From: Rhodospirillales bacterium | Lineage (GTDB): Bacteria > Pseudomonadota > Alphaproteobacteria > Acetobacterales > Acetobacteraceae | NCBI GenBank assembly: GCA_017304945.1 | Contig: JAFKLG010000068.1 | Span: 1 to 64,000, forward strand | Length of the DNA stretch: 64,000 nt | Reading direction: 5' to 3' | Part shown: positions 1-64,000 of the stretch, one piece after another | Layout of the letters: the number at the start of each line of letters is the position of its first letter | How positions within the stretch are numbered: the stretch's first letter is position 1 | Notes under the pieces: model-generated | Database searches by the model: none | What the model was told of the DNA's origin: nothing | What the model saw: only the letters and a program-made list of their open reading frames with translations | Program-made: the position numbers and the translations under genes

Positions 1-1271
1 GCGGCGGCGGGCAGCGGCGTCGCGAACAGCTCCTCGGGCGTGGTGTGGCGCAGGATCCATTCATACGCGGCGCGATCGAGCACGCGGTCGGGCGCGTCCA
101 GCGCCGCGCGGCGGCGATCGAGGTCGGGCGCGAACTGGAACATGCCAACCGCCCCGACGGTCGCCGCGGCCGCGGCAAGCGCGCGCCCGATCCCGGTGAC
201 GTCACGCGCGAGCCAGCGGGCCAGCGTGATGCCGATCAGGCAGGCCCAGGCCGCCTGCAGGTAGACGTGGTAGTGGTGCGGCGCGATCACCAGCACGTCG
301 CAGCCGGCGCCGATCCCGGCCTGGCAGGCATAGTGGCGCGTGAGCCCCAGGCCGCACAGGCCGATCCAGGCGGTGAGCGCCGCCGCGGCGGGGCGGGGCA
401 GGGTGCGCAGCACCGGCATGGCGAGCAGCCCCGGGAGGTTCAGCAGCAGCGCGCGCCCCGCCGCCTCGGGCACCAGCAGGCCGTGCACCCAGGCGCCGGG
501 GATGGGATTGGCGATCGCCAGCCGATAGGTCTGCAGCAGCGGCAGCAGGAAGGGCAGGCTGACCACCAGCGCGGTCGCCCCGGCCAGGACGAGCCATGCC
601 AGGCCGCGCGGGCGGAGCGCGTGCGTGGCGAGGACGGTGGCCGTGGTCATGCCGGCGAGCAGCAGGGCGGGGACGGTATGGGCCAGGAAGATCAGGCCGA
701 TCGCGCCGCCCAGCAGCAGGGCATCGCGCCAGTGCAGGGCCTGGACCCGCGCGATCAGCAGCCAGGCAGCCAGCAGGAAGCCTGGCCACACCAGCGCGGG
801 CGTATAGGTCCAGGGCGTGTAGCCGGCTGCCTCGTCCCCCGCCATCGTGGCGCCGCCATACAGCACCAGCACGGCGGTGGCGGCGAGCGCGGCGCCTTCG
901 CCGGCGATGCGGCGGACCAGCAGGAAGCAGCAGAGCGGGGTGGCGAGGTTGAGCCAGGCGCCGGCGCGTACCCAGGCGGGCAGCAGGTCGGCGCCGGTGA
1001 GGTGGAAGGCGCCGGCGGCGAGCGCGTGGACCAGCGGCGGGTACCAGCGCCAGGCGCCTGCCTGGATCGGATCCTCCCACAGCTTGCCGTCGCGCAGGCC
1101 CTGGATGAAGCCGAGGTCGCGCAGGATGTCCTCGTCCGGCGGCACGGTGAGGGCGCCGGCGAACCACACGCCCTTGGCGACGCAGAGCAGCAGCAGGGCG
1201 CAGAGGCCCATCCAGGGACGCACCCAGGCCACCGCCTCGGGACGGACGCGGGCGGGGGCGGTGGCGGTCAT
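1..1271 (-). CDS. Polytopic membrane protein, GT-C glycosyltransferase-like (3' end outside window)
   Basis: An open frame runs from an ATG at 1271 down through the left edge, giving about 423 residues with no stop, so the C-terminus is missing. The protein starts MTATAPARVRPE and continues with a first hydrophobic helix (about residues 21-40). Next comes a loop with an acidic cluster, VPPDEDI, followed by many Leu/Ala-rich membrane segments. An acidic loop after the first membrane helix is typical of GT-C lipid-sugar-dependent glycosyltransferases and related membrane proteins. The family assignment is an inference and no substrate can be named. The downstream 178-bp gap separates it from the reductase gene on the same strand. 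Confidence 0.6.
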   Translation of the reverse strand, partial: MTATAPARVRPEAVAWVRPWMGLCALLLLCVAKGVWFAGALTVPPDEDILRDLGFIQGLRDGKLWEDPIQAGAWRWYPPLVHALAAGAFHLTGADLLPAWVRAGAWLNLATPLCCFLLVRRIAGEGAALAATAVLVLYGGATMAGDEAAGYTPWTYTPALVWPGFLLAAWLLIARVQALHWRDALLLGGAIGLIFLAHTVPALLLAGMTTATVLATHALRPRGLAWLVLAGATALVVSLPFLLPLLQTYRLAIANPIPGAWVHGLLVPEAAGRALLLNLPGLLAMPVLRTLPRPAAAALTAWIGLCGLGLTRHYACQAGIGAGCDVLVIAPHHYHVYLQAAWACLIGITLARWLARDVTGIGRALAAAAATVGAVGMFQFAPDLDRRRAALDAPDRVLDRAAYEWILRHTTPEELFATPLPAA

Positions 1272-1398
1272 CGTGGTCTCCGGCGGGGGCGGGACCGGAG
1301 CCTAGCCGGACGGGTGGTTAACCGGCGGTAAATTGCCGCGCAGGGGCGGAGGGGGTTGGTTCGGCGGTTCCGGGGGTGTGTTGGCCCCCCCACCCCGG

Positions 1399-1421
1399 CC
1401 CTCCCCCGCGAGGGGGGAGGG
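1399..1421 (-). terminator. GC hairpin 3' of the reductase gene
   Basis: CCCTCCCCC (1399-1407) pairs with GGGGGAGGG (1413-1421) across a 5-nt loop, about 30 nt beyond the reductase stop. No T-tract follows on the minus strand, so it may be a transcript-end hairpin or simply a GC-rich intergenic repeat. Confidence 0.3.
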
Positions 1422-1449
1422 GGGTGTCTTCCGCTCGCGCGGGGCGGGG

Positions 1450-2514
1450 TCAGTTCAGGCGGAGGTCGATCAGGTGCTTCGGGTCGGGCGCGAGCTCGCC
1501 GCGTTCGACGCGCTTGACGATGTCGGTCAGCGCGGCATTGGCCGGGGTCGCGAGCCCCACCTCCTCGCCCTTGCGGGTGATGAAGCCGTTCAGGAACTCG
1601 ATCTCGGTGCGGCGGCCCTTCACCATGTCCTGCCCCATGGAGGGCCGGTGCTCGCCGCCGCCGGCCTTGTTCACCTCGGCCAGCCGGTGCTCGTCGTATT
1701 CGCGCACCGCGGCGGCATCGCCTTCGCCGGCGCGGGCGATCACCTCGGGATCGATGTGGTGGATCTCCTCCAGCTCGTAGCCCAGCGCCTGGCCGACGCG
1801 GATGGCTTCGGAGCCGAGACGCGCGCCGAAGCGGCGCAGCACGTCGTTGCGCAGGATGTCCTTGCTGACCAGGCCGGTGGCGGCGGACATGCCGTTCGCC
1901 ATCGCGTTGGTCACCAGCTTCGACCAGCGCTCGCCCCAGAGATTGCTGGTCACCAGGGCGGAATCCGCGAGCGCCACGAGGCGGCGGATCTCCTGCACGC
2001 GGTCGGTGATGCGGCCGTGCACCTCGCCGGTGCGGAACACGGTGTGCTTGGTCCCGCTCTTGCCGGCGGCGCGCTTCACGTGGCCGGGCTCGCACAGATC
2101 GACGGTGATCGAACTCGCGATGCAGCCGACCACGCGGCCCCAGCCGACCACGCCGGCGATCGTCTCCTCGTTCATGCAGTTCTGCAGCGAGACGACGAAG
2201 CCGTTGGGCGAGAGATACTGGGCGATCATCGTGGTCGCCCATTCGGTGTCGTACGACTTCATGCAGACGAAGGCGATGTCGATCGGCTGCTCCTTCGCGA
2301 GCGACTGCACGTCGGTCAAGTGCAGGGCGCGGACCGGCGTGCTCCACTCCGGCACGTCGCGAATGTGCGAGACCTTGAGGCCGCGCGCGCGCAGCGTCTC
2401 GACGTTTTCCGGCCAGGGATCGATGAAGGTGACGTCCTCACCGGCCTGCGCCATGTGCGCGCCGGCATAGGCGCCCACGGCGCCGGTGCCCATGATGGCG
2501 ATCCTGAAGCCCAT
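1450..2514 (-). CDS. Ketopantoate reductase family NADP-dependent oxidoreductase (PanE/ApbA-like)
   Basis: The protein has 354 residues. An N-terminal Rossmann motif GTGAVG lies at residues 9-14. The C-terminal helical domain carries a conserved Lys/Asn pattern (KLVTNAMANG), matching the catalytic Lys and substrate-binding Asn of ketopantoate reductases. True PanE makes pantoate for coenzyme A. This protein is longer than the roughly 300-residue enzymes, and it follows a phosphonate-type ABC importer rather than panBC. A related 2-hydroxyacid/2-keto acid reductase role is therefore equally possible. The ATG at 2514 directly precedes the Rossmann strand. The fold is secure; the substrate is not. 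Confidence 0.8.
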   Translation of the reverse strand: MGFRIAIMGTGAVGAYAGAHMAQAGEDVTFIDPWPENVETLRARGLKVSHIRDVPEWSTPVRALHLTDVQSLAKEQPIDIAFVCMKSYDTEWATTMIAQYLSPNGFVVSLQNCMNEETIAGVVGWGRVVGCIASSITVDLCEPGHVKRAAGKSGTKHTVFRTGEVHGRITDRVQEIRRLVALADSALVTSNLWGERWSKLVTNAMANGMSAATGLVSKDILRNDVLRRFGARLGSEAIRVGQALGYELEEIHHIDPEVIARAGEGDAAAVREYDEHRLAEVNKAGGGEHRPSMGQDMVKGRRTEIEFLNGFITRKGEEVGLATPANAALTDIVKRVERGELAPDPKHLIDLRLN

Positions 2515-2578
2515 GACGGTCCCCTCCGTTTCTGTCGCTGCGAGTTTCCCCAGCCGGCGCGGAAAGGCAACCGGCGGG

Positions 2579-2908
2579 TCAGGCCTGCTTGCGCCACCAG
2601 GCGTGCAGCATCTCCCGCGTGACGTCCTGCGGCCGGCAGATCGGGATCGGCTGGCGGGTGATCTTCTCGAAGCGGCCCTTGCAGGATTTGCCGTTGCTGT
2701 CCTCGGTCTGGAGGGGGCAGACGCAGCGGCCGGCATAGGGCGCCTGGCTCTCGTCCATGATCGCCTGGCGGGCGCGCATGTCGGCGACCTGGCGCAGCAC
2801 GTCCGGGGGGACGCTGGGCAGGTTGGGATCGCGGAGCAGCGGTTCGGCCTGGGCGGCGGGCGCCGCGAGCAGCAGGCAGAGCAGGAGGGCGCGGCGGGAT
2901 CGGACCAT
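2579..2908 (-). CDS. Small exported protein of unknown function
   Basis: This is a 109-residue protein when started at the Met of MVRSRRALLLCLLL, which opens a Sec-type signal peptide ending near AAQA. The mature part holds four Cys (RCVC, SCKG, PICR), suggesting disulfides or metal binding in the periplasm. Upstream in-frame codons to 2944 would add a charged leader before the signal, so they are less likely to be used. I do not recognise a family. It sits 46 bp after the last phosphonate permease on the same strand, so it may share the transcript. Confidence 0.55.
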   Translation of the reverse strand: MVRSRRALLLCLLLAAPAAQAEPLLRDPNLPSVPPDVLRQVADMRARQAIMDESQAPYAGRCVCPLQTEDSNGKSCKGRFEKITRQPIPICRPQDVTREMLHAWWRKQA

Positions 2909-2954
2909 CCCCGAACTGGACCGAGTGCCGCCGATTCGTGGCAAGCGCGGGCGG

Positions 2955-3815
2955 TCAGGCGCCCCGGATCAGCCGGATCCGCAGCGCCTTCGAGAGGCTG
3001 TCGATCAGCGCCACGGTGATCATGATCAGCACGATGATGTAGGCGACCTGGTCCCAGGCGTTGATCTGGATGCGTTCCGACAGGCGCAGGCCGATGCCGC
3101 CGGCGCCGACCAGGCCGAGGATCGTCGCCTCGCGGGAGTTCGACTCGATCTGGTACAGCGTCTGGCTGATCATCACCGGCAGCACCTGCGGCAGCACGGC
3201 ATAGCGCAGCGCGGCGATCCGGCTCGCGCCCGTGGCCTGCACGCCGTCGAGCTGCTTGCGCTCCGTGGTCTCGATCGCTTCGGCGAACATCTTCGCCAGC
3301 ACGCCGAGATCGGCGACGAAGATCGCGAGCACGCCGGCGATCGGCCCCAGCCCGACCGCGCGCACGAAGACGAGCGCCCAGATCAGTTGGTCGAGGCCGC
3401 GGCAACCGTCGAAGATGCGCCGCGTCAAGAAGCGGAAGACGCGGGACGGGATGACGTTGCGCGCGCCGAGGAAGCCCAGCGGCACCGCGACCAGCGCGGC
3501 GAGCGTGGTGCCGAGATACGCCATCGCCACGGTCTCCGCCATGGAGCGCAGCAGTTCCGCGTGATCCCACTCGGCGAATTGCGACCAGTCGACCATCAGC
3601 CGCACGATCACCCAGACCCGCGGCAGGTTGGTGAACACGCGGTCGAAGTCGAACAGCCAGTGCAGGTAGAGCAGGTAGGAAAGGGCGAGCAGCCCGACGG
3701 TCCAGCGCAGGGCACGGCTGCGCAAGGGCGCGCCGAAGGCGGCGGGCAGGCGGGCGCGCGTCGCGGCGATGTCGGCGGCAGTGATCGTGTCCAGGCGGAT
3801 CGTGGTGTCGCTCAT
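2955..3815 (-). CDS. phnE: Phosphonate-type ABC transporter permease (second PhnE)
   Basis: The protein has 286 residues, with about six membrane helices after a cytoplasmic N-terminus. The EAA-type loop GVQATGASRIAALRYAVLP contacts the ATPase, and the downstream segment GLVGAGGIGLRL is diagnostic of PhnE-family permeases. Its ATG at 3815 overlaps the stop of the preceding permease by 4 bp (ATGA), implying translational coupling. Two different PhnE subunits plus PhnC and PhnD form a complete importer. No C-P lyase or phosphonatase genes are present in the window, so the substrate could be a phosphonate, phosphite or another phosphorus compound. Confidence 0.88.
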   Translation of the reverse strand: MSDTTIRLDTITAADIAATRARLPAAFGAPLRSRALRWTVGLLALSYLLYLHWLFDFDRVFTNLPRVWVIVRLMVDWSQFAEWDHAELLRSMAETVAMAYLGTTLAALVAVPLGFLGARNVIPSRVFRFLTRRIFDGCRGLDQLIWALVFVRAVGLGPIAGVLAIFVADLGVLAKMFAEAIETTERKQLDGVQATGASRIAALRYAVLPQVLPVMISQTLYQIESNSREATILGLVGAGGIGLRLSERIQINAWDQVAYIIVLIMITVALIDSLSKALRIRLIRGA

Positions 3816-4747
3816 GCCTTGGTCCCCAGCGACCCGATGAAGCGGTGGCGGATGCGTTCGGAGAGCAGGTCGATCACCACCACGATCACCAGGATCAGCA
3901 GGCAGATCGCGCTGACTTCCTCATAGATGTTGAAGCCGATCACGCGCCGCAGTTCCTGGCCGATGCCGCCGGCGCCGACGAAGCCGATGATCGTGGAGGA
4001 GCGCACGTTGATCTCGAAGCGGAGCAGCGCATAGCTCAGGAAGCCCGGCAGCACCTGCGGCACCATCCCGTAGCGGATCTGCGCGACCCAGGAGCCGCCG
4101 ACCGCGCGGATGCCTTCCACCGCGCGCAGGTCGGCGTTCTCGTTCAGTTCGGAGAACAGCTTGCCGAGTGCGCCGGTGCTGTGGATGCCGATCGCGAGAA
4201 TGCCGGCGAGCGGGCCGACGCCGAACGGCCAGACCAGGATGAAGGCGAGCACCACCTGCGGGATGCTGCGCAGCGCCTCGAGGAGGCGGCGCACGGCCAT
4301 GACGGCGAGCGTGCTGCGCACCAGCGTGCGGGTGGCGGGGAAGGACAGGACGAAGGCGGCAGTGAAGCCCATGACGCTGGCGAGGATCGCCATCTGCACG
4401 GTCTGCCACAGCAGCACGAGATAGACGTCGATGCGGTAGAACCAGTAGGCGATCGACTGCGGCTGCTTCACGCCCTGGAACAGGTGGTCCCAGGCCAGCA
4501 CGGGAACGGGGGCGGCGCCGCGCGCGGGCTCGATCGAGAACAGTTTGCCGAAATACTCGCCGATGCGCGGCAGGCCGGCGGCGACCTGGGCCGGCGAGAA
4601 ATCCGTATAGGCCGCGGCGATCACCAACAGCAGCGCGGCGATCGCGACCAGCAGGAGGGTCTCGGCGCGGCGGGCGCGTTGCAGGCGGCCGAAGCGCTCC
4701 TGGAACAGGCGCCAGGACGGATCTTGGGTGGGGTGGAGCGTGCTCAT
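3812..4747 (-). CDS. phnE: Phosphonate-type ABC transporter permease (first PhnE)
   Basis: The protein has 311 residues from the ATG at 4747 (MSTLHPTQ). A hydrophobic helix lies at about residues 29-48, then a long periplasmic region, then the core permease domain with the EAA loop GIRAVGGSWVAQIRYGMVP and GFVGAGGIGQEL. It lies 40 bp downstream of the binding-protein gene and overlaps the second permease. The extended first periplasmic loop is common in the first PhnE of two-permease systems. An upstream extension to 4906 would be Arg/Ser-rich and unlike the family, so it was rejected. Confidence 0.88.
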   Translation of the reverse strand: MSTLHPTQDPSWRLFQERFGRLQRARRAETLLLVAIAALLLVIAAAYTDFSPAQVAAGLPRIGEYFGKLFSIEPARGAAPVPVLAWDHLFQGVKQPQSIAYWFYRIDVYLVLLWQTVQMAILASVMGFTAAFVLSFPATRTLVRSTLAVMAVRRLLEALRSIPQVVLAFILVWPFGVGPLAGILAIGIHSTGALGKLFSELNENADLRAVEGIRAVGGSWVAQIRYGMVPQVLPGFLSYALLRFEINVRSSTIIGFVGAGGIGQELRRVIGFNIYEEVSAICLLILVIVVVIDLLSERIRHRFIGSLGTKA

Positions 4748-4787
4748 GCGGCGAAAGGGGGCGAGCGCATGACCCGCCCCGCCCGTC

Positions 4788-5729
4788 TCAGGACCGGCTG
4801 CCGCGCTTCTCGGCTTCGCGCAGGTCGATGATGTCCTTGTAGAGGTCCATCGTCGCCGGCGCGTAGCCGACGCCCGCGCCCTGCTCGATTGCGTCGTAGA
4901 CGTCACGATGCGACTTCGGCAGGTCCATCAGGAAGTCGGCGAACTGCTTCTTCAGGCTGGCCGGCAGCGCGGTGCGGACCGCCCACGGGCCGTTCGGGAT
5001 CTTGCCCGACTGCCAGATGATGTTGACGTCCGACATCTTGAGCATGCCGCGATCGACCATCGAGCGGAGGTTGCCGCGGCTGTAGCCTTCCGACTTGTCG
5101 CCCTGGCCCGAGGTCCAGGTGACGCAGGCATCGTACTGCTTGTTCAGCACCGCGACGACGCCCTGCTCATGCCCGCCGGCGAAGCCGGTGCGGGAGAAAT
5201 ACTTGCCGTCGGTCAGGTCGACGCCCTTGGAACGCAACGTCGCGCTGGGGATCAGGTAGCCGGAGGTGGAGTTCGGATCCGCCCAGGCCAGCGAATGCCC
5301 CTTCATCTTCTCGAGCGAGTCGATGCCGCTGTCCTTCCGGGTCACCATCACCGAGTAGTAGTAGGTGGACCCGTCCTTTTCCTGCGGCACGACGATCGGC
5401 TCGATGCACTTGCAGTCGAGATACGCGCCGGCAAAGCCGGAGGCGCCGAATTCCGCCGCGTCGAGCTGGCCCGCGGCGATGCCCTGCATGACGCCGGCAT
5501 AGTCGGCGGCGGGGAACAGCTTCACCGGGACGCCGAGATTCGCCTCGAGCAGCTTCTGGAACCCGTCATAGCGCTTCAGCCGGTCCTGGGTGTTCTCGCC
5601 GCCCAGGATGCCGATGCGGAATTCCTTGACCTGGGACTTCCAGTCCTGGGCCTGGCTCTTGGCGGGCACGCCGAGGCCGAGGCCGACCAGCGCGGCCAGC
5701 GCAAGCCGGGTGAAGGTGCTGCGACGCAT
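4788..5729 (-). CDS. phnD: Phosphonate-type ABC transporter substrate-binding protein
   Basis: The protein has 313 residues if started at 5729 (MRRSTFTRLALAALVG), which has GGAG nine bases upstream. A start at 5744 lacks a Shine-Dalgarno and would precede the signal peptide. The signal ends near SQAQDW. The mature protein opens with FRIGILGGEN and contains AEFGASGFAGAY, WADPNSTSGYLIP and VTWTSGQGD, which match PhnD-family periplasmic binding proteins. The TSGYL segment normally contributes to oxyanion binding. It captures the substrate in the periplasm and delivers it to the paired permeases encoded downstream. Confidence 0.88.
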   Translation of the reverse strand: MRRSTFTRLALAALVGLGLGVPAKSQAQDWKSQVKEFRIGILGGENTQDRLKRYDGFQKLLEANLGVPVKLFPAADYAGVMQGIAAGQLDAAEFGASGFAGAYLDCKCIEPIVVPQEKDGSTYYYSVMVTRKDSGIDSLEKMKGHSLAWADPNSTSGYLIPSATLRSKGVDLTDGKYFSRTGFAGGHEQGVVAVLNKQYDACVTWTSGQGDKSEGYSRGNLRSMVDRGMLKMSDVNIIWQSGKIPNGPWAVRTALPASLKKQFADFLMDLPKSHRDVYDAIEQGAGVGYAPATMDLYKDIIDLREAEKRGSRS

Positions 5730-5797
5730 CCTGATCGTCTCCATTCCGTTACATATGAAACTATCGTGTCACGGCGCGGCCGCGCCACGGGGCGGGG

Positions 5798-6604
5798 CTA
5801 GCGAGCCAGCGCCGGCATGTTCGCACCCGCCAGGCTGGTCGACGTGATCCGCTCGTCGATCTGCTCGGCGCCATGCTCGCCATAGATCGCGCGGACCGCC
5901 GGTTCGGTCAGGTCCTCGGGGGCGCCGTCGAACACGATGCGGCCGTTCGACATGCCGATGATCCGGCGGCAATAGGCGCGGGCGGTGTCGAGCGTGTGCA
6001 GGTTGGTCAGCACGGTGATGCCGTCGCGCCGGTTGATGTCGGCCAGCGCGTCCATCACGATCTTGGCGTTCAGCGGGTCGAGCGAGGCGATCGGCTCGTC
6101 GGCCAGCAGGATGCGCGGCTCCTGCATCAGCGCGCGGGCGATCGCGACGCGCTGCTGCTGCCCGCCGGACAGCGCGTCGGCGCGGTTCAGCGCGACCTCG
6201 GCGAGGCCCAGCCGGTCGAGCGCGCGGACCGCCAGCGCCCGCTCCGCCTGGGTGAACATCTTCAGCAGCACGCGCGGGCCGGACATGCGGTTGAGCCGCC
6301 CGGTCAGCACGTTGGTCAGCACGTCGAGGCGGCTGACCAGGTTGAACTGCTGGAAGATCATCGCGGTGCGGGCGCGCCAGGCGCGCAGTTCCGCCCCGGC
6401 GAGCGCGGTCACGTCGCGGCCATCGGCGATGATGCGGCCCTCGGACGGCTCGATCAGGCGATTGATCAGGCGGAGCAGGGTGGACTTGCCGGCGCCGGAG
6501 CGGCCGATGATGCCGACCATCTCGCCGTCTTGGATTTGTAGCGAGGCATGCGCCACGGCGACCTTGTCGCCAAATCGGCGGGTGAGATGGTCCAGTTCCA
6601 GCAC
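5798..6604 (-). CDS. phnC: Phosphonate-type ABC transporter ATP-binding protein
   Basis: The protein has 268 residues and starts with GTG at 6604. It contains Walker [10 protein letters not shown] (about residues 35-43), signature [15 protein letters not shown] and Walker [13 protein letters not shown], in the order and spacing of ABC ATPases. PhnC-like features include the [22 protein letters not shown] segment region. It is the first gene of the transcription unit phnC-phnD-phnE-phnE, followed by a small exported protein and a PanE-like reductase. It acts on the cytoplasmic face as a dimer that energises import. Expression may respond to phosphate through the candidate Pho box upstream. Confidence 0.9.
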
Positions 6605-6682
6605 GGTCAGCCCTGCTTGATGCGCGCGCCTACTCTTTCGAGATGGCGTCGCGGCGGCAATAGCAGCGTGGGTCCGAGCGGT

Positions 6683-6701
6683 GTGTGATCCTTTGGTGAC
6701 G
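6683..6701 (-). promoter_or_regulatory. Candidate Pho box upstream of phnC
   Basis: On the minus strand the sequence CGTCACCAAAGGATCACAC has two TCAC cores spaced exactly 11 bp apart, with an A-rich spacer, about 80-98 bp before the phnC GTG. PhoB boxes are 11-bp-spaced direct repeats related to CTGTCAT. The match is partial, and it was sought because of the neighbouring phn genes. Confidence 0.3.
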
Positions 6702-6741
6702 CGCGGGAATGAGGCCAGCGGGTGGCGGGGAGGCGGGTGGG

Positions 6742-6832
6742 AGTCGTGGATGGCCGGCCTGCGCCGGCCCTGACACGGGGACGGCCAGCGCCCCTAATCG
6801 TCATGGCCGGCGCAGGCCGGCCATCCACGACT
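6742..6832. repeat. Pair of inverted REP-like palindromes
   Basis: A 28-bp arm at 6742-6769 is perfectly inverted at 6805-6832 with a 35-bp spacer. Each arm is itself a hairpin, GGCCGGC / GCCGGCC around a 4-nt loop, flanked by the motif ATCCACGAC. A third, diverged copy is at 32591-32622. The arrangement resembles a BIME-type pair of REP elements. It lies between the phn operon promoter region and the end of the acp gene, which are both on the minus strand. Confidence 0.75.
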
Positions 6833-6888
6833 GCCCGCGCTTCCTGAAGCGCTCCAATCCAATGCTCATACGGTCAGTGCCGCGGGTG

Positions 6889-7134
6889 TCACGCCGTCTT
6901 GGCCGCGATCGTCTGCACCAGGTCGCCCACGCTCTGCAGACGGTCGAGCTCGCGGGTGTTGAACTTGATGCCCCAGCGCTCCTCGCTCGCCATGATGATC
7001 TCGATCTGCTTGAACGAATCCCAGCCCTTCACGTCCTTGGCGGTCAGCGCGGGCGTCAGTTGCAGGTCGTCGCGCATGAACACGTCGGCGAAGATGTCCT
7101 TGAGGGCGGCGTAGATCTCGGGTTCGGTGGCCAT
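6889..7134 (-). CDS. Acyl carrier protein
   Basis: The protein has 81 residues from the ATG at 7134. It contains GWDSFKQIEI, with Ser40 in the position that receives 4'-phosphopantetheine. The protein is acidic and helical, as expected for a free-standing ACP. The start lies 4 bp after the stop of the fkbH-like gene, so the two are almost certainly co-translated. That context points to a dedicated carrier for the acyl or glyceryl unit handled by the FkbH-like protein rather than the housekeeping fatty-acid ACP. Seven more in-frame codons upstream (MSPKDRP) overlap the neighbouring gene and were not used. Confidence 0.85.
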   Translation of the reverse strand: MATEPEIYAALKDIFADVFMRDDLQLTPALTAKDVKGWDSFKQIEIIMASEERWGIKFNTRELDRLQSVGDLVQTIAAKTA

Positions 7135-7138
7135 CGGT

Positions 7139-9025
7139 CTATCCTTCGGCGACATGGATGAACGTCTCGGCAGGCGTGAAGCCGCCGAGATCGAGACTGT
7201 TGCGATTCCCCCCCTCCGGCGTCGTTTGCATCACCGTGAAGCCCAGCTTCGCGTAGTGGTCCTTCACCATGCCGTTCTTCCTGGTCGGGACGTACTCGCC
7301 GACCAGCCGGCGGGCACCCAGCCGCTGCGCGTTGGAGGCGATCAGGTTCAGCGTGGTCGGCTCCACCTGGCGGCCCAGCACGCGGCAGCTCATCAGCCAG
7401 GTATCGATGTACAGGTCCTTGTCCGGCTGCAGCCGCCCGATGACGATCGCGATCACGCCGTTGTCGCCGAACCGGTCGGTAAGCCGCAACTGCAGCCCGA
7501 ACGCCGCCGGATCGGCCATGACGGCGAGCACGTCCTCCTCGGTGTAGCGCTTCGTCGTCAGGTTGAACTGGTTCGACTTGTTGATGAGCTGCACGATCCG
7601 CTGCAGGCCGATGCGGTCGAACGGCCGCACGATCAGCGTCATCTCCAGCCCGCGCAGATAGGCTTCGAGGTCGGTGGCGGAGGATTTCAGCGCCTCCCGC
7701 GCGCGATTGCCCTGGTATTGCGCGGTGCGCTCGCGGTCCTCCTCGGTGACCGCGAGGCCCTCGAAATAGCCGGCATCGGCAAGCGCGAGCGGGAAGGAGA
7801 CGGGATCGTCCGAAACCTCCGGCACCGCCACCATCGGCAGTTCCTGGCGCACCAGGTTCCGTTCGAACGGGTTGTCGTCGACGAACACCAGCGAGTCGAG
7901 GCCGATGTTCAGCTCCTGCGCGAGGCTGCGGATGTTGTCCGCCTTGTTCGACCAGTTGGCGACGAAGCCCGCAATGTCGCCGCGCCGCAGCACCATGTCG
8001 GGGTGTTTCTCGAACGGTTCGAGCGCGTTCGCCTCGTCGTTCTTCGAGCACACCGCAAGGATGATGCCGCGGCGGCCGAGTTCGCGCGCATAGTCCTGGA
8101 AGGCGACATAGGCCTCCCCCAGCGCGCTGCCCTGGCCGAGCGTGATGCCTTCCAGGCCGTCGTCGCCGATGACGCCGCCCCACAGCGTGTTGTCGAGATC
8201 GAGCACCAGGCACTTGAAGGAGCGGCCCTGCTTCGCCGCGGCCCAGCGGCCGACCAGGTCGCCGTAGAGCGGCGCGGCCGGCGGCGCGACTTCCTGCTTG
8301 GAACGGTGCCACAGCCCGGCATCGTGCCACTTGCCGATGCCATCGCGGGCCGCCCGCTCGTCCACGGCCAGGATATCGACGCCGTCTTCCTCGGCGGCGG
8401 CGCGCAAGGCCTCGTTCAATCGCGCGACGAAACGGAGGCGGGAGCCGGGCAGCCGGTGTTCGTTGTTGCCCAGCACCGACAGATGGATGGGCAGCGCGGC
8501 CTGCTGCAGGATCGGCGCCTTGAACGCCTCCCGCGCGAGTCTCCAGGTTTCCCGCACATGCGCGACTGTGTCCGCCAGCTGCGCGGCGGCGGCGTCTGCG
8601 TCCATCGCGGCGGTCACGCCGGCGGTCAGGTGATGGGCGTCGAACGCCAGCAGCACCGCGGTCGGCTGGAAGGCATGCAGCGCCGAGTCCGAGTCGGACA
8701 GTTCCTGCAGATACTGGCCGTAGTCGTTCTCATAGGTGTCGATCCAGATGCCGCGACGCAGGCCGGCGACGCGGATGGCCGGCAGCAGATGCGTCAGCGT
8801 GCTGGAGCCGAGGACCGCGAGGCGCACGGGCTTGGTCGCGAGGCCGGCGGGCGGGGTCGGGAACAGCCGGCGGGCCGCCTCGTCCAGTGCGTTGGTCAGC
8901 ACGAAATTGATGCGGCCATTCGCCAGCGCGACCGCCTCGTCCCAGGCGGCATTTGGATCGGACCCGAGTGCACGCAGCCGGGACCGCCAGTCGGGGATGG
9001 TGGGGAGCCAGTGGAGTTCGGTCAC
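7139..9025 (-). CDS. FkbH-like HAD-IIIC family protein
   Basis: The protein has 628 residues. The N-terminal domain (about 1-240) resembles the SGNH/flavodoxin-like part of FkbH relatives (VLGSSTLTHLLPAI). The HAD core has the nucleophile motif LDLDNTLWGG with Asp276, Asp278 and Thr280, plus VCSKNDEAN as motif II/III context. The C-terminal about 160 residues look like a GNAT fold (TLNLIASNAQRLGARRLVGE). FkbH proteins load glycerate from 1,3-bisphosphoglycerate onto an ACP to give glyceryl-ACP. The adjacent acp gene fits that reaction. No polyketide synthase or methoxymalonyl genes follow, so the product's destination, perhaps a surface glycan or lipid, is unknown. Confidence 0.85.
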   Translation of the reverse strand: MTELHWLPTIPDWRSRLRALGSDPNAAWDEAVALANGRINFVLTNALDEAARRLFPTPPAGLATKPVRLAVLGSSTLTHLLPAIRVAGLRRGIWIDTYENDYGQYLQELSDSDSALHAFQPTAVLLAFDAHHLTAGVTAAMDADAAAAQLADTVAHVRETWRLAREAFKAPILQQAALPIHLSVLGNNEHRLPGSRLRFVARLNEALRAAAEEDGVDILAVDERAARDGIGKWHDAGLWHRSKQEVAPPAAPLYGDLVGRWAAAKQGRSFKCLVLDLDNTLWGGVIGDDGLEGITLGQGSALGEAYVAFQDYARELGRRGIILAVCSKNDEANALEPFEKHPDMVLRRGDIAGFVANWSNKADNIRSLAQELNIGLDSLVFVDDNPFERNLVRQELPMVAVPEVSDDPVSFPLALADAGYFEGLAVTEEDRERTAQYQGNRAREALKSSATDLEAYLRGLEMTLIVRPFDRIGLQRIVQLINKSNQFNLTTKRYTEEDVLAVMADPAAFGLQLRLTDRFGDNGVIAIVIGRLQPDKDLYIDTWLMSCRVLGRQVEPTTLNLIASNAQRLGARRLVGEYVPTRKNGMVKDHYAKLGFTVMQTTPEGGNRNSLDLGGFTPAETFIHVAEG

Positions 9026-9076
9026 GGCGTCGATCCCATTCCGTGGGCACGGCAGGCGACGGTGGATCCGCCCTCG

Positions 9077-10711
9077 TCAGGCGGTCTCTAACAGTTGATC
9101 CCCGCGCTCTTCAACAACCATAGGCTGTCGGACTTCGTCCCGGACCAAGGCCGCGAGCACGTCATGCCAGCAGCCGATGTCGGCGGGCGTGTCCGGCCCG
9201 TCATGCGGTGGCAAAGGCGGCACTCGTCCGACCAGCCATCCGCCCGCCTCCCGGGTCACCATCCCGGCGGGGTGCGCCGCGTCGGGTCGGCAGAGCAGCA
9301 CCAGCCGCCGTCCGCGCATGGCGCGTCGGACGCGATCGAGCCCCGCATCCGCGCCGCGCCAAGCCTCGAGCTGGTAGGTGAAGCAGCGGCGGCCCGCTTG
9401 CAGCTCCGCCCGCAGCGCGGCGTCCACGCCCGCGAAGCAGGACTCCAGCATCCTCGCGAGCGCCTCCAGCGGCAGCGCCGCCGCGTCCAGCGGGCCGCGG
9501 CCGTCGAGCCCGGTGAGCCGGCTCAGCCGCGCCAGGTCTCCATCGCCGCGTTCCGCTCCCAGGCTGACGAACCTGTCCAGCAACCGGGGCAGCGGGTCCG
9601 GATCGGCGGCCGGGGCCCCGCGCAAGACGGGAGCGTCCGCCGCGGGGCTGGCCGAAGGGCCGTCCCGCTCCGCCTGGAGGTCGGCGGCGTCGGGGAACTG
9701 CCGCAATCCGAACGCCAGGGCCTTCTCCGCGGCCTCCACGTGGCCGGCGGCACGCAGGCTGCGCACCAGGCCCAGCATCGGCGCCGAGTCGTCGGGCAAT
9801 GCGGCACGGGCGGATTCGAACCCGGCGATGGCCTCCGCCCAGTCCCCCGCTGCCTCGGCCTGCCGCGCGCGCGCCAGGGTCAGGGCCGGGGAGGGACCGT
9901 GCCGGCGCTCCGCCTCGTCCAGCAGCGCCGCCGCTGCCGCGCCCTCGCCAAGGGCCATCGCCGCCGCGGCGCCGGCCGTGTAGCCCAGCGTCTGGCCGGG
10001 GAACCGCGCCCGCACCGACCGGCAGATATCCGCGACCAGCTCCCAGCGCGCGCCAGCCATTGCCTCGCCGACCGCCGCGACCAGGGCGGCGGAGTCGAGC
10101 AGTGCCGGTGTCAGCGAATCCAGCGCAGCGAGCCGCGCGTCGTCCGGGAAGCGCGCGCGTGCCGTGGCGATCCGCTGCGCGGCCTCCATCGGGTCCGGCC
10201 GCGCGGCCGCCACCTGTGCCGCGGCGATCCAGCTTGCCGGATCGTCCGGCAAGCGGGCGGTCGCCGCCGCCGCCATGTCATCGGCGGCATCGAACGCGCC
10301 ATGCGCCAGCAACGTCGCGACCGCGCCCAAATATCCACTCGTCGCGTTCGGCCGTGCCACCCGCAGCGCGGCCCAGGACTCCAGCGCGTCCAGCAACCGA
10401 CCCTGGCGGGAGGCTGCCGCGGCCTCCGCCTCGGCCAGCGCGGGATCGTCGGGGAAGCGCGCCCGCCCCGCGGCGACCACGATCGCCGCCTCCGCCGCGC
10501 AGCCGGTCTCGAGCAACAGCGCGGCGGCGCGCGAGAACGATTCTGAACGGCAAGGAAAATGCTGGCGCAGCAGGGCAAACCGCGCCAGCGCATCGGCGAC
10601 CCGTCCCTCCGCCCAGGCAGAAGCCGCGGCCGCGGACAGCGAATTGTAGGTCAGCGCCGCGTCCGCGACGTGCGACGGCGGCATGGAGCGGGCATCGGTC
10701 GACTGGCGCAT
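9077..10711 (-). CDS. TPR-like repeat protein of unknown function
   Basis: The protein has 544 residues if begun at the ATG at 10711 (MRQSTDARS); the ATG at 10684 is an alternative. Residues about 20-380 contain repeated Ala-rich helix pairs with recurring ARARFPDD / AARFPDDPA modules roughly every 34-36 residues, typical of degenerate TPR arrays. The last about 160 residues form a different domain containing CFTYQLEAWRGADAG and PPLPPHDGPD. The gene is 51 bp upstream of fkbH on the same strand, so a three-gene unit TPR-fkbH-acp is likely. TPR proteins with C-terminal extensions often occur with glycan assembly genes. That link is only an inference here. Confidence 0.6.
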   Translation of the reverse strand: MRQSTDARSMPPSHVADAALTYNSLSAAAASAWAEGRVADALARFALLRQHFPCRSESFSRAAALLLETGCAAEAAIVVAAGRARFPDDPALAEAEAAAASRQGRLLDALESWAALRVARPNATSGYLGAVATLLAHGAFDAADDMAAAATARLPDDPASWIAAAQVAAARPDPMEAAQRIATARARFPDDARLAALDSLTPALLDSAALVAAVGEAMAGARWELVADICRSVRARFPGQTLGYTAGAAAAMALGEGAAAAALLDEAERRHGPSPALTLARARQAEAAGDWAEAIAGFESARAALPDDSAPMLGLVRSLRAAGHVEAAEKALAFGLRQFPDAADLQAERDGPSASPAADAPVLRGAPAADPDPLPRLLDRFVSLGAERGDGDLARLSRLTGLDGRGPLDAAALPLEALARMLESCFAGVDAALRAELQAGRRCFTYQLEAWRGADAGLDRVRRAMRGRRLVLLCRPDAAHPAGMVTREAGGWLVGRVPPLPPHDGPDTPADIGCWHDVLAALVRDEVRQPMVVEERGDQLLETA

Positions 10712-10886
10712 CGGGCCATGGTTACACCGCGGGTGCGGGCCGGCGCCACGGCAACCCGGAAGACAGCCATCGTCAATCCGTCCCCAATCAATACCTAGGG
10801 GTAACGGAGGGGGATATCCCCAGCATTTTGTAGGTCGGGCCTTGAATCCCGTTGACCGATCCCGAACCCCAGGGTACGTCCGAGAT

Positions 10887-11597
10887 GTGACAACCGTCGA
10901 GTCCCACCCCTTCATTCGACTGCGCGGCCGCTCCTTCATGGCGCTGGTCCTCGCCCCGGAATTGCCGTTGGGCGAATGGCTGGCCGCATTGGATGCGCAG
11001 ATCGATCGTTCCCCCAGCTTCTTCGAAGGCCGGCCCGTGGTCGTGGACCTCGCCGGCCTCCCGCGGGAGCTGCCCGATGCCGCCGGCCTGCTGCAGGAGC
11101 TGGAGCGACGCGGCATCCATATCATCGGCACCGAAGGCGCGCACCCGTCCTGGCAAGGGATCGAGGCCTGGGGCCGTCCGCTGCCGAATGCCGGCAAGCC
11201 GGGACGCCCGATCGAGGTGCCCGACGAGCCGCGCGACACGTCGGCCGCCGCCGATCACGGCGGTGAACCGAACTCGCTGGTGATCGAGGAGCCGGTGCGC
11301 TCCGGCCAGTCGATCGTGTTCGAGCGGGGCGACGTCACCGTCCTCGGTTCGGTGGCCTCCGGTGCCGAAGTGATGGCCGGCGGCTCCATCCACATCTACG
11401 GCACGCTGCGCGGCCGTGCGATCGCCGGCATCGCCGGCAACGGCCGCGCCCGTGTCTTCTGCCGCAAGCTGCAAGCCGAACTCGTGGCGATCGACGGTGT
11501 CTACCAGACCGCCGACGACATGCCGTCTGCGCTGATCGGCCGGCCCGTCCAGGCCTGGCTCGACGGCGAGCAGATGAAAATGACCGCTCTCGACTGA
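10887..11597 (+). CDS. minC: Septum site-determining protein MinC
   Basis: The protein has 236 residues from a GTG at 10887 (VTTVESHPFIRLRGRS). No suitable ATG lies before the conserved N-terminal domain. The C-terminal beta-helix domain reads VTVLGSVASGAEVMAGGSIHIYGTLRGRAIAG, matching the MinC_C repeats that bind MinD. MinC inhibits FtsZ polymerisation away from midcell. It is followed 31 bp later by minD and then minE, the standard order. It is transcribed divergently from the TPR-like gene across a 175-bp spacer that must hold both promoters. Confidence 0.93.
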   Translation: MTTVESHPFIRLRGRSFMALVLAPELPLGEWLAALDAQIDRSPSFFEGRPVVVDLAGLPRELPDAAGLLQELERRGIHIIGTEGAHPSWQGIEAWGRPLPNAGKPGRPIEVPDEPRDTSAAADHGGEPNSLVIEEPVRSGQSIVFERGDVTVLGSVASGAEVMAGGSIHIYGTLRGRAIAGIAGNGRARVFCRKLQAELVAIDGVYQTADDMPSALIGRPVQAWLDGEQMKMTALD

Positions 11598-11628
11598 ACG
11601 CGCGATCTACTCAAGGGAGACGACACCG

Positions 11629-12444
11629 ATGGCCAAGGTCTTGGTCGTGACATCCGGCAAGGGCGGCGTCGGCAAGACGACCTCGACCGCCGCGCTCGGC
11701 GCCGCCCTCGCGCAGAGCGGGGAGAACGTCGTCGTCGTCGATTTCGACGTCGGCCTGCGTAATCTCGATCTGATCATGGGGTCCGAACGCCGCGTGGTGT
11801 ACGACCTGATCAACGTCGTGCAGGGCGACGCCAAGCTCAACCAGGCGCTGATCCGCGACAAGCGCGTGGAGACGCTGTCCCTGCTTCCCGCGTCGCAGAC
11901 CCGCGACAAGGACGCGCTGACGCCGGAAGGCGTGGAGCGCGTGGTCGGCGAACTGCGCGAGAAGTTCGACTGGGTGATCTGCGACAGCCCCGCCGGCATC
12001 GAGAAGGGCGCGCTGCTCGCGATGCGCCATGCCGACGTCGCGGTGGTGGTCACCAACCCGGAAGTCTCCTCGGTGCGTGACTCGGATCGCATCATCGGCA
12101 TGCTCGACTCGAAGACGGTGAAGGCCGAGAAGGGCGAGCGGATCGAGAAGCACCTGCTGCTCACCCGCTACGACCCGGCCCGCGCCGCCCGCAGCGAAAT
12201 GCTGAAGACCGACGACGTGCTCGAGATCCTCTCGATCCCGCTGCTCGGCATCATCCCCGAAAGCGAGGAAGTGCTCCGCGCCTCGAACATCGGCGCGCCG
12301 GTCACGCTCAACTCGCCGTCCAGCGCCGCCGCCCGCGCCTATTTCGATGCGGCGCGCCGGCTCAAGGGCGAGAAGGTGGAGATCGTGGTGCCGCTGCAGC
12401 GCACCGGCATCATCGGCAAGCTGTTCGGACGGAGGGTCGCATGA
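11629..12444 (+). CDS. minD: Septum site-determining ATPase MinD
   Basis: The protein has 271 residues. The deviant Walker A motif [10 protein letters not shown] (residues 9-18, signature Lys11) is diagnostic of the MinD/ParA family. It is followed by [14 protein letters not shown] and [11 protein letters not shown]. The C-terminal amphipathic membrane-targeting helix is present ([12 protein letters not shown]). MinD binds the inner membrane in the ATP form, recruits MinC, and is released by MinE-stimulated hydrolysis, giving pole-to-pole oscillation. Its stop overlaps the minE start by 4 bp (ATGA). Confidence 0.97.
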
Positions 12445-12731
12445 ATCTTCTCGACCTGTTCCGCAAGAAGCCATCCGCGCCGGTTGCGCGGGAGCGGCTT
12501 CAGGTCCTGCTCGCACATGAACGCGGGGCGCATGGACAGTCCGAACTGCTGGCCAAGCTGCAGGAGGAAATCCTCCAGGTGATCGCCAAGCACATCAAGG
12601 TCTCCAAGGACCAGGTGCACATCAAGGTCGACCGCGCCGACGAGATCGCCACGCTCGAAATCGACGTGGAGATGCCCGACCTGTCGCCGCTCGCCCCGTC
12701 TCGGACGCCGCTGGCCTCCGCGCGGAGCTGA
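12441..12731 (+). CDS. minE: Cell division topological specificity factor MinE
   Basis: The protein has 96 residues starting [20 protein letters not shown], which carries the N-terminal membrane-binding and anti-MinCD segment ([11 protein letters not shown]). The dimerising C-terminal part has [20 protein letters not shown]. Length and order match the family. It stimulates the MinD ATPase and restricts the division inhibitor to the poles. It is translationally coupled to minD. The Ser/Pro-rich last 15 residues ([11 protein letters not shown]) are variable in the family. Confidence 0.95.
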
Positions 12732-12880
12732 CCACGGCCGCTTTTCTGCGGCAGGCCGACGGCGCCGAAACCTGGCCGATTCCGCCGTGCGCCTCGCTGC
12801 ACTGCGTGAGGACCGGGTCGCCGGCCGAGCAGTTGGCGTGACGCGGAGTCTGCGCGTGCGCCGATCGTGTGGTGCCGGCC

Positions 12881-14860
12881 ATGGATGACCGAAGCAGCCT
12901 GTGGATCGCCGCACCGCTGCTCGCGCTGGCCGTGCTGGCCGCGTGCGGGATCGCCTTCCCGACCGACTTCCTGCTGGGCACCGCGCCGCACTGGACCCGC
13001 GCCACCGGGGACGCCGCGCAGCACGTGATCGGCGGCCGCTATTTCACCGCCGATGCCTGGCGCCTGCCGCTGCTGTTCGTCCCGGCCCTCGGCTTTCCGG
13101 ACGGGACCAATATCGGCCTGACCGACAGCGTGCCGGTCGCGGCGCTGATCGCCAAGCTGGGCCGCGGGCTGTGGGGCGCGGAGCGCATCTATCTCCCGGC
13201 CTGGATCCTGGCCTGCTGGGTCCTGCAGGGCGTGGCCGGCGCGATCGCCCTGCATGTGGCGGGCGTGCGCCGCGTGGCGCCGCTGATCCTCGGCGGGCTG
13301 CTGCTCGTCTTCACCCCGGTGCTGCTGGCGCGGTTCGGGCATGCCGCGCTGAGCGCGCATTTCCTGCTGCTGCTCGCGCTGGCGATCCACTTGCGGGCGA
13401 TCCGCGCCCCGGCGGGTCACGACCGTGGCGGCCAGGGCCTAGACGGTCGCTTTCCCGCTCACACCCGCGCCGCCGATCGCGTCTGGCTGCTCTATCCGCC
13501 GCTGCTCGTGCTCGCGCTGCTCACGCATGTCTACCTGCTGGCCATGGTCGCCGGGTTCGCGCTCGCCACGCTGCTGCACGGGCTCTGGACCGAACGGCTC
13601 GGCGTGGGCGGCCTGCTGGTTCGGCTCGCCGCGATGGCGCTGCCCGTCGCCGCGACGCTCTGGCTGATCGGCTACTTCGCCCTCGGCCCGATGCCCTTCA
13701 AGGCGTATGGCGAGTGGCCGCTGAACCTCGCCGCCCCGCTCTGGCCGGGATGGAGCCTGCTGACCGGCACGCCTGGCGAACCCGCGGTGATCGGCTTCGA
13801 GAGCTATGCCTGGCCGGGCGCCGGCATGCTGCTGCTGGTCGTGCTCGCCCTGGTCGGTGCCCGTGCGCGGCTGCGTCCGCTGCTGGCGGCGCATGGCGCG
13901 ACCCTGATCGCGATGCTCGCGGTGCTGATCTTCGCCGCCACCTTCGCGGTCCGGCTGGGGCCCTGGACCATCCTCGGCCTGCCGCTCCAGACGGTGCGGA
14001 ACGCGGTGATCGCCGGCAGCCAGGCCGGCGGCACCCTGCACCGGCTGCTCGCGGCGCTGACGCGGGCGGACTGGGTGCGCGCCGGGCTGTACGGGCTGGT
14101 CCTGGTCGGCTTCGCCGGCGGCGTCGCCTTCCATCTGTGGCGAACCCGGCGGCGGCGCGCGCTCGCCGTGCTGGGCACTGCGGTCGTGGCGGTCGCGGCG
14201 GCGGCCGTGCTGGCGCCGCACGCCGTCGCGCTGGTGGTCAGCAACTTCCAGGGCTCTGCCCGCTTCGTCTGGATGCCGGGCTATCTGCTGGCCGTCCTCG
14301 CCATCGCCGGGGTCTGGCGCGCCTTCCGCCCGCCGGTGGCGCTCGCCTGCCTCGGCGTCGCGCTGCTGCTGCAGGTCGCCGACACCGAACCGCTCTGGGC
14401 GCGGTTGCGCGCGTATGCAACCGAGCAGCCGCCGGCGCTGCCGGATGCGGCGATGATCGATGCGGAGGTGGCGGCCGCGCACGAGCTGGTGCTGGTGCCC
14501 ACCTATCTCTGCGCCTATGCCGAGGGGCTCGCCCCGGCGGCGGAGGACGCGCTGGTCGACCGGATCACGCAGCTCGAACTGGCGGCATCGCGCACCGCGG
14601 TGCCGATCAACTCGGTGCGGACCTCCCGCATGTCGTCGGTGGACCAGGCCGGTCTGGCTGCGCGATGCGCGGCAGCGCGGGACGCGGCGCGCGATGATCT
14701 CCGCCGGACGGGACGGCTGACCGTGGTCCTGGCCGGCGCGCCGGCGGAGGAGACATTGCTGCGGGAGCTCGCGAACGACCCGGCCTGCACCCGATCGGCG
14801 GTCGGATTGCTCTGCCGCGGAGGAGGGGCGGAGCCGTCCGGCGCGGCGGGGGCGAGGTGA
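12881..14860 (+). CDS. DUF6311-like polytopic membrane protein
   Basis: The protein has 659 residues from the ATG at 12881 (MDDRSSLWIAAPLLAL). The N-terminal half carries GDAAQHVIGGRYF and LGFPDGTNIGLTDSVP. I recall these motifs from DUF6311 membrane proteins, which have a GT-C-like fold. About ten Leu/Ala-rich helices extend to about residue 490, followed by a hydrophilic, presumably periplasmic, C-terminal domain. Family members are suspected lipid-linked sugar transferases or glycan-related proteins; the function is not established. The preceding 149 bp after minE contain no clear gene. Confidence 0.7.
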   Translation: MDDRSSLWIAAPLLALAVLAACGIAFPTDFLLGTAPHWTRATGDAAQHVIGGRYFTADAWRLPLLFVPALGFPDGTNIGLTDSVPVAALIAKLGRGLWGAERIYLPAWILACWVLQGVAGAIALHVAGVRRVAPLILGGLLLVFTPVLLARFGHAALSAHFLLLLALAIHLRAIRAPAGHDRGGQGLDGRFPAHTRAADRVWLLYPPLLVLALLTHVYLLAMVAGFALATLLHGLWTERLGVGGLLVRLAAMALPVAATLWLIGYFALGPMPFKAYGEWPLNLAAPLWPGWSLLTGTPGEPAVIGFESYAWPGAGMLLLVVLALVGARARLRPLLAAHGATLIAMLAVLIFAATFAVRLGPWTILGLPLQTVRNAVIAGSQAGGTLHRLLAALTRADWVRAGLYGLVLVGFAGGVAFHLWRTRRRRALAVLGTAVVAVAAAAVLAPHAVALVVSNFQGSARFVWMPGYLLAVLAIAGVWRAFRPPVALACLGVALLLQVADTEPLWARLRAYATEQPPALPDAAMIDAEVAAAHELVLVPTYLCAYAEGLAPAAEDALVDRITQLELAASRTAVPINSVRTSRMSSVDQAGLAARCAAARDAARDDLRRTGRLTVVLAGAPAEETLLRELANDPACTRSAVGLLCRGGGAEPSGAAGAR

Positions 14861-14873
14861 CCGGACCGCGCGT

Positions 14874-15446
14874 TCAGGAAGCCTGGGGCGAGGCGGCCAG
14901 CAGGCGCTCGATCGGGTCCCACACGAAGGCGGTCTGCATCAGCATCTGCCCGGCGAAGCGGATTTGCGCCTCGGCCGCCGGCTTGCCGCCCAGCCGCTGG
15001 TAGAACCAGCGGGACGGATTGTCGCGCAGCACCCAGAGATAGGCGGACTTGCAGCCGGCCTCGATCAGGTGCGCCGCGGCGGCGCGCATCAGGCGGCGCC
15101 CCACGCCGCGGTCGCGCCAGTCGTCGAGGACGTACAGCGTCTCGACCTCGCCCTCGCCCAGCCGCTTGCCGCCGATCTCGCCGCCGCGGGCGCGGCCGGC
15201 GGTGCTGAAGCCGATGATGCGGGGGGTGCTGCCGGGGGGCAGGTCCTGGCCGAAGGCGGTCGCGACGGTGACGCCCGTGCCGTTGCGGATCGCGGCGTCG
15301 TAATGCGCAGCCTGCCGGGAGACGGAGAGGTTGGCGAGATAGCGGTCGGGCAGGATGCCGGGATAGGCGCTGCGCCAGGCCGCGACATGCACGGCGGCGA
15401 TCGCGATGGCGTCCGCCGGCCGCGCCTTGCGCAGCGAGATCGTCAT
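14874..15446 (-). CDS. GNAT family N-acetyltransferase
   Basis: The protein has 190 residues beginning MTISLRKARPADAIAIAAVH, the usual GNAT beta1-alpha1 opening. The acetyl-CoA pyrophosphate loop reads DDWRDRGVGRRLMRAAA (R/Q-x-x-G-x-G/A pattern), followed by LWVLRDNPSRWFYQRLGGK. Its ATG at 15446 overlaps the ancestral stop of the upstream rsmB-like gene (ATGA, 15443-15446), so it was translationally coupled to that gene before the lesion described there. The substrate is unknown. Confidence 0.85.
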   Translation of the reverse strand: MTISLRKARPADAIAIAAVHVAAWRSAYPGILPDRYLANLSVSRQAAHYDAAIRNGTGVTVATAFGQDLPPGSTPRIIGFSTAGRARGGEIGGKRLGEGEVETLYVLDDWRDRGVGRRLMRAAAAHLIEAGCKSAYLWVLRDNPSRWFYQRLGGKPAAEAQIRFAGQMLMQTAFVWDPIERLLAASPQAS

Positions 15447-15527
15447 GCCACGCGCTCCAGCACCGCGGCGAAGAACCCGTCCGTGTGGTGCCGCGCCGGG
15501 GTGAGCGACAGCCAGTCCCCGGTTCCT

Positions 15528-15587
15528 CGCGGCGGCGGCTCGACTGGTGGCTGCAGGGCAACGCCACGCCCCGGCTGCTGGTGGGCG
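15528..15587 (+). repeat. 60-bp inverted repeat, displaced copy
   Basis: All 60 bases are the exact reverse complement of 16446-16505. This copy interrupts the rsmB-like gene at motif VI. It is in the orientation opposite to the gene's own coding sequence. Confidence 0.95.
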
Positions 15588-16445
15588 TAGCGTAGACCAA
15601 GCGTCCGCCGATGCGAACCAGCGCCTGCGCCGCATCGAGGATGCTCGCCTGTTTGGGAAGCAATTCCAGGAGATCGGCCTCGCGCAGCCGCGAGCGTGCA
15701 TCGGGGTTGCGGCGCCAGGTGCCGGTGCCGGTGCAGGGCGCATCGACCAGCACGCGGTCGAAGCTGCCGGCGCGGCGCTTGGCCCATTTGTCCCCGGCCG
15801 CGACCAGGTGGCGCTCCACGTTGTGCACGCCCGCGCGGCGGAGCCGGCGGACCGCTCCGTCGAGCCGCGGCGCGGAGACGTCGCAGGCGACGACCTGTCC
15901 CTTGTTCTGCATGGTGGCGGCCAGCGCGAGCGTCTTGCCGCCGGCGCCGGCGCACCAGTCCACCACCCGCATGCCGGGCTGCGCGCCGACCATCAGGGCG
16001 ATGAGCTGGCTGCCCTCGTCCTGGATCTCGACCAGGCCGGACTGGAAGGCGGGGCCGGTGGTGACCGGGCGGCGGCCGGCGATGCGCAGCCCCCAGGGGG
16101 AGAGCGGGGTCGGCTCCGCCTGCCAGCCTTCGGCGGCGAGCGCGGCCTGCGCCTGCTCCCGCGTGGCCTTCAGCAGGTTCACCCGCAGGTCGAGCGGCGC
16201 CGGTGTCGCCATCGCCGCCATCTCGGTCGCCAGCGCCGGTCCGAAGCGCGCGGCGAGCCGTGGATGCAGCCAGTCGGGCACTTCGAGCCGCACCGGTTCC
16301 GGCATGGCGGGATGATCGAGCGTATGGCCCTCGAGCCGCGCCAGCCGGGCATGCTCGTTGCGGCCGAGGATCTCCGGGGCGAAGCGGCCGCCCGAGTAGC
16401 TCTGCGCGAGGCCGGACAGCGTCCAGCCCTCCAGCAGCAGGGAGG

Positions 16446-16505
16446 CGCCCACCAGCAGCCGGGGCGTGGCGTTGCCCTGCAGCCACCAGTCGAGCCGCCG
16501 CCGCG
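16446..16505 (-). repeat. 60-bp inverted repeat, source copy
   Basis: This is the native position within the N-terminal part of the rsmB-like gene, encoding RRRLDWWLQGNATPRLLVGA in frame. Because it makes sense in the protein family context, it is the source and the 15528-15587 copy is the derived one. Confidence 0.95.
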
Positions 16506-16749
16506 CCCGCAGCACCTGCCAGACGCGGTCGGACACGGCGCGGCGGTCGCCGGAGCCGATGTAGCGGCGGGATCGGAAGAAGTCGTTGGCGACGGCGTCG
16601 GCCGGGCGGTTGGGCGCGTCCTCCACCGCCTCCAGCAATTCGATCGCCGCCTGGTTGCGGGCTGCCGGGGTCACCCGGACGCTCCGGCCCGCGTGCGGCG
16701 ACGAAAGAGGGGGCGGGCGCGGCCCGGCGGCAGGCTCACGTCGGCAGCC

Positions 16750-17418
16750 TCACGCGAGCGCCGCGGGCAGGTCCGCCAGCCGGCGCAACTCGGTCGCGTC
16801 GGTCGCCAGCCCGTATTCCTGCGGCTGCGCCTTGCGGTTCAGCCAGAACACGCGGAAGCCGAACCGCGCGGCGCCGAACGCGTCCCAGGCGTTGCTGGAG
16901 ACGAAGGCGATCTCCGCGGGGGCGGCGGCGAACCGGTCCGTGGCCAGGCGATAGACGCGCGGGTCGGGCTTGAACACGCCGGCCGTCTCGGCGCTGAGCA
17001 CGGCGTCCAGCACTCCGCCGAGGCCCGCATGCGCCACCGCATCCGCCAGCATCGTGGGCTCGCCGTTCGACAGGATCGCCGCTTCCTTGCCGTCCGCCCG
17101 CAGGCGTCGCAGCGCCGGTTCCACGTCGGGATAGGGGGTGAGCTTGCGGTAGGCCTGCAGGACGTCATCGAGCAGCGCCTGGTCGGTGATGCCGTGGGCC
17201 GCGGCCGCCCAGGCCAGGGCCTCCCGGGTCAGCGCCCAGAAGTTGCGATGCGCCCCGGCCAGGCTGCGGATCCAACTGTATTGCAGTTGGCGCAGCCGCC
17301 AGGCGTTGCTGATCTCGGGCCAGTTCGGACCCAGGCGGCTCGCATGCGCCTGCATCGCGGAATCGACGTCGAGCAGGGTGCCGTAGGCGTCGAACACCAC
17401 GGCCTTGATCGCCGGCAT
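16750..17418 (-). CDS. Haloacid dehalogenase type II (HAD superfamily)
   Basis: The protein has 222 residues from the ATG at 17418 (MPAIKAVVFDAYGTLLDV). The nucleophile Asp is in VVFDAYGTL, motif II is LSNGEPTML, motif III Lys is in FKPDPRVYR, and motif IV is VSSNAWDAFGA. The S-x-N-x-WD-x-x-GA signature is typical of L-2-haloacid dehalogenases, which hydrolyse 2-haloacids to 2-hydroxyacids. The gene lies between guaB (35 bp away) and the broken rsmB-like gene, all on the same strand. Upstream codons to 17457 are Arg/Gly-rich and unlike the family, so they were not used. Confidence 0.88.
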   Translation of the reverse strand: MPAIKAVVFDAYGTLLDVDSAMQAHASRLGPNWPEISNAWRLRQLQYSWIRSLAGAHRNFWALTREALAWAAAAHGITDQALLDDVLQAYRKLTPYPDVEPALRRLRADGKEAAILSNGEPTMLADAVAHAGLGGVLDAVLSAETAGVFKPDPRVYRLATDRFAAAPAEIAFVSSNAWDAFGAARFGFRVFWLNRKAQPQEYGLATDATELRRLADLPAALA

Positions 17419-17453
17419 CGGCGGGATCCTTCCGGTGACGGCGCCGCGGCGCC

Positions 17454-19571
<2,118 letters not shown>

Positions 19572-19575
<4 letters not shown>

Positions 19576-20318
19576 CAGCGCGCGTCCGGATAGGTCCGCG
19601 GCAGCACCTGCATCTCCGCCAGCATGCGGCCGAGATGTTCGGTGTGCCGCCCCGCCCGTCCGCCCGACTGCATCCATCCGTCGGCCGGGCGTCGCAGCGT
19701 CGCCCGCGCGATCATCGCGGACACCGCTTCCTCCCAGTCCGGCCGCAACGCCGCCGGGTCGGGACCGGACCGCACCGGCTCGAACAGCTCGCCGGTGTAA
19801 GGCCAGAGCAGGTCGAGCGCGTCCTGCGCGCGCCGGTGCGACTCCGCGGTTCCGTCGCCCAGCCGCACCAGCCACTCGGCGGCGTGCCGCACGTGATAGG
19901 CGGTTTCCTTCTCCGCCTTGGCGGCGATCGGGCCCAGCAGCGGATCCGCGACGGCGGCGCGCCAATAGAGGTCGCTCGCGACGGAGACCAGGAACAGCCG
20001 CGCGATGGTCACCGCGAAATCGCCGTTCGGCAGCTCCACGATCAGCGCGTTGCGGAACTGATGCGCGTCGCGGCGATAGGCCAGCGCATCCTCGTCGAGT
20101 TCCGTCGCCTGGTACAGCGCCCGCGCCTGGCCGATCAGGTCGAGCGCGATGTTGGCGAGCGCCAGCTCCTCCTCGAGCAGCGGCGCGCGGCCGGTCCATT
20201 CGCTGAGCCGGTGGCCCAGCACCAGCGCGTCGTCGGCGCGGGCGAGCAGCAGGGCGCGGGCCGGCGTCTCGTCCAGCGTGATGGAGGTGGTCGCCACGTC
20301 ACATCGGTCCCGCGTCAC
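19572..20318 (-). CDS. paaC: Phenylacetyl-CoA epoxidase subunit PaaC
   Basis: The protein has 248 residues from a GTG at 20318 that overlaps the paaB stop; a second GTG at 20297 is possible. The family pattern LGHRLSEWTGRAPLLEEELALANIALDLIGQAR is present. Later come LYWRAAVADPLLGPIAAKAEKETAYH and RHTEHLGRMLAEMQ. PaaC is the catalytically inactive structural partner that stabilises PaaA in the heterodimeric core of the epoxidase. Overlaps on both sides indicate strict co-translation with paaB and paaD. Confidence 0.92.
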
Positions 20319-20617
20319 ATGTGCCCGACATCGTCGGGCACTTCGTAGAAGGTCGGGTGGCGGTAGATCTTGCTGCCGGTGGGCTCGAACAGCGTCTCCT
20401 TGTCGGCCGGGTCGGAGGCGACGATCGCGGCGGAGGGCACCACCCAGATCGACAGCCCCTCGCCGCGCCGCGTGTAGACGTCGCGCGCCGCCTGCAGCGC
20501 GAGCGTCGCGTCCACCGCATGCACCGATCCGACATGCTTGTGGGCGAGTCCGTTGCGGGCGCGCAGGAACACTTCCCACAGCGGGATGGGCGCTTCGGGC
20601 GCGGGGGAGGCGGTCAT
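20315..20617 (-). CDS. paaB: Phenylacetyl-CoA epoxidase subunit PaaB
   Basis: The protein has 100 residues. The family core IPLWEVFLRARNGLAHKHVG is followed by HAVDATLALQAARDVYTRRGEG and the C-terminal YRHPTFYEVPDDVGHM. PaaB is a small bridging subunit of the multicomponent monooxygenase that converts phenylacetyl-CoA to the ring 1,2-epoxide. It starts 2 bp after the paaA stop and overlaps paaC. Confidence 0.94.
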   Translation of the reverse strand: MTASPAPEAPIPLWEVFLRARNGLAHKHVGSVHAVDATLALQAARDVYTRRGEGLSIWVVPSAAIVASDPADKETLFEPTGSKIYRHPTFYEVPDDVGHM

Positions 20618-20619
20618 GC

Positions 20620-21585
20620 TCAGGCCGCCTTCGCCCGCTGCTTCGCGGCATGCGCGCGGGCCGCCTCGCGCACCCAGGCGCCGTCCGCATGCGCCTGCCG
20701 CCGCGCGGCCAGCCGCTCCCGGTTGCAGGGGCCGTCGCCGGCCAGCACGCGGCGGAACTCCTCCCAGTCGATGGCGCCGAACCGCCAATGCCCGTCTTCG
20801 AACCGCAGGTCGGGGTCGGGGAAGGTCAGGCCCAGATAGTGCCCCTGCGGCACCGTCGCATCGACGAATTTCTGCCGCAGCGCGTCGTTGGTGAACCGCT
20901 TGATCTTCCAGCGCATGGAGGTGTCGGAGTGGCTCGACTGGCTGTCGGGCGGCCCGAACATCATCAGGCACGGCCACCACCAGCGGTTCAGCGCGTCCTG
21001 TGCCATCGCCTTCTGTTCGGCGGTGCCGCGGCAGAGCGTCAGCATGATCTCGTAGCCCTGGCGCTGGTGGAAGCTCTCCTCCTTGCAGACGCGGATCATG
21101 GCCCGCGCGTAGGGGCCGTAGGAGCAGCGGCAGAGCGGGATCTGGTTCATGATCGCCGCGCCGTCCACCAGCCAGCCGATCGCGCCGATATCCGCCCAGG
21201 TGAGCGTCGGGTAGTTGAAGATCGAGGAGTATTTGGCGCGGCCGGACAGGAGCTGGTCCACCAGCTCCTCCCGCGACACGCCGAGCGTCTCGGCCGCGGC
21301 GTAGAGATACAGGCCGTGCCCGCCCTCGTCCTGCACCTTGGCGAGCAGCGCCGCCTTGCGCTTGAGCGAAGGGGCGCGGGTGATCCAGTTCCCCTCGGGC
21401 AGCATGCCGACGATCTCGGAATGCGCGTGCTGGCTGATCTGACGCACCAGCGTGCGGCGATAGGCCTCGGGCATCCAGTCGTTCGGCTCGATCCGCTCCT
21501 CCGCGTCGATCCGCTCCTGGAAGCGCGTGGCCTCGGGGCTCGTGTCGGCGAGCGGGGTGGGGGCGTTCAGGGCCTGGCTGTACAT
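20620..21585 (-). CDS. paaA: Phenylacetyl-CoA epoxidase catalytic subunit PaaA
   Basis: The protein has 321 residues. It carries the di-iron ferritin-like ligand regions: [36 protein letters not shown] (E-x-x-H) and [16 protein letters not shown] (E-x-x-H type). Length and motif order match PaaA. It catalyses oxygen insertion into the aromatic ring of phenylacetyl-CoA, using electrons from the reductase PaaE, which is not encoded here. It is the first gene of a tightly packed paaABCD operon with 2-bp gaps or 4-bp overlaps. Confidence 0.95.
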
Positions 21586-21606
21586 GCGCTCACTCCAGAC
21601 GTCTGC

Positions 21607-22041
21607 TCATTCGGGCCAGAAATCGGGGGAGATGACCTGCTCGTAGGGATAGGAGCACGTGGCGGGGAAAGTCGACCGGGACAGGCCCGTGTCCCGTTGC
21701 GCCTGGATGACAGCGAGCGTCCATGCCTCCGCCATCGCCTCCGGCGCCCGCGAGGAGAGGCTTGGGTTGTCAGCGAGATGGTGGTCCAGCCGCAAGCGGT
21801 GCTCGGCAATTGTCAGGCGCTGCGTTCGATCCCGCAGCCCCGGCTGATATTGCCATTGCAGCAGGACCCGCAGGAGCGCGGTGAGCCGCTCGACAAGCTC
21901 CCGCTTCTCGGACCGACCGATGCTCTCGATCTCTTCGGCGATGTTCGCAATGTCGGCCTGCGCCAGCTTGCCGGCGCGCAGCAGCGCCGCCTGCTCGTTC
22001 GCCCAGGCGTAGAAATCGCGGTCGTACAGGCTCTCACCCAT
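21607..22041 (-). CDS. DUF29 domain-containing protein
   Basis: The protein has 144 residues and begins MGESLYDRDFYAWANEQAALLRAGK, continuing to IAEEIESIGRSEKRELVERL and LLQWQYQPGLR. This matches DUF29, a family frequent in cyanobacteria and alphaproteobacteria with no established function. A C-terminal FPATCSYPYEQVISPDFWP is also typical. It lies 21 bp upstream of paaA on the same strand and is divergent from the acyl-CoA dehydrogenase. Confidence 0.85.
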   Translation of the reverse strand: MGESLYDRDFYAWANEQAALLRAGKLAQADIANIAEEIESIGRSEKRELVERLTALLRVLLQWQYQPGLRDRTQRLTIAEHRLRLDHHLADNPSLSSRAPEAMAEAWTLAVIQAQRDTGLSRSTFPATCSYPYEQVISPDFWPE

Positions 22042-22137
22042 CCGGAACCCTCCGGGTCCATGCCGGCGCCGGGGTGGCCATCCCCACGGCGCCATGGAAG
22101 AATATGGGGCAAGCAAGGAACGCCAGGAAGGTCCGTG

Positions 22138-23304
22138 ATGGATTTCGCCCTCACCCCCGAACAGGCGCAGATCCGCGAGCAGGTCGCCCGCCTCTGCACC
22201 CGCTTCGACGATGCCTATTGGCTGGAGCGCGAGCAGACCGCGACCTTCCCCGATGCCTTCGTCAACGCGATCGCCGACGCCAACTGGCTGGGCATCGCCA
22301 TGCCCGAAGAGTACGGCGGCGCCGGTCTCGGCATCACCGAAGCCGCTCTCCTGATGCAGGCCATCGCCGAATCCGGCGCCGGCATGAGCGGCGCCAGCGC
22401 CATCCACATCAACATCTTCGGCCTGCACCCGGTCGTGGTTCACGGCACGGCCGAACAGAAGGCGCGCATGCTGCCGCCGCTGATCGCGGGCAAGGACCGC
22501 GCCTGCTTCGGCGTCACCGAACCGAATGCCGGCCTCAACACTACCGAGATCACCACCCGCGCCGAGAAGCGCGGCGACCGCTACGTGGTGCACGGCACCA
22601 AGATCTGGACCTCGACCGCGCAGGAGGCCAACAAGATCCTGCTGCTCGCCCGCACCACCCCGCTCGACCAGGTGAAGCGTAAGACGCACGGGCTGACGCT
22701 GTTCTACACCGACCTCGACCGCCGCAACGTGGACATCCGCCTGATCCACAAGATGGGCCGCCACGCCGTCGACTCGAACATGGTGTTCTTCGAAGGGCTC
22801 GAGATCCCCGAGGAGAACCGGATCGGCCAGGAAGGCGAGGGGTTCCGCGCCATCCTGCACGGCATCAACCCGGAACGCGTGCTGGTCGCCGCCGAGGCGG
22901 TGGGGATCGGCCGCGCCGCGCTCACCCGCGCCGCCCGCTATGCCCGTGAGCGCGTCGTGTTCGGCCGGCCGATCGGCCAGAACCAGGGCATCCAGCACCC
23001 GCTGGCGCGCAACTGGGCCGAACTCACCGCCGCCGAACTGCTGGTCTACAAGGCCGCCTGGCTCTACGACACGAAACAGGAGTGCGGCGCCGAGGCCAAC
23101 GCCGCCAAATACTTCGCCGCCGAGGCGGGGTTCCGCGCCGCCGAACAGGCGGTGATGACGCATGGCGGCATGGGCTACGCGGCCGAGTACCACGTGGAGC
23201 GCCTGTTCCGCGAAGCCATGCTGCCGCGCATCGCCCCGGTGAGCCGCGAGCTGATCCTGAGCTTCATCGCCGAACGCGTGCTGGAGCAGCCGAAATCGTA
23301 CTGA
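22138..23304 (+). CDS. Acyl-CoA dehydrogenase
   Basis: The protein has 388 residues from the ATG at 22138, preceded by AGGAAG. N-terminal helices (MDFALTPEQAQIREQV) are followed by FGVTEPNAGLNTTEI and KIWTSTAQEA of the FAD-binding beta domain. The C-terminal helical domain includes RERVVFGRPIGQNQGIQ and MTHGGMGYAAEYHVER. The usual catalytic-Glu segment (YEGT) is replaced by LPRIAPVSREL, as in a recognised subset of ACADs, so the catalytic base may lie elsewhere. It oxidises an acyl-CoA, passing electrons to ETF. It is divergent from DUF29 and paaA, and a link to aromatic catabolism is only positional. Confidence 0.9.
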   Translation: MDFALTPEQAQIREQVARLCTRFDDAYWLEREQTATFPDAFVNAIADANWLGIAMPEEYGGAGLGITEAALLMQAIAESGAGMSGASAIHINIFGLHPVVVHGTAEQKARMLPPLIAGKDRACFGVTEPNAGLNTTEITTRAEKRGDRYVVHGTKIWTSTAQEANKILLLARTTPLDQVKRKTHGLTLFYTDLDRRNVDIRLIHKMGRHAVDSNMVFFEGLEIPEENRIGQEGEGFRAILHGINPERVLVAAEAVGIGRAALTRAARYARERVVFGRPIGQNQGIQHPLARNWAELTAAELLVYKAAWLYDTKQECGAEANAAKYFAAEAGFRAAEQAVMTHGGMGYAAEYHVERLFREAMLPRIAPVSRELILSFIAERVLEQPKSY

Positions 23305-23480
23305 GTCCGGCCCGCCCCGCAAGGGGTGCGGACCGGCGTCGCGATTCCGATTCTTCTTCATAACGTTCTCTCGGCGTTGCCCGATTTTCGTGGATATTGG
23401 CTCGTCCCCGAGTCTATTGCGCGATCCGTCCCGCGCCGCTTGCCGCATCCCGACCCCGCGCGGGCCCCAGGACGTCGCGC

Positions 23481-24383
23481 ATGATCTTCGTCAACATTGC
23501 CTGCTACCGCGATCCGGAAATCGTGCCGACACTGGCCGACCTGTTCCGCAAGGCCCGTCATCCGGAACGGATCACCGCGGGCGTCGTGCTGCAGACCATG
23601 CCGAGCGACGGCATCGACGTGGTCCATCCGCGCGCCCGTGTCGCCCGCGTCGGCGCCGACCAGTCGATGGGCGCCTGCTGGGCGCGCGCCCTGGGCTATC
23701 TGCTGTGGCAGGGCGAACCCTTCGTGCTGCAGACCGACAGCCACATGCGCTTCGCCCCGGACTGGGACCTTCGCCTGATGGCGCAGCTCGAGGCCTGCCC
23801 GGCCCGCAAGCCCATCATCACCGCCTACCCGCCCGGTTACGAGCCGCCGGACACGCTCACCACCATGGACACGGCGTTCCTCGCCGCCAAGGAGTTCAAC
23901 CACCACGGCGTGCTGCTGCAGCAGGGCCTGGTCGAGCCGCCGCCGCCCACACCGAAGCCCACCGCCTTCCTGGCCGCCGGCTTCCTGTTCGGCTCCGCCG
24001 CCTGGCTGCGGGAGGCGCCCTATGATCCGAAGCTCTATTTCCATGGCGAGGAGATCACCCTGGCCGCGCGGCTCTGGACGCATGGCTGGGACTTCTTCGG
24101 ACCGACCGAACCGATCGTCTGGCACCAGTACGACAAGATCGTCCGCCCGCTGCACTGGAGCGACAATCGCGAATGGGGCGATCTCGACGCGCTCTCCCTT
24201 GCGCGCATCCGCCGCCTGCTGGACATGACGCCGCAGGAAGGTGACGAGGTGGTCGACCTCTCCGGCTATGATCTCGGCAGCGTTCGCACGCTGGCCCAGT
24301 ACCAGGCGATGTCGGGCGTCGATTTCCGCGCCCAGACCATCGCCCCGCACGCGCTGGCGGGGCAGTTCTCCCTCGTCCCCTGA
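23481..24383 (+). CDS. GlcNAc-type glycosyltransferase family protein (PF11397-like)
   Basis: The protein has 300 residues starting MIFVNIACYRDPEIVPTLADLF, the characteristic opening of the GlcNAc family related to eukaryotic Skp1 GlcNAc-transferase. The nucleotide-sugar and metal site is probably around QTDSHMRFAPDWD (a D-x-H variant of DxD). Later segments include FLFGSAAWLREAPYDPKLYF, GEEITLAARLWTHGWDFF and PIVWHQYDK. It is a cytoplasmic GT-A protein without membrane helices. Acceptor and sugar are unknown; a glycan or protein modification is possible. The 84 bp of upstream open frame are not family-like. Confidence 0.75.
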   Translation: MIFVNIACYRDPEIVPTLADLFRKARHPERITAGVVLQTMPSDGIDVVHPRARVARVGADQSMGACWARALGYLLWQGEPFVLQTDSHMRFAPDWDLRLMAQLEACPARKPIITAYPPGYEPPDTLTTMDTAFLAAKEFNHHGVLLQQGLVEPPPPTPKPTAFLAAGFLFGSAAWLREAPYDPKLYFHGEEITLAARLWTHGWDFFGPTEPIVWHQYDKIVRPLHWSDNREWGDLDALSLARIRRLLDMTPQEGDEVVDLSGYDLGSVRTLAQYQAMSGVDFRAQTIAPHALAGQFSLVP

Positions 24384-24466
24384 GCGGGGAGCCGCGTTCG
24401 GCCTCCTGGACTTCGACCCCTTGTGGTTCGAGCGCGTGAGTCGTGGCGCCAACCGCGCGGGTGCAC

Positions 24467-24510
24467 GCGCGTGATCGCGGCTCGGCCGTGCGCCGGCGGC
24501 GATCACGCGC
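24467..24510. repeat. 12-bp inverted repeat before the cupin gene
   Basis: GCGCGTGATCGC (24467-24478) and GCGATCACGCGC (24499-24510) are perfect inverted arms with a 20-nt spacer, 30 bp before the cupin ATG. No T-tract follows, so it could be an operator or a transcript hairpin. Confidence 0.4.
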
Positions 24511-24539
24511 TAAGCTCACCTGCAGGGAGGACCAAGTCC

Positions 24540-24965
24540 ATGAGCACACTCAGGGTCATTCGCGCCGGCGCCCGCCCGACCAAGCAGGCGCCCGCCAGCA
24601 ACTTCACCGGCACCGTCTTCTCCGACGAGGTGGTGACCGGCACCGGCCCGTCGCGCATGCGCGCCTCGGTCGTCTCCTTCACCCCCGGCGCGCGCACCTT
24701 CTGGCACAGCCACCCGGTCGGCCAGACGCTGTACTGCCTGTCCGGCGCCGGCCGCGTGCAGAAGGAGGGCGAGCCGGTGCAGGAATTGCGCCCCGGCGAC
24801 GTGGTGGTGATCCCGCCCGACATCCGTCATTGGCACGGCGCCGCACCCGACCGGCTGTTTGCGCATCTCGCGATGTCGGAGCTGAACGATCGCGGCGAGG
24901 GCACCGCCTGGTTCGAGCCCGTCTCCGACTCCGACTACGCCGCCCGACCCGCGCCCGTCACCTGA
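24540..24965 (+). CDS. Cupin domain protein
   Basis: The protein has 141 residues from an ATG at 24540 with GGAGG nine bases upstream. Cupin motif 1 is WHSHPVGQTLYCLSGAGRVQ and motif 2 is LRPGDVVVIPPDIRHWHGA, supplying the His/Glu/His metal set. The sequence resembles single-domain cupins of the carboxymuconolactone-decarboxylase-associated type. No substrate can be assigned. A 12-bp inverted repeat sits immediately upstream and may be its operator. Confidence 0.85.
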   Translation: MSTLRVIRAGARPTKQAPASNFTGTVFSDEVVTGTGPSRMRASVVSFTPGARTFWHSHPVGQTLYCLSGAGRVQKEGEPVQELRPGDVVVIPPDIRHWHGAAPDRLFAHLAMSELNDRGEGTAWFEPVSDSDYAARPAPVT

Positions 24966-25056
24966 CCGCGCACCGGTCGATCGCGTCCAGCCTGAGCCCG
25001 CACGGCCCACCCGCGCATCACTCCAGCGCGGATCGGGTGCGCGCCGCAGCCTCGTC

Positions 25057-25578
25057 TCAGGCCGCCGAGCCCAACGTCGCGGCGGCGGCGCGACGGGCCG
25101 GCGGCCGGTGGGCGCAGGCGCCGAGATAGAGCGCCAGCACCGCAAGGACGAGCATCGCGAGGTCGGCCAGATCGGCCCACCCGTTCCCGCGCGCCTCCGC
25201 CCCCAGCCCGCGCCCGGCCAGTTCGGGGAGCCGCGCCACCAGCAGCAGGAGCGCGACCGCCCGATGCGGCCGCATCGCCAGCCGCAGCGGGTTGGCGCGT
25301 TCGCCCCCCACCCGCTGGAACAGGCGGCGCAGGCTGAGCAGGGCGGTGATGCCCAACAGGAGCAGCACGAGGTGCAAGCCGACGCCGCCCAGGTCGCGGC
25401 CGGCAAGATCGGTCGAGAGCCGTGGCGCCTGCGCCAGCAGCCACGCACCGGCGGCCAGATCCGTGCACATCAGGGCGGCCCGATTGCGCGAGACGCCGAC
25501 CGCCGCAAGCCGCTCGACCAGCGGCTGGAACACCCGCTCGATCAGCGCGTCGTCGACGAGTCCGAACCCGACCGGCAT
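25057..25578 (-). CDS. Membrane protein of unknown function
   Basis: The protein has 173 residues. After an amphipathic N-terminus (MPVGFGLVDDALIERVFQPL) there are about three to four hydrophobic stretches: AALMCTDLAAGAWLLA, GVGLHLVLLLLGITALL, AVALLLLVARLPELA and LADLAMLVLAVLALYLGA. I do not recognise the family. Its start faces the DUF4239-like gene across a 319-bp intergenic region that carries a reasonable promoter for it (TTGACT, 16 bp, TATGTG). Confidence 0.6.
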   Translation of the reverse strand: MPVGFGLVDDALIERVFQPLVERLAAVGVSRNRAALMCTDLAAGAWLLAQAPRLSTDLAGRDLGGVGLHLVLLLLGITALLSLRRLFQRVGGERANPLRLAMRPHRAVALLLLVARLPELAGRGLGAEARGNGWADLADLAMLVLAVLALYLGACAHRPPARRAAAATLGSAA

Positions 25579-25606
25579 CGATGCAGCCCTGGAAGATTAT
25601 TGCGGC

Positions 25607-25634
25607 CACATATCATTTCGCCTTGCGGAGTCAA
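25607..25634 (-). promoter_or_regulatory. Candidate sigma-70 promoter for the 25057-25578 gene
   Basis: On the minus strand, TTGACT (25634-25629), a 16-bp spacer and TATGTG (25612-25607) end about 28 bp before the ATG at 25578. This AT-rich patch stands out in otherwise very GC-rich DNA. Confidence 0.4.
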
Positions 25635-25837
25635 GCATTCTGCAGGCGCTGCCTGCAACGTGGCCGGATCGGTCCCCGCGGCTGCGTGATCATGGGCATG
25701 CGCGGCGCCGGTGCCCCGGGATGCGCCGCATCGGCACCCTCGGGAGCGCGCCATGCAGCGCGGCGCTCCGATCGCCGATCCCGACCGTCCCGATCGAGGA
25801 GACCGCGGCGCGAAAGCCCGATCTGATCGAAGAGGCA

Positions 25838-25865
25838 TTGACATCGGGCAACGAGCCCGTAGCAC
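25838..25865 (+). promoter_or_regulatory. Candidate promoter for the DUF4239-like gene
   Basis: A perfect -35 hexamer TTGACA lies at 25838-25843. The best -10 candidate, TAGCAC at 25860-25865, is weak, with a 16-bp spacer. The ATG is 32 bp downstream. Confidence 0.3.
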
Positions 25866-25897
25866 TTCCCCCGCACTCCCCAGATCGAAGGCCGTCA

Positions 25898-26659
25898 ATG
25901 TCCTCCCTTCAACTCGGCATCATCGTCTTCGTGCTGGTCTTCGCGAGCGCCTTCTTCGGCCTCTGGCTCAGCCGCGTCCTGCCGCCGCATCGCCGCGACT
26001 CGCACACGCAGGACACCATCAAGCTCGGCATCGGAATGATTTCCGTCCTCGCCTCCCTCGTGCTCGGCCTGCTGACCGCGAGCGTCAAGAGCGCCTTCGA
26101 CACCACCAACTCGGAAATCCGCAGCTTCGCGGCCGACCTCATCCTGCTGAACGACACGCTCGTGGGGTACGGATCGGGAACCGCGCCGGCCCGCGCGCTG
26201 CTGCGCGAGTACACCGCGCGCGCGATCCAGGATCAGTGGCCCGACGAAGCCACGGCCAAGGTGAAGACCGACGACAAGGATGCCGGCAAGCTGCTGGAAC
26301 AGGTGCGGAGGGAGATCCTGGGGCTCCCGGCGAATACGCCGGAAACCGGGGGCCTCCGCTCCAGTGCGTTGTCGCTGGTGGAGACGCTGCTGCAGACGCG
26401 ATCGCTGCTGATCGCGCATTCCGGCTCCTCCATCCAGCCGGTGTTCCTGTGGGTCCTGATCTGCTGGATCATGCTGATCTTCGCGAGCTTCGGCTTCAAC
26501 GCGCCGTTCAACGCGATGGTCACCGCGACCTTCTTCACCTGTGCGGTGGCCCTCGGTTCCAGCCTCTTCCTGATCTCGGAGATGGACGGTCCATTCGACG
26601 GGGTAATCCGGATTTCCAGCGAGGCGATGCGGATCGCCTTGTCGCACATGACCGGCTGA
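25898..26659 (+). CDS. DUF4239-like membrane protein
   Basis: The protein has 253 residues. Two N-terminal helices (LGIIVFVLVFASAFFGLWL and LGIGMISVLASLVLGLLTAS) precede a soluble helical segment with KSAFDTTNSEIRSFAADL. Two C-terminal helices follow (VFLWVLICWIMLIFASFGF and MVTATFFTCAVALGSSLFL), ending with ISEMDGPFDGVIRIS. That topology and the closing motif match DUF4239/bestrophin-like membrane proteins of unknown function. Confidence 0.8.
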   Translation: MSSLQLGIIVFVLVFASAFFGLWLSRVLPPHRRDSHTQDTIKLGIGMISVLASLVLGLLTASVKSAFDTTNSEIRSFAADLILLNDTLVGYGSGTAPARALLREYTARAIQDQWPDEATAKVKTDDKDAGKLLEQVRREILGLPANTPETGGLRSSALSLVETLLQTRSLLIAHSGSSIQPVFLWVLICWIMLIFASFGFNAPFNAMVTATFFTCAVALGSSLFLISEMDGPFDGVIRISSEAMRIALSHMTG

Positions 26660-26764
26660 GGCACCGGTCGGCGCGGCGATGCCTGCCGCGCTGGCCGAGC
26701 ACCTGGGTCTCCGAAAAGGCGGAGCGGCCGGCGCCACGCGCTGAGTCGCGACGGCCGCCCTGCC

Positions 26765-27919
26765 TCACACCGTCGCGGTGCCGCCCAGGATCACCGTCGC
26801 CTGCGCCGACAGCACGCCGCCATTGCCGTGCACGATCGCGGTTTCCGCCTCCGCCACCTGCCGCGCGCCGCATTCGCCACGCAACTGCCGCACCGCCTCG
26901 ATCAGCAGGAACAGCCCGTACATCCCCGGATGGCAATAGGACAGGCCGCCTCCGTTGGTGTTCACCGCGAGGTCGCCCTGCGGCCCGATCCGACCACCCT
27001 CCACGAAGCGGCCGCCCTCGCCCTTGGGGCAGAACCCCAGATCCTCGAGGAACAGGATGGTGTTGATGGTGAACGCGTCATACAGCGCGAGCACGTCGAT
27101 CTCCGCCGGCGTCACCCCCGCGGCGGCATAGGCCTGCCGGCCCGACTCGATCGCGCCGGTCTTGGTCAAATCCGGCATGGAGGAGATCGAGGCGTGCGTG
27201 ATGGATTGCCCGCAGCCCAGCACCCAGACCGGTTTCCGCCGCAACGACCGCGCGCGCTCCGGCGTCGTCATGACGATCGCGCCGCCGCCGTCGGTCACCA
27301 GGCAGCAATCGCGCACGGTAAATGGGTCGCTGATCTTGCGCGCGGTCAGCACGCCTTCGATGGTCAGCGGCTTCTTCTCCCACGCGGCGGGATTGAGCAG
27401 CGCCCAGGCGCGCGCGGCGACCGCGACCTCGGCCATCTGTTCACGCGTGGTGCCGAATTCGTACATGTGCCGCGACGCCGCCATGGCATAGGCGGAGGCC
27501 GGCAGGAACGGCTTGAACGGCGTCTCGTACGGGTTGTACTCGCGCGCGCTGGCGGCGCGGCGGCCCACCGTGCGCTGCGTGCTGCCATAGGCGATCACCG
27601 CGACCGTGCAGAGCCCGGCCTCCAGCGCCGCCTGCGCATGCGCGACATGAATCTCGAACGACGAACCGCCGACGATCGTGCTGTCGGTATAGGCGTTCGG
27701 CAGGCCGAGATATTCGAGCAGCGACATGGCGCTGGTGCGGCCCTGCGTGGTGGCGCAGAACACGCCGTCCACGTCGCGCAGCGTGAGGCCGGCATCGTCC
27801 AGCGCACGCACGATGCCCTGCGCCATCAGGTCGATCGGGCTCATCAGCGCGGCGACCGCGCCGAGATCGGATTCGGCGGCGCCGACGATCGCCGCCCCGC
27901 CCCTGGTCAGTCCGCTCAT
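26765..27919 (-). CDS. Thiolase-fold protein (lipid-transfer/Ltp2-like), nucleophile Cys absent
   Basis: The protein has 384 residues. SCP2-thiolase-like motifs include AAIVGAAESDLG, DVDGVFCATTQGR and the C-terminal NTNGGGLSYCHPGMYGLF with the conserved His-Pro. Where degradative thiolases place the acyl-accepting Cys, this protein has VGGSSFEIHVAHA, so classical thiolysis is unlikely. A DUF35 gene lies 1 bp upstream on the same strand. Such pairs are known as retro-aldolases in steroid side-chain degradation (Ltp2 with the ChsH2 DUF35 domain). By analogy the pair may cleave a branched 3-hydroxyacyl-CoA; this is an inference. Confidence 0.8.
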   Translation of the reverse strand: MSGLTRGGAAIVGAAESDLGAVAALMSPIDLMAQGIVRALDDAGLTLRDVDGVFCATTQGRTSAMSLLEYLGLPNAYTDSTIVGGSSFEIHVAHAQAALEAGLCTVAVIAYGSTQRTVGRRAASAREYNPYETPFKPFLPASAYAMAASRHMYEFGTTREQMAEVAVAARAWALLNPAAWEKKPLTIEGVLTARKISDPFTVRDCCLVTDGGGAIVMTTPERARSLRRKPVWVLGCGQSITHASISSMPDLTKTGAIESGRQAYAAAGVTPAEIDVLALYDAFTINTILFLEDLGFCPKGEGGRFVEGGRIGPQGDLAVNTNGGGLSYCHPGMYGLFLLIEAVRQLRGECGARQVAEAETAIVHGNGGVLSAQATVILGGTATV

Positions 27920-27920
27920 G

Positions 27921-28304
27921 TCAGGCGCCCTCCGCCAGGGTGAACACGGGATAGGGCGGTTCCTCGCCCTCGGCGGGATGCACCCGGAAGCGCACGCGCT
28001 GGCCGATCGCGACGCTGGTCGGATCGACGTCCTCCACCCGGCTCATCAGCCGGAAACCTTCGTCCATGTCGATCAGCGCCACGTTGAACGGCGCGCCCTG
28101 CGCCGGGTGCACGACCGTGGTGGCATGCACCGTGCCGAGTCCCTTGCTCACTCGCCAGTCGAGATCCGTGGCGCCGGTCTCCGGGCAGACCAGGCGGGGA
28201 TAGAACACGGCGCGGTTGGCGGATGGGCTGAACTGATAGGCGAGCTCGCCGCGCTCGAGATGCGCGATGTAGGTGGCGAGCGGCGATTCGGTCGCGGCCG
28301 GCAT
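27921..28304 (-). CDS. DUF35 / OB-fold acyl-CoA-associated protein
   Basis: The protein has 127 residues. The OB-fold part reads GLGTVHATTVVHPAQGAPFNVALIDMDEGFRLMSRV and GQRVRFRVHP. The N-terminal rubredoxin-like zinc ribbon of DUF35 proteins normally has four Cys. Only one remains here (RLVCPETGA), so zinc binding is probably lost. A strong GGAGGG precedes the ATG at 28304. It is transcribed together with the thiolase-fold gene and probably forms a complex with it. Confidence 0.82.
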   Translation of the reverse strand: MPAATESPLATYIAHLERGELAYQFSPSANRAVFYPRLVCPETGATDLDWRVSKGLGTVHATTVVHPAQGAPFNVALIDMDEGFRLMSRVEDVDPTSVAIGQRVRFRVHPAEGEEPPYPVFTLAEGA

Positions 28305-28544
28305 GGATCGGATCCCTCCAGGTTCGGGGCGACCCTAGCGCGGGATCGGCGGAGGCGCACGTGCCGGGGGCACGAAACAGACGCGTTCGAGCGACCGTGC
28401 GGGATCGGCGCAGGCGCTCATGCGGGCCGTGACTCACGCGACCAAACACCACCGCGCGTCCCGATCACGACCGCGCGGCAGGCGAACCGGCGCCGGCACG
28501 CAGGCGTTTCGCGATCGAGAGAAGTCGAACCAGAGGAGGTCGCC

Positions 28545-29093
28545 ATGCGTAAGTCCCACTGGCTGAGTGGTGCCGTCCTGGCCGTGGCGCTGGGCGGAGC
28601 GGCACAGGCGCAGACCGCGCCGCCGCTGAGCTACGAGCAGCCGCTGTCGCCCGCGGGCATCGTGAGCGTGCAGGAGCGGCTGCGCGCCGCGGGCGTCTAT
28701 GCGGGCCAGGCCGACGGCGTGTGGGGGCCGGACAGCGCCGCGGCGTTGCAACGCTACCAGCAATCGCACCAGTTGCAGGTCACCGGTCAGATGAACCAGG
28801 CGACCGCCGCGACGCTGGGGCTCGACCCGATGTCGCTGCTCAATGCCCCGGCGGCGTCCACCGCGGCGCTGCAGCCGGCCGACCAGCTCCGCCCCGCCTC
28901 GGTGCGGGCGATCCAGTCGCGGCTGGCCGCGCTGGGATTCTATCGCGGCGCGGTGGACGGCGTGTGGGGGCAGTCGACGCAGACCGCGATCCAGTCCTTC
29001 CAGCAGGGGCGCGGATTGCAGCCGAACGGGCAGCTCAACCCCGCCACCGTCACCGCCATGGGGCTGTCGCCGAACGCGCTGGCGTATCGCTGA
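28545..29093 (+). CDS. Exported protein with two peptidoglycan-binding (PG_binding_1) domains
   Basis: The protein has 182 residues with a strong GAGGAGGT Shine-Dalgarno. The signal peptide is MRKSHWLSGAVLAVALGG, cleaved near AQAQ. Two copies of the helical domain follow: VQERLRAAGVYAGQADGVWG (about residues 43-90) and IQSRLAALGFYRGAVDGVWG (about 120-170). Each ends with the T-x-x-A-L-Q/I-x-x-F/Y-Q pattern. No catalytic domain is attached, so it may be a periplasmic wall-binding or adaptor protein. Confidence 0.85.
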   Translation: MRKSHWLSGAVLAVALGGAAQAQTAPPLSYEQPLSPAGIVSVQERLRAAGVYAGQADGVWGPDSAAALQRYQQSHQLQVTGQMNQATAATLGLDPMSLLNAPAASTAALQPADQLRPASVRAIQSRLAALGFYRGAVDGVWGQSTQTAIQSFQQGRGLQPNGQLNPATVTAMGLSPNALAYR

Positions 29094-29108
29094 GGCGCCG
29101 GCGCGCCC

Positions 29109-29172
29109 GCTGCCGACGAGCGCTCGCTGCCGACGACCGGCCGCTGCCGACGGAGTGCTCGCTGCCGACGAG
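29109..29172. repeat. Four-copy tandem repeat, about 17-bp period
   Basis: GCTGCCGACG begins at 29109, 29126, 29143 and 29161 (spacings 17, 17 and 18 bp) with variable intervening bases. It follows the peptidoglycan-binding gene directly. The last copy also forms the left arm of the hairpin listed next. Confidence 0.85.
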
Positions 29173-29192
29173 CGCCAGGCCCGTCGGCAGCG
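29160..29192. terminator. Hairpin between convergent genes
   Basis: CGCTGCCGACG (29160-29170) pairs perfectly with CGTCGGCAGCG (29182-29192) around an 11-nt loop. It lies between the ends of the plus-strand peptidoglycan-binding gene and the minus-strand alcohol dehydrogenase. It may act in both directions, although no T-run is present. Confidence 0.4.
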
Positions 29193-29198
29193 ACGGCG

Positions 29199-30290
29199 TC
29201 AGACGACGCCGAAGTCGATCAGGTTGCGCACCGGCGCACCCGACTTGAGCTGCGCGAACCCGTCGTTGATCTGATCCAGCTTGATCTTGCCGGAGATCAG
29301 CGTGTCGAGCTTCAGCCGTCCCTGGCGCCACAGCTCGAGCAGCCGCGGCATGTCGACGCGGAACCGGTTGCCGCCCATCGAGGTGCCCTGGATCTTGCGG
29401 TCGCGCAGGAAGTCCGCGCCGTGCAGCTCGATCTTGGTGCCGAACGGGATCATGCCGATGATGGTGGCGACGCCGCCCGGCGCCAGCATGCCGAAGCTCT
29501 GTTCGGCCGCGCTCTTGAGGCCGATCGCCTCGAAGCTGTACGGCACGCCGCGCCCCTCGGTCATGTCCTTCACCGCCGCGACCACGTCGACGTTGGAGGC
29601 ATTGAGCGTGTCGGTCGCCCCCATCTCCTTCGCCTTCTCGAGCTTGGACGGATTGGTATCGATTGCAATGATCTTGGACGCGCCGGCGAGCGCCGCGCCG
29701 TTCACCGCGGACAGGCCGATGCCGCCGCAGCCGATCACCGCGACCGTCGAGCCCGGCTCCACCTTCGCCGCGTTGAACACCGCACCCACGCCGGTCATCA
29801 CGCCGCAGCCCACCAGCGCCGCGCGATCCAGCGGAATGCTCTTGTCGATCTTCACGATCGCATGCTCGTGCACCAGCATCTGCTCGGCGAACACGGAAAG
29901 ATTGAAGGCCTGATTGAGGACTTCGCCTTTCCACTTCATGCGCCGTGCCGCGCCCGGCAGCAGCTTCACCTCGGTGTTCTCGCAGAGATTGGTGTGGCCG
30001 GTGATGCATTGCGCGCACTCGCCGCAGAACACCGACAGGCAGGTGATCACGTGGTCGCCGGGCTTCACGTAGGTGACGTCCTCACCCACCGCCTCCACCA
30101 CGGCCGCGCCTTCGTGCCCGAGCACCGCGGGGGTGGGGAATGGATAGAGGCCTTCCATGAAGTGGAGGTCGGAATGGCATAGCCCGGCATAGGCGGTGCG
30201 CAGCAGCACCTCGCGGCGCTTCGGCTTCTCGATCTCGACGTTCTCGATCGTCAGCGGTTGATGGGGGGCGTGAAAGACCGCGGCCTTCAT
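29199..30290 (-). CDS. Zinc-dependent alcohol dehydrogenase (MDR family)
   Basis: The protein has 363 residues. Catalytic-zinc ligands are in AGLCHSDLHF, VLGHEGAAVV and the later ALVGCGVMTGVGAV. The structural-zinc lobe has CGECAQCITGHTNLC. The NAD-binding motif is AVIGCGGIGLSAV, followed by the acidic IAIDTNPSK, which favours NAD(H) over NADP(H). Length and lobes place it with class III-like or NDMA-dependent-type bacterial alcohol dehydrogenases. The substrate is not defined. It is transcribed alone and is convergent with the peptidoglycan-binding gene. Confidence 0.92.
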   Translation of the reverse strand: MKAAVFHAPHQPLTIENVEIEKPKRREVLLRTAYAGLCHSDLHFMEGLYPFPTPAVLGHEGAAVVEAVGEDVTYVKPGDHVITCLSVFCGECAQCITGHTNLCENTEVKLLPGAARRMKWKGEVLNQAFNLSVFAEQMLVHEHAIVKIDKSIPLDRAALVGCGVMTGVGAVFNAAKVEPGSTVAVIGCGGIGLSAVNGAALAGASKIIAIDTNPSKLEKAKEMGATDTLNASNVDVVAAVKDMTEGRGVPYSFEAIGLKSAAEQSFGMLAPGGVATIIGMIPFGTKIELHGADFLRDRKIQGTSMGGNRFRVDMPRLLELWRQGRLKLDTLISGKIKLDQINDGFAQLKSGAPVRNLIDFGVV

Positions 30291-30400
30291 GGCGTTACCT
30301 CCGTCGATTGCCGGGGCAGCCTAGCAGCCCCCTCGGCCGGTCGCCCAGGGGGCGGGACAGGAGGGAGGAACACCGAGAGGCACCGTCCCCACAAACGAAC

Positions 30401-30427
30401 GGCGCCGCCCCCAGGGGGAGCGGCGCC
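30401..30427 (-). terminator. Intrinsic terminator of the glycine-rich protein gene
   Basis: GGCGCCGC (30401-30408) pairs with GCGGCGCC (30420-30427), with further C/G pairing inside the loop. On the minus strand it is followed by GTTCGTTTGT. It lies 28 bp after the stop of the 30455-31111 gene. Confidence 0.6.
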
Positions 30428-30454
30428 GCGTCGAGACCTGAGCCGTCGGCGGGA

Positions 30455-31111
30455 TTACATCTTGCCGGCGCCGCTGCCGCCGGACCCGGTGCCCATGCCC
30501 TGGCTGCCCGTCTGAGCGCCGGCGCCCGACATGCCGGACATCCCGGTCGAGCTGCCCGAAGCGCCGGTGCTGCCATACGCGCCAGTGCCCATGCTGCCGC
30601 CGGACATGCCCGACGACCCGCCACGCGCGGCCTGCAGGCTCTGCGCGTTCAACTGGTCAGCCGAGTTGTCGGCCGCGCTGGCCTGGCTGCCGCGGCTGCC
30701 GCTGCGACGCATGCTGCCGGACGAGGAGTGGGTGCTGCTGCCCGACATGTGGGAGCCGCTGCCCATCTGGCCGCTCATTCCGGTGCCCGGCGTGCCCGCC
30801 GCGCTGCCGCTGGTCGTGCCACCGCTCGCACCCATGCTGCCGGGATTGCCGGCCGCACCCATGGCCCCGCTGCCGGTGCCCAGGCCCGTGCCGCCGCGAC
30901 CACCGGAGGGGGACATCGTGCCGCCGCCGGTCATGCCGCCGCTGCTCATGCCGCTCGGGCTGCCGCTGGCTCCGGTACCGCCGCCGCCGGAGCTTCCGCC
31001 GCCGCCAGCCCCACCGCCGCCGCCGCCACCACCACCGCTTTGGGCGAAGGCCGGGACGGCTGCCATCAGCGCAATCGCACAGACCGAGGCGATCAGACCT
31101 TGCTTCCGCAT
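30455..31111 (-). CDS. Secreted glycine/serine-rich low-complexity protein
   Basis: The protein has 218 residues from the ATG at 31111 (MRKQGLIASVCAIALMAAVP), placed correctly behind GGAAGGAG; an ATG at 31117 would abut the Shine-Dalgarno. The signal peptide is cleaved near AFAQS. The mature protein is dominated by Gly, Ser, Met and Thr, with runs of nine Gly and repeated GMSG, GASGS and SSG units. A short more complex patch (ADNSADQLNAQSLQAARG) interrupts it. No catalytic motif is visible. It could be a flexible periplasmic, surface or matrix protein. I do not recognise a named family. Confidence 0.65.
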   Translation of the reverse strand: MRKQGLIASVCAIALMAAVPAFAQSGGGGGGGGGAGGGGSSGGGGTGASGSPSGMSSGGMTGGGTMSPSGGRGGTGLGTGSGAMGAAGNPGSMGASGGTTSGSAAGTPGTGMSGQMGSGSHMSGSSTHSSSGSMRRSGSRGSQASAADNSADQLNAQSLQAARGGSSGMSGGSMGTGAYGSTGASGSSTGMSGMSGAGAQTGSQGMGTGSGGSGAGKM

Positions 31112-31346
31112 CGTCATCTCCTTCCGTTGCCGAACAGGCCACCGCCGCGCCGTGCGCGCCGCTGGCCCCGTGCACTGCTCAACGTTGGGGCGACGGTCGG
31201 GATGCATGCATCACGACGGGGTGTCTGCGACATGCCATGCGCAAGACGGCCCGCTGCCGGCGCAAATGCGGCCTCCAGCGGGACGGCGCCCGATCTTGCC
31301 GATCCGCCGCACCTGCTTCACACCTGAGCGATCCCAGGGACGAGAG

Positions 31347-32576
31347 ATGCCAGGCATGACGACTGCCGCCGCCGCGACGATCCGCAGCATCATGAGCTCC
31401 GAGGCGTTTCGGCGCGCGGCCGCGACGCTCGCCGCGGAGCACGAGCGCACGGTGCGCGACATCATCACGCTGACCGAGATCGAAGCGCCCTCCTTCCAGG
31501 AAGCGCGCCGCGCCGCGGCGTGGCGCGACATGGCGATCGCGCATGGCCTCTCCGAGGTGGAGATCGACGCGGAGGGCAACGTGACGGCGCTGCGCCGCGG
31601 GCGCGGCAACGGCCGGCTGGTCTGCATCGCCGCGCATCTCGACACCGTGTTTCCCGCCGGGACCGACGTGCGAGTGCGGCGGGAGGGCACGCGGCTGCTC
31701 GCGCCCGGCGTCGGTGACGACACCCGCAGCCTCGCCGTGCTGCTCGCCTGGAACCGCGCGCTCGACGCCGCCGGGATCACCACGCGCGACGACCTGCTGT
31801 TCGTCGCGGATGTCGGGGAAGAAGGGCCGGGCGACCTGCGCGGCATGCGCCATCTGTTCACCGTGGGGCGGTACAAGGACCGGATCGCCGCCTTCATCAC
31901 CGTCGACAGCCCGGACATGGATCACATCGCCGTGGGCGGCGTCGGCTCCAAGCGCTACCGCGCGACGTTCAGCGGCCCGGGCGGGCACAGCTACGGCGCA
32001 TTCGGCCTCGTCAACCCGCTCTACGCCATGGCCGACGCCATCGCGCGGCTCGGACGCATCCAGGTGCCGGTGAAACCCAAGACGACCTACAGCGCGAGCG
32101 TCACCGGCGGCGGCACCTCGATCAACTCGATCCCCAACAGCGTCTGGACGGAGTTCGACCTGCGCTCCGAGGCGCGCAGCGAACTCGAGCGGCTGGAGCA
32201 GCAATTCCTGTCCCTGGTCGATGCCGCGGTGAATGCCGAGAACGCGGCGCGGTCCACGCGCGCCGGCAAGATCGCGGTGACGCTGCAGAAGATCGGCGAC
32301 CGCCCGGCGGGGCAGACCGCCGAGGCGGAGCCGCTGGTGCAGTTCGCCCGCGCCGCGATCGAGGCGCATGGATTCCGCCCCGACTTCGAATGGTCGTCGA
32401 CGGATGCGAACATCCCGATGAGCCTCGGGATTCCGGCGATCAAGATCGGATCGGGCGGAACCGGCGGGCGCGCCCACTCACTCGAGGAATGGATCGACGT
32501 GGAGCCCGACGCCAGCCTGCGCGGCATGACGGCCGGCCTCGCCACCGTCATCGCCGCCGCGGGCGGACTAGCCTGA
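31347..32576 (+). CDS. M20 family metallopeptidase
   Basis: The protein has 409 residues from the ATG at 31347 behind AGGGA; an ATG at 31356 is an alternative. Metal ligands are visible as AAHLDTVF (H-x-D), GVGDDTRSL (bridging Asp), DVGEEGPGDL (the catalytic Glu pair) and a C-terminal GGTGGRAHSLEEW His. The inserted dimerisation domain has SGPGGHSYGAFGL. This matches the M20 peptidase T/di- or tripeptidase branch, cytoplasmic exopeptidases using two zinc ions. No signal peptide is seen. Confidence 0.9.
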   Translation: MPGMTTAAAATIRSIMSSEAFRRAAATLAAEHERTVRDIITLTEIEAPSFQEARRAAAWRDMAIAHGLSEVEIDAEGNVTALRRGRGNGRLVCIAAHLDTVFPAGTDVRVRREGTRLLAPGVGDDTRSLAVLLAWNRALDAAGITTRDDLLFVADVGEEGPGDLRGMRHLFTVGRYKDRIAAFITVDSPDMDHIAVGGVGSKRYRATFSGPGGHSYGAFGLVNPLYAMADAIARLGRIQVPVKPKTTYSASVTGGGTSINSIPNSVWTEFDLRSEARSELERLEQQFLSLVDAAVNAENAARSTRAGKIAVTLQKIGDRPAGQTAEAEPLVQFARAAIEAHGFRPDFEWSSTDANIPMSLGIPAIKIGSGGTGGRAHSLEEWIDVEPDASLRGMTAGLATVIAAAGGLA

Positions 32577-32590
32577 CCATCCCACTCCGT

Positions 32591-32622
32591 GTCATGGCGG
32601 GCGCGGGCCGGCCATCCACGAC
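32591..32622 (+). repeat. REP-like element, diverged copy
   Basis: The sequence matches the right arm of the 6742-6832 pair (GTCATGGC...CCATCCACGAC) with two mismatches inside the stem. It lies 15 bp after the M20 peptidase stop, as expected for a dispersed intergenic palindrome. Confidence 0.7.
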
Positions 32623-32742
32623 GTCCGGTCCACCCCCGGCCACCTGGTTCTCCCCGCACGACCGCGTGCCGCCCGCTCGACGCACCGGAACGTCAACAGG
32701 CCTGTGCTGGCTGGCATGCCGGGGAAGGGCCATATTTCGTGC

Positions 32743-32940
32743 ATGATTGCACACAGATACGACGTCGGTGACCGCGTGCGGTTGATGCGCGGCCCGTTCG
32801 ATGGCGACGTTCCCGATGGTGTCTACACGATCTCCCGCAAGCTGCCGGTCGAGGGCGCGACCTGCCGCTATCGGCTCCGGCACGACAGCGACGGGCATGA
32901 GCGGGTGGTGCGGGAGGAGCAGATCGCCTCCCAGGCCTGA
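32743..32940 (+). CDS. Small conserved hypothetical protein
   Basis: The protein has 65 residues from the ATG at 32743 (MIAHRYDVGDRVRLMRGPFD), ending HERVVREEQIASQA. A compact beta-rich SH3-like pattern is suggested by GDRVRL, GVYTISRKLP and CRYRLRHDSDG. I recall similar short proteins from other alphaproteobacteria but cannot give a function. In-frame alternatives at 32716 (ATG) and 32704 (GTG) would add a poorly conserved leader. Confidence 0.55.
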   Translation: MIAHRYDVGDRVRLMRGPFDGDVPDGVYTISRKLPVEGATCRYRLRHDSDGHERVVREEQIASQA

Positions 32941-33080
32941 TTGCGGCCACGCGCCAACCAAGATCGCGCGTGGGTCGGCGGCTGGCCATGTGCGCAAACG
33001 AGAACGCGCCGTCCGCTCGCGAAAATGCAACGATCTGGCGATGCGGTGATTTGAGCCGCCGCGTGCGGCTCCGGCGATCG

Positions 33081-33097
33081 GGCCGGCCTTCCCGGCC
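33081..33097 (-). terminator. Hairpin at the end of hldE
   Basis: GGCCGG (33081-33086) pairs with CCGGCC (33092-33097) around a 5-nt loop, 3 bp beyond the hldE stop. It lacks a T-tract. Confidence 0.3.
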
Positions 33098-33099
33098 GG

Positions 33100-34590
33100 C
33101 TACTCGCGGATGCGGGCGAGCGTCGCCGCGGTGGAATGACCCGGCAGCACGCCCGCGAGCAGCACCTTGCCGCCCCAGCTTTGCACCTGCTCCGCGCCGA
33201 CCACCTGATCCAGCGTGTAGTTCGCGCCCTTGATCAGCGCGTCGGGGCGCAGCGCCTCGATCAGCGCCTCGGGCGTGTCCTCGTCGAAGATGCACACGAG
33301 GTCCACGCTCGCCAGGCTGGCGAGGATCGCCGCACGCGCGGCCTCGGGCTGGATCGGGCAGGGCGGACCCTTGATGCGCGAGGCGGAGGCGTCGCCGTTG
33401 AGGCCGACCACCAGCCGGTCGCAGCGTTCCCGCGCTTCCTCCAGCATGTGCACGTGGCCGGGGTGCAGCAGGTCGAAGCAGCCATTGGTGAAGCCGACGC
33501 GCCAGCCCTTGTGGCGCCAGCGCTCCACCTGCTCCACCGCCTCGTCGCGGCCGACGATCTTGCGCAGGGCGCTGCGCTGCGGGGACAGCGCGGCCAGCAG
33601 GTCGTCCTGCCGCGCGACCGCGGTGCCGACCTTGCCGACGACGATGCCCGCGGCGAGGTTCGCCAGCCGCACCGCCGTGGGCAGCTCGATCTGCGCCGCG
33701 AGCGCGGCGGCGAGGGTTGCGAGTGCGGTGTCGCCGCAGCCGGACGTGTCGTAGACGTCGGCGGCCTCGGCCGGGAAATGCTGGGTTCCCCCGGCTTCCA
33801 CCAGCGTCATGCCGTCATTGCCGCGGGTCACCACCACGGCGCCGAAGCCGTGGCGTCGGCGCAGCTCCTCGCCGGCGGCGACGATCGCCGCCTCACTGTC
33901 CACCGGCATGCCGGTGGCGGCCGCGAGTTCCTGCCGGTTGGGCATGACGATATCGGCCCCCGCGTAGCGGGCGAAATCGCTGCCACGGGGATCCACCACC
34001 AGCTTGCGGCCGGTGCGCTTGGCGGCTTCCACGAAGCGCGACGCGAGATCGGCGCCCAGCACGCCCTTGCCATAGTCGGACAGCACGGTGACCGAGGTCG
34101 CGGCCATCGCGTCCCCGGCGATGCGGGCCAGCCGGTCGGCGAGTTTCGGATGGATCGGGTCGGTGTCTTCCCGGTCGGTGCGCAGCAATTGCTGGCCGGC
34201 GGCGATCAGCCGCGTCTTCACCGTGGTGGTGCGGCCGCCCTGCACCAGTAGCCAGGGCTCCACGTTCGGCTGGCCGCCGATCAGGCCGGTGAGGTCGGAG
34301 CCTTCCTGGTCGTCGCCCACCACTGCGATGAAGGCGGTGGCGGCCCCCAGCGCGGTGAGGTTGCGCACCACGTTGCCGGCGCCGCCCGGCAGCGCGACTT
34401 CCCGCTCGATCGTCAGGATGGGCACCGGCGCTTCCTGGCTGATCCGCGAAACCGATCCGTACGTATAGCGATCGAGCATGACGTCGCCGACCACCAGAAC
34501 GCTGGCGTGGGACAGCCGACGCACGGCCTCGGCCAGATCCGGATGCGGCTGGTCGGGCTGCTGCGACGGTCCGAGCGAAATCTGGTTCAT
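33100..34590 (-). CDS. hldE: Bifunctional heptose-7-phosphate kinase / heptose-1-phosphate adenylyltransferase
   Basis: The protein has 496 residues from the ATG at 34590. The N-terminal ribokinase-like domain (about 1-330) carries VVGDVMLDRYTYGSVSRISQEAP, LPGGAGNVVRNL and DTSGCGDTALA. In the last, a Cys replaces the usual Ala of the G-A-G-D anion hole, and the catalytic Asp is kept. The C-terminal nucleotidyltransferase domain (about 355-496) has GFTNGCFDLLHPGHVHML with its H-x-G-H motif. HldE phosphorylates D-glycero-D-manno-heptose-7-P and later adenylylates the 1-phosphate for LPS core heptose. It lies 43 bp downstream of a PPP-type phosphatase gene. Confidence 0.94.
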   Translation of the reverse strand: MNQISLGPSQQPDQPHPDLAEAVRRLSHASVLVVGDVMLDRYTYGSVSRISQEAPVPILTIEREVALPGGAGNVVRNLTALGAATAFIAVVGDDQEGSDLTGLIGGQPNVEPWLLVQGGRTTTVKTRLIAAGQQLLRTDREDTDPIHPKLADRLARIAGDAMAATSVTVLSDYGKGVLGADLASRFVEAAKRTGRKLVVDPRGSDFARYAGADIVMPNRQELAAATGMPVDSEAAIVAAGEELRRRHGFGAVVVTRGNDGMTLVEAGGTQHFPAEAADVYDTSGCGDTALATLAAALAAQIELPTAVRLANLAAGIVVGKVGTAVARQDDLLAALSPQRSALRKIVGRDEAVEQVERWRHKGWRVGFTNGCFDLLHPGHVHMLEEARERCDRLVVGLNGDASASRIKGPPCPIQPEAARAAILASLASVDLVCIFDEDTPEALIEALRPDALIKGANYTLDQVVGAEQVQSWGGKVLLAGVLPGHSTAATLARIRE

Positions 34591-34633
34591 TGCCCCTGCC
34601 GTAACGTGCCGGCAATAGACTTGCAAGCATGGA

Positions 34634-35350
34634 TCATGTGCTGAGAAAGCCGAGCTGGTCGGTTTCGAGGACGAGGCAGGTCAGGACGCCGCCCATGACG
34701 GCGCCGGTATCGATACCGATGCGATTGGGGCGTACCGTCGGCTCCTGTCGCGGTGTATGGCCGTGTACAACCACCATCCCGTGATCCTGTTTCGAGGAGA
34801 GGAACGGCTCCCGGATCCACAGCATGTCGTGCCGGGTTTGCTGCTCCAGCGGCACGCCCGGGCGAATGCCCGCATGCACGAACAGATAGGGGCCGATCTG
34901 CACATGGGTCGCGAGGTCGCGCACGAACAGCAGATGCGCGCGGGGGATGCGGCTGGCCCAGTCCCGCTGCGGCAGGGAGCGCTGGATGCCCCAGCTCATC
35001 AGCGAGTCCGCTCCGCCGTTGGAGAGCCAGACCTCCGCGGCCTCCGCCTCTCCCGAGGCGAGCGCGCTCAGCATCAGGTGTTCGTGGTTGCCCATCAGGT
35101 TGACCACGCGGCTGGCCGGCACCGGCGGGCCGGCGATCAGCCACTCGATCACCTGCGCGCTTTCCGGCCCGCGATCGACGTAGTCGCCCAGATGGATCAG
35201 CGTCGCCTCGGCGACCGGCCGCGCGGCCAGGTCCTCGGCGATCAGTTCGTGCAGCGCGACCAGCCGCTCGAGGCAGCCATGCACGTCGCCGACCGCGTAG
35301 ACACGCTGGCCAGGCGGCAGGGTCGCGGGGGCGGAAACGAGATCGACCAT
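34634..35350 (-). CDS. PPP-family metallophosphatase (serine/threonine phosphatase-like)
   Basis: The protein has 238 residues from the ATG at 35350 (MVDLVSAPATLPPGQ). The three PPP signature blocks are intact: GDVHGCLER, GDYVDRGPES and MGNHEHLM. C-terminal His ligands follow in FVHAGIRPG and VHGHTP. The family hydrolyses phosphoproteins, diadenosine tetraphosphate or small phosphate esters using two metal ions. Placement between a WecA-type gene and hldE suggests a cell-envelope role. A heptose-bisphosphate phosphatase function would be new and is speculative. Confidence 0.88.
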   Translation of the reverse strand: MVDLVSAPATLPPGQRVYAVGDVHGCLERLVALHELIAEDLAARPVAEATLIHLGDYVDRGPESAQVIEWLIAGPPVPASRVVNLMGNHEHLMLSALASGEAEAAEVWLSNGGADSLMSWGIQRSLPQRDWASRIPRAHLLFVRDLATHVQIGPYLFVHAGIRPGVPLEQQTRHDMLWIREPFLSSKQDHGMVVVHGHTPRQEPTVRPNRIGIDTGAVMGGVLTCLVLETDQLGFLST

Positions 35351-35426
35351 TCGGGGCCAAAGGTAAGCCAGCAGGGGGAGCACTCCAAGGGTTTGTGCAA
35401 CCGCCGGCAGCGGGACGGTGGCCGCC

Positions 35427-36482
35427 TCAGCCCCAGCGCTCGAGCCTGGCGTGGCGGGCGCGGACGGTGACCCAGGCCGTCCAGGCGAGCTGCGGCGGCA
35501 GCACCAGCAGTGGGACCAGCGGCTTCCAGGCCGAGGGCGCGGCGATGAACAGCAGGCAGCACAAGCCGCCATAGATCGCGAAGCCCCAATGGATCAGCGT
35601 GACCGCGACGGCCGGCACGCCGGAGCGCTGGGCGACCTGGTAGAGATGGCCGCGATGCGCCGCGGTGATCTGGTGGCCGGCGAGGGCGCGCCGCGCCAGG
35701 GTGAACGCCACGTCGTACAGCACGCCCGACAGCAGCATGGGCATGAGCAGCAGGGAGAGCTCGATCCCGTCGAAGCGGCTGGCGACCACGGCGAGCACGG
35801 CCAGCATGAAGCCGCAGAACTGGCTGCCGACATCGCCCATGAAGATGCGGGCGCGGGGAAAGTTGAACGGCAGGAAGCCGACGATCCCGGCGGCGAGCAT
35901 CAGGGCGGCGAAGTAGCCGAACCAGCCGCCATGGGTGGCGGCGATCCCGGCCAGGAAGCCGCAGGCGATCAGCGCGACGCCGGCGGCGAGCCCGTTCAGC
36001 CCGTCGATGAAGTTCATCGCGTTGGTGGTGAACAGCAGCCAGGCGAGGGTGGCGAGCGGGCCCAGCCAGCCCAGCATCAGCGGGCCGACATAGGGGATGC
36101 GGTAATCGGTGACGTAGAAGCCGCTGCCGACCACCACCAGGGCGGCGAGCACCTGGGCGCCCAGTTTCACCACGAAGGGCCAGTCGAACAGGTCGTCGAG
36201 GAAGGCGACCGCGGCGATCGCGACCGAGGCCGCGAGCATGCCCTGGAAGTACGGGTCGGGCAGGCGGGCATAGGCGGCGAAGGCGTAGGTCAGCCCGATT
36301 CCCACCAGGAAGGCGACCAGGATGCCGACGCCGCCGCCCTTGGGGGTGGGGCGGTCATGCGCCTTGCGTGCCGCGGGCGTGTCCATCACCCGTACCGCGA
36401 TCATCACGCGGACCACGGCGGCCGAGAGCAGCGCCAGGCCGGCAGCGAAGGCGAGATGGCGAAGGAGGGCGGCGATGGTCAT
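35427..36482 (-). CDS. Undecaprenyl-phosphate sugar-1-phosphate transferase (MraY/WecA family)
   Basis: The protein has 351 residues and about ten membrane helices. Family motifs are DRPTPKGGGVGIL, AFLDDLFDWPF (DD motif), TTNAMNFIDGLNGLAAGV and FMGDVGSQFCGF. The cytosolic His loop has AAHRGHLYQVAQRSG. These fix it as a polyprenyl-phosphate HexNAc-1-phosphate transferase of the WecA/glycosyltransferase-4 type, which starts O-antigen or other envelope glycans. The sugar cannot be read from the sequence. It heads a probable operon with the phosphatase and hldE. Confidence 0.9.
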   Translation of the reverse strand: MTIAALLRHLAFAAGLALLSAAVVRVMIAVRVMDTPAARKAHDRPTPKGGGVGILVAFLVGIGLTYAFAAYARLPDPYFQGMLAASVAIAAVAFLDDLFDWPFVVKLGAQVLAALVVVGSGFYVTDYRIPYVGPLMLGWLGPLATLAWLLFTTNAMNFIDGLNGLAAGVALIACGFLAGIAATHGGWFGYFAALMLAAGIVGFLPFNFPRARIFMGDVGSQFCGFMLAVLAVVASRFDGIELSLLLMPMLLSGVLYDVAFTLARRALAGHQITAAHRGHLYQVAQRSGVPAVAVTLIHWGFAIYGGLCCLLFIAAPSAWKPLVPLLVLPPQLAWTAWVTVRARHARLERWG

Positions 36483-36645
36483 ACGGCATCCTGGTCACGG
36501 GGCGGCGCAATCTGCCGCGTCCGTCACGCGCTGACCATGTCCGGATTGGGCCCGTTGCCGCGTCCGTTTGCAGGCGGTGAGGGAGGGCGTGGTGGCGGCC
36601 GGAGACGGGCCCGACCCGCGGGCGCATGAGGCGCCAAAACGCCGA

Positions 36646-36676
36646 ATGGGACGACCGGCGGTGCCGGTCGTCCCAT
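36646..36676 (-). terminator. Intrinsic terminator downstream of ompW
   Basis: A perfect 14-bp stem (36646-36659 with 36663-36676) has a GGT/ACC triloop. On the minus strand it is followed by TTCGGCGTTTT. It lies 63 bp beyond the ompW stop. Confidence 0.7.
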
Positions 36677-36738
36677 CATCGGCTCATGATCGCGTGGCGG
36701 CGTTGGCGGCGGGGGGATGCGCCTGGCCGCCGCGCCGA

Positions 36739-37413
36739 TCAGAACCGGTAGCCGATGCCGGCGCCGATCACCATCGGGTTCAGCGAGGTCTTCGCCTTGA
36801 TCGCGCCGCCGTTGATGCTGGCCTCGGTGTTGACGAAGATCTGCTTGAAGTCGACGTTCGCGAACCAGCGGCCGGCGAAGTTGTAGTCGAAGCCCACCTG
36901 CACGGCGGCGCCGACGTTGTTGCTGAGACCGAGGCTGGTCACCGCGCTGGTGCCGGCGCCCGGTGCGCTCGAGTTGTAGAAGAACGTCACGTTCAGGCCG
37001 GCGCCCACATAGGGGCTGAACCGCTGATGCGGCATGAAGTGGTATTGCAGCAGCAGGGTGGGCGGCAGCACCCAGGTATTGCCCACATAGTAGCTGCCCG
37101 AGGACAGGGCGGAGCCCTTCGCATAGATGTTGTGCTGCGTGGTCGCGGCGATCAGCTCGAGCGCGACGTTGTCGGTGAGGAAGTAGGAGAAGTCGAGTTC
37201 CGGCGCGGCGGTGTTGGAGGTTTCGACATGGCCGCCGATCACCGAGATGCTGCTGCTGGAGTTCAGCGGGATCACGCCGATCGCCCGCGCGCGCATCATG
37301 AAGGCGCCCGCTTCCTTGCCGACGGGCTTCTCGTCCCACACGCTCTGGGCGGAGGCCGCCCCACTGAATGCCATGGCGCCCACGAGGGCGGTGGCGAGCA
37401 GAAAATGTCTCAT
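36739..37413 (-). CDS. ompW: OmpW family outer membrane protein
   Basis: The protein has 224 residues from the ATG at 37413, which is preceded by AGGAGAG. The signal peptide is MRHFLLATALVGAMAFSG, cleaved near ASAQS. The mature protein begins AGAFMMRARAIGVIPLNSSS and contains DFSYFLTDNVALELIAATT, LPPTLLLQYHF and a terminal beta-signal GAGIGYRF ending in Phe. These are typical of the eight-stranded OmpW barrel. In enterobacteria ompW is controlled by FNR. A perfect FNR-like palindrome lies about 94 bp upstream here, and a strong terminator follows the gene. Confidence 0.93.
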   Translation of the reverse strand: MRHFLLATALVGAMAFSGAASAQSVWDEKPVGKEAGAFMMRARAIGVIPLNSSSSISVIGGHVETSNTAAPELDFSYFLTDNVALELIAATTQHNIYAKGSALSSGSYYVGNTWVLPPTLLLQYHFMPHQRFSPYVGAGLNVTFFYNSSAPGAGTSAVTSLGLSNNVGAAVQVGFDYNFAGRWFANVDFKQIFVNTEASINGGAIKAKTSLNPMVIGAGIGYRF

Positions 37414-37500
37414 GATCTCTCCTCGGCGGGCGCGGTCCTCACAACCAGGACGCGAGTTTTTGTGCCGAGAGAGAAAAACCATCCGGTGACCGGAATGGCC

Positions 37501-37514
37501 TTGACCTAGGTCAA
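37501..37514 (-). promoter_or_regulatory. FNR/CRP-family binding palindrome upstream of ompW
   Basis: TTGACCTAGGTCAA is a perfect 14-bp palindrome differing from the FNR/FixK consensus TTGAT-N4-ATCAA only by one symmetrical base in each half-site. It lies in the 230-bp spacer between the ompW start and the end of the lipoprotein gene. Both genes are on the minus strand, so it most likely controls ompW. A second palindrome, CCGGTGACCGG, sits just downstream toward ompW. Confidence 0.65.
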
Positions 37515-37643
37515 CGATGTCCCGCTGCCGCACTCATCGGGCGAACTGTGGCCTGTCGGCCACAGTGGCGTCCGCCACCCGGGAGAGCGGGTGTGAAGCA
37601 GCCGTCGCCAGCGGAGGGCGCTGCAGCCGTCGCCAGCCGAGGG

Positions 37644-37997
37644 TCAGCCGCAGCCATTGCCGCGGAAGGAGAAGGACCGCACCGTTCCCTCCACCACGGC
37701 AAAGGTGGTTTCGCAGAAGGTGGTGATCACCTGCGGCGGCAGCCCGCCATACGGGCCCCAGAAGGGCGGCCCGAACGGGTATCCCGGGCTGCCGGGCACG
37801 ATCTCCGTCTGGCCCTCGTCGTAGGCGAGGTATTTCACCCCTTCCGTCTCGTAGACCCGGTTCGGCACGCCGAGTTGCTGCACCAGCACGCCCTCGCGCT
37901 GGCCGATGAACGGCGCAAGCCGCGCCTGGCGCGCCGCCAGCCCGTTGGTGCAGGCGGCGAGGACCAGGACGAGCAGGATCGGAACGGCGCGGCGCAT
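37644..37997 (-). CDS. Small lipoprotein of unknown function
   Basis: The protein has 117 residues from the ATG at 37997, behind AGGGAGC. The lipobox is VLVLAACTNG, with the acylated Cys at about residue 16. The mature part has QREGVLVQQLGVPNRVYETEGVKYLAYDEG, reminiscent of SmpA/BamE-like small lipoproteins that pair a GxP turn with an exposed strand. A Pro/Gly-rich stretch (GSPGYPFGPPFWGPYGG) and two late Cys (FCETTF, GNGCG) follow. Localisation to the outer or inner membrane is not certain. The family is not firmly recognised. Confidence 0.7.
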   Translation of the reverse strand: MRRAVPILLVLVLAACTNGLAARQARLAPFIGQREGVLVQQLGVPNRVYETEGVKYLAYDEGQTEIVPGSPGYPFGPPFWGPYGGLPPQVITTFCETTFAVVEGTVRSFSFRGNGCG

Positions 37998-38065
37998 GGC
38001 ATGCTCCCTGTGGATGGCGACGACTGTCGGGCCGGTGCGGGTGGCGCCGCAAGCGGGTCCGTGGC

Positions 38066-39121
38066 TCAGGCCAGGTCGGATGGCGGCAGCCACAGCACCT
38101 GGCCGATCCGGTCGGCGCCGGCCGCGATCATCGCGAGCCGGTCGAAGCCCAGCGCGATGCCCGCACAGGCGGGCATGCCATGCGCGAGGGCGGCGAGGAA
38201 GTCCTCATCCAGCGGCCAGTCCATCACGGGGTCGCCGCCGTAAATCGCGGCGCGGCGGCGGCGATCCTCGGCGAAGCGGGCGCGCTGCTCCTCGGCGTCG
38301 GTCAGTTCGACGAAGGCGTTGGCGAGTTCTATGCCGCAGACGAACAGCTCGAAGCGTTCGGCGACCCTGGGGTCGGCCGGGTCCCGCCGCGCGAGGGCCG
38401 CCTGCGCCGCCGGCCAGTGGGTGAGAAAGGTGGGGTGGTCGCGGCCGATCCGGGGCTCGACGCGTTCGAGCAGGAGACGGAAGAACAGGTCCTCCCAGTC
38501 CTCGCCGTCGCGCAGGCGGGTGCCGGCCGAGGCGGCGAGTGCGGCGGCATCGCCGGCGGTTCCCAGCAGATCGGCGCCGGCGTGGCGGTGGAAGGCCTCG
38601 GCGACGGTGAGGCATTCGATGCGGGAGAGGTCGGTGGTGACGCCGCGGCAGGTCACCACCGGCGGCAGAACGGCGCGGAGCAGGGCGGTCGTCTCGGCGA
38701 TCAGCGCGTCCATTCCCGCACCCGGCGCATACCATTCGAGCATGGTGAACTCGGGCGCATGGGTCGCGCTGGCCTCCCCGTTCCGCCACACCCGGGCGAG
38801 TTGGAAGATCGGCCCGGCGCCCCCGGCCAGCAGGCGCTTCATCGCGAATTCCGGGCTGGTGTGGAGCCAGAGCGGCTCCTCGCGCCCGTCGGGGTGGCGC
38901 CGCCGGGTGGCGAAGGGATGCAGGTGCACCTCCTCCCCCGGGGCGGGCACGGCATAGGGCGTCTCCACCTCCAGGTAGCCGCGACCGGCGAAGAAGGCGC
39001 GCGTCGCCGCGGTCAGCCGCGCGCGGCGGCGCAGGAAGGGCAGGCGCGCGGCGAGCCGGTCGGGGTGCCAGGCGGGTTTCGCGGGAGGGGGCGCGGGGCG
39101 GGGGGCGGCCGGCTTGGTCAT
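38066..39121 (-). CDS. epmA: EF-P lysine--lysylligase EpmA (PoxA/GenX)
   Basis: The protein has 351 residues. It is a class II lysyl-tRNA synthetase-like core without the anticodon-binding domain: RGYLEVETPYAVPAPGEEVH, LHTSPEFAMKRLL (motif 2 region), RVWRNGEASATHAPEFTMLEWY and motif 3 GIALGFDRLAMI. EpmA activates (R)-beta-lysine and attaches it to a conserved lysine of elongation factor P. Companions epmB and efp are within 5 kb on the opposite strand. The Pro/Ala-rich first 18 residues are variable. The start at 39121 faces the solute-binding protein gene. Confidence 0.93.
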   Translation of the reverse strand: MTKPAAPRPAPPPAKPAWHPDRLAARLPFLRRRARLTAATRAFFAGRGYLEVETPYAVPAPGEEVHLHPFATRRRHPDGREEPLWLHTSPEFAMKRLLAGGAGPIFQLARVWRNGEASATHAPEFTMLEWYAPGAGMDALIAETTALLRAVLPPVVTCRGVTTDLSRIECLTVAEAFHRHAGADLLGTAGDAAALAASAGTRLRDGEDWEDLFFRLLLERVEPRIGRDHPTFLTHWPAAQAALARRDPADPRVAERFELFVCGIELANAFVELTDAEEQRARFAEDRRRRAAIYGGDPVMDWPLDEDFLAALAHGMPACAGIALGFDRLAMIAAGADRIGQVLWLPPSDLA

Positions 39122-39266
39122 GCGGCGGAGCCTAGCGCCGGATCGGCGCGGCGTCCCGTGTTGGGAAGCGCGTTCCAAGCGCTGGTCCGAACGGGGCCGG
39201 CGCGTTGACAGGGGGCAGCCGAACGGCAAGCCTCCGGCCGCATAAGAATGTCTTTCGGGGGAAACG

Positions 39267-40508
39267 ATGCCTGCCTTCACGCGCCGCACTCTTCTCGGCA
39301 CCGCTGCCGCGTCCGCCGCCGCCACCGCGGTGCCGCTTCGCCGCGGCCGCGCGCAGTCCGCCCCGATCCGCATCGGGATCCTCACCGACATGAGCGGTCC
39401 CTATGCCGAGGCGACCGGTCCCGGCGACGTGCTGGCGGCGCAGTTCGCGATCGAGGATTTCACCAAGCAGCATCCCGAGATCAAGGTCGAGCTGCTGCAG
39501 GCCGACATGCTGCTGAAGCCCGACGTGGGCGCGACGATCGCGCGGGGCTGGTACGACACGCAGGACGTGGACGCGATCTTCGACATCCCGCATTCGGGCG
39601 TCGCGATCGCGGTCGGCCAGGTGGCGAAGGAGAAGGACAAGGCGGTGATCTTCACCGGCGCCGGCATTCCCGACCTGACCGGCAAGTACTGCTCCCCCAA
39701 CCAGATCCAGTGGACCTACGATCTGTGGTCCAACTCCAATGCGGTGACCCGCGGCCTGGTGCAGGGCGGGCGGGACACGTGGTATTTCGTGAAGTTCGAC
39801 TACATCTCCGGCCACACGATGGCGAAGGACACCGCCACGATCGTCGAGCAGATGGGCGGCAAGGTGCTGGGCATGAGCGCCTATCCGTTCCCCGGCACCA
39901 CCGACTTCTCGTCCTATCTGCTGGCGGCGCAGGCCAGCAAGGCGAAGGTGCTGTGCCTCGCGAATGCCGGCGACGACACGTCGAACTGCATCAAGCAGGC
40001 GCGCGAGTTCGGCCTGCCGCAGGGCGGCATGACGATCTGCGCGCTGGTCTACCAGGACTACATCGTGCAGTCGGTCGGGCTCGACCAGGCGCAGGGCATC
40101 GTCGGCTGCATGCCGTTCGTCTGGACCAAGGACGAGGGGACGCGGGCGTTTGCGGCGCGGTTCATGCCGCGCTACCACAACGCCGCGCCGAACTATTATC
40201 ACGCGGGGTGCTACTCGGCGGTCACCCACTATCTGAAGGCGGTCGCCGCGCTGGGACCGGACAAGGCGAAGGCGAGCGGACGGGCGGCGATCGCGCAGAT
40301 GAAGGCGATCCCGGTCGACGACCCGCTGTTCGGGAAGGGGCATGTGCGGGCGGACGGCAAGCACATCCACGACACCTATGTCTGGCAGACCAAGGCGCCT
40401 GCCGAATCGAAAGGCCCATGGGACTTCTTCAACCTCGTCGCCACCATTCCGGCGGAGAAGGCATTTCAGCCGATGGATCCGCAGACCTGCGCGCTGGCGA
40501 AGGCCTGA
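39267..40508 (+). CDS. ABC transporter substrate-binding protein, branched-chain amino acid type
   Basis: The protein has 413 residues with a GGGGGAAACG Shine-Dalgarno. The twin-arginine-like leader is TRRTLLGTAAASAAATAVPL. The mature protein has the periplasmic-binding fold of the LivJ/amide type I group: IRIGILTDMSGPYAEATGPGD, GVAIAVGQVAKEKDKAVIF, FVKFDYISGHTMAKDT and GMTICALVYQDYIVQSVGLD. No permease or ATPase gene is adjacent, so it is an orphan binding protein, common in Acetobacteraceae and related groups. It sits between epmA and epmB, and its stop overlaps the open frame of epmB. Confidence 0.88.
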   Translation: MPAFTRRTLLGTAAASAAATAVPLRRGRAQSAPIRIGILTDMSGPYAEATGPGDVLAAQFAIEDFTKQHPEIKVELLQADMLLKPDVGATIARGWYDTQDVDAIFDIPHSGVAIAVGQVAKEKDKAVIFTGAGIPDLTGKYCSPNQIQWTYDLWSNSNAVTRGLVQGGRDTWYFVKFDYISGHTMAKDTATIVEQMGGKVLGMSAYPFPGTTDFSSYLLAAQASKAKVLCLANAGDDTSNCIKQAREFGLPQGGMTICALVYQDYIVQSVGLDQAQGIVGCMPFVWTKDEGTRAFAARFMPRYHNAAPNYYHAGCYSAVTHYLKAVAALGPDKAKASGRAAIAQMKAIPVDDPLFGKGHVRADGKHIHDTYVWQTKAPAESKGPWDFFNLVATIPAEKAFQPMDPQTCALAKA

Positions 40509-41635
40509 CCCCGCACGACCCACCGCCTGACGGCTCGGACGCGAGCGGCCCCGGCGACGTTACGTACGCGGCGGCGATCGGCCGGGGCGAGCGCACGCTG
40601 CGCACCGCCGCCGACCTCGCCGCCGCCGGCCTGATCCCGGCCGCGACCGAACCCGCGGTCGCGGCGGTGGAGCAGCGCTATGCGATCGCCGTCACCCCGA
40701 CGATGCAGGCGCTGATCGCGCGGCCCGACGATCCGATCGGGCGGCAGTTCATCCCTGATCCGGCGGAACTCGCCACCGCCCCGCACGAGCTGCTCGACCC
40801 GATCGGCGACGACGCGAAGTCGCCGCTGAAGGGCGTGGTGCACCGCTATGCCGATCGAGCGCTGCTGAAGCCGCTGCTGGTGTGCCCGGTGTATTGCCGG
40901 TTCTGCTTCCGGCGCGAGCATGTGGGCCCCGATGGCGGCCTGCTGAGCGAGGCGGAGCTGGCGGCGGCCTATGACTGGTTCGCGGCGCGTCCGGCAATCC
41001 GCGAGGTCATCCTGACTGGCGGCGACCCGTTGATGCTGTCGCCGCGCCGGCTGGGCGGGATCGTCGCCGCGCTGTCGGCGATTCCGCATGTGGAGACGAT
41101 CCGTGTGCATACCCGGCTGCCGGTCGCCGATCCGGCGCGGCTGACCGAGGCGCTGGCGGCGGCGCTCGAAACCGATCGGGCGATGTGGGTGGTGGTGCAT
41201 GCGAACCATGCGCGCGAGTTCACCCCGGCCGCGCGTGCCGCGCTGCGCCGGCTGCAGGCGCGGGCAATCCCGGTGCTGGGCCAGTCGGTGCTGCTGCGCG
41301 GCGTGAACGACACTCCCGAGGCGCTGGAGGCGCTGTTCCGCGCCATGCTGGCCGCGCGGGTGAAGCCCTATTACCTGCACCAGCTCGACCCGGCGCCGGG
41401 CACCGCGCGGTTCCACGTGCCGATCGAGGAGGGGCGGGCGCTGCTGCGTGCGCTGCGTGGCCGGGTGACCGGGCTCGCCTGGCCGACCTATGTGCTCGAT
41501 ATTCCGGGCGGGTTCGGGAAGGTGCCGCTGGGTCCCGACTACCTGCTGGACGGGCCGGCGGTGGCTGATCCGGCGGGAGCGGTGCACGCTCTTCCGGCAC
41601 CGGGTTCGGAGCCCGCGCCGACGGAGTGGTCTTAA
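40505..41635 (+). CDS. epmB: Radical-SAM lysine 2,3-aminomutase family protein (EpmB-like); start uncertain
   Basis: The frame encodes the radical-SAM cluster motif CPVYCRFCFRR, LTGGDPLMLS, VHTRLPV, and the PLP/substrate region KPYYLHQLDPAPG and TYVLDIPGGFGK. EpmB makes (R)-beta-lysine from lysine for EpmA. Homology appears to begin around 40595 (RTLRTAADLAAAGL), yet there is no ATG, GTG or TTG in frame between the solute-binding protein stop and that point. A CTG at 40505 overlapping that stop (CTGA), or a late GTG at 40667 or ATG at 40703, are the options. I give the CTG-coupled frame and flag it as unresolved. A frameshift near the start is also possible. Confidence 0.85.
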   Translation: MTPHDPPPDGSDASGPGDVTYAAAIGRGERTLRTAADLAAAGLIPAATEPAVAAVEQRYAIAVTPTMQALIARPDDPIGRQFIPDPAELATAPHELLDPIGDDAKSPLKGVVHRYADRALLKPLLVCPVYCRFCFRREHVGPDGGLLSEAELAAAYDWFAARPAIREVILTGGDPLMLSPRRLGGIVAALSAIPHVETIRVHTRLPVADPARLTEALAAALETDRAMWVVVHANHAREFTPAARAALRRLQARAIPVLGQSVLLRGVNDTPEALEALFRAMLAARVKPYYLHQLDPAPGTARFHVPIEEGRALLRALRGRVTGLAWPTYVLDIPGGFGKVPLGPDYLLDGPAVADPAGAVHALPAPGSEPAPTEWS

Positions 41636-41689
41636 CGTATCTTCAACGATGTTCTGTCTCCGTAGGGCCCTGCCCTGGAGACACGCGCC

Positions 41690-42445
41690 ATGCTCGCCCG
41701 CCGCTCCCTGCTTCGCTTTGCCGGGCTGTGCCCGCTCTGCGCCACGGCTGCTCGCGCCGGCGAGGGCGCGCATTGGGGGTATGAGGGCGCTGACGGGCCG
41801 GAGCATTGGGCGGCGCTTTCGCCGAACTACGCGGCCTGCAGCGCCGGCAGCGAGCAGACCCCGATCGACCTCGCGGCGGGCATCCCGGCGCAGACCGGCC
41901 GCATCGGCTTTTCCTATCACCGCCAGCCGCTGCAGGTGGTGAACAACGGTCACACGATCCAGGTGAACACCGCCCCCGGCAGCCTGATGATGATCGGGGA
42001 GACCGGCTACGAGCTGCTGCAGTTCCACTTCCATCACCCGGCCGAACACCTGCTTTCCGGCAAGGCGGCGGCGATGGAGTGCCATTTCGTGCACCGCTCC
42101 GCCGCCGGGGCGCTCGCGGTGGCCGGCGTGTTCCTGCAGCCGGGGCATTTGAACACGGCGCTGGTGCCGATCTGGCGGGCGATGCCGGCCTCCGCCGGGC
42201 CGGTGCAGACGGTGGCGAACGTCTTGATCGATCCGGCCGCCCTGCTGCCCCGGGACCGCACCTATTTCCGCTACATGGGTTCGCTGACCACGCCGCCCTG
42301 CACCGAGGGCGTGATGTGGACGGTGTTCCGTGACCCGATTCCGCTCGCACCCGAACAGATCCGAGCGTTCGCGGCGCTGTTCCCGATGAATGCGCGGCCC
42401 GTCCAGAAGCTGGGGCGGCGGTTCCTGCTGGAATCGGGGGTGTAG
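41690..42445 (+). CDS. Alpha-class carbonic anhydrase, exported
   Basis: The protein has 251 residues. The twin-arginine-type leader (ARRSLLRFAGL) is cleaved near ARAG, so it acts in the periplasm. Family motifs are HWGYEG, EQTPIDL, NNGHTIQV and QFHFHHPAEH, with zinc ligands His113 and His115. The third ligand is at ECHFVH (His132). The substrate pocket is SLTTPPCTEGVMW. A disulfide between Cys50 and the Cys of PPC is expected. It hydrates CO2. It lies between epmB and efp, 2.9 kb from a beta-class enzyme and a SulP transporter. Confidence 0.94.
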   Translation: MLARRSLLRFAGLCPLCATAARAGEGAHWGYEGADGPEHWAALSPNYAACSAGSEQTPIDLAAGIPAQTGRIGFSYHRQPLQVVNNGHTIQVNTAPGSLMMIGETGYELLQFHFHHPAEHLLSGKAAAMECHFVHRSAAGALAVAGVFLQPGHLNTALVPIWRAMPASAGPVQTVANVLIDPAALLPRDRTYFRYMGSLTTPPCTEGVMWTVFRDPIPLAPEQIRAFAALFPMNARPVQKLGRRFLLESGV

Positions 42446-42458
42446 GGGCGCTGCCCGA

Positions 42459-42530
42459 CGCCCGCGGCCGACGCCCGCGGTCCGTGCGCCCGCGATCCGC
42501 GCACCCCCGGTCCGCACGCCTGCGGCCGCG
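42459..42530. repeat. Degenerate tandem repeat, about 15-bp period
   Basis: Five units related to CGCCCGCGGTCCG begin at 42459, 42472, 42487, 42502 and 42517. They fill much of the 212-bp gap between the alpha-carbonic anhydrase and efp. No gene is seen there. Confidence 0.7.
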
Positions 42531-42657
42531 CCCCGGCCGATGCCTGCGGATGAGCGGACCCGCACCGGACCCGCACGTGCCCCGCCAGCTTGCCCAGCCT
42601 GCCTCATCGGTTTAGAAGCCCGCACCTCCATTCTTTGAAATCGAGACGAGCGATCCG

Positions 42658-43224
42658 ATGAAGCAGCAGGCGAACCTCATTCGCGCCGGCCAGGTGATCG
42701 AGCACGAAGGCCGCCGCTGGACCGTGCTCAAGCAGCAGATCATCACCCCCGGCAAGGGCGGCGCCTTCATCCAGGTCGAGATGCGCGACCTGAAGTCCGG
42801 CAACAAGACCAACGAGCGCTGGCGCACCGCCGACACCGTCGAGCGGCTGATGACCGAGGAGCGGGAGTACACCTACTCCTACACCGAGGGCCAGAACCTG
42901 GTGCTGATGGACCCGGAGACCTACGAGCAGACCCACATCCCGGCCGATCTGCTGGGCGATCTGGCGCCGTACCTGCAGGACAACATGCCGGTGACGGTCG
43001 ATCTCGTGGAAGGTGACCCGGTCGCGATCCACATCCCGGCGACCGTGACGCTGGAGATCGTCGAGGCCGATCCGGTGGTGAAGGGGCAGACCGCCTCCTC
43101 CTCCTACAAGCCCGCGCGGCTCTCGAACGGCGTGAAGACCAACGTGCCGCCGTTCATCGAGGCCGGGGAGCGGATCGTCGTGCGCACCGAGGACGGCAGC
43201 TACGTGGAGCGTGCCAAGGGCTGA
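42658..43224 (+). CDS. efp: Elongation factor P
   Basis: The protein has 188 residues. The three beta-barrel domains follow the EF-P pattern (AGQVIEHEGRRWTVLKQQ, EGQNLVLMDPETYEQTHIP, ERIVVRTEDGSYVERAKG). The modification loop is TPGKGGAF, with Lys33 in the position that receives beta-lysine from EpmA. EF-P relieves ribosome stalling at polyproline. The presence of a Lys (not Arg) and of nearby epmA and epmB genes together supports the beta-lysylation pathway. The inositol-phosphatase-like gene follows after 12 bp. Confidence 0.97.
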   Translation: MKQQANLIRAGQVIEHEGRRWTVLKQQIITPGKGGAFIQVEMRDLKSGNKTNERWRTADTVERLMTEEREYTYSYTEGQNLVLMDPETYEQTHIPADLLGDLAPYLQDNMPVTVDLVEGDPVAIHIPATVTLEIVEADPVVKGQTASSSYKPARLSNGVKTNVPPFIEAGERIVVRTEDGSYVERAKG

Positions 43225-43236
43225 GGGAGACTCCCG

Positions 43237-44064
43237 ATGGCCCTGCGCCTCTCCCCCCACATGACCGTCATGGCGAACGCCGCTCAGAAAGCGGCCAAGC
43301 GCCTGCTGCGCGACTTCGCCGAGGTCGAGCAGCTCCAGGTCAGCGTCAAGGGCCCCTCCGACTTCGTCTCCCAGGCCGACCTGCGCGCCGAACAGACGCT
43401 CAAGGAGGAGCTGACCAAGGCGCGGCCGGGCTACGCGTTCCTGATGGAGGAGTCCGGCGCCTCCGGCTCCGACAACTGGGCCTGGCGCTGGGTGGTCGAC
43501 CCGCTCGACGGCACCACCAACTTCCTGCACGGCATGCCGCACTGGGCGATCAGCATCGGGCTCGAGCGGCGCCTCCCGGATGGCGGGTCGGAGATCGCGG
43601 CGGGCCTCGTCTACAACCCGGTGGTGGACGAGATGTTCTGGGCCGAGAAGGGCGCCGGCGCCTTCGTCAACGAACGCCGCCTGCGCGTCTCCGCGCGGCG
43701 CGAGATCAGCGAGGCGGTGTTCGCGACCGGCATTCCGTTCGGCGCGGTGGCCGCGCCCAAGCGGTTCGCCTTTGCCCGAACGCTCTCGATCCTGATGCCG
43801 CAGGTCGCCGGCATCCGCCGCTTCGGCGCCGCCGCGCTCGACCTCGCCTGGGTCGCCGCCGGCCGCTACGACGGATACTGGGAACTCGGGATCAAGCCCT
43901 GGGACATGTCGGCCGGGCTGCTGCTGGTGCGCGAAGCCGGCGGATACGCGACCGACCCGGACGACGCCGACCCGCGCGACACCGGCAACGTGGTGGCCGC
44001 CAACACGCATCTGCATGCGCGGCTCCGCGCCGCCGTGGTGGAAGGCCTGCACGCGCGCGGCTGA
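43237..44064 (+). CDS. Inositol monophosphatase family protein
   Basis: The protein has 275 residues. The first metal motif includes FLMEESGASG (Glu ligand). The signature WVVDPLDGTTNFLHGMPHWA supplies the DP-x-DGT ligands, and the closing KPWDMSAGLLLVREAGG has the last Asp. Such enzymes dephosphorylate myo-inositol-1-P or related sugar phosphates, and some (SuhB) also act in rRNA antitermination. It is 12 bp downstream of efp, an arrangement I recall from other alphaproteobacteria, consistent with a SuhB-like housekeeping role. Confidence 0.93.
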   Translation: MALRLSPHMTVMANAAQKAAKRLLRDFAEVEQLQVSVKGPSDFVSQADLRAEQTLKEELTKARPGYAFLMEESGASGSDNWAWRWVVDPLDGTTNFLHGMPHWAISIGLERRLPDGGSEIAAGLVYNPVVDEMFWAEKGAGAFVNERRLRVSARREISEAVFATGIPFGAVAAPKRFAFARTLSILMPQVAGIRRFGAAALDLAWVAAGRYDGYWELGIKPWDMSAGLLLVREAGGYATDPDDADPRDTGNVVAANTHLHARLRAAVVEGLHARG

Positions 44065-44089
44065 CGGACGGACGGGCGACGGGTCCGTC

Positions 44090-45067
44090 ATGACCGCCCG
44101 CCCCAGGCTCCGCCGCCTGGCGCGCCCGCTGCGGCAAGCAGCGGTACTGGCCCACGCCTGGGTCGTCGGACAGGCCCGCCGCCTGCGGCCCCACCCGCCG
44201 GAGGTGCGCGCCGGCGACCTCCCCCTCGGGCCGCGCGTCGCGATCTACGCGCATCACGATCCGGACGGCGCGGTCCGGCCCTATGTCCGCCACGCGGTGC
44301 ACGCGCTCGCCGAGGCCGGATACGCGGTCGTCTTCGTCAGCAACGGTCCGCTCGCCCCCGCCGCCATCGCGCGCCTCCGCCCCGACACCGCCCGCATCGT
44401 CGCCCGCGCCAATCGCGGCTGGGACTTCGCGGCCTGGCGCGACGGCCTCGCCACCGTCGCGGCGCCGCAGCGCCTCTCCGCCCTGATCCTCACCAATGAC
44501 AGCGTCTACGGCCCGCTGCGCCCGCTCGCCCCGGTGCTCGCCGCCCTCCCCGAGGCCGATCTGGTCGGCATGACCGACAGCACCGAGATCGCCTGGCACC
44601 TGCAGAGCTGGTTCCTGTGGTTCGGGCCCGCTGCGCTCCGCCATCCGGCATTCGCCCGCTTCTGGCGCGGCGTGCGCGACCTCGGCCACAAGGACGCGGT
44701 GATCCGCCTCTACGAGGTCGGCCTGTCCCGCCGCCTCGGCGCCGCCGGCCTGCGCTGTGCCGCCGTCGCGCCGGCCGCGCAGCTCGCCGCGGCCGCGACG
44801 GCCTCCGGCTGGGTGCCGCCCGACCGTCCGGCCGGCTGGCCGTTCAATCCCGCGCATGATCTCTGGGCACCGCTGGTCCTGGCGGGCGGCGTGCCGTTCC
44901 TCAAGCGCGACCTGCTCGCCGACCGCGCGCGGCGCCACGTCGCGCCGGAGGCATGGCGCGACCTCGCCGCCGCCACCGGCTACGATCCGGCGCTGATCGC
45001 GGACGATCTCGCCGCCACGCGCGACCGCCGCCGGGGAGGCGGAACGCGCAGCGCGCAACCGACGTGA
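44090..45067 (+). CDS. RgpF-like glycan-synthesis protein (rhamnan synthesis F family)
   Basis: The protein has 325 residues from the ATG at 44090. Family motifs are VAIYAHHDPDGAVRPYVRHA, VVFVSNGPL, RANRGWDFAAWRDGL, LILTNDSVYGPL and MTDSTEIAWHLQSWFLWFG. RgpF-type domains occur in enzymes and modules that extend rhamnose-rich or other surface polysaccharides. The Arg/Gly-rich tail (DRRRGGGTRSAQ) is not conserved. Adjacent genes do not specify a polysaccharide pathway. Confidence 0.82.
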   Translation: MTARPRLRRLARPLRQAAVLAHAWVVGQARRLRPHPPEVRAGDLPLGPRVAIYAHHDPDGAVRPYVRHAVHALAEAGYAVVFVSNGPLAPAAIARLRPDTARIVARANRGWDFAAWRDGLATVAAPQRLSALILTNDSVYGPLRPLAPVLAALPEADLVGMTDSTEIAWHLQSWFLWFGPAALRHPAFARFWRGVRDLGHKDAVIRLYEVGLSRRLGAAGLRCAAVAPAAQLAAAATASGWVPPDRPAGWPFNPAHDLWAPLVLAGGVPFLKRDLLADRARRHVAPEAWRDLAAATGYDPALIADDLAATRDRRRGGGTRSAQPT

Positions 45068-45311
45068 ACGATCGTGCCGCGGGTTGGTTGCAGCAGGAAA
45101 CTTTACAGATGTTTCAATTGCGACGAACCCGCTCGCTCGCCCAGCCTGCACGCGAACGTCCAAAGACAATCCTGATCCGGGCCCCTCTGGCGGGACGCCG
45201 TTCGCGAACGGCCAACCCGTGATGTCGGATCACCGTGTCGCGCGCGGTGATCGCTGGGCCTGAACCTCTGCTCCGCGTGCGGCCGATCCAGGCAACCAAT
45301 GGAGCGAGACA

Positions 45312-46019
45312 ATGGACAGCATCATCAATGGCGTCGCGCGCTTCCGCGACAGCGAGTTCCCGCGCCAGCAGGCGTTGTACCGGCACCTCGTGCATGCGGG
45401 GCAGAAACCGGCGGCGCTGATGATCTCCTGCGCCGACAGCCGCGTCGCACCCGAACACATCACGGCCTCCGGACCTGGCGAAATCTTCGTCTGCCGCAAC
45501 GCCGGCAACATCGTGCCGCCGGTCGCGCAGGTGAATGGCGGCGTGTCGTCCGCAATCGAATATGCGGTGCTCGCGCTGGGCGTGCGCGACGTCATCGTCT
45601 GCGGCCATTCCGACTGCGGCGCGATGAAGGCGATCCTGCAGCCGGACTCGCTGGCCGGCATGCCGAACGTGCAGGCATGGCTGCGCCACAGCGACGCCGC
45701 GCTGCGCATCGTGCAGGAGGCATATCCCGCCTCCGCGCAGGCGAACCTGCTGCACGCGCTGGCGATGGAGAACGTGGTCGCGCAGGTCGGGCACCTGCGC
45801 ACGCATCCCTCGGTCGCGGCCCGTCTCGCCACCGGCCAGCTCACGCTGCACGGCTGGTTCTTCCACATCGAAACCGGCACCGTCATGGTGTTCGACGGCC
45901 AGGCGAAGACGTTCATTCCCCTGCCGGAGAGCGGCGCCTTGCCGGTGGCGGTTGCGCCCGATTCGCGGCGATCGATGTCCGACCGCGTCGTCTCCGCCAT
46001 GGCGGAGGCGGCCCGATGA
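45312..46019 (+). CDS. Beta-class carbonic anhydrase
   Basis: The protein has 235 residues. Zinc ligands are Cys40 in ISCADSRV, His99 and Cys102 in CGHSDCGAMK. The Asp42-Arg44 dyad of the active type is present. VCRNAGNIVPP and GGVSSAIEYAV complete the family pattern. It is cytoplasmic. Its stop overlaps the SulP transporter start (ATGA), so the two are translationally coupled, implying CO2/bicarbonate exchange linked to anion transport. The 244-bp region before it is AT-richer around 45090-45120 and could hold the promoter. Confidence 0.95.
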   Translation: MDSIINGVARFRDSEFPRQQALYRHLVHAGQKPAALMISCADSRVAPEHITASGPGEIFVCRNAGNIVPPVAQVNGGVSSAIEYAVLALGVRDVIVCGHSDCGAMKAILQPDSLAGMPNVQAWLRHSDAALRIVQEAYPASAQANLLHALAMENVVAQVGHLRTHPSVAARLATGQLTLHGWFFHIETGTVMVFDGQAKTFIPLPESGALPVAVAPDSRRSMSDRVVSAMAEAAR

Positions 46020-47530
46020 GCGGCGGCAACCGCTTCCTGCCGGCACGCGACGTGCCGGCCTCGATCGTCGTCTTCCTGGTCGCCCTGCCGTTGTGCATGG
46101 GGATCGCGATGGCCTCGGGCATGCCGGCCGCGAGCGGCCTCGTCACCGGCATCGTCGGCGGCCTGCTGGTCGGCGTGCTGGCCGGCTCGCCGCTGCAGGT
46201 CAGCGGGCCGGCGGCCGGTCTCGTCGTGCTGGTCTACGAGATCGTGCAGCGGCAGGGCGTCGCCGGCCTCGCGGTGGTGCTGCTGATCGCCGGCGCCTTC
46301 CAGGTCGCCGCGGGCCTGCTGCGGTTCGGCGGCTGGTTCCGCGCCATCTCGCCCGCCGTGGTGCACGGCATGATGGCGGGCATCGGCATCCTGATCGTGC
46401 TGAGCCAGGCGCATGTGCTGATGGACGGCACGCCGGCGGCGGGCGGCATCGCCAACCTGCTCGCCTTGCCGGGGGCGATTGTCGGCATCGGGCCGCTGGA
46501 CGGCACCGGCGCGGACGCGGCGCTGGTCGTCGGCGCGGTCACCATCCTGGGCATGATCGGATGGGAACGCTTCCGGCCGCGCCGCCTGTGGGTGGTGCCG
46601 GGCCCGCTGGTCGGGATCGTAGCCGCGGTGGTGCTGACCGAATGGTCGGGCCTGGCGGTTCGCCATGTCGAGGTGCCGGCCGCCTTGGCGGACAGCCTCC
46701 GCCTGGTGTCGCCGGAGCAGGTCGGGCTGCTCGCCGATCCGGCGATCTGGGCCTCCGCCCTGGCCCTCGGCTTCATCGCCAGCGCCGAGACGCTGCTGTC
46801 GGCTGCCGCGGTCGACCGCATGCATGACGGTCCGCGCACCCGCTACGACCGCGAATTGCTGGCGCAGGGTGCCGGCAACCTGGTCTGCGGGGCGCTGGGC
46901 GCCCTGCCGATGACGGGCGTGATCGTGCGCAGTTCGGCCAATGTGCAGGCGGGCGCGGCGTCGCGCTGGTCCGCGGTGCTGCACGGCCTGTGGCTGCTGG
47001 TCTGCGTCGCGCTGGCGCCCTGGCTGCTGCAGCTGATCCCGACCGCGGCCCTGGCCGGAATCCTGCTCGTGTTGGGCTGGCGCCTGGTGAGCCTGCGCCA
47101 CGTGCGCGCCTTGCTCGCGCGCCATGGCCCGATCACCGCGGCGATCTGGGGCGCGACGGTGGTTGCGGTGGTGGCGGTGGACCTGCTCACCGGGGTGCTG
47201 CTGGGGCTGGCGCTCGCGCTGGTGGAGGTGGTGCCGCATCTGCGCCGGCCGGCCTTGCGGATCCGCGAGCATCGCACCGCCGAGGGCACCGCGATCCATC
47301 TGGCGGGGACGGCGACCTTCCTGCATCTGCCGCGCCTCGCACGTGCGCTGGAAACGGTGCCGGCGGACGGACCGGTCAAGGTGCGGGGGCGCGGCCTGCG
47401 CTTCCTCGATCACACCTGCGCCGACCTGCTGGAGGATTGGCGCCAGCAGCGGCGGGCGCGGGGACGCCAGGTCGAGCTGCAGGGCGGCCCGCTGGTCCGC
47501 TGCGGCGAAACCGGGTCCGGGCACGGATGA
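46016..47530 (+). CDS. SulP family inorganic anion transporter
   Basis: The protein has 504 residues from the ATG at 46016. The core begins PASIVVFLVALPLCMGIAMASGMPA and continues GSPLQVSGPAAGLVVLVYEIV, both SulP signatures. About ten to fourteen membrane helices run to about residue 400, followed by a short STAS-like C-terminal domain (TATFLHLPRLARALETVP and LRFLDHTCADLLEDW). SulP proteins carry sulfate, bicarbonate or dicarboxylates. Coupling to a beta-carbonic anhydrase favours bicarbonate. It is convergent with the methylase gene, with 19 bp between stops. Confidence 0.92.
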   Translation: MSGGNRFLPARDVPASIVVFLVALPLCMGIAMASGMPAASGLVTGIVGGLLVGVLAGSPLQVSGPAAGLVVLVYEIVQRQGVAGLAVVLLIAGAFQVAAGLLRFGGWFRAISPAVVHGMMAGIGILIVLSQAHVLMDGTPAAGGIANLLALPGAIVGIGPLDGTGADAALVVGAVTILGMIGWERFRPRRLWVVPGPLVGIVAAVVLTEWSGLAVRHVEVPAALADSLRLVSPEQVGLLADPAIWASALALGFIASAETLLSAAAVDRMHDGPRTRYDRELLAQGAGNLVCGALGALPMTGVIVRSSANVQAGAASRWSAVLHGLWLLVCVALAPWLLQLIPTAALAGILLVLGWRLVSLRHVRALLARHGPITAAIWGATVVAVVAVDLLTGVLLGLALALVEVVPHLRRPALRIREHRTAEGTAIHLAGTATFLHLPRLARALETVPADGPVKVRGRGLRFLDHTCADLLEDWRQQRRARGRQVELQGGPLVRCGETGSGHG

Positions 47531-47549
47531 GCGTGGCGGCGCGCCGTTT

Positions 47550-50500
47550 TCAGCCGGCGCGCCGCCCTCGGTCGAACGCCGCCAGGCAGAGCGCCGGAGC
47601 CTCCGGCCAGGACCGGTGGCTGAACGAGGCGAGCATGTGCGCATAGGCCGCGCGGGTGAGCCCGTAGGCCTGCGCCACCACGGCATCCATCTCCGCCCGC
47701 AGCGCCCATCGCGCCGCGGGCGCGGCGAGCACCGGCCACGTGCTGCGGCGCCGGCCGGTCTCAGCGGTCCACAGCGCCGCATAGCCGGCATGATTGCAGC
47801 AGAGCCGCAGCGCCGCGTCCGCGAGGAAAGCCGCCGCTGCCGCCTCGAGTGCAGGCAGCGGCAGGCTGCCGACCAGATACAGGCTGAGATGCGCCGCCGC
47901 CTTCTGCCGCACCAGCCAGTCGAAGGCGAAGCTGTTCATCAGCGCGCAGAGCAGCAGCGCCGCACCGATCGGGCGCTGCTGCGGCGTTCGCTCCACCACG
48001 GCGGTATGCCCGAACACCACGCCGGGTGGGGCGATCATGGCAATCGCGGTCCGCTCGTCGGTGCTGCGCGCGACGTCGCGGAAGGCGAGGCGATAGTGCC
48101 GCGCCGCCGCGACGGTGCGCGGCGACAGCGCGGCGGCCGGCACCGCGTAGCGCGGGCCGGACTGCCAGGCATCGGTGAACTGGTGGAAGCTCTTGCCCTC
48201 ATGCATGGGCAGGCCCTGCCCGACCGGCCGGAACGAGGCGGAATCCGCCGTCATGTGCAGGTCGGTGCCGAACCCGATCCCGCTTGCCGCGCACCAGGCC
48301 TCCAACCGCGTCGGTGCAGCGGGCGAGGCACTCAGCCGCGTTGGTGCGGCGCACGGGGCTGCCGTTCCGCGGTCCGGTCCGCCGCTGGCCGCGGCGCCGC
48401 GCTCCAGCCGCTGCAGCACCGCGAGGTCCGTCGCGCTGCGCAGCTCCGGCAGTGCGAGATGCGGGCCGCTTGCCGCCAGCAGCGCGGGGTCGAGCCGCAG
48501 CCGGCGGTCCGGCTGCGTCAGTTCGGCGGGATCCGTCAGGTAGAAGGCCGCGTCGATCGCCACGGTCGGGCCGGGCCGCCGCGCCACCACCAGGGCGAAT
48601 TTCGCGCGGCTGTCGATGTCGAACAGCTTGCGCCGGTTCTCGAACGACCAGCAGGTCTCCCACTGCGTCCGTTCCAGGAACAGCCGCCGCACGCCGGTGC
48701 TGCCCTCGTTGGCGTGGAAGGCGGAGGGCAGCAGCAGCCCGATCGCGCCCGCCGGTCCGGCGAGCTGCACGGCGCGTTCGGCGAACAGCCGGTAGGTGTC
48801 CAGGTTGCCGCCCGTGGCCTCGTGTCCCAGCGTCGCGCGCTGGTGATGGAACAGCCGGTCGGCGAGCGCCTTCTGTCGGGCGAACCCGGCGCGATAGGCG
48901 GCAAAGGCGGCGGCGACGGCGGGATCGGCGAGTACCCGCGCCTCGATCGCGGCGCGCGCCGCCTTGGTCGGCGCGTCCAGGATACGCAGGTCCCAGCCCG
49001 CCGCGAAATCCTTGGCGAGCGGCTGCAGCACGCCCCAGGGCGGGTTGCCGATCACCGCGTCGAAGCCGCCGGCCGCGAACACGTCGGGGAATTGCAGGTC
49101 GAAGGACAGCGCCTCCGCCCCGGCGGCCTCGAGCGCCGCCTGGGCTTCGGTGAGCCGATCCGGCCAGGCGCCGGTCTCCGCCACCGCCCGCGCCAAAGCG
49201 AGCCAGGCATCGTCGCCGTCGCGCCGCCGCAGCGCCGCCGCACCGGACCAGGCGCGGGCGAGCCGGCGCAGCGGCCCCAGCGTGTCCGCCAGCCGCGCGG
49301 CGGCCTGCTGCTTCAGCGCCAGATCCGCCACGTCGCGCCCCAACGTCGCGTCGAGCGCCGCGATCTCGGCCAGCGCCGTGTCGCGGACGGCAGCGAGGCG
49401 CGCCGTGACCCCGCGCGCCAGCAGCGGATCGAGCGGCTCGCCGCCCACCGGCAGCGTGGCCAGGTCGGCCAGGAACGGGCCGGCCAGCGAATCCCCCACG
49501 AGCAGCCGGTGGTCGAGGAAGGTGAGCGGCAGCCCCTCGGCATGCGATTCGAGCCAGAGCGACAGTTTCGCCAGCTCGACCGCGAGCGGATTGCGATCCA
49601 CCCCGTAGAGGCAATGCACCGCGACCAGGCGCCGGCACAGCGCGGCGGCGCGAGCCTCGGCGAGGGCGCCGCCGCCGCGGCTGGGCAGATAGGCGGCCAG
49701 GCTGCGATCGGGATCCGGCAGCGCGCCGATCCGCCCGCGCAGCAGCGCCGCGCGCGCGGTGAGGCGCAGGCGCTCCGCCGCCGAGGCCTCCGGCGCGGCG
49801 CGTTCCGCCTCCGCCGCCAGCATGTCGCAGCGGCGGCAGGCGGCATGCAGCGCCTCGCCCAGCACGCGGCAGGCCTCGACCAGGAAATGTCCGCTGCCGG
49901 TCGCCGGATCGAGCAGCTTGAGGGCGAGCAGCGCGGCCGGATGCGGGTCGTCGCGCGGGCTGCGTGCGTCGATCAGCGGGGCGAGGCTGCGCTCCACCAG
50001 CAGACGGACCAGCGGGTGCGGCGTGTAGAAGGCGCCGCTCGCCTTGCGGCCCAGGCCGGGCCGCAGCAGGAACCGTCCGGCCGGGATCGTCTCCACCGCG
50101 ACGATCCCCTCGGCGGTGCGCGCGTCCGCCGCGGGCACCACCGCCTCCAGCCGCCCCCGCCGCAGGCGGACCAGCTTGCGGTCGGCGATCGCCGGCTCGA
50201 GGTCGAGCAGGGCCTCGTAGACGCGGCCGAGTTCCTCGACGTCGAGCGCGCCGTACTGGATCCGCGCCCGCGCCTCGGCGCCGGGTTCGGTCCAGAGCAG
50301 CCGATCGAGCAGGCTCGCGACGCCGCGCTCGCCCCAGCGTGCCGCATCCAGCAGCGGCGTCGCGGCGGGCCCGAACAGCGCGCCCCCGAGTGGCGGGATC
50401 GACAGGTCGGCGCAGTCGAGCCCGTCGCGGACGGCGCGGAACGTCGCGCGCAACCCGTCCTCCAGCATGCGCGCGGTCTCCGCCCCCTGGTCCAGCACGC

Positions 50501-51452
50501 GGCGCGCGAGCGGGGCGAGGGCGCGCAGCGGCGACAGTCCCTGCTGCCAGGCCGGGGTCGCGACGAAGCCGAAGCCGCAGGCCGGATCGGCGGTGCTTTC
50601 GAGCCGGAACAGGAACAGCAGCCGGTAGACCATCACCAGCGCCTCCCGCCAGAGCTGCGCCGCGAGCGGGGCGGGTTCGCTGGGATCGGCGCCGACCGGC
50701 GTGCCCGCCGAAGCGGCGCCGGCCGCGTGCAGGGCGGCGTTCTCCGGGTGGTCGAGCACCGCCTGGACGAAGGTCTCCACCGCGGCGCGCGCCTGAAGCC
50801 GCAGCATGCCGGTGACCCGCACCTGGGCGAGGCGGGCGGCGTCGAGCAGGGCGGGGAGCGCGGCGAGACCGGCGGGCGCGAGCAGCGCGAGCAGCAGCCG
50901 CACGCCATCCGGGGCCGTCGGCGTCGCGCAGGCGGCGAGCGGCAGTTCGATGCGGGTGTCGGACCGGGCCGGGTCGGCGAGCAGCAGGCACAGCACCGCC
51001 CCATCGGTCAGCAGGCCGGCGTGCTCCCCCCGCGCGCGCAGGACGCGGAAGGCGGCCCGCCGCGGGCTGCCGCGATCCACGCGCGTGCCGCGGCCGGCGT
51101 CGGGCGCGAGGTCGGCCGCCGCGAAGCTGCGCAGCGCGGTCCCGTCGGCGGCATGGCTGAGCCAGCCGCCATCCTCCAAACCCTCCCGCGTCGGCACCGG
51201 CGGCTGCCGCCGCGGCCCGCGATACCCCGCGCAGGCCAGGATCGGGGCGAGTACCTGGGCGTGGAGGCGGGCCGGACCGGTTTCGCTGCCCAACCGGCGC
51301 AGCCCCGTCGCCACGCGCGCCCAACCGGCCGGCGGGGCGGGCAACAGGCGGCGGCGCAGCAATTCCTGCGGCAGGTCGAGCCGCAGGAAGGACTCGGTCA
51401 ACGCCGACCCGATCACCCGGCAGTCGGCGAGGTCCGGCAGCGCCCCGCTCAC
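47550..51452 (-). CDS. Eco57I/PglX-type N6-adenine DNA methyltransferase, large
   Basis: The protein has 1300 residues from a GTG at 51452 that overlaps the helicase stop (GTGA). An N-terminal domain of about 430 residues precedes LDVEELGRVYEALLDLEP and RKASGAFYTPHPLV. SAM motif I is LDPATGSGHFLVEA (about residue 512), then VDRNPLAVELAKLSLWL. Catalytic motif IV is IGNPPWG (about residue 800), the N-P-P-W form of adenine-N6 methylases. MHEGKSFHQF marks the start of the target-recognition half. No nuclease motif is visible. The architecture resembles DrmMI of DISARM class 1 and PglX. It probably marks self DNA for the partner helicase. Confidence 0.85.
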   Translation of the reverse strand: MSGALPDLADCRVIGSALTESFLRLDLPQELLRRRLLPAPPAGWARVATGLRRLGSETGPARLHAQVLAPILACAGYRGPRRQPPVPTREGLEDGGWLSHAADGTALRSFAAADLAPDAGRGTRVDRGSPRRAAFRVLRARGEHAGLLTDGAVLCLLLADPARSDTRIELPLAACATPTAPDGVRLLLALLAPAGLAALPALLDAARLAQVRVTGMLRLQARAAVETFVQAVLDHPENAALHAAGAASAGTPVGADPSEPAPLAAQLWREALVMVYRLLFLFRLESTADPACGFGFVATPAWQQGLSPLRALAPLARRVLDQGAETARMLEDGLRATFRAVRDGLDCADLSIPPLGGALFGPAATPLLDAARWGERGVASLLDRLLWTEPGAEARARIQYGALDVEELGRVYEALLDLEPAIADRKLVRLRRGRLEAVVPAADARTAEGIVAVETIPAGRFLLRPGLGRKASGAFYTPHPLVRLLVERSLAPLIDARSPRDDPHPAALLALKLLDPATGSGHFLVEACRVLGEALHAACRRCDMLAAEAERAAPEASAAERLRLTARAALLRGRIGALPDPDRSLAAYLPSRGGGALAEARAAALCRRLVAVHCLYGVDRNPLAVELAKLSLWLESHAEGLPLTFLDHRLLVGDSLAGPFLADLATLPVGGEPLDPLLARGVTARLAAVRDTALAEIAALDATLGRDVADLALKQQAAARLADTLGPLRRLARAWSGAAALRRRDGDDAWLALARAVAETGAWPDRLTEAQAALEAAGAEALSFDLQFPDVFAAGGFDAVIGNPPWGVLQPLAKDFAAGWDLRILDAPTKAARAAIEARVLADPAVAAAFAAYRAGFARQKALADRLFHHQRATLGHEATGGNLDTYRLFAERAVQLAGPAGAIGLLLPSAFHANEGSTGVRRLFLERTQWETCWSFENRRKLFDIDSRAKFALVVARRPGPTVAIDAAFYLTDPAELTQPDRRLRLDPALLAASGPHLALPELRSATDLAVLQRLERGAAASGGPDRGTAAPCAAPTRLSASPAAPTRLEAWCAASGIGFGTDLHMTADSASFRPVGQGLPMHEGKSFHQFTDAWQSGPRYAVPAAALSPRTVAAARHYRLAFRDVARSTDERTAIAMIAPPGVVFGHTAVVERTPQQRPIGAALLLCALMNSFAFDWLVRQKAAAHLSLYLVGSLPLPALEAAAAAFLADAALRLCCNHAGYAALWTAETGRRRSTWPVLAAPAARWALRAEMDAVVAQAYGLTRAAYAHMLASFSHRSWPEAPALCLAAFDRGRRAG

Positions 51453-54400
51453 GCCGGACCGCGCAGCAGCAGGCCGATCGGGGAGAGCTGCAGCGTCTCC
51501 CAGGCGAGGCGGCGCTGGCGCCCCTCGCTGCGGGCGCGCGCCAGGGCGAGCACCTCGTTGGCGGCCTGGCGCTGCGCCGGCGTGGCGGCCGGATCGGCGG
51601 CGAACAGGCCGAGACGCCGCAGCGGATCCGGATCCGTCCGCCAGTCCGGCGCCGCGGGTCCGGCGAACAGGTCGGCGAGGCGCGGCTGCACCGGCCCGCA
51701 GAGCGCGGCAGCGCGATGGCGCAGCCATGTCTCGAGCGTGCCTGCCTCCGCCGCGGCCGCGGCTTCCCGCTCCGCCCGCAGCCGGTCGGCGAGCTGCATG
51801 GCGGCGGTCCGGACAACGTGCTCCGCTTCGGGCAGGCGGCGCGTGGCCCAGCCGGCGAAGTGCCGCTCCCAGACCGTGGCGGGGGCCTCGGCGGTCGCCA
51901 CGGCGCGGCGCCGGGTGGCTGCGCCGTCGGCGGCGGCGGTGTCGAACCAGGCCGCCGCATCGTGCAGCACCGCCGGGGGCGCGTCCGGCCGCAGCCGCAC
52001 GGCGAGCACGCGCTGCCAAGCCAGGATCGACCCGGCATGCAGGGAGGCGGCATAGGTCACCACCGCCTCGACGCCGCCGTCGGAGCGGATCGCCGCCACC
52101 ACCGGTTCGGCCTGCCGCATGCGGTCGATGCAGCGCCGCACCAGCGGATGCGCGCGGCCGATCTCGGTCGGGTCGAGCGTCCCCCGCGCCGGATCCCAGC
52201 CGGCCAAGCCCGCGAGATCCGGTGCCCAGGCGGCCGGGACGCGCACCAGGCCTGGCTCCTCGGGCGCCCGCGCATGCACGGGCGGTTCGGCACCGCCTCG
52301 CCGCGGCGGCGGAGCGGACGGCACCTCGCCCTGCTCGCTCGCGAGGGCGGCGCGGACGAACCCGGCCAGGTCCACGCCCGCCGCGACGACGCGGCTGCGC
52401 CGCACCGCGCGTTCCGCCGTCTCGAGCCGCGCCGCGTCCGCCTGCAGCCCCTGGCCGGCCAACCAGCCGTGCCGCAGCGCCATGCGCTCGAACCCGTCAT
52501 AGGCTCGGTCGATCTCGCGCAGCAGGTCGCGGAACGCCGCCGCCTGGGACGCCTCCGCCGACCGGTCCAGGGTCGGCATCGCCGCGCGCGGGTCCGGAAA
52601 CAGCGAGGCCTGCGGCTCCGCCAGGGCCTGGTCTATGCGCCCATCCGGCCGCCTCGCGAACCAGCCGGAGCCCGGGGGGATCGGCGAGCCCTCCGGCCCC
52701 GGCGACAAGGCGGCCTGGGCTTCCGCGAACGCGTCGTCCGGTTCCGCCGCCGGCTGCCCCAGCGTGTCCGGCATGAAGGTCAGCGCCGCGCGGGCCTTCT
52801 CGTATTTGCCGATCAGCCGCAGCAGCAGCGCTTCCTCGAACGTGTCGGCGAGATACAAATAGCGGATCAGCGGCTCCGCCACCTGGCCATAGCGGTCGAT
52901 GCGGCCGTTGCGCTGCTCCAGCCGGTTCGGGTTGTAGGGCAGGTCGAGATGGATCAGGTCGCGACAGCGCCGGTGCAGGTTCAGCCCCTCGGCGAGCGAG
53001 TCGGTGCTCACCAGGATCACCTCGTCCGCCGAGGCGCATCGCTCCGCGGCGGCGGTGCGGGCCGCCTCGTCGTCGACGCCGCTGATCGCCAGCACCTCGC
53101 CGCCGATCCCGGCCGCGCGCAGGGCGGCACAGGCCGCATCCTGGCTGTCCGCGTATTCCGTGTAGACCAGCACGTTCGCGCGCGGCCGATCGGCGCGGAT
53201 GGCGCGCACCGCCGCCACCAGCCCGGCGAGCTTGGGATCCTGCGCCGCCGCCGCCTCGCCCAGCGCGATCAGCCCCTGCAAGGCGGTCGCCTCGCCGCCC
53301 GAGAGCCGCGCCGCGATGTCCTCGGCCTCCAGCGCGGCGAGTTCCGCCTCGTCCGCGGCCGGCAGCACGCCGTAGCGGGCGAGCTTGCGGCGATAGGCAT
53401 GCAGCGCGCGAGCGCGCTCCCGCGCTTCCGCGGCGTCGCCCTGCCCCAGGCGCGCCGCGACCACACGCAGCGTCGCGACGCAGGCGGCGATGGTGGAGAC
53501 CGACCGCTTCAGCAGCGCGACGAAGGCCAGCGCCTCCCCACCGCGCGCGGCGAGCCGCGGCAGCACCAGCGCCGACAGCGCCGCGTGGAAGCGCCGCACC
53601 GCCGGATGCGGCATGGCGATCGCCACCGGAACCACCTGCCGCGCGCGGAACAGCGGCGCGCCGGTGCGCCGGTCGCGCAAATGCTGCTTCAGCCGGCGCA
53701 CCACGTGGCGGCGATAGGCGGTGCCGTCCGGCAGTCCCGCCGCGTCCACCAGGCTGGGATCGAGCAGCGCCAGCAGGGAGCCGAAATGCGCGTCGTCCCC
53801 GTCATGCGGCGTGGCGGTGAGCAGCAGCAGCCCGTCGCCGGTGCGCGCCAGCACCTCGGCCAGGCGCCGGCGCTGGGTGACGTCGCGCGACGCCGCGGCA
53901 CCGACGCAATGATGCGCCTCGTCGATGATCACCAGGTCCCAGGCGGTGCGCTCGAGTTCCTGCAGCACGTGCTCCTGCTTGGCGAAGTCGAGCGCGGTCA
54001 GGCACAACGGCACCGCGTCGAACGGATTGCCGCCGCGCTCGCGCACCCGCCGCTCCGCCTCCAGCGCCGCGGCATGGGTGATCGGCTGGAAGCGCAGGTC
54101 GAAGCGCAGCCGCAGCTCCTGCTCCCATTGCCGCAGCAGCGCGCCGGCCGGCGCCACCACCAGGATGCGGTGTGCCCGCCGCCGCGCGATCAGATCGGAG
54201 GCGATCACCCCCGCCTCGCCCGTCTTGCCCAGACCCACACCATCGGCCAGCAGCAGGCGTGGCCGCGGCAGTTCCAGCGCGCGCAGCATCGGCACGAGCT
54301 GGTAGGGCTCGAGCGCCACCCGCCCCGGCGCGGCGGCGAGCAGCGTGCCCGCCCCCGGCACCTGGTCGAGCAGGCAGGCCATGTGGTGCAGCCGCCATTG

Positions 54401-54523
54401 CGCGAGCGGCTGCACCCGCGCGGGGTCCAGCGCCGTGGCCAGCGGCGTCACCGGCTCGTGCGGGGTCAGCAGCGTCCAGGTCAGGCCGCGCGCCGCGACC
54501 CGCTGCCCTGCCGCAATCTGCAT
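51449..54523 (-). CDS. SNF2-family DEAH helicase/translocase, DrmD-like
   Basis: The protein has 1024 residues. Walker A is ADGVGLGKTGEAG (about residue 95), with QWEQELRLRFDL, motif II IIDEAHHC (about 198) and motif III LLTATPHDGDD. The C-terminal RecA lobe has NVLVYTEYADSQDA, STDSLAEGLNLHRRC and NPNRLEQRNGRIDRYGQ. This is a bacterial SNF2/RapA-like translocase with a roughly 450-residue C-terminal extension. It is translated just ahead of the methylase gene with a 4-bp overlap, the order seen for drmD-drmMI. No restriction nuclease gene is adjacent. Confidence 0.85.
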   Translation of the reverse strand: MQIAAGQRVAARGLTWTLLTPHEPVTPLATALDPARVQPLAQWRLHHMACLLDQVPGAGTLLAAAPGRVALEPYQLVPMLRALELPRPRLLLADGVGLGKTGEAGVIASDLIARRRAHRILVVAPAGALLRQWEQELRLRFDLRFQPITHAAALEAERRVRERGGNPFDAVPLCLTALDFAKQEHVLQELERTAWDLVIIDEAHHCVGAAASRDVTQRRRLAEVLARTGDGLLLLTATPHDGDDAHFGSLLALLDPSLVDAAGLPDGTAYRRHVVRRLKQHLRDRRTGAPLFRARQVVPVAIAMPHPAVRRFHAALSALVLPRLAARGGEALAFVALLKRSVSTIAACVATLRVVAARLGQGDAAEARERARALHAYRRKLARYGVLPAADEAELAALEAEDIAARLSGGEATALQGLIALGEAAAAQDPKLAGLVAAVRAIRADRPRANVLVYTEYADSQDAACAALRAAGIGGEVLAISGVDDEAARTAAAERCASADEVILVSTDSLAEGLNLHRRCRDLIHLDLPYNPNRLEQRNGRIDRYGQVAEPLIRYLYLADTFEEALLLRLIGKYEKARAALTFMPDTLGQPAAEPDDAFAEAQAALSPGPEGSPIPPGSGWFARRPDGRIDQALAEPQASLFPDPRAAMPTLDRSAEASQAAAFRDLLREIDRAYDGFERMALRHGWLAGQGLQADAARLETAERAVRRSRVVAAGVDLAGFVRAALASEQGEVPSAPPPRRGGAEPPVHARAPEEPGLVRVPAAWAPDLAGLAGWDPARGTLDPTEIGRAHPLVRRCIDRMRQAEPVVAAIRSDGGVEAVVTYAASLHAGSILAWQRVLAVRLRPDAPPAVLHDAAAWFDTAAADGAATRRRAVATAEAPATVWERHFAGWATRRLPEAEHVVRTAAMQLADRLRAEREAAAAAEAGTLETWLRHRAAALCGPVQPRLADLFAGPAAPDWRTDPDPLRRLGLFAADPAATPAQRQAANEVLALARARSEGRQRRLAWETLQLSPIGLLLRGPA

Positions 54524-54614
54524 GTCTTGCCGGACCGCCGTCGTTCGGGGGAAACCCGCCGGGGCGGCACGACATCACGTCGCGATTGCCGTTCGGTTAA
54601 GGGAGGCAACGAAC

Positions 54615-55430
54615 ATGGCGGATCCACGCTTTGCCGGGAAAGTCGGACTGGTCGCGGGCGGCGCCTCGGGGATCGGCCGCGCGATCGCACGCGGATTGCA
54701 CGCAAACGGCGCGCAGGTGGTGGCGGGCGACCTGGACGCGGACGGTCTCGCCGCCCTGGCCGCGGAACTGGGCGAGGGCTTCGCCTGGACCCGCAGCGAC
54801 GTGACGCGGGAAGCCGATGCCGAGGCGCTGGTCGCGCTCGCGGCAACCCGGTTCGGCGGGCTCGACCTCGCGTTCAACGTCGCCGGTGCCTCCCGGCCCG
54901 GCTACATCGTCGACCTCGCCGAAGCCGATTGGGACTTCACGGTCGATCTCTGCCTCAAGGGCGTGTTCCTCGGCATGAAGCACCAGGCGCGACAGATGAT
55001 GCGCGGCGGGGCGGCGGGGCGCAGCGGCGCCGCCATCGTCAACATCGCCTCGCTGAACGCGCATGTGCCCATGCATGGCGGCTCCGCCTACGTGGCCGCC
55101 AAGGCGGGGGTCGAGATGCTGAGCCGGAACGGCGCGCTCGAGTTCGCGCCGTTCGGCATCCGGGTGAACGCGGTGCTGCCCGGCCTCGTGCAGACGCCGC
55201 TCACCCGCCGGCATTTCGACAACCCGGACGCGCATGCCGCGTTTCTGGAGCGCATCCCGCTCGGCCGCGCCGCCCAGCCGGAGGAGATCGCCGGCCCGGC
55301 GCTGTTCCTGGCGAGCCCCGACGCGGCCTATGTCTCCGGCGCCAGCCTGCTGGTGGATGGCGCCTGGGCGGTCAGCGGCTACCCGGACATGCGCCCGTTC
55401 CGCGGCCCGGTCGCCTGGAACGCGCGCTGA
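54615..55430 (+). CDS. SDR family NAD(P)-dependent oxidoreductase
   Basis: The protein has 271 residues. The Rossmann motif is AGGASGIGRAIA, then NVAGAS, and the catalytic triad region has NIASLNAH with Ser, YVAAKAG with Tyr and Lys, and PGLVQTPLTRRHF. VSGASLLVDGAWAVSG closes the core. Classical SDRs oxidise or reduce alcohols, keto acyl groups or sugars; the substrate is unknown. It is divergent from the helicase gene and separated from it by 91 bp. Confidence 0.92.
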   Translation: MADPRFAGKVGLVAGGASGIGRAIARGLHANGAQVVAGDLDADGLAALAAELGEGFAWTRSDVTREADAEALVALAATRFGGLDLAFNVAGASRPGYIVDLAEADWDFTVDLCLKGVFLGMKHQARQMMRGGAAGRSGAAIVNIASLNAHVPMHGGSAYVAAKAGVEMLSRNGALEFAPFGIRVNAVLPGLVQTPLTRRHFDNPDAHAAFLERIPLGRAAQPEEIAGPALFLASPDAAYVSGASLLVDGAWAVSGYPDMRPFRGPVAWNAR

Positions 55431-55642
55431 TCCCAGCCCTCGGCTGACCCCACCGGGAGCACGGTCAGGGGCAGAACGATCACGCTGGCGTGCGTCTGCC
55501 CCCGCCGCTGCGATTCGGCTGTTGCCGCATCGCAGCATGTGCTTTCCACGCCACCGCGCATGCCGCAAACATGCACTACTCGCATTCCGTCCTTGGACCA
55601 TTGCGGACTCGCGAAGTACACGGCGTCGTGAGGAGAATCCAA

Positions 55643-57286
55643 ATGGCCAAGACCGAATGGTGGCGCGGCGCGACGATCTACCAGGTCTATCCGCGCAGCT
55701 TCCTGGACACGAACGGCGACGGCGTGGGCGACCTGCCCGGCATCACCGCTCGCATGCCCTATATCGCCGCGCTGGGCGTGGACGCGATCTGGCTGTGCCC
55801 GTTCTTCCCCTCGCCGCAGGCCGATTTCGGCTACGACGTCAGCGACTATACCGGAGTCGATCCGCGCTTCGGCTCGCTCGCCGACTTCGACTCCCTGCTC
55901 GCCCGCGCCCACGGGCTGGGCCTGCGGGTGCTGATCGACCAGGTCTGGAGCCACAGCTCCGACCGCCACCCGTGGTTCCGCGAGAGCCGGTCCAGCCGCG
56001 ACAATGCACGCGCCGACTGGTACGTCTGGGCCGATCCGGCGCCGGACGGCACGCCGCCCAACAACTGGCTGTCGGTGTTCGGCGGCGCCGCATGGACCTG
56101 GGAGCCGCGGCGGCGGCAATACTACCTGCACCACTTCCTGTCGCAGCAGCCGGCCTTCAATCTGCACAACCCCGCGGTGATGGATGCGCTGCTCCAGGCG
56201 GGCGCGTTCTGGCTCGACCGGGGCGTGGACGGGTTCCGCCTGGATGCCGTCGACTTCCTGCTGCACGACCGCGCGCTGCGGTCCAACCCGCCCGCCCCCT
56301 GGACCGGCCCCACACCGGCCAAGCTGTTCGCGCTGCAGGAACACCGGCACGACATGCTGCAGCCCGAGGCCACCGGCCTGCTCGCGCGCATCCGCGGCCT
56401 GCTCGACCGCTATCCCGGCCGTGTCGCGCTGGGGGAGATCTCGAGCCAGCCCGGTGCCTACAACCGCGTGCTCAGTTGCACCGCCGGCCAGGACCGGCTG
56501 CACATGGCCTACACGCTGAGCCCGCTGCGCGGCGCGTTCGACTGGACCACCGTCTCCGCCCTGGTCGACGCCCAGGCCGAGGCCGCGGATGGCTGGCCTT
56601 GCTGGTCGTTCAGCAACCACGACGTGGAGCGCGCGGTCAGCCGCTGGAACCCGGAACGGGGCAGTGCGCCGCCCAGCCCGGGTTTCGCGCGCCTGCTGAT
56701 GGCGCTGCTGCTCTCCCTGCGCGGGTCGGTCTGCCTCTACCAGGGCGAGGAGCTCGGTCTCGGCGAAGCCGTCCTGAAGCAGCACGAGCTGCGCGACCCG
56801 TTCGGCATCGCCTACTGGCCCGAGTTCCGCGGCCGCGACGGCAGCCGCACCCCGATGCCCTGGGCCCAGCATGAACCGCAGGCCGGCTTCAGCCATGGCA
56901 CCCCCTGGCTGCCGGTCGGCGCGGAGCATCGGCGGCAGGCGGTGGACGTGCAGGAGGCGGACCCGCACTCCCTGCTGCATTGGACCCGCGACTTCCTGGC
57001 CTGGCGCCGCGCCCAGCCCGCCCTGCGCTACGGCACGCTGACCTCGCTCGGCCTGCCCGCGCCGCTGGTGGGCTTCGTGCGCCGGCACGAGCAGGAGGCG
57101 GTGATGTGCGTGTTCAACCTGTCGAACCAGCCGGTGGCACTGGACCCGTCGCTGCTGGAGGGAACCAGCCCGCTGCACGCGGGCGGCGTGCCGGTGGTCA
57201 CGGGCGGAACGTTGCCGCCGTTCGGAGCGTCCTTCGCCCGCGTGCCGGTGCTGCAGCCGGCTCCCGCGCTGATCCCGACTGCCTGA
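55643..57286 (+). CDS. GH13 alpha-glucosidase / oligo-1,6-glucosidase-like
   Basis: The protein has 547 residues from the ATG at 55643 behind AGGAG. GH13 regions appear in order: IYQVYPRSFLDTNGDGVGDL, GYDVSDYTGVDPRFG, DGFRLDAVDF (Asp nucleophile, about residue 200), ALGEISS (Glu acid/base, about 264) and FSNHDVERAV. The DGVGDLPGI segment and YQGEELGL match the oligosaccharide-hydrolysing alpha-glucosidase branch. No signal peptide is present, so it acts on imported or stored alpha-glucans and oligosaccharides in the cytoplasm. Confidence 0.92.
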   Translation: MAKTEWWRGATIYQVYPRSFLDTNGDGVGDLPGITARMPYIAALGVDAIWLCPFFPSPQADFGYDVSDYTGVDPRFGSLADFDSLLARAHGLGLRVLIDQVWSHSSDRHPWFRESRSSRDNARADWYVWADPAPDGTPPNNWLSVFGGAAWTWEPRRRQYYLHHFLSQQPAFNLHNPAVMDALLQAGAFWLDRGVDGFRLDAVDFLLHDRALRSNPPAPWTGPTPAKLFALQEHRHDMLQPEATGLLARIRGLLDRYPGRVALGEISSQPGAYNRVLSCTAGQDRLHMAYTLSPLRGAFDWTTVSALVDAQAEAADGWPCWSFSNHDVERAVSRWNPERGSAPPSPGFARLLMALLLSLRGSVCLYQGEELGLGEAVLKQHELRDPFGIAYWPEFRGRDGSRTPMPWAQHEPQAGFSHGTPWLPVGAEHRRQAVDVQEADPHSLLHWTRDFLAWRRAQPALRYGTLTSLGLPAPLVGFVRRHEQEAVMCVFNLSNQPVALDPSLLEGTSPLHAGGVPVVTGGTLPPFGASFARVPVLQPAPALIPTA

Positions 57287-57366
57287 CGGCTCGCCCGCTG
57301 ACGCGACCCGCCCCGCCCGATCGGTCGCCCGTTTCCACGACCCGCCCGCCTGACGGCTCGCCCGCT
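57281..57366. repeat. 19-bp direct repeat
   Basis: GCCTGACGGCTCGCCCGCT occurs at 57281-57299, overlapping the GH13 stop, and again at 57348-57366. A shorter related copy is at about 40524-40538. Confidence 0.7.
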
Positions 57367-57460
57367 TTGGCCGGTCCGGCGCGGGCGTCGAGGCGGGGTG
57401 GCCGAGCGGCTGGGCAGGGTCGAGGGGTGGGCCGGGGCGGCGCGCGCGTCGGCCGGAGGC

Positions 57461-57709
57461 TCAGGCGACGGCGACGCAGCCGGCCGGCTTCACCTTGCGT
57501 TGGGTCGCGGCGGGGAAGCGCGCCAGCTTGTCGGCGGGGCGCACCGGCCGGCGCACCAACTCGCCGCCGCAATTGGGGCAACGACCGCCGAGCACGCCCT
57601 CGGCGCAGGTGACGCAGAAGGTGCACTCGAACGAGCAGATCCGCGCCTCCAGGCTCGCGGGCGGCAGGTCACGGTCACAGCACTCGCATCCAGGTCGCAG
57701 CTCGAGCAT
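57461..57709 (-). CDS. DUF1272 domain-containing protein
   Basis: The protein has 82 residues: MLELRPGCECCDRDLPPAS, then ICSFECTFCVTCAEGVLGG and RCPNCGGELVRRP. The ten Cys in CxxC-like pairs match DUF1272, a small zinc-ribbon family of unknown function. The C-terminal Lys/Ala-rich tail is variable. Confidence 0.9.
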   Translation of the reverse strand: MLELRPGCECCDRDLPPASLEARICSFECTFCVTCAEGVLGGRCPNCGGELVRRPVRPADKLARFPAATQRKVKPAGCVAVA

Positions 57710-57868
57710 CCGGTTCCCTCCGTCATCGGCGGCCGACCCTGGCGGCCGGACCGCGCGCTATCCCAGGACCGCCCCGCGTCGGCACGGGCGGACCAATCCC
57801 AGCCGGCCGCGCGGGCGCCCCCTGCGTGAGGCCCCGGGACCGGCCCCAGGTACCAACCCCCGTCCGGC

Positions 57869-58486
57869 CTACTTCACCAGCGCGTCGTCGATCTCGTTGG
57901 CGCGCTGCGCCGCCGGCCGGGCGCTGACCCGGCGCCAGTAGGTTTCGAAGGCCGGCCGCTTCTCCAGGATGCCGAACTGCATGCCGAAGCCGATATGCGA
58001 CCCGACATACACGTCGGCCGCGCTGAACGTGTCCCCGGCCAGGTACTCGCCTGCGGAGACCGCCGCCTCCAGCGTATCCAGCGTCGCCGCATAGGTGCCG
58101 TAGCCGACCATCCGCTCCCGCTCCGCCGGCACCTCCAGCCCGAGAACGCGGTCGGTGGTGGCGGCTTCCAGCGGGCCGGCGGCGAAGAACAGCCAGCGGA
58201 AATACGGGCCACGCCGCTTGTCGCCGATCGGCGGCGCCAGGCCCGCGGCGGGAAACACGTCCGCCAGATAGGCGCAGATCGCCGCGCATTCCGTCACGAC
58301 CACGCCGCCATGCGTGATGGCAGGCACTTTCGCCATCGGGTTGATGGCGCGATAGGACGCGGACTTCATGGTGTCGTCATAGCCGAGGAGCTCGGTGCGG
58401 TAGGGGGCGCCCACCTCCTCCAGCATCCAGCGCACGATGCGGCCGCGGGATTGGGGGTGGGTGTAGAACACCAACTCGTCGCTCAT
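57869..58486 (-). CDS. Glutathione S-transferase family protein
   Basis: The protein has 205 residues. The thioredoxin-like N-terminal domain begins ELVFYTHPQSRGRIVRWMLEEVGAPY, with a Ser in the usual catalytic region (HPQSRGR). It also has NPMAKVPAITHGGVVVTECAAIC, including the cis-Pro and E-S/C glutathione-binding motif. The C-terminal helical domain includes YLAGDTFSAADVYVG. The class and substrate are not determined. Confidence 0.9.
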   Translation of the reverse strand: MSDELVFYTHPQSRGRIVRWMLEEVGAPYRTELLGYDDTMKSASYRAINPMAKVPAITHGGVVVTECAAICAYLADVFPAAGLAPPIGDKRRGPYFRWLFFAAGPLEAATTDRVLGLEVPAERERMVGYGTYAATLDTLEAAVSAGEYLAGDTFSAADVYVGSHIGFGMQFGILEKRPAFETYWRRVSARPAAQRANEIDDALVK

Positions 58487-58693
58487 CCGGCGTCTCCTCT
58501 CCTTTGGACGGACGCCTTGCTATCACGAGACCCGCCTGCGCGGGATCTGCATCTTCGCGCGATCGGCGCCCCTGGCGACCCGCGACCCGCGTCCCATCGC
58601 CGGCGCCCGGCCCACGCCCGGTCGCAACTCTGGCGTCCGATCGCGCGCCGGCTCATGCTGTCGCCGCAAGATCAACGGGAGCGGGAGAACGGC

Positions 58694-59119
58694 ATGCCGG
58701 CACTGTCCTTGAACCACTACACGATCCGGGTGCGCGACCTGGAAGCCACCAAGAGCTTCTACACCGACGTGGTCGGCCTCAGCGTGGGCGACCGTCCGCC
58801 GCTGCCGTTTCCCGGCTACTGGCTGTATTGCGGCGGTATCCCGACGGTGCACCTGATCGGCCATCGCGCCGAGGATCCGGTGATCGCCGACCAGCCCGGC
58901 CAGCCGGCGGAGACCGGGCGGCTGGACCACATCGCCTTCGCCTGCGAGGGCCTGGCCGACATGAAGGCCAATCTCGGCCGCCGCGGGATCAAGTATGACG
59001 AGCGTGTCCTGCCGCGGATGAACATGACGCAGCTCTTCTACTACGACCCGGACGGGATCGCAGTGGAGTGCAACTTCCCGGCCGAGGAAACCGTCGCGCG
59101 ATCCGGCTCCGGCTACTGA
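58694..59119 (+). CDS. VOC family (glyoxalase/dioxygenase-like) protein
   Basis: The protein has 141 residues from the ATG at 58694 behind GGGAG; an in-frame ATG at 58655 lacks such spacing. Paired beta-alpha-beta-beta-beta modules are visible: LNHYTIRVRDLEATKSFYTDVVGL, LDHIAFACEGLADMKANL and QLFYYDPDGIAVECNF. Metal ligands would be the His of LNHYT, the His of LDHIA and the Glu of VECNF. The fold is secure; the reaction is unknown. Confidence 0.88.
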   Translation: MPALSLNHYTIRVRDLEATKSFYTDVVGLSVGDRPPLPFPGYWLYCGGIPTVHLIGHRAEDPVIADQPGQPAETGRLDHIAFACEGLADMKANLGRRGIKYDERVLPRMNMTQLFYYDPDGIAVECNFPAEETVARSGSGY

Positions 59120-59205
59120 TCGCTTCCCCCGCCGGCGGGCGCGCCGCATCCGGGAACGGGGCGGCCGCCGGGATCCGCGACTGAGGCGACCGTCGCGGGG
59201 GGTGT

Positions 59206-59262
59206 GGCTGCCGGACGCCGCGACCGTCACGCCGGATGCGGCTGCCGGACGCCGCGACCGTC
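59206..59262. repeat. 23-bp tandem direct repeat, 34-bp period
   Basis: A 23-bp sequence (GGCTGCCGGACGCC...GACCGTC) occurs at 59206-59228 and 59240-59262, with a weaker related segment before it. It lies in the 296-bp gap between the VOC gene and the MFS gene. Confidence 0.8.
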
Positions 59263-59415
59263 GCCACGGCGCGGCGGTTGCTCCGGCGTCTCGGCGGCAG
59301 GCCGGAACGTTGACATTCCGCTGCGGGTATGGCTCCCCGGCAGGGCAAGCGCTCGCCTGACGCCGTGGCAGTGCCGTTCCGGCTCGTCGGTCAGGCGGGC
59401 TCAAGGAGCGTCTGC

Positions 59416-60729
59416 ATGAGTTCCAGCCAGTCCGGCAGCAGCATCTCGACCGACGACCTCACGATGGGCGCCCGGTTGCGCGCGATCTTCGGCGGATCGA
59501 TCGGCAATCTGATCGAGTGGTACGATTTCTACGTCTACAACTCCTTCGCGCTGTATTTCGCCAAGCAGTTCGCGGCGCCTGCCGCCAGCTCCACCCAGCA
59601 ATTCGTCAACGTGTTCGCCATCTACGCCGTGGGCTTCCTGGTGCGCCCGATCGGCGGCGCGGTGCTGGGCACGCTCGCCGACACGCGCGGACGCAAGGCG
59701 GCGCTGACGCTGTCGGTCGTGCTGATGTGTTCGGGCTCGCTGATCATCGCGGTGCTGCCGGGTTACGCGCAGATCGGCGTGGCCGCCCCGCTGCTGCTGC
59801 TGTTCGCCCGTCTGCTGCAGGGCTTCTCGCTGGGCGGCGAATACGCGTCCTCGGCCACGTATCTGAGCGAGATCGCCACGGCGCGCCGGCGTGGCTTCTA
59901 CAGCTCGTTCCAATACGTGACGCTGATCGGCGGCCAGGTGCTGGGCAGCCTCACGCTGCTGATCATGCAGCACATGTTCACCTCGGCCGAACTGGAAGCC
60001 TGGGGCTGGCGCGTGCCGTTCATCCTGGGCGCCGCCTGCGCGCTGTTCGGCCTCTACCTGCGGCGCAACCTGATCGAGAGCCAGGAATTCCGCCACGCCG
60101 CGCGCACGCGCACCGCGCATCCGTTCCGCATGCTGATGGAGCACAAGCGCGAGTTCTTCCTGGTTCTCGGCCTGACGATGGGCGGCACCACCGCGTTCTA
60201 TACCTACAGCACCTACATGCCGACCTTCCTGGTCAACACGGTGAAGCTGACGCGCGACCAGGCGACCCTGATCTCCTTCATCACGCTGCTGCTCTATGCC
60301 TGCATGCAGCCGCTGTTCGGCGCGATCTCCGATGCGATCGGGCGCAAGCCGGTGCTGATGTGGTTCGGCATCCTCGGCACGCTGTGCACGGTGCCGCTGC
60401 TGACGACGCTGTCGCACACGCATGAGTTCCTGACCGCGCTGCTGCTGATCCTGGCCGCGCTGGCGATCGTGTCGGGCTACACCTCGATCAACGCGGTGGT
60501 GAAGGCGGAGCTGTTCCCGGCCGGCGTGCGCGCGCTGGGCGTGGGCCTGCCCTATGCGATCGCGGCGTCGCTGTTCGGCGGCACCGCACCGTACGTGGCG
60601 CTGCAGCTCAAGGCCTGGGGGGTGGAGCCGTATTTCTACTGGTACGTCTCCGGCCTGATCTTCATCTCGCTGATCGTCTACGTGACGATGCGCGACACCA
60701 GGAAGGAAACGCGGATCATGTCGGACTGA
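59416..60729 (+). CDS. MFS transporter, metabolite:H+ symporter (KgtP-like) family
   Basis: The protein has 437 residues with twelve predicted membrane helices. The opening GGSIGNLIEWYDFYVYNSFALYFAKQF is characteristic of the MHS family. GTLADTRGRKAALTLSVVLM and GAISDAIGRKPVLMWFGIL are the two MFS loop motifs, and LLQGFSLGGEYASSATYL is also conserved. Members import 2-oxoglutarate, citrate, proline or similar compounds with protons. The nearby sugar-acid catabolic genes do not establish its substrate. Confidence 0.93.
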   Translation: MSSSQSGSSISTDDLTMGARLRAIFGGSIGNLIEWYDFYVYNSFALYFAKQFAAPAASSTQQFVNVFAIYAVGFLVRPIGGAVLGTLADTRGRKAALTLSVVLMCSGSLIIAVLPGYAQIGVAAPLLLLFARLLQGFSLGGEYASSATYLSEIATARRRGFYSSFQYVTLIGGQVLGSLTLLIMQHMFTSAELEAWGWRVPFILGAACALFGLYLRRNLIESQEFRHAARTRTAHPFRMLMEHKREFFLVLGLTMGGTTAFYTYSTYMPTFLVNTVKLTRDQATLISFITLLLYACMQPLFGAISDAIGRKPVLMWFGILGTLCTVPLLTTLSHTHEFLTALLLILAALAIVSGYTSINAVVKAELFPAGVRALGVGLPYAIAASLFGGTAPYVALQLKAWGVEPYFYWYVSGLIFISLIVYVTMRDTRKETRIMSD

Positions 60730-60845
60730 CCGCCGGCCACGGGGCGGCGGCGAGCGCGCGCGTGGTCGTGGCGGCCCAGGCCAGGACATGCCGCCACGCC
60801 GCCCGATCCCCGGCCCGTCGCCCGGCGGTATGAGGAGGAGCCTCG

Positions 60846-61277
60846 ATGCAGCTCACGATCAGAAGCGCGCGGCCTGACGACGAAGCGTTCGTCGTCGCGC
60901 TGTGGCGCGCCTGCGGTCTCGTGGCCAGCTACAACGACCCGAACGAGGATTTCCGCTTCGCGCGCGCGGGTGCGGCGTCCGACGTGATCGTCGGCGAAGA
61001 CGCGCAGGGGGTCGTCCGCGCCTCCGTCATGGTCGGGCATGACGGGCATCGCGGCTGGCTCTACTACGTTGCCGCCGATCCCGCCTGCCGCGGCGTCGGC
61101 TACGGGCGGCAGATGGTCGAAGCGGGCGAGACGTGGCTGCGCGCGCGGGGAGTCCCGAAGGTGCAGTTGCTGGTGCGCCAGACCAACACCAAGGTCGTCG
61201 CGTTCTATGAGCGCCTTGCCTATGAGGTCGCGCCCAGCATCATGATGTCGAAGTGGCTGACCGAACCTCCCGACTGA
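60846..61277 (+). CDS. GNAT family acetyltransferase (YpeA-like)
   Basis: The protein has 143 residues: LTIRSARPDDEAFVVALWRACGL, RGWLYYVAADPACRGVGYGRQMVEAGETWL with the acetyl-CoA R/Q-x-x-G-x-G loop, and KVQLLVRQTNTKVVAFYERLAYE. Length and sequence match the YpeA/RimI-like small acetyltransferases. The gene converges on the enolase-superfamily gene with 19 bp between stops. Confidence 0.9.
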   Translation: MQLTIRSARPDDEAFVVALWRACGLVASYNDPNEDFRFARAGAASDVIVGEDAQGVVRASVMVGHDGHRGWLYYVAADPACRGVGYGRQMVEAGETWLRARGVPKVQLLVRQTNTKVVAFYERLAYEVAPSIMMSKWLTEPPD

Positions 61278-61296
61278 GCTCCGGCGCGCCGCTGCC

Positions 61297-62496
61297 TCAA
61301 TACCCGGTGCGGGTCGCGGCAACCTGGTAGTGCTTGCGGGGGAATTCCTCGCTGTGGTGCCGCAGGCCCTTGCCGCCGCGCATGCCCATGTCGCGATACG
61401 GGCGCGCCCGCAGCTTGGCCACGTCGAGATCGATTCCGAGCCCTGGGGTGGTGGGCAGGTCGACGAACCCGTCGGCGACGGTCAGCGGCTGCATCGCGAT
61501 CTCGTCGCAGGCGGGCTTGAGGTTGATGAAGCATTCGGCGATCCAGAAATTCGGAATCATCGCGGAGAGCTGCACCGTCGCGGCCAGCCCGACCAGCGTC
61601 GAGTTGTAGTTGTGCGGCGCCACGGCCACCGCGTGCGGCTGCGCCATCGCGGCGATGTCGAGCATCGCGGTCATGCCGCCGCAATTGCAGATATCGGGGT
61701 TGATGATGTCGGCCGCGCGCGCCGCCAGCGCCTGCGCGAATCCCTCCCGTGAATAGATCGCCTCACCGGTGACGATCGGCATCGGCAAGGCGCGCCGCAC
61801 CTCGGCGACCAGCTCGATGTTGTCGCACAGGCAGGGTTCCTCGTACCAGCCGATGTCGAATTCCGCGATACGCTGCCCGATGCGGATCGCGTGCATCGGC
61901 GCGAGCCGGCGATGCACCTCCACCAGCAGCGTGAAGTCGGGACCCAGCGCCTCCCGCATCGCCTTGACGTAGCGGACGACGTGATCCTCGTCCTCGCGAT
62001 GGATGAAGCTGCGCCAGGGACCGGGGAACGGATCCCATTTCAGCGCCGTGTAGCCCATCCCCTTGACGCGCAGCGCGCGTTCCACGTTCTGGGCGATGCT
62101 CTCGGTGCCGCTGGACCAGCCATTGGCATAGACCTTCACCTGTCCGCGCGAGGCGCCGCCGAGCAGGTTGTAGACCGGGAGGTTGGCGTGCTTGCCGACG
62201 ATGTCCCACAGCGCGAGTTCGAGTGCGCTCCAGGCCGAGAGCAGGTCGAGCGAGGCGCGCCGCATCGCGAAATCCTCGAACAGCACCTGTGCCGTGTGCC
62301 GGATCGAGAACGCGCTGCGGCCGATCAGGTACTCGCCCATATGCTCCAGCAGATGCGCGATCACCGGCTCCTTCCCTGGCGTGACATAGGCCTCGCCCCA
62401 GCCATGCAGGCCGTCCTCGGTTTCCACGCGGCAGAACAGCAGGTTCTTCGCGGTCCCCGGGTCGAACAGGAACGTTTCGATGCGCGCAATCTTCAT
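61297..62496 (-). CDS. Mandelate racemase/muconate lactonizing enzyme family protein (sugar-acid dehydratase-like)
   Basis: The protein has 399 residues. The N-terminal capping domain begins MKIARIETFLFDPGTAKNLLF with the 20s-loop GWGEAYVTPG. The barrel carries TALKWDPFPG, metal ligands around LLVEVHRRL, WYEEPCLCDN and VTGEAIYS, and the general base/acid His in VAPHNYNST. Enolase-superfamily members of this type dehydrate acid sugars such as galactonate or mannonate. The exact substrate is not readable. It is divergent from an SMP-30-like gene. Confidence 0.9.
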   Translation of the reverse strand: MKIARIETFLFDPGTAKNLLFCRVETEDGLHGWGEAYVTPGKEPVIAHLLEHMGEYLIGRSAFSIRHTAQVLFEDFAMRRASLDLLSAWSALELALWDIVGKHANLPVYNLLGGASRGQVKVYANGWSSGTESIAQNVERALRVKGMGYTALKWDPFPGPWRSFIHREDEDHVVRYVKAMREALGPDFTLLVEVHRRLAPMHAIRIGQRIAEFDIGWYEEPCLCDNIELVAEVRRALPMPIVTGEAIYSREGFAQALAARAADIINPDICNCGGMTAMLDIAAMAQPHAVAVAPHNYNSTLVGLAATVQLSAMIPNFWIAECFINLKPACDEIAMQPLTVADGFVDLPTTPGLGIDLDVAKLRARPYRDMGMRGGKGLRHHSEEFPRKHYQVAATRTGY

Positions 62497-62653
62497 GGCC
62501 GGCTCCTCCGTCTTCGTTGCGGACGACGCTAGGCGCGGCGCGGATCATCGGCAATGCGCGTGTTCCCGGCCTTGTGAGCCGCGACGCGTGATGACGGGGC
62601 GCATGATCCGGCGCCCAGCGGCGAGTCCCTGGGCCAAGACATGGAGGAACGTG

Positions 62654-63862
62654 ATGATGCCGCCTCATTCCCCGCGCGCGTCGCGGCGCCACGTGCTGGG
62701 CGCCGTCGGCGCAATCGGTGCAACCGCGCTTGCCGGCCGCGCCTTCGCGCAAGCCGCACGCGCGGATCTCGGCACGGCGCCCAGCGTGGTGACCAATCCG
62801 CCGCGGCAATGGGGGCCGCACGCGCCGCCCTCGATCTATCCCGATCCCGACATTCTCGTGCTCGATCCCTCGTTCAAGCCGCTCTTGCTGGGGATCACCG
62901 CCGTGCACCGCGTGGCGACGGGGTTCCTGTGGACGGAGGGACCGGCCTGGTCGAGCGAGGGCCAGTATTTCGTGTTCAGCGACGTGCAGGCGAACACGCA
63001 GTATCGTTTCCTGTGGGACAATCGGCGGGTCACCGGGTTCCGCAAGCCGTCGAACAACTCCAACGGCAATTCCTTCGACTTCCAGGGGCGGCAGTTGTCG
63101 ACGGAGGATTTCTTCCGCCGCGTGATCCGCTGGGAGCATGACGGCACGATGACCGTCATCGCCGACAATTTCGAGGGCAAGGCGCTGAACTCGCCGAACG
63201 ACCTGGTGCCGCATCCGGATGGCAGCATCTGGTTCACCGACCCGGCCTATGGCGACACGCTGTCCGAGGGACATCCGGACGAGGCCGGCGGCCCCACCAA
63301 TCCGGATGGGGTGTTGAATCCGCGGATCGGGGCGCCGAATGCGGGCGCGATCGGCGGCACCAGGCGCGTGCTGCCGACGCAGACCTATCGCTGGGATCCG
63401 AGCGGGAGGTTGGACGTGGTGATCGGGGAGGACCAGTGTCCCGATCCGAACGGCCTGTGTTTCTCGCCCGACTACAAGACGCTGTATGTCTGCAGCACCG
63501 GCAAGTCGCCGGGTGATACCGGGCCGGGCGGCAAGGGCGTGATCCTGGCCTTCGACGTGCAGGGCAGCAAGCTGTCCAACATGCGGCAGTTCAGCGACAT
63601 GGTGGTGGACGGCGTGCATTGCGGGCCGGACGGGTTGCGGGCCGACGTCTCCGGCAATCTCTGGTGCGGATCCAACGCGCCGCTCGGGTATTCCGGCGTC
63701 ATGGTGTTCAACCCGGCGGGCAAGCTGATCGGGCGCATCCGGCTGCCGGAGGTCTGCGCCAACGTCACGTTCGGCGGCCCGAAGCGCAACCACCTGCTGA
63801 TGTGCGCGAGCCAGTCGCTGTACATGCTGCAGGTGCAGACGCAGGGCGCATCGCCGGGGTGA
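62654..63862 (+). CDS. Exported SMP-30/gluconolactonase-family protein
   Basis: The protein has 402 residues from the ATG at 62654 behind GGAGGAAC. The twin-arginine-like leader is SRRHVLGAVGAIGATALAG, cleaved near AFAQ. The six-bladed propeller pattern includes TEGPAWSSEGQYFVFSDVQ, ALNSPNDLVPHPDGSIWFTD (metal-site Asn/Asp), DPNGLCFSPDYKTLYVCST and VDGVHCGPDGLRADVSGNLW. Such enzymes open aldono-lactones in the periplasm. Together with the divergent enolase-superfamily gene this suggests a lactone/sugar-acid catabolic patch. The metal-binding Glu, Asn and Asp positions are retained. Confidence 0.9.
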   Translation: MMPPHSPRASRRHVLGAVGAIGATALAGRAFAQAARADLGTAPSVVTNPPRQWGPHAPPSIYPDPDILVLDPSFKPLLLGITAVHRVATGFLWTEGPAWSSEGQYFVFSDVQANTQYRFLWDNRRVTGFRKPSNNSNGNSFDFQGRQLSTEDFFRRVIRWEHDGTMTVIADNFEGKALNSPNDLVPHPDGSIWFTDPAYGDTLSEGHPDEAGGPTNPDGVLNPRIGAPNAGAIGGTRRVLPTQTYRWDPSGRLDVVIGEDQCPDPNGLCFSPDYKTLYVCSTGKSPGDTGPGGKGVILAFDVQGSKLSNMRQFSDMVVDGVHCGPDGLRADVSGNLWCGSNAPLGYSGVMVFNPAGKLIGRIRLPEVCANVTFGGPKRNHLLMCASQSLYMLQVQTQGASPG

Positions 63863-63954
63863 GCACACGGCCGCTCGGGGTCGAACCCGCCGGCGCGGCT
63901 GGCGGGGCTCGCCCCGGGTGCTAGGCTTCCCGCCAAGCAAGGCGGGAGGAAAAC

Positions 63955-64000
63955 GTGGAGTTCCAGCAGATCACCTACGTGGTGCAAGGCACCACCGCGA
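63955..64000 (+). CDS. Enoyl-CoA hydratase/isomerase family protein (5' end only)
   Basis: A GTG at 63955 follows GGGAGG, and the 15 codons before the window edge read MEFQQITYVVQGTTA. This is the usual first strand of crotonase-family proteins. The rest lies outside the window, so only the family guess is possible. Confidence 0.6.
   Translation, partial: MEFQQITYVVQGTTA

Follow-up and report, generated by a model that had tools for sequence, protein, structure and literature searches.

In E. coli, template switching is an established process (PMC6357072), and paired inverted switches with 3-30 bp of microhomology at the junctions are known from starving cells of this species (PMC3161906). 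In apes, 1-4-3-2 and 3-2-1-4 are the majority patterns among events with a single inverted repeat, the copied fragments have a median length of 12 nt and a maximum of 128 nt, and 29.5% of the events shorten the sequence (PMC7954356). In the enzyme class of the gene considered here, the cysteine of motif VI acts as the nucleophile and that of motif IV aids product release, as described for the NSUN family (PMC6409601). We analysed a window of 64 kb, the whole stretch of DNA considered here, and propose, with a probability of roughly 0.6, that one recent inverted template-switch event inactivated an RsmB/NOP-family methyltransferase gene within it.

According to the original prediction, positions 15528-15587 and 16446-16505, 0.9 kb apart in the same gene, are perfect reverse complements of each other, and comparison of the two arms agreed with it at 60 of 60 positions. 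The 60-nt arms are 100% complementary, are separated by 858 nt, end abruptly without imperfect extension on either side, and both lie inside one RsmB/NOP-family methyltransferase gene on the minus strand (Table 1). They form the sole perfect inverted pair of at least 30 nt in the window, the second longest being a 28-nt, REP-like, intergenic pair at 6742-6832. The expectation of a perfect 60-nt match by chance in 64 kb at 71% GC was about 1e-23 in our estimate from base composition, and a chance repeat is ruled out by the 60/60 identity. When the genome was searched with the region as the query, the 60-mer had two copies only, the donor and the recipient, and its confinement to two places rules out a transposon or other repetitive element. 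Beyond the window, about 1.37 Mb of this genome (roughly one-quarter of it) contained no second long inverted copy, and the perfect inverted pairs found there were at most 35 nt long and belonged mostly to two recurring families. Membership in a REP-like or other inverted repeat family is likewise ruled out, since those repeats are 22-35 nt long, recur and have different sequences. No long inverted copy was present in the 0.35 Mb surveyed of the closest relative, G019, the metagenome-assembled genome of Rhodospirillales bacterium 69-11 (MKTV01000052.1; approximately 87% identity over the region).

Table 1. Features of the disrupted methyltransferase locus in window coordinates
Feature	Positions	Strand	Basis
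RsmB/NOP-family (RsmB-like) RNA m5C methyltransferase gene, disrupted; GTG start at 16674, ancestral TGA stop at 15443-15445 now out of frame	15443..16674	-	ORFs, profiles, alignments
Retained 5' part, codons 1 to 362-363, ending with YAT of motif VI; purifying selection in comparison with G019	15588..16674	-	Alignment with G019, dN/dS
Donor, original segment, codons 57-77 of the same gene, collinear with relatives	16446..16505		Repeat search, comparison with relatives
Recipient, 60-nt inverted copy replacing about 116 ancestral nt (motif VI Cys codon and 38 further codons)	15528..15587		Repeat search, comparison with relatives
Ancestral 3' end (GTGDWLSLTPARHHTDGFFAAVLERVA*), orphaned and no longer in frame	15443..15527	-	ORF list, relatives
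719-aa open frame resulting from the frameshift, spanning the whole GNAT gene	14515..16674	-	ORF list
GNAT acetyltransferase gene, intact; start overlaps the old methyltransferase stop (ATGA, 15443-15446)	14874..15446	-	ORF list, profile match

Two families of shorter inverted repeats recur in this genome. A REP-like palindromic family (approximately TGTCATGGCCGGCGCAGGCCGGCCATCCA) forms head-to-head pairs at many sites, including 6742-6769 and 6805-6832 of the window, L040 6144-6276, L059 2776-2865, L129 12766-12865 and L138 15256-15483, and is present in G019 too (L085). The second family, built around GATTCAACACAGAGTTGAGGCGAG, has arms of 22-34 nt about 130-350 nt apart (L051 13265-13472, L067 15732-15916, L074 4048-4453, L102 4733-4938 and L128 3222-3549).

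The disrupted gene matched Pfam Methyltr_RsmB-F (PF01189; 111.8 bits against a cut-off of 27) and the RsmF/B ferredoxin-like domain (PF22458), in agreement with its earlier description as rsmB-like. It matched the NCBIfam RsmB models below their cut-offs (TIGR00563, 159.8 bits versus 269), the score being lowered by the broken C-terminus, and RsmB-like is thus the safe name. Motif IV (DAPC) is retained, and the Cys of motif VI is gone, with YATC changed to YATP. The alignment with E. coli SUN/RsmB (1SQF) stops at Pro364 of the window protein, opposite the Cys at chain position 375, and the lost motif VI residue corresponds to C375 of E. coli RsmB. The protein has lost 38-39 residues, close to the claim made beforehand that the YATC nucleophile and about 40 residues had been replaced. 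The catalytic Cys codon is lost, and the enzyme is presumably inactive. As also claimed, the ancestral C-terminus (GTGDWLSLTPARHHTDGFFAAVLERVA) is still present, in the frame of a 347-aa ORF, and the ATGA in which the methyltransferase and GNAT genes overlap is intact. A second RsmB/F-family gene, with a motif VI Cys, is located on a different contig of this genome.

No early stop interrupts the shifted frame, which is open to 14515. A polar effect on the GNAT gene is possible because ribosomes would cease stopping at the ATGA overlap, and GNAT translation may be disturbed by the shifted methyltransferase frame open across 14515-15446 on the minus strand. The openness of this frame over 719 aa, along with 60-bp inverted arms that could in principle recombine and flip the 858-bp interval, might suggest a functional arrangement in which a programmed inversion or frameshift gives an active or regulatory product. 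We regard such an arrangement as scarcely credible, since open frames are common at 71% GC, flipping the interval would not restore the lost codons, the arrangement is present in no relative, and no accompanying recombinase site or gene was found.

The ancestral state was read from 32 distinct related loci of the same genus and beyond (33 rows, of which L004 and L033 are one contig). All 32 keep the TC of motif VI and the uninterrupted segment that follows it. From this Cys to the conserved DGFF motif, 27 of the 32 loci have 53 residues (159 nt) and the others 52, 58 or 65 residues, whereas the window has 104 nt from the Cys position; in the sense of the gene, about 116 ancestral nt between TACGCTA and a GGA codon have therefore become 61 nt. 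The alignment with relatives that had been recommended for sizing the missing segment thus gives a net loss of 55 nt, which bears out the predicted shift of frame. Homology with G019 and the other relatives ends at 15587 and restarts before 15528, and G019 is collinear with the window at the donor arm, making the direction of copying clear. Among 396 further genomes of the family, none had the composite junction, and their same-locus matches end exactly at 15587; the inverted-copy state is therefore derived and private to this genome. It had been considered beforehand that relatives might share the sequence, and 0 of the 32 loci and 0 of the 396 genomes did so.

Two side observations concern the same place or its surroundings. 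At the recipient site, G019 has an in-frame 36-bp tandem duplication around GGCCCCGGGGGCC (L004; L084 10450-10532; repeating GAGDWLSLTPAP). Near the same locus, G030, another species of the genus, has a 42-nt perfect inverted repeat (L005 592-633 and 657-698) with a 23-nt spacer. Judging from the duplication in G019, the recipient site seems prone to rearrangement and unstable in the sister species too, a point in favour of the template switch.

Over the retained part of the gene (363 codons compared with G019), dS was 0.277, dN 0.0127 and dN/dS 0.046, and no second lesion was found in the rest of the gene. The dN/dS of 0.046 indicates that strong purifying selection acted on the gene during almost its entire divergence from G019. 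Had both arms changed neutrally since the event at the synonymous rate, a span as long as the full divergence would predict about 16.6 differences between them, and 0 were observed. Because the arms are identical, the event probably falls within roughly the last 18%, about a fifth, of the time since the split, which is the 95% bound of our calculation. The earlier claim that perfect identity means either a very recent event or an assembly chimera thus holds as to recency.

A gene that is otherwise conserved and free of a second lesion counts against the template switch to the extent that it fits a false join too. An artefact of assembly or library preparation would consist of such a false local join, the real gene of the organism being uninterrupted, and could have arisen by gap filling over a GC-rich, hairpin-prone stretch, by a fold-back chimera during amplification or from a chimeric read at low depth. 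We hold an artefact by any of these routes to be the less probable reading, though one of real weight. It agrees with the uninterrupted gene of every relative, the dN/dS of the remainder and the perfect identity of the arms; moreover, the assembly is a draft with 141 contigs, the part of it that was surveyed contains two short runs of N (13 and 14 nt), one of them inside a CG palindrome, scaffolding was probably used, and inverted joins with deletion are the main class of phi29 chimera (PMC1855051). However, two junctions and an exact return to the right place would be required, whereas chimeras usually have one junction, and 93.5% of nearby inverted phi29 chimeras show complementarity of 2 nt or more, a tendency rather than a rule, compared with 0-1 nt here (PMC1855051). 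A systematic artefact is further opposed by the lack of a second case in the 1.37 Mb of the same genome, and a search with the G019 sequence as a query, a weak one, did not find the original segment elsewhere in the assembly. The length of 60 nt equals no contig-end overlap found, one of which is exact at 57 nt and the others inexact at about 120-155 nt, and a k-mer artefact of the assembler was rejected since these overlaps do not explain it. The inexact overlaps suggest reads long enough to cross both junctions. Taken together, these points lean towards a real mutation, short of proof. The first 149 nt of the window overlap, at 98.7% identity, with the end of C70, another contig of this genome, and the two contigs may be neighbours.

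Considering these results, we propose the following scenario for a template switch during replication. A nascent 3' end would leave its template near 15527 or 15588, the displaced end would use the opposite strand at 16446-16505 as its template for 60 nt, and it would then return and resume about 116 ancestral nt further on, leaving the inverted copy in place of the motif VI Cys and 38 residues with a net change of -55 nt. With a fork running along the sense direction of the gene, the donor would already have been copied, and a fold-back of the nascent strand would be enough, giving the order 3-2-1-4; with a fork running the opposite way, a switch between strands would be needed, giving the order 1-4-3-2. 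GC skew values were small and mixed and did not indicate the direction of the fork. The four-point model fits, since one event with two switch points explains both junctions, and the locus has a nearby reverse-complement segment, two junctions, collinear flanks and a direction given by the relatives. The replication mechanism itself is our inference. A template switch or fold-back yielding an inverted copy plus a net deletion, as first proposed for this locus, is the best explanation of the data, and the assembly chimera named beside it keeps the probability discussed above.

Other features of the junctions count against a template switch: the donor lies 0.9 kb from the recipient, well beyond classical quasi-palindrome events, and no priming site is apparent. 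At 15587, the overlap is 1 nt (G, common to the relatives inspected), and at 15528, it is 0 nt; the check for microhomology recommended for both positions thus gave a single shared nucleotide at the first and none at the second, which is atypical for a microhomology-rich event. Microhomology-mediated break-induced replication needs a few nucleotides of microhomology and was rejected on these values of 0 and 1 nt. In local alignments of ten relatives, from which the ancestor was judged, the inverted similarity between donor and recipient was no better than in shuffles, and a quasi-palindrome mutation was rejected since no earlier imperfect inverted repeat was visible in them. The blunt or near-blunt junctions, and the roughly 116 bp missing where the copy was inserted, resemble filler DNA left by end joining, as would result if repair of a double-strand break, and not a fork switch, had captured a short inverted piece (templated or captured filler). 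This route is improbable in our view, since the donor is still in place, and a copy is thus needed rather than a cut-and-paste transfer. That the template switch was natural and very young, spanned 0.9 kb in a bacterium, had near-blunt junctions and arose without a quasi-palindromic seed is a more specific claim that we advance only tentatively. If true, it would mean that bacterial forks make inverted switches without prior pairing, at a distance outside that of the E. coli reporter assays cited.

If the mutation is real, it offers a clean, datable natural inverted template switch in a bacterial gene, with recognizable donor, recipient and ancestral state, and a conserved gene silenced in a single step by such an event; genome scans for perfect inverted copies within coding sequences could then reveal similar events. 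If it is an artefact, it warns that local inverted joins in draft genomes can yield plausible-looking pseudogenes.

As to known systems, the product resembles the RsmB/RsmF/NOP2 RNA m5C methyltransferases in its sequence-family match and motif IV DAPC, and differs from them in that the nucleophilic Cys of motif VI and the next 38 residues are gone. As an artefact, it would resemble the inverted chimeras of phi29 multiple displacement amplification in its inverted sequence, intervening deletion and partner within 10 kb, whereas those mostly have a single junction with at least 2 nt of complementarity, compared with two junctions and 0-1 nt here (PMC1855051). The switches of the MMBIR type in starving E. 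coli similarly comprise two inverted switches and two novel junctions, but they involve 3-30 bp of microhomology and kb-sized segments rather than 0-1 nt and 60 bp (PMC3161906). Quasi-palindrome mutations of E. coli likewise involve an inverted template copied in bacterial replication; unlike them, the present locus shows no prior imperfect inverted repeat in relatives and has a longer distance and fragment (PMC6357072; PMC7202029). The four-point template-switch mutations share with it the reverse-complement copy of a nearby segment, two junctions, collinear flanks and a majority order, and the 60-nt fragment is under the maximum of 128 nt in apes; the donor distance of 0.9 kb, the replacement of about 116 nt, the bacterial host and its being known from assembled sequence set it apart from the ape events (PMC7954356). 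The template switch proposed here is one instance of an already known kind of mutation.

What the first reader, a model, noticed from the sequence alone, without database searches (positions are those of the whole stretch)
47550..54523. Two-gene SNF2 helicase plus Eco57I/PglX-type methylase cassette, a candidate anti-phage system
The 1024-aa SNF2 translocase and 1300-aa adenine methylase overlap by 4 bp and stand alone between opposite-strand housekeeping-type genes. The pair resembles drmD-drmMI, which are specific to class 1 DISARM, but no drmA, drmB or drmC flanks them. Either this is a reduced DISARM remnant or an independent two-component defence or epigenetic system in which the helicase has no separate nuclease.
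Basis: partly seen in the sequence, partly recalled or inferred. Interest (0 to 1): 0.72.

Follow-up and report, generated by a model that had tools for sequence, protein, structure and literature searches.

The report
ARMADA-derived helicase–methylase pair, lacking nuclease
Nearly every sequenced Rhodopila species keeps two genes, a DNA motor and a DNA-methylating enzyme, that look like the marking half of a phage-defence system whose cutting half has gone, which suggests that a weapon was turned into a permanent DNA-marking tool.

Summary
The two overlapping genes are real: a SNF2/RapA-type helicase (1024 aa) and a gamma-class N6-adenine methyltransferase (1300 aa). They are not DISARM leftovers: PADLOC's DrmD/DrmMI profiles score them 324/268 bits, against 968/1190 for a DISARM-type pair in another Acetobacteraceae genome. 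The nearest full-length relatives (41-50% identity, many phyla) are ArmA-ArmB-like pairs followed by a YprA/DruE-like helicase, the layout that a 2025 preprint calls ARMADA. In Rhodopila that third gene is gone: 28 of 33 genomes have no MZB-domain protein at all, yet 32 of 33 keep the pair. The pair is inherited vertically (12 of 18 tree splits shared with rpoB; 0.13 expected), sits among metabolic genes, is under purifying selection, and its catalytic motifs are intact. At equal core divergence its target-recognition region stays conserved, whereas it diverges strongly in the YprA-linked relatives; a C-terminal tail conserved in those relatives is eroded in most Rhodopila. Best reading: the methylation half of an ARMADA-type system, retained as a genus-core, solitary, motor-assisted adenine methylation module (epigenetic or maintenance role). 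Stand-alone defence is the main rival. Target motif, methylation and function are untested.

The parts
51449..54523 (-). SNF2/RapA-like helicase (ArmA/DrmD/BrxHII-like), 1024 aa, first gene of the pair
   Evidence: ORF; Pfam; PADLOC DrmD PDLC02621 324 bits, BrxHII PDLC02504 225 bits; AlphaFold model (pLDDT 77) closest to RapA (Foldseek 2.7e-21; hmmsearch 1.4e-55)
47550..51452 (-). Eco57I/PglX-type N6-adenine methyltransferase (ArmB/DrmMI-like), 1300 aa, second gene
   Evidence: ORF; Pfam Eco57I 2.2e-19; orthologue model (L084, pLDDT 85) matches CamA Z 25.7 and BrxX Z 24.5
51449..51452 (-). 4-bp start/stop overlap (GTGA), translational coupling inferred
   Evidence: exactly 4 bp in 19 of 28 loci
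54221..54241 (-). helicase Walker A GVGLGKT, residues 95-101
   Evidence: motif in 27 of 27 genus orthologues
53912..53923 (-). helicase DEAH box, residues 201-204
   Evidence: 27 of 27
52892..52915 (-). helicase motif VI QRNGRIDR, residues 537-544
   Evidence: 27 of 27
49887..49910 (-). methylase SAM-binding motif I DPATGSGH, residues 515-522
   Evidence: D515, P516, GSGH(519-522) invariant in A1
49035..49046 (-). methylase catalytic motif IV NPPW, residues 803-806
   Evidence: 27 of 27 in A1, 41 of 41 in A4
47823..48602 (-). probable target-recognition region (residues about 951-1210), conserved in Rhodopila, divergent in YprA-linked relatives
   Evidence: position from the CamA/BrxX/M.TaqI structural match (mapped); identity comparison
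47553..47570 (-). last 6 residues (1295-1300): place where relatives carry the tail DPYWDIPLN..LP.PVIDL, here lost
54708..55430 (+). flanking SDR-family oxidoreductase, divergent; conserved neighbour in 21 of 31 genus loci (not part of the system)
46016..47530 (+). flanking SulP transporter with STAS domain (not part of the system)

Best explanation
The pair is the ArmA-ArmB-like (helicase-methyltransferase) half of an ARMADA-type system that has lost its YprA-type helicase and has been kept as a vertically inherited, genus-core, solitary adenine-methylation module of Rhodopila and a sister Acetobacteraceae lineage. Proposed mechanism: the methyltransferase (MmeI/PglX/CamA-like gamma-class fold) reads one conserved, probably asymmetric DNA motif with its C-terminal TRD and methylates adenine in it; the co-translated RapA-like SNF2 motor works with it, moving along DNA or clearing bound proteins so that sites are reached. 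The methyl mark then serves an epigenetic or genome-maintenance role rather than protection from a co-encoded nuclease. Shown here: gene structure, homology, intact motifs, absence of the YprA/MZB partner, vertical inheritance, purifying selection, constant TRD, eroded tail. Inferred: catalytic activity, the motif, physical cooperation of the two proteins, and the biological role.
For: Pair in 32 of 33 Rhodopila genomes, the exception being 64% complete, and adjacent in 28 of 28 loci where both genes could be called. In 21 genomes the pair's tree shares 12 of 18 splits with rpoB (random mean 0.13, max 2); helicase and methylase distances correlate at 0.97. dN/dS between two species 0.19 (methylase) and 0.31 (helicase). 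NPPW, Walker A, DEAH and motif VI in 27 of 27 orthologues. A YprA/DruE-like gene lies beside the pair in 13 of 14 non-Acetobacteraceae loci with at least 7 kb downstream, and in 0 of 22 Acetobacteraceae loci. MZB domain absent from 28 of 33 genomes including the own. At matched core identity (0.70) residues 851-1200 are 0.52-0.68 identical per 50-aa bin in the Acetobacteraceae clade but 0.27-0.54 in the YprA-linked clade; TRD/core ratio 0.92 in 14 disjoint pairs vs 0.55 in 11, Mann-Whitney P = 6e-5. C-terminal tail present in 22 of 24 relatives, its core motif in 5 of 29 Acetobacteraceae. Neighbours are metabolic genes. Benchmark from passages of PMC4752239: 57% of orphan MTases but 9% of RM MTases are conserved in at least half of the species of their genus.
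Against: No methylome or activity data were found. The TRD contrast sets one vertically inherited clade against a multi-phylum, probably laterally transferred one, so part of it may reflect mode of inheritance and not loss of a defence role; the pairs share ancestry. Helicase and methylase evolve much faster than rpoB (61% vs 93% identity), unusual for a housekeeping system. Retention of a large ATP-driven motor is not explained by known solitary methylases such as CamA or CcrM, which have none (recalled). The ARMADA assignment rests on gene layout and DruE/MZB profile matches, not on a YprA tree or on the E. coli ArmA/ArmB sequences, which I did not have. FastTree support for the Acetobacteraceae clade is 0.91.
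Confidence: 0.55

Rival explanations
1. A still-active minimal anti-phage system: the helicase alone, or with an unlinked host nuclease, blocks or degrades unmethylated DNA while the methylase protects the host.
For: Close homologues outside Acetobacteraceae mostly belong to a probable defence architecture, one on a mobilizable plasmid. The pair evolves fast. The Rhodopila pair keeps the motor motifs, which a pure methylation role might not need.
Against: No MZB/YprA protein in 28 of 33 genomes; E. coli ARMADA lost protection when any of its four genes was deleted (PMC12458937, passages). Genus-wide fixation, vertical descent, metabolic neighbours and constant TRD are unlike a restriction system. 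No conserved D/E-x-K triple in the methylase N-terminus: best column pair 3 of 41.
Confidence: 0.25
2. A reduced or displaced class 1 DISARM.
For: Best PADLOC profiles are DrmD and DrmMI.
Against: Scores 324/268 bits vs 968/1190 for the L064 pair of the same family; NCBIfam DrmD 341 vs cut-off 610; the methylase tree groups it with the YprA/DruE-linked clade, apart from L064 and L062; no MZB (DrmB) protein in the own genome.
Confidence: 0.05
3. The helicase is the main player, a RapA-like factor acting on stalled RNA polymerase or nucleoprotein, and the methylase is an accessory specificity subunit.
For: RapA is the closest solved structure by fold and by profile.
Against: BrxHII defence helicases have the same RapA-like architecture (PMC12839542, passages), so the fold does not tell; the methylase keeps its catalytic motifs and co-evolves with the helicase at r = 0.97.
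Confidence: 0.08
4. A non-functional relic.
For: C-terminal tail eroded, third gene lost; the helicase frame is split in one genome, G026.
Against: Open frames, invariant motifs and dN/dS 0.19-0.31 across a divergent genus.
Confidence: 0.03

Closest known systems
ARMADA (ArmA-ArmB-ArmC, plus ArmD in Type II; Bell et al. 2025 preprint, PMC12458937)
   Same: BrxHII/RapA-like helicase followed by PglX-like methylase in the order ArmA-ArmB; nearest full-length relatives sit beside a YprA/DruE-like helicase with an MZB domain.
   Different: No YprA helicase beside the pair, nor in 28 of 33 genomes; vertically fixed in a genus; constant TRD; eroded C-terminal tail.
DISARM class 1 (DrmD, DrmMI, DrmA, DrmB, DrmC)
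   Same: Homologous helicase and adenine methylase; best PADLOC names.
   Different: Below the curated cut-off, outside the DISARM branch, no DrmB-type MZB protein in the genome.
BREX (BrxHII, PglX/BrxX)
   Same: Methylase model matches BrxX/PglX (Z 24.5); helicase architecture like BrxHII/RapA.
   Different: No PglZ in any of 33 genus genomes.
Solitary adenine methyltransferases CamA (C. difficile), CcrM
   Same: CamA is the best structural match of the methylase core plus TRD (Z 25.7); genus-core presence without a cognate nuclease.
   Different: Larger, with extra N-terminal domains and a constant neighbour motor; motif and role unknown. 29 of 33 genomes have a separate RAMA-domain protein, CcrM-like by name from recall.

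Membership tests
ARMADA | BrxHII/RapA-like helicase (ArmA) plus PglX-like methylase (ArmB), adjacent | tested here: met
   full-length homology (41-50%) to YprA-linked pairs
ARMADA | YprA-family helicase (ArmC) with DUF1998/MZB domain in the operon | tested here: not met
   none within up to 10 kb in 22 Acetobacteraceae loci; no MZB protein in the own genome
ARMADA | phylogenetic placement in the ARMADA clade of the YprA tree | not testable with these tools
   no YprA protein exists here to place
DISARM class 1 | DrmD passes the curated NCBIfam cut-off | tested here: not met
   341.3 vs 610 bits
DISARM class 1 | DrmB (DUF1998/MZB) present | tested here: not met
   PF09369: 0 matches in own genome; control rings in 8 of 14
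DISARM class 1 | DrmA and DrmC present | tested here: inconclusive
   not beside the pair; not searched by family in the whole genome
BREX | PglZ present | tested here: not met
   PF08665: 0 of 33 genus genomes; its control rings in only 2 of 14
Type IIG restriction enzyme | N-terminal PD-(D/E)xK nuclease with E-x-K motif | tested here: inconclusive
   no conserved D/E-x-K column (best 3 of 41); N-terminus barely covered by the structural match
Solitary (orphan) methyltransferase | no cognate nuclease gene adjacent | tested here: met
   a remote nuclease cannot be excluded
Solitary (orphan) methyltransferase | conserved in at least half of the species of the genus | tested here: met
   32 of 33 genomes
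Solitary (orphan) methyltransferase | active methylation of a motif, often incomplete at regulatory sites | not testable with these tools
   no methylome data

The most novel reading that the evidence does not exclude
A solitary epigenetic methylation system of a new build: an ATP-driven SNF2/RapA-like motor obligately paired with a PglX-type adenine methyltransferase, derived from ARMADA by loss of the YprA helicase and made a genus-core regulator or genome-maintenance factor with a frozen target site. If so, a defence system's self-marking half has been exapted whole, motor included.
Probability: 0.4. Interest if true: 0.75.

Novelty: new variant of a known kind. Interest (0 to 1): 0.58.

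Why it matters
ARMADA is newly described, and what its helicase ArmA and methylase ArmB do apart from the YprA helicase is open. Rhodopila is a natural experiment: about 30 species keep ArmA-ArmB-like genes without that partner beside them. It offers a way to assign the modification half of such systems, and a case, readable in the sequence (constant recognition region, eroding tail), of a defence module turned into a resident methylation system. Rhodopila globiformis DSM 161 is a named strain with a genome in the collection (L076), so the prediction can be tested with one long-read run.

Tried and rejected
DISARM remnant: rejected on scores, tree and missing MZB protein. BREX part: no PglZ in 33 genomes. 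Hma (PADLOC HmaA 166 bits): no partner genes by Pfam among the ten neighbours scanned. Accessory effector downstream as in the YprA-linked loci: the six genes downstream of the pair that were tested in Rhodopila loci with a Pfam match are CBS-BON, cellulase, GyrA, luciferase-like, galactarate dehydratase and glycosyltransferase genes; a seventh had no Pfam match. Replacement of a missing CcrM: rejected, a RAMA-domain protein is in 29 of 33 genomes. Nuclease hidden in the methylase N-terminus: no conserved D/E-x-K column; the fold of the N-terminal 190 residues was not settled, since most structural matches start at about residue 190. Anomalous GC of the pair (0.75-0.78 vs 0.71) was not pursued as a sign of recent transfer because the pair is vertically inherited. 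A first gene caller missed genes in lower-GC loci and was replaced. The rpoB comparison used wrong ORFs for some genomes and is superseded.

Dropped before counts: methylase tree, proteins under 1000 aa (67 sequences kept); rpoB comparison, 21 of 33 genomes with long enough sequences; L112 and L133 (a MAG labelled Nitrosovibrio, 56-58% identical to the window's methylase, probably foreign sequence) were left out of the clade counts; the distant loci L136-L151 (24-32% identity) were not examined for a YprA-like gene (one search covered L072-L135); L045, L057 and L060 lack the methylase on their contig (NA). One strong conflict between the rpoB and pair trees was found; I ascribe it to the truncated rpoB of G025 without testing that. 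Results against my reading: L095 has 10 kb downstream without a YprA-like gene although outside Acetobacteraceae, and L130 (6.5 kb) has none either; the retained-tail motif was counted 19 of 24 by the strict pattern and 22 of 24 by eye, the other two being absent or unlike at that place.
Full report
1. What is there. The helicase (51449-54523, minus strand, 1024 aa) and the methylase (47550-51452, minus strand, GTG start, 1300 aa) overlap by the four bases GTGA. Pfam finds Helicase_C, ResIII, SNF2-related and DEAD in the first and Eco57I in the second. On either side lie opposite-strand genes for a SulP transporter and carbonic anhydrase, and for an SDR oxidoreductase and an alpha-amylase. The window is on contig 54 of a 5.29-Mb draft genome (98.9% complete) whose genus is Rhodopila (Acetobacteraceae), a name taken from R. 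globiformis DSM 161 and several Rhodopila MAGs among the closest loci of the genome-contig scan.

2. Not DISARM. PADLOC's best models are DrmD (324 bits) and DrmMI (268 bits), but NCBIfam's DrmD cut-off is missed (341 vs 610 bits). A DISARM-type pair of another Acetobacteraceae genome (L064) scores 968 and 1190 bits on the same PADLOC models. The own genome has no MZB/DUF1998 protein, hence no DrmB, and no Rhodopila genome has a PglZ (0 of 33).

3. A genus-core pair. Both genes are found in 32 of 33 Rhodopila genomes; the one without is 64% complete. In all 28 loci where both could be called they are neighbours in the same order, 19 with exactly the 4-bp overlap. The divergent SDR gene is conserved in 21 of 31 loci; genes downstream of the pair differ between subclades and are metabolic or housekeeping where tested. 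In an even draw of 120 Acetobacteraceae genomes, full-length orthologues occur in 3 genomes of 2 genera. For 21 genomes the concatenated pair tree shares 12 of 18 splits with rpoB (0.13 by chance, maximum 2 in 500 shuffles); helicase and methylase distances correlate at 0.97; mean identity is 0.61 for the pair and 0.93 for rpoB. dN/dS is 0.19 and 0.31 for the one species pair tested. NPPW, Walker A, DEAH and motif VI are present in 27 of 27 orthologues.

4. Relatives: an ARMADA layout. Full-length relatives (41-50%) occur in cyanobacteria, Myxococcota, Acidobacteriota, Planctomycetota, Chloroflexota and others. There the pair is followed by variable genes (Schlafen AlbA_2, GmrSD, AIPR, AAA_21, UvrD/GajB-like, IrrE-like) and a helicase of about 1780 aa with DEAD and MZB domains, best matched by DruE profiles. 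This is the layout that Bell et al. (PMC12458937; abstract, section 5 and passages seen) call ARMADA: BrxHII/RapA-like ArmA, PglX-like ArmB, YprA-like ArmC. They report that the order helicase-methylase-YprA occurs in many archaea and cyanobacteria, and that the four-gene E. coli Type II system fails when any gene is deleted. With at least 7 kb downstream, 13 of 14 non-Acetobacteraceae loci have the YprA-like gene and 0 of 22 Acetobacteraceae loci do. MZB proteins occur in 5 of 33 Rhodopila genomes; at least one belongs to a separate YprA-helicase-methylase cluster, in G006. The methylase tree makes the Acetobacteraceae sequences (support 0.91) sister to the YprA-linked clade. Loss of the YprA gene on the Acetobacteraceae stem is the simplest reading, since DISARM and YprA-first ARMADA relatives also have such partners; gain in the sister clade is not excluded.

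5. Two signatures of changed constraint. (a) At matched core identity of 0.70, the region that structural matches to CamA, BrxX and M.TaqI place at the TRD (residues about 951-1210) is 0.52-0.67 identical per 50-residue bin in Acetobacteraceae and 0.34-0.43 in the YprA-linked clade; in the latter it does not track core identity. Over disjoint pairs the TRD/core ratio is 0.92 (14 pairs) against 0.55 (11 pairs), P = 6e-5. (b) The YprA-linked enzymes end in a conserved tail, DPYWDIPLN..LP.PVIDL (22 of 24 by eye, 19 of 24 by strict pattern); its core survives in 5 of 29 Acetobacteraceae enzymes, the others ending at many different points, including the window's. I read (a) as a fixed target site and (b) as a lost contact with the missing partner. 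The second is inference: no complex was modelled.

6. Structure. The model of an orthologous methylase (L084, 1172 aa, mean pLDDT 85) is a gamma-class N6-adenine methyltransferase with a C-terminal TRD; best matches are CamA (Z 25.7, rmsd 5.4 A over 496 residues) and BrxX (Z 24.5). The helicase model (mean pLDDT 77) matches RapA best. BrxHII helicases share the RapA architecture, including an inactive nuclease-like domain (PMC12839542, abstract and passages). No conserved D/E-x-K pair lies in the methylase's first 260 aligned residues. That PglX has its methyltransferase N-terminal and its motif-recognition domain C-terminal is from passages of PMC11341690.

7. Interpretation. Fixation in a genus, vertical descent, absence of the partner that E. 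coli ARMADA needs, non-defence neighbours and a constant TRD fit a solitary methylation module better than restriction. Blow et al. (PMC4752239, passages) found 57% of orphan but 9% of RM methylases conserved at genus level. The retained motor sets this apart from known solitary methylases and is the most interesting open point. Rhodopila also carries a RAMA-domain protein in 29 of 33 genomes, so the pair is not its only candidate epigenetic enzyme. I found no description of such a pair without a YprA partner, or of Rhodopila restriction-modification, in the paper searches (listings) or within PMC12458937; subscription papers and most preprints are not held.

Noticed in passing
L065 (G006:C4:1-18000) and L063 (G054:C2:183500-203000): Complete YprA-first clusters (YprA-like about 1710 aa, helicase, methylase) matching the described ARMADA Type I order; G006 carries one in addition to its core pair.
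   Followed up: partly
L091, L096, L109, L110, L118, L120, L126 downstream of the methylase: The slot between methylase and YprA-like helicase (or after it) holds interchangeable probable effectors: Schlafen AlbA_2/HATPase, GmrSD, AIPR, AAA_21, UvrD/GajB-like, IrrE-like.
   Followed up: partly
L182 (NZ_AP017561.1:173242-201534): A mobilizable Pseudanabaena plasmid carries helicase, Phd/VapC toxin-antitoxin, methylase, 3'-5' exonuclease and a YprA-size DEAD/DEAH helicase in a row, beside a DUF2357 gene.
   Followed up: no
L112 and L133: A MAG labelled Nitrosovibrio sp. Nv4 encodes a methylase 56-58% identical to the window's, probably Rhodopila-like sequence in the wrong bin; L087 is labelled Asaia bogorensis, yet a contig of the same length and content is held as a Rhodopila-genus genome (G031, L058).
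   Followed up: no
L061 (G026:C98), helicase at 8405-11333: The helicase frame is split into two ORFs (670 + 359 aa) in one genome; real frameshift or assembly error not settled.
   Followed up: partly
L098:6457-8532: In a Sulfopaludibacter MAG a RecQ-like helicase of 691 aa follows the pair instead of the YprA-like helicase (the contig ends soon after).
   Followed up: no
window 47000-55000: G+C of the pair is 0.75-0.78 against a window mean of 0.71.
   Followed up: no
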